Shown: piece by piece, positions 1 to 32,131 of the stretch
How positions within the stretch are numbered: the first letter of the stretch is position 1
How the letters are laid out: each line of letters opens with the position of its first letter
IMG/VR virus record: IMGVR_UViG_3300005827_000049
Coordinates: 1-32,131 of that record
Strand: one strand, 5' to 3'
DNA: 32,131 bases
From: a virus
Notes under the pieces: generated by a model
What the model saw: the letters and a program-made list of their open reading frames with translations, nothing else
Databases searched by the model: none
What the model was told of the DNA's origin: nothing
Translations under genes and position numbers: made by a program

Positions 1-120
1 CGATAAATGTGCTAGTATAAACGCCCTTTAGCTGGTTGCGCTCAAATTGGATATTGGTTACACCGCTGATAGGTACTTGGCAACCTTCAAAGTATGAATC
101 TACAATGGAAGAGTTTGCAC
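1..120. repeat. Left copy of the 120-bp terminal direct repeat (circular assembly overlap)
   Basis: Bases 1-120 are identical to 32012-32131. The repeat lies inside the tailspike coding sequence, and joining the two copies keeps one continuous reading frame. This is what a circular or circularly permuted genome looks like after k-mer assembly. A true terminal repeat of the virion DNA is less likely, because it would cut an essential gene. Unique length is 32,011 bases. Confidence 0.9.
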
Positions 121-2200
121 CTATCGCGCCTGCAGTTCCATCATATCCCAATGCTACATAGGAAGAGCCACCGCTAATGAATGAGCAAGAGTTTACCTTT
201 GCGTTGTTTGTGATATAGATCGTTCCACCTGAAACCAAATTAACAGCGCAATTTACCATTTCATAAGAGCTATCATCATCAAAGTAAAATGGTGCTCCAC
301 TATTTACGGTCTTGACTATCTTGCTATTGGTAAACTTGATTCCAGTACTTGCATACATAGCCAAAGGCATGGCATTGTTAGAGTTTGAAATAGAGCAATT
401 GATAAACTCAATATTTGTGCAAGATGTAATAGTATTTATAGGAGTCAGTGCAGATACGGCATATCCGTTCGATCTAATAGAAACATTCTCATATTTCATA
501 TTATTGCAAGAGCTTAGTGCTAAATATGTTAGCTCTCCAAACCGATATCCTACATTTTCAATTGATCCTAAAGCCTGTGCTGTAGCAAATACTTTTCCAC
601 CAAGGTCAATCCATACAATTGAACCGCTTACAGAAGATTGTTTTGCGCATAGAGTAGCGTTAAACATTGCAGTTGAATCGCTTGTCGATCCGTTTCCAAC
701 CGCTCCAAACCACTCTGGATATATGACTCCTGTCTTTAGCGTCAATTCGGAGCCGTAAGCGGTTCCGTCAAATGCAAATAGCTGTCTCCTAGCTAAAGGA
801 ATATTTACAGCTATCAACTCTCCATTATCGGTAATGGTCAGCTTATCGCTAATGTCAAGGCTTACTCCAAGGTCATCAAAGCTCAATGCGATGTCAATGT
901 AGCTGTCCGCAACCAATGCGTTCTTTGAGATGTGATAGACATGGTTGTAGCTTCTGCAAGCTCCGTATCCATCATTCAAGCAAGTCGCCTGTGAGTCAGA
1001 ATTCGAAGTACACCAACCGAACCACCAAGCGTATACACCGCCTTGATGCTTGTTTGTGATGACTGGATTACCAGACGCGCCAAGGTTAAAGATTTTCCAA
1101 TATGGGATTCCAAGTACGCTTATCTGTCCATCAAATTGCGTATTGCCTGCAACGTTGATCTGTGAGCCTTGATTTACAATCAAGCTTGCACCGATAGCCG
1201 TCTCTGGGAAGTCGTACGCTAGGGACTCCGTAAGCCGTACCACTCCACCGCCATTGAGAACGGCCTGCGATACTTGAGTATCCTTGATCGCACCGCTGGT
1301 ATAGCCGTCATCCCACCACTCAGGAGACACGCCATCTGGAATAATTCCAGAGGTGAATTCGATGTTCGTGTAAGGTTTGCGCGCAATAGGATAGGTCACG
1401 CTTCTAGGCTCAATCTCTACAAATGCGTCAAAGGTTACAACCCTTGTGCTTGAGTCATCTGGAGCAGTGAAATATGTCAGCCGTGGGAGAAAGCTGTTCA
1501 CGTCAATGGTCAAGTCAGAAGCAATAGAGTGAGGCGCATTTGAGAACTGTAATTTCAATCCAATAGCGTTAGCTCTTGCCATGGCATTTGATACCCGTAC
1601 ATCACAAGCCCCTACAAGCCCACTCAACACGCCATAAGTCGCGGTCGATACATACTGCTGGTTAGGTTGCAAAGAGTACAGGAAGCGACCAGAAGCGGGG
1701 TCTGCGTCAAGTTCACAGAAATACCCGAAGTCGTCCGTAGTGGTGCTATCCGCTTTCCACACAAACACGCCACCACCTCCATCATATGCCGTGTAATAGC
1801 CAAGCACCACGACAGCTAGATAGCCGTGATCCGTTGGTAGTGCCTTTAGGTCTGCGCGTGTGGCAAGTACCGCCATGTTAGTGGTCGTAACTCCAGTTGC
1901 GGGAGCACCCGATACCAAGTAAGGCAGTGGCCAAGCGTCTTCCCAAGAGGCATCTAGGTTCCTATCCCCTGCGACATATCTTTGCAGGATCACATCATAG
2001 TCACCCTCACCCATTGTGATTTGTGGATTAAGCGTTCCATCAGATCCAAGCTCAATCTTGCTTCCAAGGCTTATCCCTTCGCGGTTATACACGTTCTTAG
2101 GATTCGTTGATCCTACTTCGGTGTAAACAAGGCGGTGATCGGTCGCAATCTCTAAGCCGTCAAAATAGGTGTCATTCGGGTTCTGGTATGGTGTTGTCAT
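1..2200 (-). CDS. Tailspike, N-terminal part (continues across the contig junction to 31509)
   Basis: Receptor-binding tailspike at the end of the P22-like virion cluster. The ATG at 2200 directly follows the TAA of the ejection gene (2201-2203), with GAAGG upstream. No stop occurs before base 1, and the frame resumes at 32011, giving a 900-residue protein. A tailspike-type motif YDGGGGVFVW lies at about residues 139-148. A second motif, PEWFGAVGNG, near residue 495 usually opens the right-handed beta-helix of phage spikes, and the rest is Asn/Ser/Gly-rich and repetitive, as in solenoids. P22 gp9 is shorter (about 667 residues). Whether it is a glycan hydrolase, lyase or esterase cannot be read from the sequence. 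Confidence 0.88.
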   Translation of the reverse strand, partial: MTTPYQNPNDTYFDGLEIATDHRLVYTEVGSTNPKNVYNREGISLGSKIELGSDGTLNPQITMGEGDYDVILQRYVAGDRNLDASWEDAWPLPYLVSGAPATGVTTTNMAVLATRADLKALPTDHGYLAVVVLGYYTAYDGGGGVFVWKADSTTTDDFGYFCELDADPASGRFLYSLQPNQQYVSTATYGVLSGLVGACDVRVSNAMARANAIGLKLQFSNAPHSIASDLTIDVNSFLPRLTYFTAPDDSSTRVVTFDAFVEIEPRSVTYPIARKPYTNIEFTSGIIPDGVSPEWWDDGYTSGAIKDTQVSQAVLNGGGVVRLTESLAYDFPETAIGASLIVNQGSQINVAGNTQFDGQISVLGIPYWKIFNLGASGNPVITNKHQGGVYAWWFGWCTSNSDSQATCLNDGYGACRSYNHVYHISKNALVADSYIDIALSFDDLGVSLDISDKLTITDNGELIAVNIPLARRQLFAFDGTAYGSELTLKTGVIYPEWFGAVGNGSTSDSTAMFNATLCAKQSSVSGSIVWIDLGGKVFATAQALGSIENVGYRFGELTYLALSSCNNMKYENVSIRSNGYAVSALTPINTITSCTNIEFINCSISNSNNAMPLAMYASTGIKFTNSKIVKTVNSGAPFYFDDDSSYEMVNCAVNLVSGGTIYITNNAKVNSCSFISGGSSYVALGYDGTAGAIGANSSIVDSYFEGCQVPISGVTNIQFERNQLKGVYTSTFI

Positions 2201-3856
2201 TTATTCGCCTTCGTTATTTAACCATGATGGCATAGTGCGCTGTCCTACAATGCTTGCAAGTCCAGCGGGCTTCTTTTCTCTCTGGATCGCCTTACCGATG
2301 TTGAAAGCGGTTTGCGCGCCTTGTGGAGAGCGTACGAACTTAGATCCAAGCAATGCGGGGAAGAATAGCAATGGATTGAATTGTGAAGCGTATGCGATAT
2401 CCTTTAGGCTGATAGGTGCATTTGATCCACCTACTTTCTGCCTATTTTCAATCGCATCCTTCATAGCATAATAAGGCGCAAGCTCTCTACTTGCCTGTCT
2501 CACTTCTGGAGCCGATGTTTCGATTGCTTGATTGATTCCTCTAGAAGTTGCGATATCCTGAGCCTTTCCTTGCTTTCTAATAGCATCGGGAACGCTGTAC
2601 GCTTGCTTTTGTGCAAAAGACTTTTTCTCTAGAGCCTTTGGAACATCGTAAAGATATTGGGTCTTTTCTGGTTGATCTACCACTTCTGCAACATCCCAAA
2701 ACGAGCTTTCAGTCTTTTTAGGATACTGAATAAAAGGAGGCAAAGCATCTGGATCAGAAGATTTTAACCATTGGTTTCTAGCCCTTGTCTCTTGCGCCTT
2801 TGTTGCGCGCCTTGCTGTTTCAAATGCGGTAGGATCAAATTGAGATTCAAAGTGAGTGACTTCTGGAGTGACAGTTTTATACTTGTTCTTTTCACCATCA
2901 AACCAACTATTAAGCTCTGCTTTAGCTTGTGCAATGTCATTCTCACCCGCTCCCTTCATCTGCTCTCTAAGCTCATTTAAAGAGTTCTTTCTAGCCTCCT
3001 CAATATCTACCATCTTACCTTGAGACTTTAAATCTTCAAGGCGTGCAATGATCGGATCTGTTTTAGATTTGATCTTGTCAAGTGATGAGTATTTACCAAA
3101 CCCGCTGAATAGATTTTGATCTAGTCCAATACCAAAATCAGGAGGGTTTGGGTTGCTTGTCATTCTGCTAGGTGGCAAAAAGGTATTTGTCACGCTGGTC
3201 TTACCAAGCCACTTTAAAGCTCCGCCTAGCTCTGGAGCAACAGGCAATGCGTTAAAGCCAATATTAAGCACATTGCGCAAAGTCCCTAGTTTTTCAGGTG
3301 CAAAGTCTCCGCTTTCGTCCTGTAGCTTTCCGTAGTCAGCCTGTGCGCTAATATCGTTAGCAACATTAACCGCACCTAGCCCTAAGAGCTTTGCTAGTCC
3401 AGCCGTGGGAAGCATGGCATTTGAAGCAAGTGCAGTAAAGTCACGCGCATTGGCTCCAAATCGTTGCAAATATGAAGGGTCTGGATTGCTCTGATAAAGC
3501 TCCGTCTTGTAAGGTGCAATAGTGCTTAGACCAGACTTTGCAAATCGACCAAGGAAAGAATCGTTTTGGTATTCATCTGCCATTACATCACTTTGAGCCT
3601 TTGCGATGTTTCCCATCATGGTGTCATATTCGGTCTGTTGCGCTTTCTCTTGATCCATCACGCCTTGCTGTGCGCTTGCAATGTTCTGATTCATCGCTTT
3701 GGATTCTTCAAGCCCTTGCGCTGTGCGTTCTTCCTGAGTCCTTACAGCTTGCGGACGAAATGAGTAGTTACCCTCTGCAAGCCATGCCTCAAGGTCTGAT
3801 TCTGGAACTCTGGTAGCAATTACATTTCCCTGCTCGTCAAGTATTTCGTAATTCAT
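2201..3856 (-). CDS. Putative DNA-ejection protein, P22 gp16-like position
   Basis: Protein of 551 residues between another ejection-type gene and the tailspike, the place and rough size of P22 gp16 (about 609 residues). The N-terminal 110 residues are Gln/Glu/Ala-rich and probably helical. Residues 135-210 contain hydrophobic Ala/Leu/Gly stretches that could insert in membranes, followed by a charged helical region to about 480. The ATG at 3856 overlaps the upstream stop as TAATG, and the TAA touches the tailspike ATG. In P22 such proteins leave the capsid with the DNA and help it cross the periplasm. I recognise no motif, so function rests on gene order and composition. Confidence 0.65.
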   Translation of the reverse strand: MNYEILDEQGNVIATRVPESDLEAWLAEGNYSFRPQAVRTQEERTAQGLEESKAMNQNIASAQQGVMDQEKAQQTEYDTMMGNIAKAQSDVMADEYQNDSFLGRFAKSGLSTIAPYKTELYQSNPDPSYLQRFGANARDFTALASNAMLPTAGLAKLLGLGAVNVANDISAQADYGKLQDESGDFAPEKLGTLRNVLNIGFNALPVAPELGGALKWLGKTSVTNTFLPPSRMTSNPNPPDFGIGLDQNLFSGFGKYSSLDKIKSKTDPIIARLEDLKSQGKMVDIEEARKNSLNELREQMKGAGENDIAQAKAELNSWFDGEKNKYKTVTPEVTHFESQFDPTAFETARRATKAQETRARNQWLKSSDPDALPPFIQYPKKTESSFWDVAEVVDQPEKTQYLYDVPKALEKKSFAQKQAYSVPDAIRKQGKAQDIATSRGINQAIETSAPEVRQASRELAPYYAMKDAIENRQKVGGSNAPISLKDIAYASQFNPLLFFPALLGSKFVRSPQGAQTAFNIGKAIQREKKPAGLASIVGQRTMPSWLNNEGE

Positions 3857-5307
3857 TACTTACCCTTTGGAACATATGCTGATCCGTTCCAGATATAGGT
3901 TTTCCCTGCAATGATTTTAGGTGGCTTGCCACCTGTTTGTTCTTGTGGTTGTTGCTTCTTTTCAGGAACTGAAAACCCTTTAGCATCAACCATTGATGCC
4001 TTAGTGTAGTTCTTTTTATAGGTGTTTCCTTTTAATGCCTGATCATATGCACTTAGGTTGCTGTTATAGCCTTCAATCATTGCGTTAATAAGATTTGCAA
4101 CTACCTTTTTTTGAACTTCTGGAGCAAGCCCAACCGATTCGCGGATATTGTTCCAAAGTTGCTGACCTTCGCCACCTGCGATATATCGCTTTATTTCCGC
4201 TTCTGCAAGCACATCACCCTGCAAGAATTTAGAGGCAAGAGCAGACGCACCTTGACGAATTTCCTTTTGGAATAAAGCCTTTGCAGCGTTAATCTTGTTA
4301 TTTCCATCAGTAAGCAAATCTTCTTCGCTCTTATAGTTTGCCTGCTGTTCCTTCATTTGCGATTCGTTCATCTTGTATCCTTCCATCTTTCCAGACTTCA
4401 CGGATTCAATCTTTTGGTTAATCGCATCCTTTACGGACTGCAAAACAACACCTTCACCGATGTCCTGACCGATCTTGGAGAACAGCGCAATAGTGCTAGG
4501 ACTTTGAGTTGTTGTGGTTTGCGCAACAAGTGACTTGATGTCATTATCATACTTTGAAAGTACACTATCAACGCTCATGCCACCGCTTTGCTGACCACTT
4601 AGACTCTTTTGCAATTGTAATGCTTCTGCTGTAAGTTGATCCGCTTCTGATAGCTTTCCAGCCTTGCGCGCTTGGTCTGCAAGGAATGTCAAACTAGCCA
4701 CGGATTTTTCTGTTTTATTGCGTACTGCGAACTCACCCTTAGGAGCAACATTTTCTTTGAATCCACCCTGCGCCTGTATTTGATCCCAATTAGCTTGAGA
4801 CGCAATAGGCTTGATGTACTGCTCTACCTTTGGATAGCGTTGAATCCAGCTTTCCCGCGCCTGTGTCCAGGATGCTTGATCGTTTGGATTAACATTCTGG
4901 AATTCAGTAGCAACTTCATCAAGAATCTGGGTAATCCGATAGTCATCTTGCGCTGTCTGTGCAGTTTGCTTTTCTTGAGTACGGACTTGCATTTCTTTTT
5001 CGCTAAGAGCCTGCTGAGATTGTCTCTCTTGCAAAGCATTCGCCTTGTCCATCAACTCTTGAGCGTAAGTAGGGTCATAGGGCGCGATCTCCTGCGCCTT
5101 CATGCGAAGGTACTCAACAGGGTTTTGCTTGGCTACCTGAGTCGGGAAACGCCTAAGAACACCCTGCCCTGCTTCGGTGCGAAGTGAGCCGATATCCTTG
5201 GTTAGCTGATCGCCAGACAAAGGTGATAATCCAGTACCAAATAGTCCCTTAATATCACGTTGTCCAGAAGTCCAATCAGAAGGGCGGAATAGATTTGAAA
5301 GTGCCAT
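3856..5307 (-). CDS. Putative DNA-ejection protein, P22 gp20-like position
   Basis: A 483-residue protein, very close to P22 gp20 (about 471) in size and gene order. It is rich in Gln, Ala, Lys and Glu, with long predicted helical or coiled-coil segments (about residues 65-130 and 200-330) and a Pro/Gln/Gly-rich tail that ends in a short hydrophobic YIWNGSAYVPKGK. It starts with an ATG overlapping the upstream TAA (TAATG at 5307) and ends with the same overlap at 3856, so the three ejection-type genes look translationally coupled. No enzyme motif is visible. Assignment is by synteny. Confidence 0.63.
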   Translation of the reverse strand: MALSNLFRPSDWTSGQRDIKGLFGTGLSPLSGDQLTKDIGSLRTEAGQGVLRRFPTQVAKQNPVEYLRMKAQEIAPYDPTYAQELMDKANALQERQSQQALSEKEMQVRTQEKQTAQTAQDDYRITQILDEVATEFQNVNPNDQASWTQARESWIQRYPKVEQYIKPIASQANWDQIQAQGGFKENVAPKGEFAVRNKTEKSVASLTFLADQARKAGKLSEADQLTAEALQLQKSLSGQQSGGMSVDSVLSKYDNDIKSLVAQTTTTQSPSTIALFSKIGQDIGEGVVLQSVKDAINQKIESVKSGKMEGYKMNESQMKEQQANYKSEEDLLTDGNNKINAAKALFQKEIRQGASALASKFLQGDVLAEAEIKRYIAGGEGQQLWNNIRESVGLAPEVQKKVVANLINAMIEGYNSNLSAYDQALKGNTYKKNYTKASMVDAKGFSVPEKKQQPQEQTGGKPPKIIAGKTYIWNGSAYVPKGK

Positions 5308-6173
5308 TAGAATGAACCCCTAAAAGTGTTGAAGTTCTCCTGACCATTGGAGCCAAGCTGACCACCGCGCCCCCACTTTGCAAACTGCTGTGGCTGTTGC
5401 CCACCGCCAAAGAGCGAGGAAAGACCACCCGCGCCAGAAGCGTAGGACAAACCAGCGTCACCAAGCCCTGCAAGGGAGCGACCTAGAGCGAGTCCGAACG
5501 ATCCCTTGCCCTGCTCCTTTAGTGCGCTTAGTTCAGCGTTCATATTGGCGCGACCGCTCAAATTCTGTTGCCGATTAGCCATCATGTTTTGAAGCGATGT
5601 TGATACGCCTTGGTCGCCAAATTGACCACTCTGTACCATGCCCTCAAGCCCTGCCATGCGTTGCGCACGATTAGCTCGCGCCTGCTCAAGCGGGGTAACA
5701 TATTCCTGAAGTGAGCTTTGTCGATCATTTGCCATGCGGTCAAATGCGCTTCCATATTCGGTGCTTGCCAGACCTTGAGAGTAGTTCTCCAAATCCTTCT
5801 GATAGCCAGAGTCAAACAGGTTCCCACGGCTCGCAGCGGAAGCGTCACGACCCTGGATTCCCTGCTGTAAACGGAATTTCATTGAAGGGTCAAGGAATTG
5901 GTCAATGTTCTTGGTGTAACGATAATCAGGTGTATTAAACTGATCCGCACCCGCGCCCGTGAGCATACCCTCTAGAGCCGTACGACCAATCGCTCCATAC
6001 TTCTGATATGGGTCAAAGATTCCGCGCTGTTGGTCGTATTCCTGACCAGCCATCAAGTCGGATTCGTCATAGGCTTTACCCATGACTTTTGCGCCCTGCT
6101 TGGCTCCGCGAAGTCTAGCCTTGCCCTCATAATAGGAGGCCATTGGATCAACGATTGTACTTAGGATTCCCAT
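5307..6173 (-). CDS. Putative DNA-ejection or internal virion protein, P22 gp7-like position
   Basis: A 288-residue protein that begins the group of three ejection-type genes after the gp10-like gene. ATG at 6173 follows GAGG at a good distance, and 27 bases separate it from the upstream stop. The N-terminus (DPMASYYEGKARLRGAK) is amphipathic. The middle has many Gln, Arg and Tyr residues and the segment ASRGNLFDSGYQKDLENY, a pattern I associate with internal proteins of podoviruses. Residues 225-265 are Gly/Ala/Leu-rich and hydrophobic. P22 gp7 has about 229 residues. The assignment is by context. Confidence 0.62.
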   Translation of the reverse strand: MGILSTIVDPMASYYEGKARLRGAKQGAKVMGKAYDESDLMAGQEYDQQRGIFDPYQKYGAIGRTALEGMLTGAGADQFNTPDYRYTKNIDQFLDPSMKFRLQQGIQGRDASAASRGNLFDSGYQKDLENYSQGLASTEYGSAFDRMANDRQSSLQEYVTPLEQARANRAQRMAGLEGMVQSGQFGDQGVSTSLQNMMANRQQNLSGRANMNAELSALKEQGKGSFGLALGRSLAGLGDAGLSYASGAGGLSSLFGGGQQPQQFAKWGRGGQLGSNGQENFNTFRGSF

Positions 6174-6200
6174 AATAACCTCTTATCTCAAATATACTTT

Positions 6201-7697
6201 TTAACGACCCGTAAGCGATGTATTTACATACGCCCCAAGCAAAACAATCTTAACAGGATGCCAGCCTGATATTAGGTAGCTCCGTTGCCTTGCGTAACCA
6301 GCGCGCCAGAAGTCTATCTTTCTACCGCCAGCACCATCGTTTCCTATATTTTCCGTGTCCGTTGCCGTGAAATTGACATTAGCATCATCGCTCCACGATA
6401 GGGATACAGTCGGATCTTTTTCTGTTGGCTCCGCGCTGTCACCCGTTCCCGTTTCCATATGCAAAGTGATACGATTATGGACAATGCCGTTGAGCTCATC
6501 CTGCAAAATCCCCGTACCACGTTGCCAATAGATATACTGGTCATGCTCTTTGTACAGGTCAAGCCCGATGCGATAGACCAGAGCGTCCGATTTCGAGAAC
6601 GCATAGACCACGCCATTAAGCGAGGTAAATGAGGTGTATTTCCATTGCTTGTCATTATCACCGACACGGGTAGAACGCTTATGCCATGCGCCCGTAGTGA
6701 TGTCATAGACCAAAGTCAAATCTAGGTTTTGGCTATTGATACCATAGAAGGTATGCCCCTGCTGTGAGTAAGTCCAGCCCACCGCGTCCGATGCGTCACC
6801 TTGCGACAAAATCCACTCAATGCTAGGATCGGAAATAGGCTCAATAGCGTACCCATTTGTACGGTACACTTGCACCATTCCGTTGGCCTGCACCCCGACA
6901 AAATAACAGCTCTGACCGATGACCAGAGGGCTATATCTTGCCAAGCAACCAGAGCCGTTTGTCGATCCGCTTACACGCTCTAAAGGTATTGTTTCGCTGT
7001 CCGTCAAGCCAAGGAACTCTACTGAGTTTGAGCCAAGTGCTAGAATCTGGTCATTGATCGCCACAATAGCTACGCATGGATCGGAACTTGACACAACTGC
7101 CTTAGACCCCGCGCCATCGCTTAGCCACTTGGTAGCGTCATAGACCGCTGAATAATAGAGCTTTGAATCAACAGGAGCAACGCCAATAGACCCTATACCC
7201 ACAGCTGTCTTAGAGTTGATCACAAGGCGACCACCCAAGAAAGCGATATGGGTAGGCTTTACATATGTTGGAAGGCTTGGGGTCGATGTCGCATAGGTCG
7301 AGAGCTCAACAATATACAAGGCGTTGCCGTCCGCAATCGCTAGGTAGATTCCATTCTCTGCAAAGTTTACTGGCGTAGTATCATAAGGGATATTTGCCAC
7401 AATAACAGGTGCGCTGTCTATATCAGGATAGCGCAAAATCAAATCACCAAGGCAAGAGTATTGCACCCCTCTAGAGGTCACATAGGAGCCACGGCAACCC
7501 GCATTTGCTTCACCGCTGAATCCAGTAGCGTCCCAAGTTGCGATAGATGTAGTCCCAGGTATCTTGATCAATGCTCCCGCTGTGGTGTCGCTATCACTTG
7601 CGCTTACTTCTGGATATAGGTTAATGCAGACGGCTTTGGACACCGCCCTAGAATACGCCTCATTGTGTCCACCTATAAAGCCTTTGATTGCCGTCAT
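6201..7697 (-). CDS. Tail accessory / packaged-DNA stabilisation protein, P22 gp10-like
   Basis: A 498-residue homologue-like protein of P22 gp10 (about 472 residues), which binds below the gp4 ring and closes the head after packaging. The N-terminus has the typical opening GFIGGHNEAYSR followed by INLYPE. The body shows repeated short beta segments and the family-like phrase SVEFLGLTD...RVSGSTNGSGCLARYS at about residues 225-255. The start ATG at 7697 overlaps the gp4-like stop as ATGA. The order coat, small gene, gp4-like, gp10-like matches P22. The C-terminal 100 residues look like a separate beta-rich domain. Confidence 0.82.
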   Translation of the reverse strand: MTAIKGFIGGHNEAYSRAVSKAVCINLYPEVSASDSDTTAGALIKIPGTTSIATWDATGFSGEANAGCRGSYVTSRGVQYSCLGDLILRYPDIDSAPVIVANIPYDTTPVNFAENGIYLAIADGNALYIVELSTYATSTPSLPTYVKPTHIAFLGGRLVINSKTAVGIGSIGVAPVDSKLYYSAVYDATKWLSDGAGSKAVVSSSDPCVAIVAINDQILALGSNSVEFLGLTDSETIPLERVSGSTNGSGCLARYSPLVIGQSCYFVGVQANGMVQVYRTNGYAIEPISDPSIEWILSQGDASDAVGWTYSQQGHTFYGINSQNLDLTLVYDITTGAWHKRSTRVGDNDKQWKYTSFTSLNGVVYAFSKSDALVYRIGLDLYKEHDQYIYWQRGTGILQDELNGIVHNRITLHMETGTGDSAEPTEKDPTVSLSWSDDANVNFTATDTENIGNDGAGGRKIDFWRAGYARQRSYLISGWHPVKIVLLGAYVNTSLTGR

Positions 7698-8446
7698 TGA
7701 TAGCCGTTAGTGTTGATGTTGTAGCGCATTCCAGATTGATAGTTGTTTCGTGCTCCACAAGATCCCTGCATACACGCTGCGGGGTCAATGCTCATTGCAT
7801 CAACCTGTCGTCTGCGTGAAATACAGAGCTTTTCCCTAGCTTGGCTTGCAATGGCATTAACGGACTCATTGAGCACATTATAGGTGATCCCTAGCCGTTG
7901 GGCAAGGCTGTAAATGATCGCCTCTGTAAACCCTGCGGAGTAGTTCATTGAGCTTGACAAACTTGCAGGAACTTCGATAGGTTTTGCATAAACGATTGAA
8001 AGCTGTTGCGTCCCGCTTGGCTTCGGGTAAAGCGTGATAGTCCCTTGTGGGTAACCAGATCCATACATAAAGATACAAGGTCTATTAGTGTTTCCTGTGA
8101 TCCGATAAGTGCCGAAATAATCCGCGCTCGTTACCTCTGCCATCGGGTAAGTGTTTTCGCCATCGGTAATATATGCCCGAATGATTCCTTCTGGTCGCTC
8201 CGTAACTTCAATGTCTGAGCCTGTTCCACCAATGGTATATTCCGCTTGATTAGCGACCATGTTGCAAGAGGCGACAGCGTCAAATCGTTGTGCCATAGAG
8301 TCATCTAATTTCCAAGAATCAAGCAAGGCGCAAAGCAGGTCAAAGCCATAAGAAGCGCGCTCTGCCTTGAGTGTGCTTTCATGTTCGCTCTTTACTCCAA
8401 TAGCCTCAAAAGCCTTGGTTACTAAGTCTAGTGCTGTCCTTTCCAT
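7694..8446 (-). CDS. Head-tail adaptor / tail accessory factor, P22 gp4-like
   Basis: A 250-residue protein with the start expected of gp4-like adaptors: an N-terminal helix (DLVTKAFEAIGV), then a helix LCALLDSWKLDDS, then a beta-rich section with TLYPKPSGTQQLSIVYAKP and the helix FTEAIIYSLAQRLGITYNV. In P22, gp4 forms a dodecamer under the portal and has muralytic activity. The protein here is longer than the 166-residue P22 version, and I see no lytic active site. ATG at 8446 overlaps the preceding small gene by 19 bases and has AAGGGTGG upstream. It ends in an ATGA overlap with the gp10-like gene. Confidence 0.78.
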   Translation of the reverse strand: MERTALDLVTKAFEAIGVKSEHESTLKAERASYGFDLLCALLDSWKLDDSMAQRFDAVASCNMVANQAEYTIGGTGSDIEVTERPEGIIRAYITDGENTYPMAEVTSADYFGTYRITGNTNRPCIFMYGSGYPQGTITLYPKPSGTQQLSIVYAKPIEVPASLSSSMNYSAGFTEAIIYSLAQRLGITYNVLNESVNAIASQAREKLCISRRRQVDAMSIDPAACMQGSCGARNNYQSGMRYNINTNGYQ

Positions 8447-8685
8447 TTGCCACCCTTCTTGCCTGTGGCAAGTTTAAGAGCCTCTTTGACAATAAGGTCG
8501 CTCTCAATAGTGACCGTGTTCACTTCTTCTAAAATTGATTTGGCCTTGTCCATCATGGCATACTCTAAAGGTCTACCATGGATAGCCATTAACGCTTCAT
8601 ATTCTTGCGCGTCCTGACAGAGTAATTTTTCTCCGTCTGCAAACTTTTCCCATGAGGGGAAAACAACTGGATAACCTAAATCCAT
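8428..8685 (-). CDS. Small protein between coat and head-tail adaptor genes
   Basis: An 85-residue protein of unknown function. The open frame extends upstream into the coat gene, but the ATG at 8685 is preceded by GAGG at a normal distance and gives a sensible start, MDLGYPVVFPSWEKFADGEKLL. The rest is mostly helical, with a Lys/Gly-rich basic tail (ATGKKGGKWKGQH). Position between the coat and gp4-like genes suggests a small head-completion or decoration role, but this is only inference. Confidence 0.7.
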   Translation of the reverse strand: MDLGYPVVFPSWEKFADGEKLLCQDAQEYEALMAIHGRPLEYAMMDKAKSILEEVNTVTIESDLIVKEALKLATGKKGGKWKGQH

Positions 8686-8738
8686 AAGAACCTCAAAGGG
8701 AAAAAGGGAAGAGGCTTTTACACCCCTTCCCGATTTGA

Positions 8739-10013
8739 TTAGGCGTAGATGCCGACAGCGGTCGCTATCCATTCAGGACGGATCACCATACCACCGAACT
8801 GGATATCCACAATCTTGGAATCCGCATTGGTGGAGGCATCGTACTGGCTGATATAGCGAATCGTCAAGCCGTCTACAGTCCACTTGGAAGCCTCTGCACC
8901 AGCAAGCTGGGTAGGCAGATCCATCGTTGCAAACATGACAGCCTTTTTGTTCCATGCAGTGACCACGCGGGCAATCTTGCCAGAGGTTGCGCCAGTGAGG
9001 TTTTCAACCACGGTCACATTAGCAGCAGAGGCAGGCAATGCGCTAACATTTGCGAGCGTGATGTTGTTTGCCTTGGCATACATTCCGACAACGGTCAAGG
9101 AGCAAAGGCCGTCAGTACCAAAGGTGGCATCAGCCTGCGCAATGATTGGAGCCAAGCGAGGAATAGCGGTCAAGGTTTCAGGGTCGATCTGGTAAACACC
9201 TGCAACGGTGATCGCCTGACCAGCCTTAATTGTTTTTCCGTTACCGAGAGAGTCCGCAGCCTTGAGTACCAGAGTAGTTGCACCAGCAGCATAGCTATAG
9301 GTGTTAACTGTGATGCGGTCGCCAGCGTTTGAATAAGCCGTGCCAATGGTGATGGTAAATAGCGACTGGCTATTAAGCCACTTGCTAAAGCCCTGACCAC
9401 GAGCAACAACGCCTTCGGAATACTGCTTGGCAATTTCGCCTTGAGCGTTGAAGAGTTCCTTGTTGGAATCAACAGCGGTTTCCATGTCTTCTGCACCGAC
9501 AGCGATATAGCGTGTGTCCATGCCTGGAGCCAACTGAGCATTGAGCATGGCGTTTAGCTTGCCAGCGTCCTTGTTGGTGAATCCATTTGCAGCGGTAGCC
9601 AGTACAGCGCGGTTTCCGCCCTTCTTGGCCATCAAGTCGAACATATACAAGTCGGTCTGACGAGCAAGGTTGCTGACAGGCTGGAGCAAGAGTTCCTTCA
9701 TTGCCTTGGCATCGGTTCCAGTGAACACAGCCAATTCCTGAGAAGTCAGGTCAAGTTTGATAAACTTGTTCTGATCCAAATTAAGAACCTTGGTTTCCTG
9801 CTTGATATCGTTAGCGGTTCCACGGCTGTTACCAGTCTGGGCTTCGTAACGGGAAGGAATCTTTTTACGGACGGTATCGCCAATCTTTTCACTGCCCTTG
9901 AATTCATCTTCAAGCGAGCGGTCGGAGTTTGCGGGGACTACAGCGACATCGTGGAAGATTTCGGCTGCGACTGTTGCGACTTTGTCGCTAATTTTGATGA
10001 CATTAGTTGCCAT
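8739..10013 (-). CDS. Major capsid protein, P22 coat (gp5)-like HK97 fold
   Basis: A 424-residue coat protein, almost the length of P22 gp5 (430), directly after the scaffold gene. The N-terminus (KISDKVATVAAEIFHDVAVV) and a segment IKLDLTSQELAVFTG followed by LARQTDLYMFDLMA fit the N-arm and spine helix of the fold. Residues about 218-312 form a beta-rich insertion, with KTIKAGQAITVAGVYQIDPE, at the place of the P22 insertion domain. The C-terminus (FGGMVIRPEWIATAVGIYA) resembles the coat-family ending. ATG at 10013 lies 6 bases after the scaffold stop. The coat of this group needs a scaffold, consistent with its neighbour. Confidence 0.87.
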   Translation of the reverse strand: MATNVIKISDKVATVAAEIFHDVAVVPANSDRSLEDEFKGSEKIGDTVRKKIPSRYEAQTGNSRGTANDIKQETKVLNLDQNKFIKLDLTSQELAVFTGTDAKAMKELLLQPVSNLARQTDLYMFDLMAKKGGNRAVLATAANGFTNKDAGKLNAMLNAQLAPGMDTRYIAVGAEDMETAVDSNKELFNAQGEIAKQYSEGVVARGQGFSKWLNSQSLFTITIGTAYSNAGDRITVNTYSYAAGATTLVLKAADSLGNGKTIKAGQAITVAGVYQIDPETLTAIPRLAPIIAQADATFGTDGLCSLTVVGMYAKANNITLANVSALPASAANVTVVENLTGATSGKIARVVTAWNKKAVMFATMDLPTQLAGAEASKWTVDGLTIRYISQYDASTNADSKIVDIQFGGMVIRPEWIATAVGIYA

Positions 10014-10019
10014 GATGTT

Positions 10020-10859
10020 TTATCCTTTTAATGCTGACCTGAAAGCCGTTGCAAAGTCAGCCTGTGACTGCGGGCTATCAAGTCGGGGTTTGATTGATCC
10101 ACCACCTTGGGCATTTACCTTGGGTGGCACTTCGGTTTTCTGTGTTTTCTTTGACAGGTGGTCAAGACCTCTGAAATTATGAGCTTCTTTTTCAAGGACG
10201 CGTAATTTTATGGCCTGTTGCTTTAGTGGAAGGCTCTCAAGTTCTGCGGTAAACTCTGGATTTAACCCCAAGAATTTATAGATGTCAGCACCATAAGGAC
10301 TGACCTTGATAGCATATCCAATCTCAGCACTAAGATTTTCTCCGACTTTATTATCATTAATGTTCTTTATAGCGGTTATCAGATCAGGGTCATTTTTAGC
10401 CCTCAATGCAATATGCTCGTTAAATTCTTCATCAATGATTTGTGCCTGCTCTTGCGCCTTTCGTGCCTCTGCCTGTTGTTTCGTGGTGGCTTCGGTCTCT
10501 TGTCCTTTCCCTCTTGCGAGTAGATAGGCAGACTTCGCTTCGGCATACGCTTCGGCATCGCCATTAAAATCAGCAAACTTTGGCTCAACATTCCTATGAG
10601 CGTTTCGCGTCTCTTCAATCACCTTTGCGCGTTCTTCGGCTCTGATTCTGGCTTCGCGTTCTGCTTCAAGTGCCTTAGTAATTTCCTTGTTGTGCTTCCT
10701 AAGTTCCTTAAAGTCCGATTGCTTTTTAGCTTCGATCTCTTTTGCCTTGATCTGCTCAGGTGTCTCTTGCTCATGCTGTTCTACTTCGCTTTCGACCTTG
10801 GTTTCTACCTTGTCCTCTGGTTCTGCTGAACCGCCTGCAAGTTGCTCTAAGTCATCCAT
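10020..10859 (-). CDS. Scaffolding protein
   Basis: A 279-residue, strongly charged and almost entirely helical protein between portal and coat. Glu/Lys/Ala-rich coiled-coil sequence runs from about residue 15 to 150 (KALEAEREARIRAEERAK and similar). A more structured part follows, and the tail SQADFATAFRSALKG is a basic, amphipathic helix of the type that binds the coat N-arm in P22 gp8 (303 residues). The start ATG at 10859 lies 17 bases after the portal stop, with GGAGG upstream. No protease or enzyme motif is seen. The assignment is from composition, size and location. Confidence 0.8.
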   Translation of the reverse strand: MDDLEQLAGGSAEPEDKVETKVESEVEQHEQETPEQIKAKEIEAKKQSDFKELRKHNKEITKALEAEREARIRAEERAKVIEETRNAHRNVEPKFADFNGDAEAYAEAKSAYLLARGKGQETEATTKQQAEARKAQEQAQIIDEEFNEHIALRAKNDPDLITAIKNINDNKVGENLSAEIGYAIKVSPYGADIYKFLGLNPEFTAELESLPLKQQAIKLRVLEKEAHNFRGLDHLSKKTQKTEVPPKVNAQGGGSIKPRLDSPQSQADFATAFRSALKG

Positions 10860-10876
10860 CTTGTTACCTCCACATT

Positions 10877-13072
10877 TTACGGCAATGTGCCAGCCGACAC
10901 GGGAAAACCAACCCCGTCAGGTCGCGCAATTTCTGCGGTTTGCGTTCCGCTAATCGCTTTGCCGATGATATTTGTTGCAATATCCATCTGCTTGCGGTTA
11001 CTCTCTCCGTCCTGCTTCACCTGCTCTAACTCGAGCTGGGTGGCAGAGTCGATAATCGTGGTTTTGTCCTTGGAGCCAGCATTGATACGAGCCACTTCAA
11101 GGTCACTTTGAGCATTGATAAGAGCCACCGATACCTTGGCTTGACTCTCTTGCTCCTTGCTTAACAAAGTCGTCTGCAAGTCCTGTGCAAGCATCTTATT
11201 CTGTTCCGTCAATGCCTGGACTTGTTCCATCAAAGCACTTGCTTCCTGTTCGCCTTCGCTGATAGCTTGAGTCATCTGGTCAAGGATTGCGCGAACCTGT
11301 GTAGGAATCTCAACTTCTTCCTGATCTTCTGCGTAAATCTTTTGAATCTCAGGTGGCAAAGTTGCAAGAGCTATCTTGCTGATCTTTTGAGCATTAGGCC
11401 AATCCTGTGCGCCAATGACAGCGGGGAATATAGCCGACTTCTGGCTCTCTGGAGTTGCATTAAGCATCTCTAACAAGGCTTGAGCCTGTTCGTCACGCTT
11501 GGACGCATAAGATGGCCCAGAGTTCACGATGCAGTCATACTGACCCTTGCGAATGTCATAGACAAGCACCTTTCCGTTTTCGTCTTTGATCTCTTTAGTA
11601 CCAATGACCACGCGCCCACCATCACCATTATCAGCGATGGTATTGAGCACCATTTCACCTTGTACGGAATTGACCAGCATATCAATCCAGATTGTCACGC
11701 CACGAGCCACGGCATGAGCCAAGTTACCATAGTATTGCGCGTTGGTTCGGTCGCTACTCTTCTGCTTGGCTATGATCGCCTTTCCAGACTGCTCAACGGC
11801 TGATAATCCAGTAGGGGAATCAGATATACCAATGATAGATCCAAGCGTCTGCTGGATCAGCTGTAAGGACGAATTTATACCGCTTGAATCAGAATCCAAA
11901 GGCTGACGGATAGGAGCGGGTAACGACTGACCAGTCTTTGAGTATGCGCGGAATCGTACATAATCCTTTGGCGTGGTGTTCAGTCCCTTATAATCCTTCT
12001 CAAGTCCTTCCACGCTTTCGGCAGCGACAAATAGAGGCTGTCTTGGGGTCAATGCGACTGTCTCGGTAGCTAGAGCCTTGTAATAGTTGTACTCTCTCTG
12101 AGCGTCCATGACCTTGCGGACAATGCCTTCTTTGATCATGCCGTAAGAGTGATTAGCCGTGTCGCCATAAACAGGTACGATAGGGATCATATCACCGATC
12201 CATTTCTGCTTGTGGACTACTTCATTTCCGATAACGATATAGTGGTACACACTTGGACGGCTTGATTTACGGGACTCAATGATAAACGTATTTGGTGGCA
12301 GACGATCCGACCAATCAACGATAATTTCACCGCTGAAAGCGTCCTTCGCCTTGACCAGAGTGGCCTCTTCGTCAAACTTTTTCCAGATCAGCATACAATT
12401 GACTTGATCATTCTTGACCCAGTTTGCGCTCAATGTGGTGTCACGGGTAACGCCATTCGCTTCAACATCAACGCCATACTTGCTTTCCGCAATATGCTTG
12501 TCAATCTTCTTGATGTACACGCCAATGGTAGAGTCGGATCCGTCCTGCTGTGTGCCGTCAATTGCGATGCAGGTAGGATCTTCTGGACTCTCGACCGTGT
12601 AGCGCATATCAAAGGAATTAGGCGACTTGTACTCAACGCCATAGACTAGCCAAGCAAGGCCACAAGCGGTTTGGTTTGCGCTTGCTATCTCATAGTGCAT
12701 TGATGCGCGTGAGTCGCTTTCGTTGTTGCGTACCCAGCCTTGTAAGGCTTCTGCTAGGTAGCTGTCCTTTGCCGAGTCGGAGCGTCTGACAATTCCGCTT
12801 GGTGGGTTTTCGCGCGTCTCATTCTTTACACGATTGATGTAAGGGCTGATAAGATCATACACAGGGCAAGGGCGACCAACGCCACGCGCCTGCTTAACGC
12901 TTTCAGGCCAGTGCTCTTTTGATAAAAAGATCAGGTCTTCTTTCACCTGCTCGTATTGTCGATTCCAATTTTCTAGGACTTTTGGAACACGCTTATTGGC
13001 GATCTCCAAGATTTCAGAGTCGTCCAAGTTCTCATTTCTTTCAACAATTGCGGATTCCTGATCTTCTTCCAT
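10877..13072 (-). CDS. Portal protein, P22 gp1-like
   Basis: A 731-residue portal, as in P22 (about 725). The N-terminus has helices with VLENWNRQYEQVKEDLIFLSK and the phrase ISPYINRVKNETRENPP, matching the P22 layout around VRKLVSEMRQNP. Residues about 300-320 contain MIPIVPVYGD (P22: HIPIVPVFGEW), and about 540 shows YDIRKGQYDCIVNSGPSYASKR cut into the same motif order as P22. The last 150 residues are a coiled coil like the P22 barrel. I chose ATG 13072; an in-frame TTG at 13096 is possible but neither has a convincing Shine-Dalgarno site. Confidence 0.9.
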   Translation of the reverse strand: MEEDQESAIVERNENLDDSEILEIANKRVPKVLENWNRQYEQVKEDLIFLSKEHWPESVKQARGVGRPCPVYDLISPYINRVKNETRENPPSGIVRRSDSAKDSYLAEALQGWVRNNESDSRASMHYEIASANQTACGLAWLVYGVEYKSPNSFDMRYTVESPEDPTCIAIDGTQQDGSDSTIGVYIKKIDKHIAESKYGVDVEANGVTRDTTLSANWVKNDQVNCMLIWKKFDEEATLVKAKDAFSGEIIVDWSDRLPPNTFIIESRKSSRPSVYHYIVIGNEVVHKQKWIGDMIPIVPVYGDTANHSYGMIKEGIVRKVMDAQREYNYYKALATETVALTPRQPLFVAAESVEGLEKDYKGLNTTPKDYVRFRAYSKTGQSLPAPIRQPLDSDSSGINSSLQLIQQTLGSIIGISDSPTGLSAVEQSGKAIIAKQKSSDRTNAQYYGNLAHAVARGVTIWIDMLVNSVQGEMVLNTIADNGDGGRVVIGTKEIKDENGKVLVYDIRKGQYDCIVNSGPSYASKRDEQAQALLEMLNATPESQKSAIFPAVIGAQDWPNAQKISKIALATLPPEIQKIYAEDQEEVEIPTQVRAILDQMTQAISEGEQEASALMEQVQALTEQNKMLAQDLQTTLLSKEQESQAKVSVALINAQSDLEVARINAGSKDKTTIIDSATQLELEQVKQDGESNRKQMDIATNIIGKAISGTQTAEIARPDGVGFPVSAGTLP

Positions 13073-13130
13073 ATGAACTAAATATAAACAATTCAATCAA
13101 TATGGGCGTAAAATGTTGATAAGAGTGTTC

Positions 13131-14438
13131 TTAGCCCATCCAAGAATGTTCAGATTCGTCTAGAATTGGCGTATATTGCTCAATTTCTGCATATTTATCT
13201 GTTATTGCACCGCCTGCATATGTTAATTTAAGGCTATCGAAGTCGTCAGTAGATCGACCTATCAACTTACGAACATCGTCTTTTGAGCTTAATTGTAGCT
13301 TTCCTGCGGTGTTCTCATAACAATCTATTGCCATGATCTGCTCAATGATTCCCGCTCTGGTATTCTTTAGCGATAGCCCCGCTCGCATGGCATCAACCGC
13401 ATTTTGAGCCATCTCTGCGCGCCTGTTGAGAGCGTTGGAGCTTTTACCGATTGGGCTTGATCCGAAGTTGACAGGGCAAATGATGTAATCAGGTAGCAAC
13501 TGCTCCAGGATAGTCCCGACAGCCCATCCGATACCGCCCGAATCATAGTAGATCGTGGATCCAACTGGAGCCGTGGCGCGCACTTGCTTGGCAACCAGTG
13601 AGCAGAGCGTATGCGGGTCTGCCTCGCTGAATGCCCATTGTCCATGGATATAGTTGCCTTGCCGATCTGTCAATACTGAATCGTCACCGCCTCCACCTAC
13701 GTCAAAGCCAAGGATATGCGCGCCCTCTGGCGTTGCCGTCCGTTGCATCGCTTCGATCAAAGTGCTCATTGACGCTAGTTTGCGGTCGGTAGCGTCACGA
13801 TATTCGCCTAGCCAAGTATGGCGAGCGCGCTTCGGATTGTCTATAAAATCCTGCTCCATTTCTTTCAGGATTTCAGGCGACACGATGTCAGCAGGCAAGT
13901 CGGTTATGTTGACCCTGATAACCTTGATCCCTTCGCGCTCTGGAGCCTCCAGGAATCGCTTTGACACATAGTCGGTGGGGAGCATTGGGTTAAGCGTCCA
14001 TAGGATCACAGATCCACGCTTACGGATCGTTGGGATAAGTTCGGTGGCGCGCTCTTCGGTTACATTCTGCGCTTCTTCGATCCAACAAATGTCCACGCCC
14101 TCAAGGGATCGCACGTCCTGCATACCTCGGAACATGATCTCTGAGCCTGTGATCTTGTGGGTGATGGAGTCCCGAAGTATCTCAAATTCGTCTTCGATGC
14201 CGTATTTACGGATCAAGTCCTCAATCAATCGCTTGGAGCTTTGCTTAATGCTGATCTGCACCATTCGCGTACACATAATCAAGCATCGATATTTGCGCGC
14301 GTTTCGCACAATAACTTGAGCGACCGCCCACGACTTCGCGCTTGAGCGTCCACCTGCTAGGACTATATGCCGATATCCCTTTGAGTTCCAAAGCGGTTCA
14401 AATCGCTTGAGAACGGGACGGAAAACAACCTGCGTCAT
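13131..14438 (-). CDS. terL: Terminase large subunit (ATPase and nuclease)
   Basis: DNA-packaging motor of 435 residues. The Walker A motif is GGRSSAKS at residues 29-36. Walker B with catalytic acids is VDICWIEEAQ (E121, E122), and LWTLNP near 146-151 fits the coupling motif. The RNase-H-like nuclease begins with HILGFDVGGGGDDS (D246), continues with IYYDSGG (D299) and ends with a DDFDSL segment. The arrangement is that of the PBSX/Terminase_3 type large subunits. The ATG overlaps the small-subunit stop as ATGA. The circular assembly supports headful rather than cos packaging, though that is an inference. Confidence 0.95.
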   Translation of the reverse strand: MTQVVFRPVLKRFEPLWNSKGYRHIVLAGGRSSAKSWAVAQVIVRNARKYRCLIMCTRMVQISIKQSSKRLIEDLIRKYGIEDEFEILRDSITHKITGSEIMFRGMQDVRSLEGVDICWIEEAQNVTEERATELIPTIRKRGSVILWTLNPMLPTDYVSKRFLEAPEREGIKVIRVNITDLPADIVSPEILKEMEQDFIDNPKRARHTWLGEYRDATDRKLASMSTLIEAMQRTATPEGAHILGFDVGGGGDDSVLTDRQGNYIHGQWAFSEADPHTLCSLVAKQVRATAPVGSTIYYDSGGIGWAVGTILEQLLPDYIICPVNFGSSPIGKSSNALNRRAEMAQNAVDAMRAGLSLKNTRAGIIEQIMAIDCYENTAGKLQLSSKDDVRKLIGRSTDDFDSLKLTYAGGAITDKYAEIEQYTPILDESEHSWMG

Positions 14439-14800
14439 TCCCGCTCACCGAACTCGACTACCTCTGTAACCTTGATTGATCCGCTGTGCTCTACTTCTTT
14501 CTTTTCGCCCCAGTTGAAACAACTGATAAGCGTTCGCTCGTATCCCCTAGGATTGATTTCTCTTTCACAGGCCAAAACAACATTTTTAGCGCAAAAAGCC
14601 TCACCTATGCACTTCGCACGCCTGTAAGAGTCGGAAAAATCAGGATATTTTGAGCACCATTCGTGCAAAGTATCTTTATGAACGCCTAAAGATACAGCCC
14701 AAAAAACAGGCAAATATTCGCCTTTTTCAGCTAATTCAATGATTTTTTGGCAATATTCAGGCTTGTATAGGCTTGGTCGCCCGATAGGATTTTCTGACAT
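14435..14800 (-). CDS. terS: Terminase small subunit
   Basis: A 121-residue protein directly upstream of and overlapping terL. The N-terminal half reads GRPSLYKPEYCQKIIELAEKG...FWAVSLGVHKDTLHEWCSKYPDFSDSYRRAK, a helix-turn-helix typical of small terminase subunits that recognise the packaging site. Two adjacent ATGs exist (14803 and 14800). The GGAGG at 14806-14810 is 2 nt from the first and 5 nt from the second, so the second is preferred. It is the first gene after the predicted late promoter. The C-terminal acidic strand (IKVTEVVEFGERE) may contact TerL. Confidence 0.87.
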   Translation of the reverse strand: MSENPIGRPSLYKPEYCQKIIELAEKGEYLPVFWAVSLGVHKDTLHEWCSKYPDFSDSYRRAKCIGEAFCAKNVVLACEREINPRGYERTLISCFNWGEKKEVEHSGSIKVTEVVEFGERE

Positions 14801-14835
14801 CATAACCTCCGCAAGAGTGTGCGCTCACTATCAAC

Positions 14836-14864
14836 AATCTATCCAAATGTTTACAGATTGTCAA
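14836..14864 (-). promoter_or_regulatory. Predicted sigma70-like promoter for the late operon
   Basis: On the minus strand, TTGACA (14859-14864), a 17-bp spacer and TAGATT (14836-14841) form a good promoter about 26 nt before the terS ribosome site. A 14-bp imperfect palindrome, AGTGTGCGCTCACT, covers 14816-14829 at the expected start of transcription and may be an operator or protein-binding site. No gene after this point has another obvious promoter before the endolysin, so it may drive the whole late region. Confidence 0.6.
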
Positions 14865-15117
14865 TAGTCTGTTTTTCCCTCAAAAAGTAGTAGCACATCC
14901 TACAAAGTTTCCCGCTGAATCGTGGTTTAGTCTCACCACACCCGCTACATTCAATTTCTACCCGCCTATAATCTCGCTGTAGGCACGAATTACACATGCA
15001 AGCTACCCTAGGCTTACTTTTGCTTTTCGCGTGTCTGATGTGGCTCAAATGGGTTCTTATCATCGCCTTGTGTCTGATCTGCGCTTCCGTTGTTGGGTAT
15101 GTTCGTGGTCTAGGCAT
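14851..15117 (-). CDS. Small zinc-ribbon protein
   Basis: An 88-residue basic protein with three Cys pairs: MCNSC at about 41-45, CSGC at 57-60 and CRMC at 72-75. The first 30 residues are Arg/His/Lys-rich. This fits a zinc-stabilised nucleic-acid-binding protein, perhaps an HNH-less relative of phage zinc-finger proteins, but no family is certain. The ATG at 15117 overlaps the primase-helicase stop by 8 bases. It is the last gene of the replication module, and its final codons overlap the -35 region of the late promoter. Confidence 0.75.
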   Translation of the reverse strand: MPRPRTYPTTEAQIRHKAMIRTHLSHIRHAKSKSKPRVACMCNSCLQRDYRRVEIECSGCGETKPRFSGKLCRMCYYFLREKQTIDNL

Positions 15118-16816
15118 TGTCGCAAAATCCTACTTCGTGAAATTGCCCGTTTGAAAAATCAAAAAGAAAGCTATTTGATGGTAAATGCTCGTGAGCGTTT
15201 CTGCCTTTGAGCATTGTAATCACCCGATTTCCTTTTCTTTGCGTTCCTTCAAAAGCATCCTGTTGGCCTGTCCATGCGTTCAACTCCTTTGAGTTAGCAG
15301 ACAACCACAGAACAACCTGGGAAAGCCGTTGATATGATTTTCCCCCTGAAAGATTGTCCATTGTCGGTGTCTTTCCATTCAAAGCGTTTGGGTGAGTCAC
15401 AAGTATCAATCTGATTTTGTGCTTTTTGACTTCGTGCTTTACGATGTTGATAAACCTTTGGTCATCTGCCCATGACTCCTTAGACTTTTCGGCAACAGAA
15501 ACAGAGTCCACAATAATGAGCTTGCATCCTTGTTCTGCCTTTTCCCTTACCAATGAGGCAACATTCACAAGAGTACACTTGTCAAAGTCTGGGCAAATTA
15601 TCATTCCTGATATTTCATCGACTAGGTCTTTGTTTTTCTCAAGTATCCTGAAATGTTCCTCGTTTACTTCGTCTGGGTCTGTAAACCTAACTCCTAGCAA
15701 TGAAGTCATAAGCCGTGATACATGGTAATCCTTATCTTCCTCAAGCTGAATATTGGCGACCTTTACACCTTGACGGCTTGCCCTGATAGCAAGATCATGC
15801 ACAAACCAAGTCTTTCCGATCCCAGGTTCTGCGCAAATCGTTGTCACCGAACCACCAATAAGCCACTTGGTCTTAGCAAGGCAATCCCATCCAACATCAA
15901 TAGACTTTAAAACCCCGCTTCGTAAATCTGCAATCTTTCCATTGTTGAATGTTTCCCAATATCCATCAATCTTTGTGTCGTCTATTGTACCCTGAATATC
16001 CTCTCTGATCTCTTCAATCGAATAGTCTTTAATGTGCTGTGCTACAATATCGGCAACATCTCCACCATCGTCAAGGATAAGAGGAACCAAATCAACTATA
16101 CCAACCTTACAATCAATCGCCTCAAGTGCCGTCTTTAGTTCCTTTGCATACTCTAATCCTGGAATATCGTTATCAGGCCAAATGATAACTCTCTTTCCTT
16201 TTAGTGGAGTCAGGTCTGCACTTGATACTGATTTTGCCCCGCCCATGCAGGTTGTAGAGTTGTTAATTCCAATGTGCTCCAAAGCAAGTACGCACTTCTC
16301 ACCCTCTACGATTACAACCTTTTCTAAATCCTTAATCTTGTGAAGCCTGAATAGTGGTCGCTTGCCCATGTTTCCCATCACGAAATTAAATCCGTAACGC
16401 TTCATTTGAAGAAACTTCTTTTTACCACCTTCATACTTGCAAGCTACAAGGTGGGTAATATTTCCTTTTGTGTCGGTATATTCGTGGAGATACTTCCATC
16501 CGTTTTCTTTTGAATATCGGCTTCTGATATCTGATTCAGGAATAACGCTCTTTTGTTCACGATCTTCACCGCTTGACTTTATAACCTCTTCAGCCGTCAT
16601 TCCTGTAAGCCTTGCCTCTATTCCAATGACATCCAGGTTCATGCTGTCGCATACTTGGCATTTAAAACGCCATGTACCATTCTCTGACTGATAAAGCCCC
16701 GCACTAGGGTTTGAATCCCTATGAAATGGGCAAGTGCAAGCCTTGTCACCTGTGAACCTAGCTCCAGCTGTTTCAAGTCTCTGCCTGATTTGTTCTTTTG
16801 ATTTAGTGTCAAACAT
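15110..16816 (-). CDS. Primase-helicase (CHC2 zinc finger, Toprim, RecA-like helicase)
   Basis: A 568-residue fusion like T7 gp4. Residues 27-56 form the zinc-binding primase finger (CTCPFH, then CQVC). The Toprim domain is visible as KVVIVEGEK at 166-174 and WPDND at 213-217. The DnaB/RecA-type helicase has Walker A AEPGIGKT at 329-336, Walker B LIIVDS at 433-438 and a SGGKSYQRLSQVVLWL segment near 490-505. It would unwind DNA and lay primers at the fork. As there is no phage polymerase, it must work with host Pol III or Pol I. The start overlaps the preceding gene by 8 bases. Confidence 0.92.
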   Translation of the reverse strand: MFDTKSKEQIRQRLETAGARFTGDKACTCPFHRDSNPSAGLYQSENGTWRFKCQVCDSMNLDVIGIEARLTGMTAEEVIKSSGEDREQKSVIPESDIRSRYSKENGWKYLHEYTDTKGNITHLVACKYEGGKKKFLQMKRYGFNFVMGNMGKRPLFRLHKIKDLEKVVIVEGEKCVLALEHIGINNSTTCMGGAKSVSSADLTPLKGKRVIIWPDNDIPGLEYAKELKTALEAIDCKVGIVDLVPLILDDGGDVADIVAQHIKDYSIEEIREDIQGTIDDTKIDGYWETFNNGKIADLRSGVLKSIDVGWDCLAKTKWLIGGSVTTICAEPGIGKTWFVHDLAIRASRQGVKVANIQLEEDKDYHVSRLMTSLLGVRFTDPDEVNEEHFRILEKNKDLVDEISGMIICPDFDKCTLVNVASLVREKAEQGCKLIIVDSVSVAEKSKESWADDQRFINIVKHEVKKHKIRLILVTHPNALNGKTPTMDNLSGGKSYQRLSQVVLWLSANSKELNAWTGQQDAFEGTQRKGNRVITMLKGRNAHEHLPSNSFLFDFSNGQFHEVGFCDNA

Positions 16817-17516
16817 TTGTTCTCCAAGTCTTTGATAGGTTTAAAACAGCATCCGCTCTAAGCTCTTCCTCTGTCTTTTGAATTTTCTTAGTTGGTTTTG
16901 AAAACACTCCAGATCGTCTTACCCATGTCCTTGCTGTAGCTTTCCAAGATACCATTTTTTTCTTTCCAACAAACCAACCAACAGATTCGTAGTGATCCAT
17001 GAAAGCTACTGATTCTTCAAATGTTGATCCTATCTCAACAAAGTAAAGATCCACCTCTTGCTTTTCAGGAATAGAAAAGACCTCTCTCTTATCTTTCTTT
17101 ACATTGTTTTCATTCTTATCATTCTTGTTTGTGTCTTTCTGTTGTCTTTCTGTTGTATCGTCTGTTGTATCGCTTGGATCATTTGACTGGTATAAATCGT
17201 AGTTTATTATGCGAATTTTGCTTAAAATAGGCGATTTCTGTTGTTCTATCTGTTGTATCGTTTTTTCGCTTAATTCGACCATGAACCTGCGAACCTTATT
17301 TCTGCTCCATTTCCATCTTTGAGCCAAGGAATCCTCTGATCTGGCAACCTCACCACGATTTACCAAGACTAAATTTCCTCTAACTCTAAATTGTGCAGGA
17401 GCATGGTTTGCCAACATCAAAAGATCAACCCATGCCTGTCCACGGGTGAAAGGCTCCTGAGTCCAAAGATCGTGATCCATGAGCTGTCTGTGAAGTTTTA
17501 TCCATCCTTCAGACAT
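16809..17516 (-). CDS. Replisome organiser / replication initiator-like protein
   Basis: A 235-residue protein just before the primase-helicase gene, as initiators or helicase loaders usually are. It opens with GWIKLHRQLMDHDLWTQEP, the start common to phage replication proteins with an N-terminal winged helix, and residues 55-85 (RGEVARSEDSLAQRWKWS then NKVRRFMVEL) form a helix-turn-helix. A Lys/Asn/Asp-rich linker at about 115-150 separates it from a C-terminal helical domain containing WFVGKKKMVSWKATARTWVRR. The family (lambda O-like or DnaD-like) cannot be fixed by eye. The ATG overlaps the upstream stop by 8 bases. Confidence 0.8.
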   Translation of the reverse strand: MSEGWIKLHRQLMDHDLWTQEPFTRGQAWVDLLMLANHAPAQFRVRGNLVLVNRGEVARSEDSLAQRWKWSRNKVRRFMVELSEKTIQQIEQQKSPILSKIRIINYDLYQSNDPSDTTDDTTERQQKDTNKNDKNENNVKKDKREVFSIPEKQEVDLYFVEIGSTFEESVAFMDHYESVGWFVGKKKMVSWKATARTWVRRSGVFSKPTKKIQKTEEELRADAVLNLSKTWRTNV

Positions 17517-17691
17517 TTAAGTGAAGCTCCGTTATCATTTCCCTAAAGTCAGATAATGGAATCATGCACAAAAACTCATGGTTTTCACCCTTGGCTTTTA
17601 AGTGTATTTTCATCCACTTACCTTCACTTAACCTTGAAAAGTCAGCGAATGATTCTTCGCAATCTATTGTAATTGTTTTTTGCTTAATCAT
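17509..17691 (-). CDS. Small conserved-looking protein of the replication operon
   Basis: A 60-residue protein of unknown function. It is acidic at the start (TIDCEESFADFSRLSEGKW), then beta-rich. The ATG overlaps the stop of the 55-residue gene as ATGA, and its own end overlaps the replication-initiator start, which supports translation as part of the operon. Nothing in the sequence shows a catalytic role. Confidence 0.7.
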   Translation of the reverse strand: MIKQKTITIDCEESFADFSRLSEGKWMKIHLKAKGENHEFLCMIPLSDFREMITELHLNV

Positions 17692-17855
17692 TTCCGCACC
17701 TCCATGATAGCATCAATGGAATCATTCAGAAACTTAAGCATTTCCGATTCTGTGCAGTTCAGGATAGTTTCTTTTCCATCCCGATAGATGACTAGTTGTG
17801 TTGGCTTTGTGAGCGCAATATCCACGGCTCCAAAGTTCAGTTTTACTTGCTTCAT
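17688..17855 (-). CDS. First small gene of the replication operon
   Basis: A 55-residue protein starting MKQVKLNFGAVDIAL and ending SIDAIMEVRK. ATG at 17855 has AGGAG seven bases upstream, and the stop overlaps the next ATG as ATGA. It is the first gene after the long structured leader, so it is the one whose translation the leader would control. It has a short beta-hairpin-like start and one amphipathic helix (SEMLKFLNDSIDAIM). Function unknown. Confidence 0.75.
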   Translation of the reverse strand: MKQVKLNFGAVDIALTKPTQLVIYRDGKETILNCTESEMLKFLNDSIDAIMEVRK

Positions 17856-17884
17856 TCTCACTCCTACAGGTTTGAAAACAAGAA

Positions 17885-17988
17885 ACCGCCCCTAGTGTGT
17901 GAAGGCTCTTCGATTGCCATGCTCTTTCGAGCCACTAGGGGACGGTATCTATAAACGCTGTGCGGATTGTCGAAGATTCTCACAGCTT
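17885..17988 (-). ncRNA. Structured 5' leader RNA / attenuator-like element of the replication operon
   Basis: Reading the minus strand from the predicted start near 17988: a hairpin GCUGUG/CACAGC (17981-17986 with 17957-17962) has an 18-nt loop. Then a 13-bp stem with one bulge, ACCG-U-CCCCUAGUG with CACUAGGGG-CGGU (17933-17946 with 17885-17897), encloses a GCUC-GAAA-GAGC tetraloop hairpin (17921-17932). Loop bases UCUUCGA (17970-17976) are complementary to UCGAAGA (17907-17913), which would make a pseudoknot. The large stem is followed by UUUCUUGUUUU, so it could also act as a terminator or attenuator. Seen in the sequence; regulation is inferred. Confidence 0.55.
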
Positions 17989-17994
17989 GCAATA

Positions 17995-18022
17995 AATATA
18001 CTTAATCCGTTGCCGTGGTCAA
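17995..18022 (-). promoter_or_regulatory. Predicted promoter for the replication operon
   Basis: Minus-strand TTGACC (18017-18022), 16-bp spacer and TATATT (17995-18000) resemble a sigma70 promoter. The -35 box overlaps the stop codon of the upstream membrane-protein gene. The start point would be near 17988, leaving about 132 nt of leader before the ATG at 17855. Confidence 0.6.
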
Positions 18023-18222
18023 GAGGAAAGTATGTTAAATCCTGTAATAAAATACATGATAACACACCAAACAAATACGATAAATGCGGTAGCAAATAAA
18101 CTAATAATCCACACTATCAATTGGTCAAATACAGGTATTTCCATTTTTCCGCAATATACGCAGTAAGGTGAAAACATATCTCCATAAGGAGAGTCCATAT
18201 ATAAACAGTTATGCTTTTTCAT
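18019..18222 (-). CDS. Small membrane protein with N-terminal zinc-ribbon-like motif
   Basis: A 67-residue protein. The N-terminal 27 residues include C6 and a CVYC pair (residues 21-24). Residues about 34-62 are hydrophobic (QLIVWIISLFATAFIVFV...) and form one or two membrane spans. ATG at 18222 follows GAGG. It is the last gene of the accessory module, and its stop lies in the next promoter. Function unknown. Confidence 0.72.
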   Translation of the reverse strand: MKKHNCLYMDSPYGDMFSPYCVYCGKMEIPVFDQLIVWIISLFATAFIVFVWCVIMYFITGFNILSS

Positions 18223-18228
18223 ATAACC

Positions 18229-18339
18229 TCAACAGCTTAAAAATAGAAACATTAAGGCAATAAGGATAAGCCACCACGGAGCCAAGGCGCAGAACGCTAG
18301 GAAGATCACGAGCACGATTAGCACCAGGATACAGCCCAT
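18229..18339 (-). CDS. Very hydrophobic 36-residue membrane peptide
   Basis: The peptide begins MGCILVLIVLVIFLAF and ends LILIALMFLFLSC, with APWW in the middle, so it is two short membrane segments or a hairpin. Its ATG at 18339 overlaps the upstream TAA (TAATG), and it stops 6 bases before the next start. It is too short for normal gene calling, but the coupling and the pure membrane character support it. It could be a holin-like or membrane-stress peptide; this is a guess. Confidence 0.6.
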   Translation of the reverse strand: MGCILVLIVLVIFLAFCALAPWWLILIALMFLFLSC

Positions 18340-18458
18340 TATTTGCACCTCATAATAAATGTGGTTCTACCAGTAAAAGAACAAAAAGATTTTATCTTAG
18401 TCTTATCTTCTTTTCTAAAAAATATGTGCCAGCATCTAGGGCAATAATACGCAATCAT
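18339..18458 (-). CDS. Cys-containing 39-residue protein
   Basis: The open frame starts further upstream, but ATG at 18458 makes an ATGA overlap with the gene before and gives MIAYYCPRCWHIFFRKEDK, with a CPRC knuckle and further Cys residues at the end (SFCSF, MRCK). This looks like a minimal zinc ribbon. It ends in TAATG with the membrane peptide. Function unknown. Confidence 0.65.
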   Translation of the reverse strand: MIAYYCPRCWHIFFRKEDKTKIKSFCSFTGRTTFIMRCK

Positions 18459-18583
18459 ATTGATTCCCCGTTTGCGTAAATTGCAGAAACACATTGGCCA
18501 TATGTTCCTGTGCATACGCAAGAGCTAAAAATATATGCGCTATATGTTCCATTTCCGTTCGACTCGATTCTAACGCTCTTCAT
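18455..18583 (-). CDS. Small 42-residue protein, function unknown
   Basis: The frame reads MKSVRIESNGNGTYSAYIFSS and ends SAIYANGESI. It has three Cys residues and looks beta-rich. The start overlaps the upstream stop as TAATG and the end overlaps the next start as ATGA, the junction style used throughout this module. There is no recognised family, and only coupling supports expression. Confidence 0.58.
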   Translation of the reverse strand: MKSVRIESNGNGTYSAYIFSSCVCTGTYGQCVSAIYANGESI

Positions 18584-18756
18584 TATTTCACCCTCGGCAT
18601 AGGTAGCGGGTCAATAGAGGTCGCCATGCCCTTGTAGTGTACTTGGCTCTGCTTTGCCCGTGGGCTGAGCCGTAGCCCCATGCGGAGAACTCCGCGCCAA
18701 GGGGAAGGCGCGCCCTTTAGTCCATGCCACTTCTTTTTGAGTTCTGATTCGGTCAT
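18583..18756 (-). CDS. Small basic protein, function unknown
   Basis: A 57-residue protein starting MTESELKKKWHGLKGAPSPW, with an Arg/Lys-rich middle (RGVLRMGLRLSPRAKQSQ). ATG at 18756 overlaps the upstream stop as ATGA, and its TAA overlaps the next ATG. The net charge is strongly positive, so nucleic-acid or membrane-surface binding is possible. No family recognised. Confidence 0.62.
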   Translation of the reverse strand: MTESELKKKWHGLKGAPSPWRGVLRMGLRLSPRAKQSQVHYKGMATSIDPLPMPRVK

Positions 18757-18962
18757 TGTTTTTCCTTTGTGTCGGGTACATCGGTTGTTAGGCTATATCG
18801 TTTTTCTTGTAGTTTTAAATACCGTTGCACTCGGCATAGACCAGACCTCATATATGTACCAAACTTTGGCTCCATACACTCTGTTCCACACCCAAAAAGT
18901 ATTCTAGACCCATTTGGATTTTCTCGTGGGTCATTGCAAAATGGACAATGAGTTATGTTCAT
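18753..18962 (-). CDS. Zinc-ribbon-like Cys-rich protein
   Basis: A 69-residue protein with CPFC at residues 6-9, FGCGTEC at 24-30 and a further Cys at 43, then a helix (RVQRYLKLQEKRY). The CPxC...CGT...C plan is like that of the 120-residue plus-strand protein at 24639-25001, so both may be members of one zinc-binding phage family (restriction-alleviation Lar-like proteins also start CPFC). ATG at 18962 has AAGGA upstream. A 72-base gap before it holds only a weak hairpin. Confidence 0.7.
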   Translation of the reverse strand: MNITHCPFCNDPRENPNGSRILFGCGTECMEPKFGTYMRSGLCRVQRYLKLQEKRYSLTTDVPDTKEKQ

Positions 18963-19034
18963 ATTATTCCTTATCAGCCTAACATACCGTTAGATCGCGT
19001 TAATTGTTGTCTAATCCGTAAACCTCAAATTATC

Positions 19035-19157
19035 CTATTTCCCCAGCTTGAGGTGGAATGTGATGTAGTTCCCAAGGCTCCGACCCTCTTTCTTGGCTCT
19101 AGCCTCAAGGGTGGTGCGCTGTGTGGGAGTGAGGCGGATTGTCAGTCGGTCGGTCAT
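19035..19157 (-). CDS. Ribbon-helix-helix (CopG/Arc-type) DNA-binding protein
   Basis: A 40-residue protein, MTDRLTIRLTPTQRTTLEAR then AKKEGRSLGNYITFHLKLGK. This is the full CopG/Arc plan: one beta strand with alternating basic and hydrophobic residues (RLTIRL), helix A (PTQRTTLEARAKKE), a turn GRS and helix B. Such proteins bind operators as dimers. ATG at 19157 makes ATGA with the upstream gene. It is one of only two clear regulators in the genome. The tandem 10-bp repeat at 19842-19861 and the palindromes at 23018-23033 are candidate targets. Confidence 0.75.
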   Translation of the reverse strand: MTDRLTIRLTPTQRTTLEARAKKEGRSLGNYITFHLKLGK

Positions 19158-19363
19158 GGAAATAACCTTTGCAAAGTTTTTTGTGTGTGTTTTGTTGATT
19201 TAATATTTCTTACAAATAAGTGTACTCCGTTTTTTGATCGATCAATAAAAATCTTTTCTTTTATGTAATCATAAATTTCAGAGTGCATTATCTCTTGAAT
19301 GTTATCATCCCATTCACAAAGAACATCAAATTTTATGTTGATAGACTTTCTTTTATGTTTCAT
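19154..19363 (-). CDS. Small protein, function unknown
   Basis: A 69-residue protein, MKHKRKSINIKFDVLCEWDD and onward, with a basic start, acidic centre and basic end. ATG at 19363 has AGGAG upstream and overlaps the previous gene by 11 bases. Its TGA overlaps the next ATG. It may be a partner of the ribbon-helix-helix protein that follows it, but it has no toxin or antitoxin motif I recognise. Confidence 0.65.
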   Translation of the reverse strand: MKHKRKSINIKFDVLCEWDDNIQEIMHSEIYDYIKEKIFIDRSKNGVHLFVRNIKSTKHTQKTLQRLFP

Positions 19364-19604
19364 TAGTACTCCTTAGTATTTCTTTTAAATCTTCTTCTGG
19401 TATTCTAAAGAATCCTTGTGTTATATGACCACCAACGCGAAACAAAACATTAGCATGATATAAATCTTGGCAATCTAAAACTCTTGTCACAAATGCTTTA
19501 GTTATTCTTAGATCTTGTTTATGATTAAACGCTTCACCAAGCATCTTAAAAAACAATGCAACTAGTTTATGGTCACGATTTGATAAATTCTCTTTAAAAA
19601 ACAT
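19353..19604 (-). CDS. Small protein, function unknown
   Basis: An 83-residue protein. The ATG at 19604 lies one base after the upstream TAA and is preferred to the longer frame that would overlap that gene by 50 bases. The start is MFFKENLSNRDHKLVALFFK, followed by helices and RVGGHITQGFFRIPEEDL. The hydrophobic and basic helices would suit a small DNA-binding protein, but no family is recognised. Confidence 0.65.
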   Translation of the reverse strand: MFFKENLSNRDHKLVALFFKMLGEAFNHKQDLRITKAFVTRVLDCQDLYHANVLFRVGGHITQGFFRIPEEDLKEILRSTNET

Positions 19605-19605
19605 G

Positions 19606-19794
19606 TTAAACAATCTCCCACTTCTTCCATATTTTTTCTCCGTTATTATCGCCAAGAACTAAGTAGCGAACATTTCCAACATCGGCAACCTGATACAATT
19701 CACCGTAAGCAGTTTCTGCACAACGGACAATAGCACTTTTAGAAACAATTTTATCACCTTCGATAACTTTGATTGTCTGTTTTTGCTTTTTCAT
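19606..19794 (-). CDS. Small beta-rich protein, first gene after an internal promoter
   Basis: A 62-residue protein. The ATG at 19794 has AAAGGA upstream; the longer frame would start inside the promoter region. The start is basic (MKKQKQTIKVIEGDKIVSKS), and the rest alternates beta strands with VADVGNVRYLVLGDNNGEK, like a small SH3- or KOW-type barrel. Function unknown. It is placed directly after a predicted promoter with a tandem repeat, so it may be expressed early. Confidence 0.68.
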   Translation of the reverse strand: MKKQKQTIKVIEGDKIVSKSAIVRCAETAYGELYQVADVGNVRYLVLGDNNGEKIWKKWEIV

Positions 19795-19818
19795 TGTGTG
19801 TCCTTTTGTTCGTTGCTT

Positions 19819-19862
19819 GTTATACAGAATATACAACCATTTGCAAGACAATGCAAGACAAT
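19819..19862 (-). promoter_or_regulatory. Predicted internal promoter with tandem 10-bp operator-like repeat
   Basis: Two overlapping sigma70-like readings exist on the minus strand: TTGCAT (19851-19856), 17 bp, TATATT (19828-19833), or TTGCAA (19841-19846), 16 bp, TATAAC (19819-19824). The plus-strand sequence TGCAAGACAA occurs twice in tandem (19842-19851 and 19852-19861), one helical turn apart, across the -35 region. This layout suits cooperative binding of a regulator. Bases 19863-19894 hold nothing else I can see. Confidence 0.5.
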
Positions 19863-19894
19863 TCGTAACCTTTTTTACAATCGCTTAAATCTGC

Positions 19895-20227
19895 TCAATT
19901 TCGCCATTCGTCTATTATCTTAATCGCATCATCTAGGCTTTTGCAAACAACCATGCCAAGTTTTAGCCATGCCTCTTGCTCTGTGGTTAGCTTTCCTTTA
20001 GGAGCCTTTAACTCCATTATAAGGCACTTCCCATCACCTTTAAATATCAATAGGTCTGGAACCCCTTTAAAAGCCCTAGAAGCCTGCATTGCGATATGGA
20101 TAGGTACTCTACTAGACTTAGTCCAGATATATCTCTGTAGCGATCCTGGAATGTGTACAAATTTCAATCCAACTAATCTTAGATAAGCCTCAACCTGTTT
20201 TTGTAGATCAGCCTCAATGTGTTTCAA
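19895..20227 (-). CDS. VRR-NUC-like PD-(D/E)XK nuclease
   Basis: A 110-residue nuclease. The core reads GVPDLLIF (D58), then MELKAPKG (E72, K74) and Q84 in TTEQEAWL, the classic order of the VRR-NUC type PD-(D/E)XK fold, which can act on branched DNA. An upstream in-frame ATG at 20317 exists, but TTG at 20227 makes a TTGA overlap with the membrane-peptide stop and gives the expected N-terminus, KHIEADLQKQVEAYLRLVG. It probably helps resolve recombination or replication intermediates alongside SSB and the RecT-like protein. Confidence 0.82.
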   Translation of the reverse strand: MKHIEADLQKQVEAYLRLVGLKFVHIPGSLQRYIWTKSSRVPIHIAMQASRAFKGVPDLLIFKGDGKCLIMELKAPKGKLTTEQEAWLKLGMVVCKSLDDAIKIIDEWRN

Positions 20228-20364
20228 TAGGTCACCGATGCTGTTAAGATTGAAGCCGATACCCAGTAGATAACTTTTCTTGTGTCGTGGTCTAGTCCGT
20301 AGATGATAGCGGAACATAGGTCTAAGGCGATCAGTATAGTCGGGAATATTTGCTCTTTTGTCAT
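20224..20364 (-). CDS. Small membrane protein
   Basis: A 46-residue protein starting MTKEQIFPTILIALDLCSAI, with a second hydrophobic helix VIYWVSASILTASVT, so two membrane segments joined by GLDHDTRK. I remember this plan (short start, first span, Asp/Arg loop, IYW second span) from small phage proteins. The ATG overlaps the mini-ORF stop (ATGA), and its own TGA overlaps the nuclease TTG. It lies in the region where a longer nuclease frame would otherwise be called. Confidence 0.68.
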   Translation of the reverse strand: MTKEQIFPTILIALDLCSAIIYGLDHDTRKVIYWVSASILTASVTY

Positions 20365-20414
20365 TTCAATTCCTTCGATGCGGGGTGGCCTGGTATTGTG
20401 CATTGGTAGATCAT
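20361..20414 (-). CDS. Seventeen-residue mini-ORF, possible remnant of a RusA-like gene
   Basis: The frame MIYQCTIPGHPASKELK has ATGA junctions at both ends, with the methyltransferase stop and with the membrane-protein start. The phrase TIPGxPxSK resembles the first strand of RusA-type Holliday junction resolvases, so it may be what is left after a deletion, or just a coupling peptide that carries ribosomes on. Too short for certainty. Confidence 0.3.
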   Translation of the reverse strand: MIYQCTIPGHPASKELK

Positions 20415-21157
20415 GCTACTCCTTCTGATAAGATTCTAAATGCAAGTGAAGCCACTCCAGGTACTTGTCCATTTCCAACGGCTTTAAATCTGTCCACATC
20501 AAAGGCCATAACATTGCGATTTCGTTGAACATAGGAGTCAACCATCCCTCGAACCCCATCCAAGCCAATTGTTCTGGCAATGTTCCTGGCATAGACCTTG
20601 TGAGCATTCTTCGTTTCCAACACGGAGAGCTTATATTGCTCCTTTTGAATTCTGTTGCCGTTGGAGTTAAAAGCGAAAATCCAAATTCGTTCTCTTTCGT
20701 GGAATGCTCCGATTGTTTTAGCTCCCAACACTCCCCATTTTGCATCATACCCCATCTCGGCCAAGTCTCCGAGAACTCGTCCAAGCCCTCTAGAAGTGAG
20801 CATTGGGCTGTTTTCCATGAATGCGTATTTAGGTCGTACTTCGCCAATGATTCTGGCCATGTGTTTCCACATTCCAGATTTTTCTCCTTCAATTCCCGCC
20901 CCATTACCTGCTGAACTAATATCTTGGCATGGGAATCCACCTGTAACAATATCGACCCGTCCTCTCCATTGTTTTCCGTCAAAGGTTTGCACATCGTCCC
21001 AGATTGGGAACTTTGGCAAGATTCCATCTCTTTGTCTTGCAAGCAATACTCTCCTAGGATAGTCTGCCCATTCGACTGCGCAAACTGTTTTCCATCCCAA
21101 TAAATGTGATCCGAGGATTCCTCCCCCTGCTCCTGCAAATAGTGCCAACTCATTCAT
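20411..21157 (-). CDS. DNA (cytosine-C5) methyltransferase
   Basis: A 248-residue enzyme that would methylate cytosine in phage DNA, probably against host restriction. Motif I is LALFAGAGGG (residues 4-13). Motif IV is GGFPCQDIS with catalytic C77. Motif VI is ENSP (E115, N116). Motif VIII is HERER (153-157). Motif X is AVGNGQVPG (226-234). The target-recognition part (about 165-215) is short, so the enzyme is compact. ATG at 21157 has GAAGGG five bases upstream and overlaps the preceding gene by 8 bases. A second open frame covers almost the whole gene in +1; see the next entry. Confidence 0.92.
   Translation of the reverse strand: MNELALFAGAGGGILGSHLLGWKTVCAVEWADYPRRVLLARQRDGILPKFPIWDDVQTFDGKQWRGRVDIVTGGFPCQDISSAGNGAGIEGEKSGMWKHMARIIGEVRPKYAFMENSPMLTSRGLGRVLGDLAEMGYDAKWGVLGAKTIGAFHERERIWIFAFNSNGNRIQKEQYKLSVLETKNAHKVYARNIARTIGLDGVRGMVDSYVQRNRNVMAFDVDRFKAVGNGQVPGVASLAFRILSEGVA
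20416..21153 (-). CDS. Candidate overprinted protein nested in the methyltransferase gene (+1 frame)
   Basis: A 245-codon frame on the same strand, starting 4 nt after the methyltransferase ATG and ending 5 nt before its stop. Its ATG makes an ATGA overlap with the upstream gene, the usual junction here, and the same GAAGGG lies 9 nt away. The product has KYDLNTHSWKTAQCSLL (106-122), TWPRWGMMQNGECWE (130-144), LLTPTA (161-166) and WPLMWTDLKPLEMDK (216-230). I remember these phrases from phage proteins annotated as stand-alone hypotheticals or methyltransferase partners. Translation is not proven. It could be a by-product of conserved methyltransferase motifs. Confidence 0.5.
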   Translation of the reverse strand: MSWHYLQEQGEESSDHIYWDGKQFAQSNGQTILGEYCLQDKEMESCQSSQSGTMCKPLTENNGEDGSILLQVDSHAKILVQQVMGRELKEKNLECGNTWPESLAKYDLNTHSWKTAQCSLLEGLDEFSETWPRWGMMQNGECWELKQSEHSTKENEFGFSLLTPTATEFKRSNISSPCWKRRMLTRSMPGTLPEQLAWMGFEGWLTPMFNEIAMLWPLMWTDLKPLEMDKYLEWLHLHLESYQKE

Positions 21158-21329
21158 TCCATCCCTTCCGTTGAGGTGTCAAGTCCAGTATGCTAATCTC
21201 GTACATCTTGCGATAGTCCCACTTCTTTTCCAGCTCTTGCTTTGCTAGGTCGGGGTGCTTGTGCTCCGCGCTCACTTCGATGAAGCCTGTGTCGGTGTAA
21301 ACTTTGGCGGTGACTAGGTAGCGGTTCAA
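21150..21329 (-). CDS. Small protein with TTG start, upstream of the methyltransferase
   Basis: A 59-residue protein, starting at a TTG whose last bases form TTGA with the upstream stop. The sequence is NRYLVTAKVYTDTGFIEVSA, then a helix (HPDLAKQELEKKWDYRKM) and a strand, a compact alpha/beta plan. It ends TPQRKGWNE. Its TGA overlaps the ATG of the +1 frame and lies inside the first codons of the methyltransferase. An alternative frame with an ATG at 21381 is Arg/Ser-rich and looks non-coding. Function unknown. Confidence 0.62.
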   Translation of the reverse strand: MNRYLVTAKVYTDTGFIEVSAEHKHPDLAKQELEKKWDYRKMYEISILDLTPQRKGWNE

Positions 21330-21496
21330 TGTATCCTCGCTTTATACTTCGTTTCAATTTCGCGCCCCGCCTGTTCCGCAAGCCTAGCCCTCTCCTTCGC
21401 TTCCCGCTTCCGCTTGTTACAGCGTTGTCGGTCGGCCTCTAGTCTGGCATTGCGCTTGCAGATAGGGCATTCGTCGCGGTTATGTGGGCATAGCAT
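21326..21496 (-). CDS. Small Cys- and Arg-rich protein
   Basis: A 56-residue protein. MLCPHNRDECPICKRNARLE carries C3, a CPIC pair (10-13) and C26 nearby, followed by a long charged helix (REAKERARLAEQAGREIET). It could be a zinc-knuckle nucleic-acid-binding protein. The ATG overlaps the SSB stop as TGATG, and the end forms TTGA with the next gene. Function unknown. Confidence 0.65.
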   Translation of the reverse strand: MLCPHNRDECPICKRNARLEADRQRCNKRKREAKERARLAEQAGREIETKYKARIH

Positions 21497-21873
21497 CACC
21501 AAGGCATATCATCTTGTGGCTGTGGCTGATACGCATTGGCCTTGCTTTCGTTGTGCTGTGCTCTTGCGCTTGCATGGTCGCTCGCATCGCTTCCAACAAC
21601 ATCAAAGGTATCGCAAGAGATAAGCACTTTTTCTTTACCTTCGCCCCACACTTCCGCGCCTAGCTTGCCACGCACGATGATATCCTGGCCTTTGATCGGG
21701 AATGTATCGCCCCACTTTTTAACGCTGATTATAGCGTTTTTCCAAGTGCCGTCCTGCTGTTTAACGCCTACTCCCATAAGCCATTCGTGTACTTGCTTGC
21801 CAGAGGTGAAGGACTTGGTTTTCACTTCGCCAAGTACTCTACCCTCAAAGGTTAGTTGATTTTGCTTTGCCAT
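21496..21873 (-). CDS. ssb: Single-stranded DNA-binding protein
   Basis: A 125-residue SSB-like protein with an OB-fold pattern: LTFEGRVLGEVKTKSF, then EWLMGVGVKQQDG, then VRGKLGAEVWGEGKEK, then a Gln/Ala/Ser-rich linker and an acidic tip, DDMPW, equivalent to the DDDIPF tip that recruits partner proteins. It protects single-stranded DNA in replication and recombination and probably works with the RecT-like protein and the nuclease. The ATG overlaps the preceding micro-ORF as TAATG. Confidence 0.85.
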   Translation of the reverse strand: MAKQNQLTFEGRVLGEVKTKSFTSGKQVHEWLMGVGVKQQDGTWKNAIISVKKWGDTFPIKGQDIIVRGKLGAEVWGEGKEKVLISCDTFDVVGSDASDHASARAQHNESKANAYQPQPQDDMPW

Positions 21874-21956
21874 TATTTTCCCACCATGATTAAAATGTGA
21901 ATTGCCGTGTAGCCAAGTGCCAGACCGATACCTAGTGCGCTAATCTTGCTTATCAT
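21873..21956 (-). CDS. 27-residue membrane micro-ORF before SSB
   Basis: The frame MISKISALGIGLALGYTAIH with ILIMVGK is one hydrophobic helix. It has GGAGG and GAGG just upstream, overlaps the previous gene by 17 bases and joins the SSB start as TAATG. Coupled tiny membrane peptides are common in this module, so it is probably translated. Its role is unknown; it could merely deliver ribosomes to ssb. Confidence 0.5.
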   Translation of the reverse strand: MISKISALGIGLALGYTAIHILIMVGK

Positions 21957-22095
21957 CCTCAACCTCCATTTGCTCTATTTCACAGTTTGAAAAGCCGTAC
22001 CACTCTAGCAACTCCCTTGCACGCTCTTCGGTCTTGTGGCGACTGATTAGGCGTTTCGATCCGTCATCAAAATACATGAAAATGCAGTATGTCAT
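21940..22095 (-). CDS. Small protein, function unknown
   Basis: A 51-residue protein, MTYCIFMYFDDGSKRLISRH and onward. The start at 22095 makes ATGA with the gene before and is preferred over a longer frame inside it. Strand-turn-strand, then a helix (TEERARELLEWYGFSNCEIE) and an acidic tail (VEDDKQD). No known family. Confidence 0.65.
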   Translation of the reverse strand: MTYCIFMYFDDGSKRLISRHKTEERARELLEWYGFSNCEIEQMEVEDDKQD

Positions 22096-22412
22096 TTGAC
22101 CTCCTCCGTAATTCCATTGGCATAGTGGATATAGCAAATAGGTGATTTCCATTTGATGCTATAATATTGATGTGGTGGTTTACCATATATCAAAGGCGTT
22201 TCAGTTCCGTCTCTTTTATCTACTGGACACCAACGATCACCGCAACACTCACAATCAGACCCAGAGTTGCATCCATCAAAGTATATCCCTAAAGATTCGG
22301 CCTTTTCATTTGCAGATTCAGGTGTTTCCGCTTCAATGATTGTATAGCAAGTCAATTTATCATTACAAACAAATGATCCACCGCTGTTGTTTTGATTAAA
22401 TAGATAAAACAT
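22092..22412 (-). CDS. Conserved phage protein with N-x-N-S-G-G-S-F start and CCGDRW motif
   Basis: A 106-residue protein. The N-terminus FNQNNSGGSFVCNDK, then YTIIEAETPESANEKAESLG and CECCGDRW, is a pattern I recognise from a widespread phage family of unknown function. The Cys cluster (C48, C54, C56, C57, C62) suggests metal binding. The start overlaps the HTH gene as TAATG. It is not a known enzyme, and its role in infection is unknown. Confidence 0.75.
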   Translation of the reverse strand: MFYLFNQNNSGGSFVCNDKLTCYTIIEAETPESANEKAESLGIYFDGCNSGSDCECCGDRWCPVDKRDGTETPLIYGKPPHQYYSIKWKSPICYIHYANGITEEVK

Positions 22413-22582
22413 TATTTCACCCCCTTATATGTCTCTCGCCTTGCAATCCGTGAAATGCAAGCCATACTAGCCCCGAAGATCTTTGCGACCTCTGATAGCT
22501 TCGCACCGCCCTTGACGGCCTTGCGGATAGCGCGCACCTCTTGCTCACTAAAAAGCGCGAAATTTGCTTTGTTGCTGATCAT
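22412..22582 (-). CDS. Small helix-turn-helix protein
   Basis: A 56-residue protein. FSEQEVRAIRKAVKGGAKLS, then EVAKIFGASMACISRIARRE, forms a helix-turn-helix like resolvase-type or HTH_38 domains: helix 2 (KLSEVAKIFG), turn (AS), recognition helix (MACISRIARRETY). ATG at 22582 overlaps the upstream stop (ATGA), and the TAA overlaps the next ATG. With the ribbon-helix-helix protein it is a candidate regulator of the divergent promoters at 23.0 kb. It is missed by common length cut-offs. Confidence 0.72.
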   Translation of the reverse strand: MISNKANFALFSEQEVRAIRKAVKGGAKLSEVAKIFGASMACISRIARRETYKGVK

Positions 22583-22779
22583 TCCTCTACCTCTGTGTTT
22601 AGTTCAATCCCGCAGTCCTGACACACGCTGTCGGATCCGTTGTAGCCTTCGCTGTTGTAGTACACGCCATAGCAATGCTTACAGCAGAACGCCTCTGATC
22701 CGTGGCAAGGCTTCCAGATTCCATTTTGCATGGCGCATGGGCCAGTTACTCCGTCCGATTTTGATAGTCTAGTTATCAT
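22579..22779 (-). CDS. Cys-rich zinc-ribbon-like small protein
   Basis: A 66-residue protein with CCKHC (32-36) and CQDC (53-56), two knuckles of a zinc ribbon, plus C15 and C25. The ATG directly follows the upstream TAA. Such proteins are common in phage early regions, and functions range from DNA binding to host takeover. Nothing more can be said from the sequence. Confidence 0.68.
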   Translation of the reverse strand: MITRLSKSDGVTGPCAMQNGIWKPCHGSEAFCCKHCYGVYYNSEGYNGSDSVCQDCGIELNTEVEE

Positions 22780-22974
22780 TTAAAACCCCACATAGATAAA
22801 GCATTCTTGCATAAGAACATCTTCACCATCAATCATCGCCATTTTTTCGGTGAAGTTATTAATCCCGTCATTCCAAGGATTATCAAGGATGTTTAAAATC
22901 TTTGAACCTGTAATATCCAATCCATTTGATGACATCGGGTCATTAGCAAAAAACGTCCAAAACCAGAAAACCAT
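22780..22974 (-). CDS. First gene of the leftward accessory operon
   Basis: A 64-residue acidic protein. It starts MVFWFWTFFANDPMSSNGLD, an aromatic, signal-like N-terminus too short for a clear membrane span, and continues hydrophilic, with Asn and Asp, ending ECFIYVGF. ATG at 22974 has GAGG upstream and lies about 23 nt after the predicted start of transcription. Unknown function. Confidence 0.65.
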   Translation of the reverse strand: MVFWFWTFFANDPMSSNGLDITGSKILNILDNPWNDGINNFTEKMAMIDGEDVLMQECFIYVGF

Positions 22975-23003
22975 TTTTAACCTCGTTTGTTAGCGTTGGA
23001 AAT

Positions 23004-23032
23004 AAATTATCTTTTTGCTTGCAAGTTGTCAA
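23004..23032 (-). promoter_or_regulatory. Predicted leftward early promoter
   Basis: Minus-strand TTGACA (23027-23032), a 17-bp spacer and TAATTT (23004-23009) make the best consensus promoter in the window. The start would be near 22997, giving a short leader to the ATG at 22974. The -35 box lies inside the perfect inverted sequence GTTGTCAAC (23025-23033). Confidence 0.65.
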
Positions 23033-23047
23033 CAAATATTTTAAATT
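23019..23047 (+). promoter_or_regulatory. Predicted rightward promoter, overlapping the leftward one
   Basis: Plus-strand TTGCAA (23019-23024), 17 bp, TAAATT (23042-23047), start near 23054, then GAGG before the ATG at 23080. The -35 box lies in the palindrome CTTGCAAG (23018-23025). Because the two promoters overlap face to face, one polymerase or one bound repressor would exclude the other. Confidence 0.55.
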
Positions 23048-23079
23048 ATTTTCATCGACACACAACAACGAGGTAAAAC

Positions 23080-23847
23080 ATGAACGAATTAGCACCTATC
23101 AACGAGATCAAGTATATCGCAGAAGTCATGGGCAAGAGTGGCCTATTTGGAAAGACACCTGACCAGATCGCTAGCCTTTGCCTATTGGCTCATGCAGAAG
23201 GTCGCCCCCTTGCTACAGTAGCGATGGAATACGATGTGATCCAAGGTCGCCCCGCTTTAACGTCCCGCGCTGGACTTGCAAGATTTCAGAGTGCAGGTGG
23301 CTCTATCAAGTGGATCGAATCAAATGCCAAGATCGCAAAGGCTCTCTTTTCTCATATCCAAGGTGGTGAACTTGAGATCACTTGGACAATTGAACAGGCC
23401 AAGGAAATTGGACTAGCAACAAAGGACACTTGGAAGAAGTACCCCGCCCAAATGCTTCGCGCCCGTTGCACCGCAGAAGGCATCAGGGCTATCTATCCCG
23501 CTTGCCTTGGTGCTCTATATCTCACAGAAGAAGTGCAGGACTTTGGTGGTGCTGAGTTGCCAAAGAAAAGCCGTGTGATCGAAGCTAGAGGCGTTTCCGT
23601 TGCTGTGGAAGATGAAGCAGAAGCGGGTGAAGAAGGTACGATCCAGGTATCGGAGCACACCGCCAAGCTGATTCAAAAGCTGAAAGAGGAAAAGGTGGAC
23701 TTTGTTGTCTTTAGCAACTGGCTCAAGAAGCTGTCAAAGATCGGAGCCAATGAAGATGTGCGCTATATGACCGATGAACGCGCAAAGAAGATGCTCGAAA
23801 ATTGGGGTGATGCTTACATGACCTTTAAGAAGGATACCGAAGTATGA
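23080..23847 (+). CDS. RecT-like single-strand annealing protein
   Basis: A 255-residue protein. It has the start of RecT-type proteins: a helix with IAEVMGKSGLFGKTPDQIAS, LLAHAEGRPLATVAMEYDVI and GRPALTSRAGLARFQSAGG. A central YPAQMLRARCTAEGIRAIYP closes the core, and a charged linker (EDEAEAGEEGT) leads to a C-terminal helical domain. It would anneal complementary strands during recombination. It stands alone, without an adjacent RecE-type exonuclease; SSB and the VRR-NUC-like protein are on the divergent operon. Start ATG with GAGG 8 bases upstream. Confidence 0.78.
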   Translation: MNELAPINEIKYIAEVMGKSGLFGKTPDQIASLCLLAHAEGRPLATVAMEYDVIQGRPALTSRAGLARFQSAGGSIKWIESNAKIAKALFSHIQGGELEITWTIEQAKEIGLATKDTWKKYPAQMLRARCTAEGIRAIYPACLGALYLTEEVQDFGGAELPKKSRVIEARGVSVAVEDEAEAGEEGTIQVSEHTAKLIQKLKEEKVDFVVFSNWLKKLSKIGANEDVRYMTDERAKKMLENWGDAYMTFKKDTEV

Positions 23848-24059
23848 GCCAGAAGCAACAACTCCGCAAGCTCATGGAGTCCCGCTGGATTACGCCTCTA
23901 GATGCCCTGCGCCTTTGCGACTGCCTGAGCTTTTCGCAACGGAAAACGGAGATCATGCGCGATCTGGTCGGCACTAAGTGGTATCTAGATTCTGAGTGGC
24001 AAGTAACAAAAACAGGGAAGCGGGTAAAGGCTTTCCGCATTTTAAGGAGCAAGGTATGA
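23844..24059 (+). CDS. Small putative DNA-binding protein
   Basis: A 71-residue basic protein. MSQKQQLRKLMESRWITPLD, then ALRLCDCLSFSQRKTEIMRD, gives a winged-helix-like layout (helix, TPLDALRLCDC helix, then recognition helix), and a beta hairpin WYLDSEWQVTKTGKRVKAFR forms the wing. This is the pattern of small phage proteins of the HTH type that follow recombinases. It begins with an ATGA overlap with the RecT-like gene. Confidence 0.68.
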   Translation: MSQKQQLRKLMESRWITPLDALRLCDCLSFSQRKTEIMRDLVGTKWYLDSEWQVTKTGKRVKAFRILRSKV

Positions 24060-24463
24060 AGGCTAAAATCGTTTTGGAAGATGGAACTGAGTTTGAAGTT
24101 GGTGAAGAAATTGAACATCGGTATGGTGGAAATTCAAGTAATTGGGCTAAAATCCATGTATCCAAAGGAGAACTTGGAATTATAGCAGAGTGTCCTCACT
24201 TATACCGCAAGCTCGCCCCCAAGGTCAATCGCAAAGTGCCTCGGACTATGCGGGAGATTGACGACATTATCAATGTCAAGCGATATGAGTGGAGAGGAAT
24301 CGGATTTGCGGATGGGTGTTCTTCTATCGGAGGTTCGGTTACATTTAACCCGCATAATAATGACTGCATTTCGGTAGAGTCATACCATGCAGATAAAACA
24401 TTTTTCAGAGTAAACGAGTGCTCACCTTGGCAACCGCTTGCAGAAAAGGAGGTTGAGGAATGA
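24056..24463 (+). CDS. Protein of unknown function, beta-rich
   Basis: A 135-residue protein. The frame opens upstream, but ATG at 24056 makes ATGA with the previous stop and has AAGGAG upstream. It begins MKAKIVLEDGTEFEVGEEIE, a small beta-barrel-like start, then a basic segment (RKLAPKVNRKVPRTMRE) and a Gly/Ser-rich end. No known domain. Confidence 0.68.
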   Translation: MKAKIVLEDGTEFEVGEEIEHRYGGNSSNWAKIHVSKGELGIIAECPHLYRKLAPKVNRKVPRTMREIDDIINVKRYEWRGIGFADGCSSIGGSVTFNPHNNDCISVESYHADKTFFRVNECSPWQPLAEKEVEE

Positions 24464-24642
24464 AAGAGATATTAAGTGTAACTGCATTTACAGGAATAAT
24501 GTACTTACTTGAGGCTTTTACTCTTGGTGAGTCTGATGTACTTTCTTGGAGCTTTGGAGAAAGATACTTTCTTGCCTGTTCCGTTTTTACGGTTCTTACA
24601 TTTTTTGTGCTAAAATACTTAATCATAGGGGACAACAAATGA
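24460..24642 (+). CDS. Small membrane protein with two spans
   Basis: A 60-residue protein. Residues about 4-23 (ILSVTAFTGIMYLLEAFTL) and 36-56 (YFLACSVFTVLTFFVLKYLI) are hydrophobic, and the short loop between is acidic. The start makes ATGA with the gene before and the end makes ATGA with the next. A holin-like role is possible, but its place in the early operon argues against lysis. Confidence 0.62.
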   Translation: MKEILSVTAFTGIMYLLEAFTLGESDVLSWSFGERYFLACSVFTVLTFFVLKYLIIGDNK

Positions 24643-25001
24643 GCGCGGAGAATGGTGTGCCAGTGGACAAATGCCCGAAGTGCGGGTCGATTAGATTAGA
24701 TAGCGGAACACACAAAATCGCTTTTGCTTGTGGAACATATATAAGCGTCACAGGACTAACCTATACATTTGATGCCTGTAACTACATAGCAAAAACAATA
24801 AATAAACGCATCGCACAACTCACAGCCGATGTAAAATATTGGCGCGATCTTGCCACGGAGATGCAAGAGAAAGCCGTGGAGCGTGGGAACAAGTTAGCTG
24901 GTTTGCGCTTATTATTAAAAGAGGTTTATGATAGATATTATTCCGCAAACTGGGACACTATGGACGAATGGATTGAATCTTGCTTAAAGGAGGAAAAATG
25001 A
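24639..25001 (+). CDS. Zinc-ribbon protein with C-terminal coiled coil
   Basis: A 120-residue protein. The ATG at 24639 overlaps the upstream stop (ATGA); the frame extends further upstream but the longer start lies inside the membrane gene. CPKC is at residues 12-15 and FACGTY near 29-34, then a Cys at 47, then a helix of about 60 residues (KTINKRIAQLTADVKYWRDL and onward). The CPxC...CGT...C order is like the 69-residue protein at 18753-18962. Function unknown; zinc binding is likely. Confidence 0.7.
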   Translation: MSAENGVPVDKCPKCGSIRLDSGTHKIAFACGTYISVTGLTYTFDACNYIAKTINKRIAQLTADVKYWRDLATEMQEKAVERGNKLAGLRLLLKEVYDRYYSANWDTMDEWIESCLKEEK

Positions 25002-25150
25002 ACGACATACGCCTATTCCTATCCGTCTGCGCTGACCCGTTCCGCTTGCTGTACAGGCGGTTCTGGCTAGTGCGGACTCTTTGCTATGCCGTGGCGTTTA
25101 TCGCGCTGTGGTGGGCTATGTGCGGGGTGCATTGGCTGATTATGGGATAA
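24998..25150 (+). CDS. Small membrane protein
   Basis: A 50-residue protein, with an N-terminal MNDIRLFLSVCADPF, an Arg-rich stretch (LLYRRFWLVR) and one hydrophobic span (TLCYAVAFIALWWAMC). The start makes ATGA with the upstream gene and has AGGAGG upstream. Charge distribution suggests a cytoplasmic N-terminus. Function unknown. Confidence 0.6.
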   Translation: MNDIRLFLSVCADPFRLLYRRFWLVRTLCYAVAFIALWWAMCGVHWLIMG

Positions 25151-25183
25151 ACAACAAAAGCACCGATCTTGCGAAAGGTGCGC

Positions 25184-25206
25184 AACTTAAAGGAGATGTA
25201 GTATGA
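25184..25206 (+). repeat. Left flank A, copy 1: 23-bp repeat carrying a ribosome site and ATG
   Basis: The 23 bases, including AAAGGAGATG and the ATGA of the 58-residue gene, recur exactly at 25391-25413 before the 44-residue gene. They form the left edge of two tandem mini-cassettes whose right edges are also identical. Confidence 0.85.
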
Positions 25207-25379
25207 CAAGAAATGAGTTTAACAATTCAAAAATGTTCGGCGGAATGAGTATGCTAGTTGATGGAAAGTGGCTATTAGTCGCATCAATTGACTTTGAAAC
25301 AGGTGAGCATGAGGATAGTGAAGGGAATTTCTATCGGCTTGAAATGGTTGATGCTTATAGCGATCAAACCTCAAAATGA
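25203..25379 (+). CDS. Small protein in tandem mini-cassette 1
   Basis: A 58-residue protein, MTRNEFNNSKMFGGMSMLVD and onward, beta-rich, with a YRLEMVDAYSD end. The ribosome site AAAGGAG and start lie in repeat A, and the last codons and TGA come from repeat B (25364-25389), so the coding end is provided by a sequence also found at the end of the endolysin gene. No family recognised. Confidence 0.6.
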   Translation: MTRNEFNNSKMFGGMSMLVDGKWLLVASIDFETGEHEDSEGNFYRLEMVDAYSDQTSK

Positions 25380-25389
25380 CCTGAGTCAT
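25364..25389. repeat. Right flank B, copy 1: 26-bp repeat identical to the 3' end of the endolysin gene
   Basis: Bases 25364-25389 are identical to 25545-25570. The second copy, read on the minus strand, encodes the last residues of the endolysin (DDSGHFEV and its stop). The first copy lies 181 bases away, between the two small genes, and supplies the end of the 58-residue frame. It contains an inverted pair ATGAC/GTCAT. Confidence 0.85.
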
Positions 25390-25390
25390 A

Positions 25391-25413
25391 AACTTAAAGG
25401 AGATGTAGTATGA
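25391..25413 (+). repeat. Left flank A, copy 2
   Basis: Exact second copy of the 23-bp sequence at 25184-25206, beginning one base after right flank B copy 1. It carries the ribosome site and start of the 44-residue gene. Confidence 0.85.
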
Positions 25414-25544
25414 AAAGATTTTTGATTTCGTTCGCTTCCGCTTGTTTATGGGGATTATTGGCTTATAGGATAGGCGTAATTGATGCTCTTATTCTTATGG
25501 GCTGTTTCACATTCAACAACTACTCAATGAAATATCTCAAGTAG
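25410..25544 (+). CDS. Small membrane protein in tandem mini-cassette 2
   Basis: A 44-residue protein, MKRFLISFASACLWGLLAYR, then IGVIDALILMGCFTF and a short basic end (SMKYLK). One long or two short membrane spans. Its TAG touches the endolysin stop on the other strand, so the two operons converge with no spacer. It starts in repeat A and is followed by repeat B. A lysis role (holin or antiholin) is thinkable, because the endolysin is next to it, but the direction is opposite. Confidence 0.6.
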   Translation: MKRFLISFASACLWGLLAYRIGVIDALILMGCFTFNNYSMKYLK

Positions 25545-25570
25545 TCAAACCTCAAAATGACCTGAGTCAT
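25545..25570. repeat. Right flank B, copy 2 (3' end of the endolysin gene)
   Basis: Second copy of the 26-bp sequence at 25364-25389. On the minus strand it is the endolysin C-terminus including the catalytic H106. This suggests that the first copy came from the endolysin gene by duplication or illegitimate recombination. Confidence 0.85.
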
Positions 25571-25871
25571 CGTACCGCTTGAACCGACCGCCCCAAATCC
25601 CGCCTAGAGCCTCCCAATGTAGTCCCATAGCCTCTAGGTCGGTCTTTCCTGTGATCAGTACGCCACCGCGAAAGAAGTTAAGGTCGATAGCAAGCCTCTG
25701 GCAATGCTTTGAAGCCTTTATTCCTTTCCCTTGTGATGCGTATAGCTCCGACTGCTCTTTAGTGCGCCATGCCTCTCCTAAGGTCACTTGATAGCCTAGC
25801 TGTTGTGCAAACTCGATTAGGTTGGCAACCATGCCTGCAAACTTGCTTTGCTTTTCGACTAGTGCGCTCAT
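25545..25871 (-). CDS. Endolysin, M15-family D-Ala-D-Ala carboxypeptidase-like
   Basis: A 108-residue peptidoglycan hydrolase. The zinc ligands are visible: SKHCQRLAIDLNFF (H56, D63) and GHFEV (H106), the family SxHxxGxAxD...HxE plan, although the usual Gly after HC is Arg. It would cut peptide cross-links at lysis. There is no signal peptide, so a holin is expected. It is the last gene of the late operon. The ATG overlaps the HExxH gene as ATGA. Length agrees with small phage VanY/M15 lysins. Confidence 0.87.
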   Translation of the reverse strand: MSALVEKQSKFAGMVANLIEFAQQLGYQVTLGEAWRTKEQSELYASQGKGIKASKHCQRLAIDLNFFRGGVLITGKTDLEAMGLHWEALGGIWGGRFKRYDDSGHFEV

Positions 25872-26266
25872 TTTTTAGCCTTTGGTTTCTTATGCTCTAA
25901 TCTGCATTTGGCTTGAAAGTCTAGTGCTTGACCTGTTAAATATCCCATAGCATAGGCATACGCTTCATTTGCATTATTAGAGATAAGTGTTATTCCTCGA
26001 TAGTCTAGCATAGAACTGCAAGAGTGAAAACACTCATGTGCTACTATTTCATTGCTCGATTCAAGCTCAAAAAGAATAAAGGCTCCCTTTCTTCCTTGAC
26101 TTGCAAGCCCTTTAAACTCAGCAATTCCATCGCAATAATCACACTCATAATGTTTCTTTACATCACGCCAACTATTTTCAATCGAATCACAAACTACGAC
26201 ATCAACATGACATCCATAGACATCAAAAGTCACTCTTTTAGTTCTGCTCCAAGGTTTACTAGACAT
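25868..26266 (-). CDS. HExxH putative zinc metallopeptidase-like protein
   Basis: A 132-residue protein next to the endolysin. It has EIVAHECFHSCSSML (H77, E78, H81) and, about 20 residues on, NANEAYAYAMGYL with E101 as a possible third ligand. This is the gluzincin-like HExxH...E plan. CDYC at about 42-45 may bind another metal. I remember similar short HE.xH proteins in phage late regions, of unknown target. ATG at 26266 is used; a TTG lies directly before it. The role (lysis, virion processing or host-protein cleavage) is open. Confidence 0.68.
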   Translation of the reverse strand: MSSKPWSRTKRVTFDVYGCHVDVVVCDSIENSWRDVKKHYECDYCDGIAEFKGLASQGRKGAFILFELESSNEIVAHECFHSCSSMLDYRGITLISNNANEAYAYAMGYLTGQALDFQAKCRLEHKKPKAKK

Positions 26267-26456
26267 CAAGCACCTCGACTAGATCAGGGTTTATATCGTC
26301 CAAAGTCTCACCGTCATCACGCCTAATACTCAACCGAATCTGGCTAGGCCATGCGACAATGCGCCAACCATATGACCACGCGCTATCAACGGTAAAGCGG
26401 ACACGGCAGTCGCCTAGCTCTTGGTAAACACAGGGTATGTAGTTTAAGCGATCCAT
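26259..26456 (-). CDS. Small protein, function unknown
   Basis: A 65-residue protein, starting MDRLNYIPCVYQELGDCRVR, beta-rich, then acidic (RRDDGETLDDINPDLVEVLD). ATG at 26456 overlaps the DUF1353-like gene by 13 bases, and the end overlaps the HExxH gene by 8 bases. No known family. Confidence 0.62.
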   Translation of the reverse strand: MDRLNYIPCVYQELGDCRVRFTVDSAWSYGWRIVAWPSQIRLSIRRDDGETLDDINPDLVEVLDV

Positions 26457-26887
26457 TCTAAATGCTCCACGTTTCGGTTAAGCTCATAGGGGTGTGGCAA
26501 TGGTGATACCATCGAGTACCAGGAATCTTCCCCGAACCATTGCACCGCCTTAAACGCTAGTCCTGCCCGCCATTTGCTCTGCCCACTGAGTACCATGCCC
26601 TGATAGAGCAATTCGTCCGCAAGGTCTTTGGATAGCCAACCAGAGTACATCAGGTCATGGCATAGCACGCTTGCTGTGTATCGGTCATTCCCGCGCTTCG
26701 GGACAATGCAGTCCACCGCGCTCGATCCGCTTCGGAAGTCCGTGATCCAACCCGCTTTCATGGAGCAAGTGATTGTCCCCTCGTCCGTGACAAGTTTCAC
26801 GAAATAGTCGCGCTCTAGGATCCAATGGGTCTTTGAGTATTTACGAGCGTGTACAGGTGAGTTCGTTTCGATGCGATAGAGTTTCAT
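26444..26887 (-). CDS. DUF1353-like phage protein
   Basis: A 147-residue protein. The segment SMKAGWITDFRSGSSAVDCI, then RYTASVLCHDLMYSGWLSKD and ADELLYQGMVLSG, follows the DUF1353 pattern (Asp-Phe after a Gly-x-x-T stretch, then HD...LY). The protein has a conserved His-Asp (about 77-78), which suggests a hydrolase-like fold, but no activity is known to me. These proteins are common near phage lysis genes. It overlaps its upstream gene by ATGA. Confidence 0.75.
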   Translation of the reverse strand: MKLYRIETNSPVHARKYSKTHWILERDYFVKLVTDEGTITCSMKAGWITDFRSGSSAVDCIVPKRGNDRYTASVLCHDLMYSGWLSKDLADELLYQGMVLSGQSKWRAGLAFKAVQWFGEDSWYSMVSPLPHPYELNRNVEHLEWIA

Positions 26888-27132
26888 TTTGTTTGCTCTA
26901 TGACTAGATCTAGTTTTCGATCCATGCGTTCTATTCTAGATTCCATATAGATCCATCTAACAGAATCGGTAGCTGTGTGGACTTGTAGTTTTTGCTCTAT
27001 TTGTGGACTTGCTTGTGTGCTTGTCGGTGCTGATCCTGTGATCATTGCCCCGCTTGCAATTGCTCCCACAAAACCTGCTATAATCCCGATGTCACGAGCA
27101 ATAGATTTAAAGTCAATTCCCTTGGTGGTCAT
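26884..27132 (-). CDS. Small membrane-anchored coiled-coil protein, holin candidate
   Basis: An 82-residue protein. Residues about 14-34 (DIGIIAGFVGAIASGAMITG) form one membrane span, a Ser/Thr/Pro/Gln-rich linker follows, and the C-terminal WIYMESRIERMDRKLDLVIE is an amphipathic helix. The plan recalls small class III-like holins or XhlA-type anchors. Being in the same operon three to four genes before the endolysin, it is the best holin or lysis-assistant candidate. Start overlaps upstream by ATGA. Confidence 0.6.
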   Translation of the reverse strand: MTTKGIDFKSIARDIGIIAGFVGAIASGAMITGSAPTSTQASPQIEQKLQVHTATDSVRWIYMESRIERMDRKLDLVIEQTK

Positions 27133-27452
27133 TTTTCACCCCTCATGCAGTTAGCAATGTCACTAAGCCAATCAACAGCCACACTAGTGCGCTTTCCATC
27201 TTCCATCTCGACAAGTGCCGTCATCTGGTCAGGCTTGACATCTTCCAATAAAACGACTGGGTAATTGGTTCCGTTTAAGGTGTAACATACCTGGTCACCC
27301 TCGGTATATTTTGTTTGTCCACCATTACCCATAGGCGATTGACCAGAGCAACCTTGAAGCGATAACAACGCCTTTAGTCCTAGCTCTGCGTCAAGATACT
27401 TTTCTGTGGGCTTGCGCCCTTTTAGCAATCCGCGTAATCCTTGATTTTCCAT
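27129..27452 (-). CDS. Small protein, function unknown
   Basis: A 107-residue protein. Residues 1-35 are helical (EKYLDAELGLKALLSLQG), followed by Gly/Gln-rich sequence and a small beta domain (TEGDQVCYTLNGTNYPVVLL, VEMEDGKRTSVAVDWL). It starts two bases after the glycosyltransferase-like gene. The beta domain resembles an SH3-like fold. No family known. Confidence 0.62.
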   Translation of the reverse strand: MENQGLRGLLKGRKPTEKYLDAELGLKALLSLQGCSGQSPMGNGGQTKYTEGDQVCYTLNGTNYPVVLLEDVKPDQMTALVEMEDGKRTSVAVDWLSDIANCMRGEK

Positions 27453-27454
27453 AT

Positions 27455-28183
27455 CTATAATTTACTTTTTAGCCAAGTGTTTTTGATGACTTCCCGCGAA
27501 TAATCCCTAAAAATATCTAGCCTGTCCTTGGCTTCGTCCGCACTTCCGACCGCTTCCACGGCAACCCGCGCCAAATTGCCTATATCGGCCTCGATAATAC
27601 AAGGCTGTGGGATAGAAGGGTCAAGGCTAATTTCGCTCACAACGAGGCAACCACAGGCAATTGCCCAGGATATGCGCAGGCACTCTTGAGCCTGTTTTTC
27701 ACTTTCCCGATGGACATTTAAGACCACCTTGGACTGCTTCATTATGCGGGTAGCTTCGTCACCCCATACCCCGCTTACTACATTCACCCGCACCCCAAGG
27801 GATTCAATCTCTTTGATGACCTGTTCCCTTCGTCCTGTGGCTATGCCTATATGGGTGATGTCATATATGCGTTCTTGGTAGCTTACCCTGTCTGCCATGG
27901 ACTGTAATCCGTCATTGAGTAGGCAAGGCATCCAATAGGCTTTACAATACCCTAGCCGATTGAGCAGGTCTGTGTTGCGCCTGTCAAAGTCGTAAACGTC
28001 AATATTAGGCTTTATCAGGCTTGTAATAATATGCCGATTTGCTCCATGATCCGCTATCAACGGCTCCGCATTAATTACAGGTTTTCCCGTGGTTGGGTAT
28101 TGTATATCGCACTCAAAAGGAATAGAGCGCAGGAACGCCTTTAGCGGGTCATGCATGCGCTCATAATGCTCATATCCGTACAC
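27455..28183 (-). CDS. Glycosyltransferase-like protein (GT-B type)
   Basis: A 242-residue protein lying in the tail-fibre region. The C-terminal half has SKVVLNVHRESEKQAQECLR, then ISWAIACGCLVVSEISLDP, which is the family 1 GT-B donor-site motif (E-x-R...A-x-x-G-x-x-V-I-S-E). A Rossmann-like segment YDITHIGIATGRREQVIKEI lies at about 110-130. The N-terminus is short. GTG at 28183 follows the upstream TAA at once; an ATG lies at 28156. It could modify host surface glycans or a virion protein. Phage GTs of this kind are seen in serotype conversion, but here it is only inference. Confidence 0.7.
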   Translation of the reverse strand: MYGYEHYERMHDPLKAFLRSIPFECDIQYPTTGKPVINAEPLIADHGANRHIITSLIKPNIDVYDFDRRNTDLLNRLGYCKAYWMPCLLNDGLQSMADRVSYQERIYDITHIGIATGRREQVIKEIESLGVRVNVVSGVWGDEATRIMKQSKVVLNVHRESEKQAQECLRISWAIACGCLVVSEISLDPSIPQPCIIEADIGNLARVAVEAVGSADEAKDRLDIFRDYSREVIKNTWLKSKL

Positions 28184-28774
28184 TTATGCCACAACTGATT
28201 TGATGACCGCAAAGCGGAAAACAGGAGCTTCCGACAATGAGCCACCAGTGGTATTTCGGAGGTTAATTGTTGCTGACCCCGCAGCGGGGGTGCAGGCAAT
28301 ATTATACGCTCCCAAAGTTCCACCGCTTGAGTGGGTAAAGACTACTAGGTCGGTCGCTGCAATGGTCGTATTTGTCCAAACACTTGCCACGCTAGTTTGA
28401 GAGGCAAGGGCATCCGCAGCAAATTGAATGGTTCCCGTAGTTTTTGAGAGCGTGAAAGCCGTGGCTTTGCTTGTGGCCTGTGTCACCGTCCCACCCGCTC
28501 CAGAAGCATATCCTATGCCAGCCGTCCCGCTTGAAGTCAGCGCGCCTGTAACGGCAACGCTTGTGCCTGTCGCTGCGCCCAATGCGGGAGCCGTAAAGGT
28601 CTTATTTGCCATGGTCATGGTGTTATTGTTATCCGCAATAGTGCGGTCGTTTCCACCATCATCCTTGAACTTCATTTGCGGGTTTGCTGTGTTGTCAGCG
28701 TATAACGCCACCTTGCCTGCGCCCGGTGTTGCGATTCCTGCCGATGCTGTTTCTGCTAATACTGCTTGTGCCAT
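28184..28774 (-). CDS. Small receptor-binding or fibre-tip protein
   Basis: A 196-residue protein. The start AETASAGIATPGAGKVALYA is typical for phage fibre or capsid-associated proteins. The C-terminal 110 residues (GYASGAGGTVTQATSKATAF, AATDLVVFTHSSGGTLGAYN, TINLRNTTGGSLSEAPVFRF) match a beta-sandwich-like domain I know from many phage fibres, with the SLSEA...RFAVIK ending. ATG at 28774 has GAGGG upstream. It likely sits at the fibre tip or decorates the tail. Confidence 0.72.
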   Translation of the reverse strand: MAQAVLAETASAGIATPGAGKVALYADNTANPQMKFKDDGGNDRTIADNNNTMTMANKTFTAPALGAATGTSVAVTGALTSSGTAGIGYASGAGGTVTQATSKATAFTLSKTTGTIQFAADALASQTSVASVWTNTTIAATDLVVFTHSSGGTLGAYNIACTPAAGSATINLRNTTGGSLSEAPVFRFAVIKSVVA

Positions 28775-28784
28775 GGTTTCCCTC

Positions 28785-30389
28785 TTATAAAAGCACTAAA
28801 GTGCCGTTAATTTCGATTGAGTCAGCTGACTCTAAAATAATGCTATCATACTTAATTGCAGTGTATCCACTATCAATTATAGTAGTTCCTGCGTTGTAGT
28901 CTTTGGTGATCTCTAGGCCGTCTACAACCTCGTTTCCCGTAACCTTTGCGCCCGTTGCCGTGGTTTCTATGCGGGTTGTTCCAGAGTGTTTCAGCGTTGC
29001 GCTTTCACTTGACCTCAAATCCGTTGCCTGGAAGTATGCGCCAGTTCCCGCATTGTCAGATCCATTTGACAGGGTTATAATTCCCTTAGTGCGGTCTTGG
29101 CTTAAGATATAAAATAGCTTGGTGTTGTTGATTGCCCTTAATGCAAGAGCCTGAGAGCTACCCGCTGGACCAAACGCCTCAAATACCCAAGGACGCGATA
29201 AATTAAGGGTAGCAAGAATTTCACCATCGGGTGCAGACACGCCAGAGCCTAGGGTTGATCCTGCACTTAAAGTGAGTAGTCCAGCCTTGGTTTGGGCGGT
29301 AGAACTTAGATCAACATAGGTATTTGGAGCCACTCCCAATGGACTAGCAGGAGTCCCCGCACCAGTTAGCGTGGTATCGGTAGTCACGCTAGAGAGATAT
29401 CCGCCCGATGTAACTGACTGACCAGCCCTAGTTCCGTTGATCTTGTTTACTTCGGTCAATACCCAATTTGCTGCGGTATACCTTACAATAATCTCACCGA
29501 TGAAATTAAACTCAGGAAGCAATCCAGTAAACTCACCCCAATTTACCATGTCGCTTGTGACCGCTTGGATAGTACTTAATGAAGTTGATACGGTTTGCGG
29601 TTGGATAAGCAAATACCGCTTTGCTTGATTAGTAGCATCGGCTGTAACTGGAACAGCTACTACAAATATTTTACCATAGGCATTTACGGGGAAAGGCTCT
29701 TGAGTCCAAGTCCCTGCTGTGTTTAGATTGTAGTTAGGAATAGCACCAGTTACCGATAGCACTTCTGCGTTAGCTGTTGTGATGTTGGTTAATGCCAATC
29801 CAGATAGAAACAACCAAGCGTATGAATTTGTCGTAAGTGCGCTAAGTGTTGTAGGTAAATCCTCATCCCACAAGGTCGTAGAGCTTATCTGTGGCCTTCG
29901 ATTCGTTGCCGTATTAGAGTTTGGCGTGAAGTTTGAAAAGTCACCGCCCGCGCTCTTGTAAGTTCCTCGCGCCAAATGCTCATCCTGATGTCCATGCCAG
30001 TCCATCAATCCATGGCATTCCCTGATCCAAATTTCAGCATTAGCCTTTTTGATACCCATTGCAATTTGAACTTGGTCAAACGTCCAAGGAGTTTCAGACC
30101 ATGCAATAGATGAGCCGTCATAGGACAAAAACCAAGAGCCGTTAGCATCAGTGCGGGCATCGGACACATAACCGTTTTTAAGTGTGCTTACAGCCGTATG
30201 AAGCCAGTACGCTTGACCTGTACCGCCTAGCGTTACTTTGCGGGTAGTTGGGTCATAGGATACTGTCAAGGTTTCAGGAGTATCAAAGCCTGAACCCTGC
30301 TTGGTGATGTTGTCTTTGTCTAGCTTTAAATCAATGGCATCGTTAATATCAGCAAGGTCTAGCTCGTGCAATAGGCGTACTGTTGGCAT
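28785..30389 (-). CDS. Tail fibre protein
   Basis: A 534-residue protein, with an N-terminal part of LLHELDLADINDAIDLKLDK and TVSYDPTTRKVTLGGTGQAY (typical fibre adhesin start), a long Ser/Thr/Asn/Gly-rich beta region, and a triple-beta-like C-terminal part (SESATLKHSGTTRIETTATG, EITKDYNAGTTIID). Several repeated short motifs (TLSAGSTLG, LTGAGTPASPLG) suit trimeric fibre folding. No chaperone domain is visible at the end. It begins one base after the FISUMP fibre gene. Confidence 0.75.
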   Translation of the reverse strand: MPTVRLLHELDLADINDAIDLKLDKDNITKQGSGFDTPETLTVSYDPTTRKVTLGGTGQAYWLHTAVSTLKNGYVSDARTDANGSWFLSYDGSSIAWSETPWTFDQVQIAMGIKKANAEIWIRECHGLMDWHGHQDEHLARGTYKSAGGDFSNFTPNSNTATNRRPQISSTTLWDEDLPTTLSALTTNSYAWLFLSGLALTNITTANAEVLSVTGAIPNYNLNTAGTWTQEPFPVNAYGKIFVVAVPVTADATNQAKRYLLIQPQTVSTSLSTIQAVTSDMVNWGEFTGLLPEFNFIGEIIVRYTAANWVLTEVNKINGTRAGQSVTSGGYLSSVTTDTTLTGAGTPASPLGVAPNTYVDLSSTAQTKAGLLTLSAGSTLGSGVSAPDGEILATLNLSRPWVFEAFGPAGSSQALALRAINNTKLFYILSQDRTKGIITLSNGSDNAGTGAYFQATDLRSSESATLKHSGTTRIETTATGAKVTGNEVVDGLEITKDYNAGTTIIDSGYTAIKYDSIILESADSIEINGTLVLL

Positions 30390-30390
30390 A

Positions 30391-31512
30391 TTAATCCTTT
30401 ACATATCGTGCAGATAAATAGTAGGTTTTTCCTGTGCCACTTGGAAATAATTCAGCAGTATTATATACTCCAATACGATTTGATCCAGAAACAGGGCTAA
30501 ACTCTCCCGATGACCAATAATATCCATAAGCTCCACGCGCATCATATACGCCAGTATTAGACCTGTATCCATTTGGCTTCATTGCAAACCCAACGGAATC
30601 TGTCGCTCCCGTGTTTGGTGAGTCCCAGCCTAGCAATGACTTCATTGGCCCAGCCGATACCAGGTCACCGCCTAAGAACGTGCTTAGGTTGTTCCAATCG
30701 CTTTCCGTTGCCAAATGATAGCCAGCGGGAGCGTTTGCTATTGCATCAGCCCAAGTGTACATTCTACCAAATCCGTCTGCGGTGTTTGCTTCGTTGTCCT
30801 GATATGCGTAAGAGTTTGCTACGTTGCGGTTATAGTTCTGCTTGAACCATACAAGGCCATTTATATAAAGCAGGTCGTAAACCTTCCCGTCTACATCGGT
30901 GAATGTAGTAGTATCGGGCAAGGTCACATAGAGCTCACCGCCAATGTACTGAATTGTTCCTTCTGCTGGCCCAGATATAGGGCTTTGCGATCCCGATAGG
31001 ATAAGGTGAGGCAAGGTCTTTGAAGGCTTCCATAATCCAGTAGATTCCTCATAAACTAGCGCGTCACCATCCGATAGCGTGGTTGTATCGGCATCCCTTA
31101 AATCATCAATCTCAAGATTAGCGACTATATTTTCAAGCTGATCCACTTCATTTTGTGCGGTCTGCGCGGTTGTTAGCGCGTTGTTGCCGATAGCCACCGC
31201 ATCGTTGGCAGTGTTTAGTGCGCTTATTGCCGTTGAGTTTGCGCTGTTAGCCGTTGTGAGAGCTGTTTGAGCAGTCACCAAGGTACTTGCATCGGTCGCC
31301 TCAAGCGCGCTTATGGTGGCACTCAGGTCGGTAATCGATGCGATGGGGTGCGCGTCCGTTGCATCACGTCCCTCAATATCGTTGTGCTGTGTCTCCGTGG
31401 TCAATACCCTTGAAGCAAGGCGCGAAATATTCTCAACCCATTGCGCCCACCCTTGAGCAATGATACCTTTGTCGTTGGTAAATGGCGCGCTTGATGGTGG
31501 CTTTTGGATCAT
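30391..31512 (-). CDS. Tail fibre protein with C-terminal FISUMP (lectin-like) domain
   Basis: A 373-residue fibre. The N-terminus (residues 11-60) has the podovirus fibre phrases GIIAQGWAQWVENISR and GRDATDAHPIASIT. Residues 60-140 form an Ala/Thr/Asn coiled coil of short TALTTANSANS-type repeats. Residues 205-373 form a FISUMP-type domain (first named from Fibrobacter succinogenes): DVDGKVYDLLYINGLVWFKQ, GRMYTWADA, PAGYHLATESDWNNLSTFLGG, GYRSNTGVYDARGAYGYYWSS and the C-terminal YYLSARYVKD. The fold is C-type lectin-like and would bind ligands on the cell. ATGA junction with the tailspike. Confidence 0.85.
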   Translation of the reverse strand: MIQKPPSSAPFTNDKGIIAQGWAQWVENISRLASRVLTTETQHNDIEGRDATDAHPIASITDLSATISALEATDASTLVTAQTALTTANSANSTAISALNTANDAVAIGNNALTTAQTAQNEVDQLENIVANLEIDDLRDADTTTLSDGDALVYEESTGLWKPSKTLPHLILSGSQSPISGPAEGTIQYIGGELYVTLPDTTTFTDVDGKVYDLLYINGLVWFKQNYNRNVANSYAYQDNEANTADGFGRMYTWADAIANAPAGYHLATESDWNNLSTFLGGDLVSAGPMKSLLGWDSPNTGATDSVGFAMKPNGYRSNTGVYDARGAYGYYWSSGEFSPVSGSNRIGVYNTAELFPSGTGKTYYLSARYVKD

Positions 31513-32131
31513 ACGATAGCCGAAGTTGAGATATTGCTATTGATATACCATTCCTCACTAGCTCCTACTCCTATGCCAACTACAGTAGGCTTTCCGTCAA
31601 TTACTCCCGTATTTACCCAAATATTATTTGTCAAATCAGAACCCGTCACATATTGCTCACCCAATAGGCAAGTACAAATAGTTCCAATGTAGTTGTTATC
31701 AACCACAAATCCAGTCTGCCCAGATGTAAGATGAACCCTTTGAATACCTTGTGTTTTCCATGCGCGCACAATTCTTGCAACTGCCACGGTGTTCATTTCA
31801 GCGTAGTAGTTCTGAGCACTTGCGGGCATATTTGTGTAGTTATTCCTCACCACGAATGAGCCAAATAGGTATCCAGTGGGATTCACATACGATCCAAACG
31901 AGGTGGTATATTTCACCGCATAGCATTCTGTTGTAGGCGTGTTAGTCCAGTTCATGAAGTTATTTTGTACTACCACATTAATTGGCTCACCCGTTGCGCG
32001 TGGTGCAAGCTCGATAAATGTGCTAGTATAAACGCCCTTTAGCTGGTTGCGCTCAAATTGGATATTGGTTACACCGCTGATAGGTACTTGGCAACCTTCA
32101 AAGTATGAATCTACAATGGAAGAGTTTGCAC
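31509..32131 (-). CDS. Tailspike, C-terminal part (continued from the junction)
   Basis: The last 207 codons of the 900-residue tailspike, in the same frame as the piece at 1-2200 once the 120-bp overlap is joined. Sequence is Asn/Thr/Tyr-rich and repetitive, such as FMNWTNTPTTECYAVKYTTS and MPASAQNYYAEMNTVAVARI, like successive rungs of a beta-helix, with a cap-like end SASEEWYINSNISTSAIV in shorter pieces. The stop TGA overlaps the start of the FISUMP fibre gene as ATGA. A GTG inside (31976) is not a real start. Confidence 0.85.
   Translation of the reverse strand, partial: ANSSIVDSYFEGCQVPISGVTNIQFERNQLKGVYTSTFIELAPRATGEPINVVVQNNFMNWTNTPTTECYAVKYTTSFGSYVNPTGYLFGSFVVRNNYTNMPASAQNYYAEMNTVAVARIVRAWKTQGIQRVHLTSGQTGFVVDNNYIGTICTCLLGEQYVTGSDLTNNIWVNTGVIDGKPTVVGIGVGASEEWYINSNISTSAIV
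32012..32131. repeat. Right copy of the 120-bp terminal direct repeat
   Basis: Identical to bases 1-120. It contains no feature of its own other than tailspike coding sequence. Confidence 0.9.

Follow-up and report, generated by a model that had tools for sequence, protein, structure and literature searches.

Organization of the Locus

The window analysed here is a virus contig from IMG/VR with a length of 32,131 bases. Its minus strand harbors a C5-cytosine methyltransferase frame of 248 codons (alpha, 20411–21157) and, in the +1 frame, an open reading frame of 245 codons (beta, 20416–21153), which overlaps alpha almost completely. Beta starts 4 nt downstream of the alpha start and stops 5 nt earlier. 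Two nearly coextensive frames on the same strand had been described in the initial annotation of this DNA and were confirmed here, both on the minus strand. A Shine-Dalgarno-like sequence, GGAAGGG (21163–21169, minus strand), is located 5 nt from the ATG of alpha and 9 nt from the ATG of beta and contains the GAAGGG that had been assigned to both starts. Such strings were also present upstream in 69 of 81 relatives. The ATGA junction that had been noticed at the beta start is real: a small upstream open frame with a TTG start at 21329 (21150–21329, minus strand) ends with a TGA that overlaps the beta ATG.

Alpha matched the PF00145 profile (2.7e-32) and phrog_363 (7e-61). The motifs that mark C5-methyltransferases (I, IV with PCQ, VI, VIII, and X) were present in alpha, and PCQ, EN, RxR, and GNG were all found and mostly invariant in our alignment (A2). 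Motif IV (GGFPCQ, 20924–20941, minus strand) with the catalytic Cys77 was invariant, as were R155 and R157 in the motif VIII region (HERERIW, 20681–20701, minus strand). Motif X, DRFKAVGNGQVP (20459–20494, minus strand), overlaps the beta sequence WTDLKPLEMDK. Alpha holds motifs I–VIII and X. Motif IX was absent from the alpha frame, in which the PF00145 match reached only profile position 176 of 324; it sits in the +1 frame instead. The beta product matched phrog_1008 in a profile search (6e-16).

A protein with a VRR-NUC domain (PF08774, 2.7e-06) is encoded downstream of the alpha/beta pair (19895–20317, minus strand); apart from this, no restriction endonuclease was recognised among the scanned neighbours. 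A frame at 22092–22412 (minus strand) gave a strong match (1e-37) to DUF7296, a domain of unknown function.

Stop Codons, Selection, and Start Codons in the +1 Frame

We retrieved 80 relatives from IMG/VR with the alpha protein alone as query. The +1 frame was open in all 80 of these methyltransferase-selected genes, stops at the ends aside, although their lengths vary by up to about 80 codons. The +2 frames contained about 10 to 20 stops each. Regular stops in the +1 frame of homologous methyltransferase genes, which the initial annotation had named as evidence against a second gene, were thus not seen inside the clade of the window.

As a null model we shuffled synonymous codons within each gene, which preserves the alpha protein and the codon counts. 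For the +1 frame cores of 59 relatives with less than 85% nucleotide identity, 290 stops were expected and 0 were observed. In the +2 control, 852 stops were observed and 767 expected under the same shuffle. The shuffle of the window gene alone gave P = 0.002. The chance of about 10^-5 that had been estimated before is arithmetically correct for uniform base use, but this fairer null, which keeps protein and codons, gives the much higher value for the single gene.

Selection was tested by an OLGenie-style two-frame substitution count (own implementation) on pairs that were 80–98% identical. For the +1 frame, dNN/dNS was 0.55 and dSN/dSS was 0.29; the +2 control gave 1.16 and 1.00, respectively. 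Purifying selection was therefore seen in +1 and not in +2. The N-terminal part of beta was also constrained, with dSN/dSS of about 0.2 for codons 5–60. At degenerate sites the third bases were nearly fixed in certain positions; for example, GAC was used in 40/40 sequences for D222, GGG in 43/43 for G136, and GCC in 38/40 for A226. We concluded that alpha and beta are an overprinted pair with both frames under purifying selection. An overprinted family, as had been suspected, is supported by the open-frame statistics, the two-frame substitutions, and the third-base conservation alike.

The position of the beta ATG was conserved in 76 of 81 loci. The aligned first codon of alpha was variable and was ATG, GTG, TTG, or TTA, the last of these with an upstream start. 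In loci L010, L013, L011, and L036, the first ATG of beta precedes the aligned start of alpha by 23 to 26 nt, and in L010 it is followed five nt later by an ATG in the alpha frame. Which of the two starts comes first can therefore vary.

Assignment of Motif IX to Beta

The beta family has the consensus LNPxWVEWLMGWPxGWT, which corresponds to motif IX of C5-methyltransferases. The window carries a divergent copy, LTPMFNEIAMLWPLMWT, at residues 205–221 of beta (20491–20541, minus strand). A bridge to canonical enzymes is provided by the one-piece enzyme of mycobacteriophage Moonbeam, in which the motif IX segment and the catalytic part are in one frame. On the Moonbeam enzyme, a canonical C5 profile and the beta profile coincide: both align to HRLHPAFPEWMMGWPAGW, just before motif X. 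The beta profile reached a domain i-Evalue of 1.5e-10 on RLHPAFPEWMMGWPAGW, and the canonical profile for motifs IX–X, which includes M.HhaI, reached 3.9e-05 on the same residues, both values being calculated against the single sequence. In a search of 45 frames the Moonbeam match was 6e-07. Direct profile-profile comparison of beta with the canonical C5 family was weak (E 0.13, probability 0.5%), and the sole alignment lay exactly at motif IX, pairing LNPxWVEWLMGWPxGWT with LHPRECARVMGYPDSYK of M.HhaI. The double alignment on Moonbeam together with the position of this profile-profile alignment indicates that the motif IX missing from alpha is carried by the predicted beta protein.

Searches with beta against Pfam, NCBIfam, and PDB sequences gave no credible match. 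AlphaFold models of beta alone were of low confidence (mean pLDDT of 54 and 58 with 59 and 144 sequences, respectively), and a Foldseek search against the PDB with the first of these low-confidence models found nothing.

Constraint Changes between the Frames along the Gene

A sliding profile of codon position variability showed that up to about codon 165 the third position of alpha was the most variable. From about codon 171 to 230 the most variable position was the first position of alpha, which is the third position of beta. Over motif X, it was again the third position of alpha. The interval between motifs VIII and X (20492–20647, minus strand), which comprises the recognition region and motif IX, thus has its wobble in the beta frame. 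In pairs of equal length, amino acid identity over this interval was 71% for beta versus 54% for alpha, and beta identity was above alpha identity in 48 of 48 pairs. The wobble switch and the identity contrast imply that the recognition region and motif IX are mainly constrained as beta. The target-recognition region appears to lie in beta.

Related Loci in Phages and Bacteria

Shorter +1 ORFs nested in a methyltransferase gene are annotated beside the methyltransferase in coliphage K1G ('Mte8-like'), K1ind2, and Paenibacillus phage Leyra. These nested frames matched phrog_1008, and so did the C-terminal halves of the split enzymes of phiBT1, Vash, and Dylan. In the latter three, motifs I–VIII are in frame 0 and motifs IX–X in an overlapping +1 ORF, which reads ...PTPTVSD...LSPEFAEWLMGLDPGWV...LERIGNGVVPHQA, with motif IX followed directly by motif X. 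In the phiBT1 record the first half alone is annotated, with the remark 'may be inactive'.

Beta of all 59 relatives matched phrog_1008 (best 1e-29). In databases the beta frame is found under phrog_1008, 26627, 35493, 27243, 31772, and others, some of them labelled DNA methyltransferase. The 'hypothetical protein' AUR97051.1 of Vibrio phage 1.236.O has the coordinates of beta, and Salmonella phage S9-5 shares this layout. Among the related phages that we checked, the beta half was often absent from the annotation.

Genome contigs of bacteria or archaea, 70 in all, also contained beta relatives, including Pseudomonas, Acinetobacter, Enterobacterales, Planctomycetota, Lentisphaerota, Omnitrophota, and Bacteroidota; every one of the 70 had its beta match in +1 relative to a methyltransferase match. 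We also considered beta as an unrelated protein that exists without the methyltransferase; no beta relative examined lay apart from a methyltransferase gene. The view that relatives in Nostoc, Streptomyces, Porphyromonas, and Synechococcus lack beta, based on stops in their +1 frame, turned out to be wrong: beta is shorter there and starts later. Three loci from draft genomes or MAGs (L196, L205, L206) have an in-frame stop in alpha and a beta frame that is open end to end; they could be pseudogenes, sequencing errors, or cases in which beta was kept without alpha.

We surveyed 88 C5 genes from sampled genomes. The longest +1 ORF covered a median of 22% of the gene when motif IX was in frame (n = 63) and 96% when it was not (n = 25, of which 5 appear to be fragments or unrelated); since the sampling favoured truncated matches and included genomes chosen for carrying beta, these proportions are not frequencies. 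The automatic profile rule assigned an in-frame motif IX to four genes (L270, L277, L296, L297), while inspection places their IX-like segment in the +1 frame.

A tree of 114 alpha core sequences placed all nested and split enzymes on one branch of 59 rows, with a support of 98/84, bootstrap values that are not fully settled. This branch also includes L296, L297, the one-piece Moonbeam enzyme, and the long-branch monomer L331. The other 55 enzymes with motif IX in frame were placed outside the beta-type branch. L270 and L277, both from Pseudomonas genomes, form a separate C5 lineage that adjoins other beta-type enzymes in the tree. Their +1 ORF of 265 codons was reached by no shuffle of 200–300 and contains LSGSERLKMMGFASDW, which is perhaps another displaced motif IX. 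The monomeric C5 gene L353 has an open +2 frame of 340 codons, a length that was reached in 0/200 shuffles with a mean of 96.

A Probable Two-Polypeptide Methyltransferase from Overlapping Frames

We consider it highly probable (roughly 0.83) that two frames with almost full overlap encode a DNA cytosine-5 methyltransferase of two polypeptides at this locus, with beta most likely being the second subunit. Alpha (frame 0) would provide the SAM-binding and catalytic core (motifs I–VIII) and motif X. Beta, which would be initiated from the same ribosome-binding region as alpha, would contribute motif IX and probably most of the target-recognition region. A single mRNA would yield the two proteins next to each other, and the active enzyme would form by their assembly. 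The translation of beta, its assembly with alpha, and their joint activity are predicted here from sequence features. The enzyme would probably mark the phage's own DNA, with the phage setting pointing to self-protection. Among the roles that the initial annotation had suggested for the second protein, a partner or specificity subunit is favoured, since motif IX, absent from alpha, is found in beta and the recognition region is constrained chiefly as beta; an inhibitor is without support.

Programmed frameshifting would give one complete chain if ribosomes entered the +1 frame once motif VIII had been read and returned to frame 0 ahead of motif X. Such a double shift would produce the same succession of wobble in frame 0, +1, and frame 0, and in phiBT1, Vash, and Dylan one shift would be sufficient to yield a whole enzyme. 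We nevertheless regard frameshifting as improbable. It needs two opposite and efficient shifts, and the precedent, M.EcoHK31I, consists of two polypeptides (PMC3404938). Furthermore, upstream of motif VIII and also downstream of motif IX the +1 frame remains open and under constraint, and beta has its own ATG in nearly all loci (76/81).

About equally improbable is that alpha works alone and that beta, though a genuine overprinted protein, acts in another way, such as a methyltransferase inhibitor, an anti-restriction factor, or a regulator would. Overprinted genes often code for accessory factors, and alpha does retain the catalytic motifs and motif X. However, beta has exactly the motif that is missing from alpha, and the constraint shifts to beta in the recognition region. 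In-frame motif IX and a long +1 ORF also tend toward mutual exclusion across the C5 genes, which is not in favor of an independent role.

That the +1 ORF is no gene at all and a by-product of methyltransferase codons, whose conserved residues bias the +1 frame and which in GC-rich members leave fewer stops to be expected, is statistically refuted by the lack of any stop against 290 expected under the protein- and codon-preserving null, the dN/dS-type tests, the near-fixed third bases, and the wobble switch; the shuffle null and the substitution tests exclude an origin by chance or codon bias.

Beyond the window, the two-subunit reading can be extended with somewhat less confidence. It is likely that a branch of the C5 family consists of obligate two-subunit enzymes, which occur in phages and prophages of several phyla and have the half with the recognition region and motif IX in the +1 frame; in the clade of the window this half would extend over the entire gene. 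If this is true, single-gene annotations of that branch describe incomplete and inactive enzymes, and many phage methyltransferases annotated as one gene would be half an enzyme. This would account for failed expression and would mislead motif assignment. The branch would also provide many natural examples of genes that overlap deeply in phages with double-stranded DNA. Each of the two frames would have an assigned function, the passage of constraint between them can be seen, and such genes could serve as a test bed for the co-evolution of two jointly working proteins in the same nucleotides.

Comparison with Known Systems

In the open-access literature searched, we found no description of overprinted phage methyltransferase genes of this kind, of their breadth, or of the end-to-end overlap. 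A second protein encoded out of frame within a phage methylase gene is known from ShiLan, where an HNH endonuclease is present as a mobile insertion (PMC11855218). Unlike in ShiLan, the overlap in the window is with the catalytic core. We rejected an HNH insertion of the ShiLan type for the window: no inserted element is present, the conserved catalytic core is itself covered by the +1 frame, and beta has no Pfam nuclease match.

M.AquI is a C5-methyltransferase of two polypeptides, the smaller of which carries motif IX (PMC3404938), and the enzyme predicted for the window resembles it in being split over two chains in this way. In M.AquI, unlike in the window, the smaller subunit has motifs IX and X together, a layout that resembles phiBT1 and Corndogvirus.

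The pairs of K1G, K1ind2, and Leyra are similar to the window in that a +1 ORF is nested in a phrog_363 methyltransferase and encodes a product with a match to phrog_1008 and a motif IX-like segment at its end. Their beta frames start 88 to 184 nt inside alpha, unlike that of the window. The nested ORFs are annotated without a stated function or simply as methyltransferase.

In M.EcoHK31I, the beta gene was reportedly found by Lee, Kam and Shaw in 1995 to be nested in alpha in another frame, and its product has about 176 aa inside an alpha of 309 aa. This nesting is similar to that in the window. The beta frame of the window, however, runs along alpha from one end to the other (245 of 248 codons). 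M.EcoHK31I is a naturally split C5-methyltransferase that recognises YGGCCR and has motif IX alone on the smaller polypeptide, while the large polypeptide has motifs I–VIII and X and also the predicted target-recognition domain (PMC3404938). By this described layout, the large chain of the window with motifs I–VIII and X and its predicted second chain with motif IX correspond to the two polypeptides of M.EcoHK31I. The position of the target-recognition domain probably differs, since the wobble analysis puts the main constraint on this region in beta and not in the larger subunit. A further difference from M.EcoHK31I is that the window gene belongs to a phage, and in the part examined no restriction endonuclease was recognised. 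In comparison with M.EcoHK31I, the end-to-end overlap appears to be new, as do the breadth of occurrence in phages and prophages and the position of the recognition region, which apparently lies in beta.
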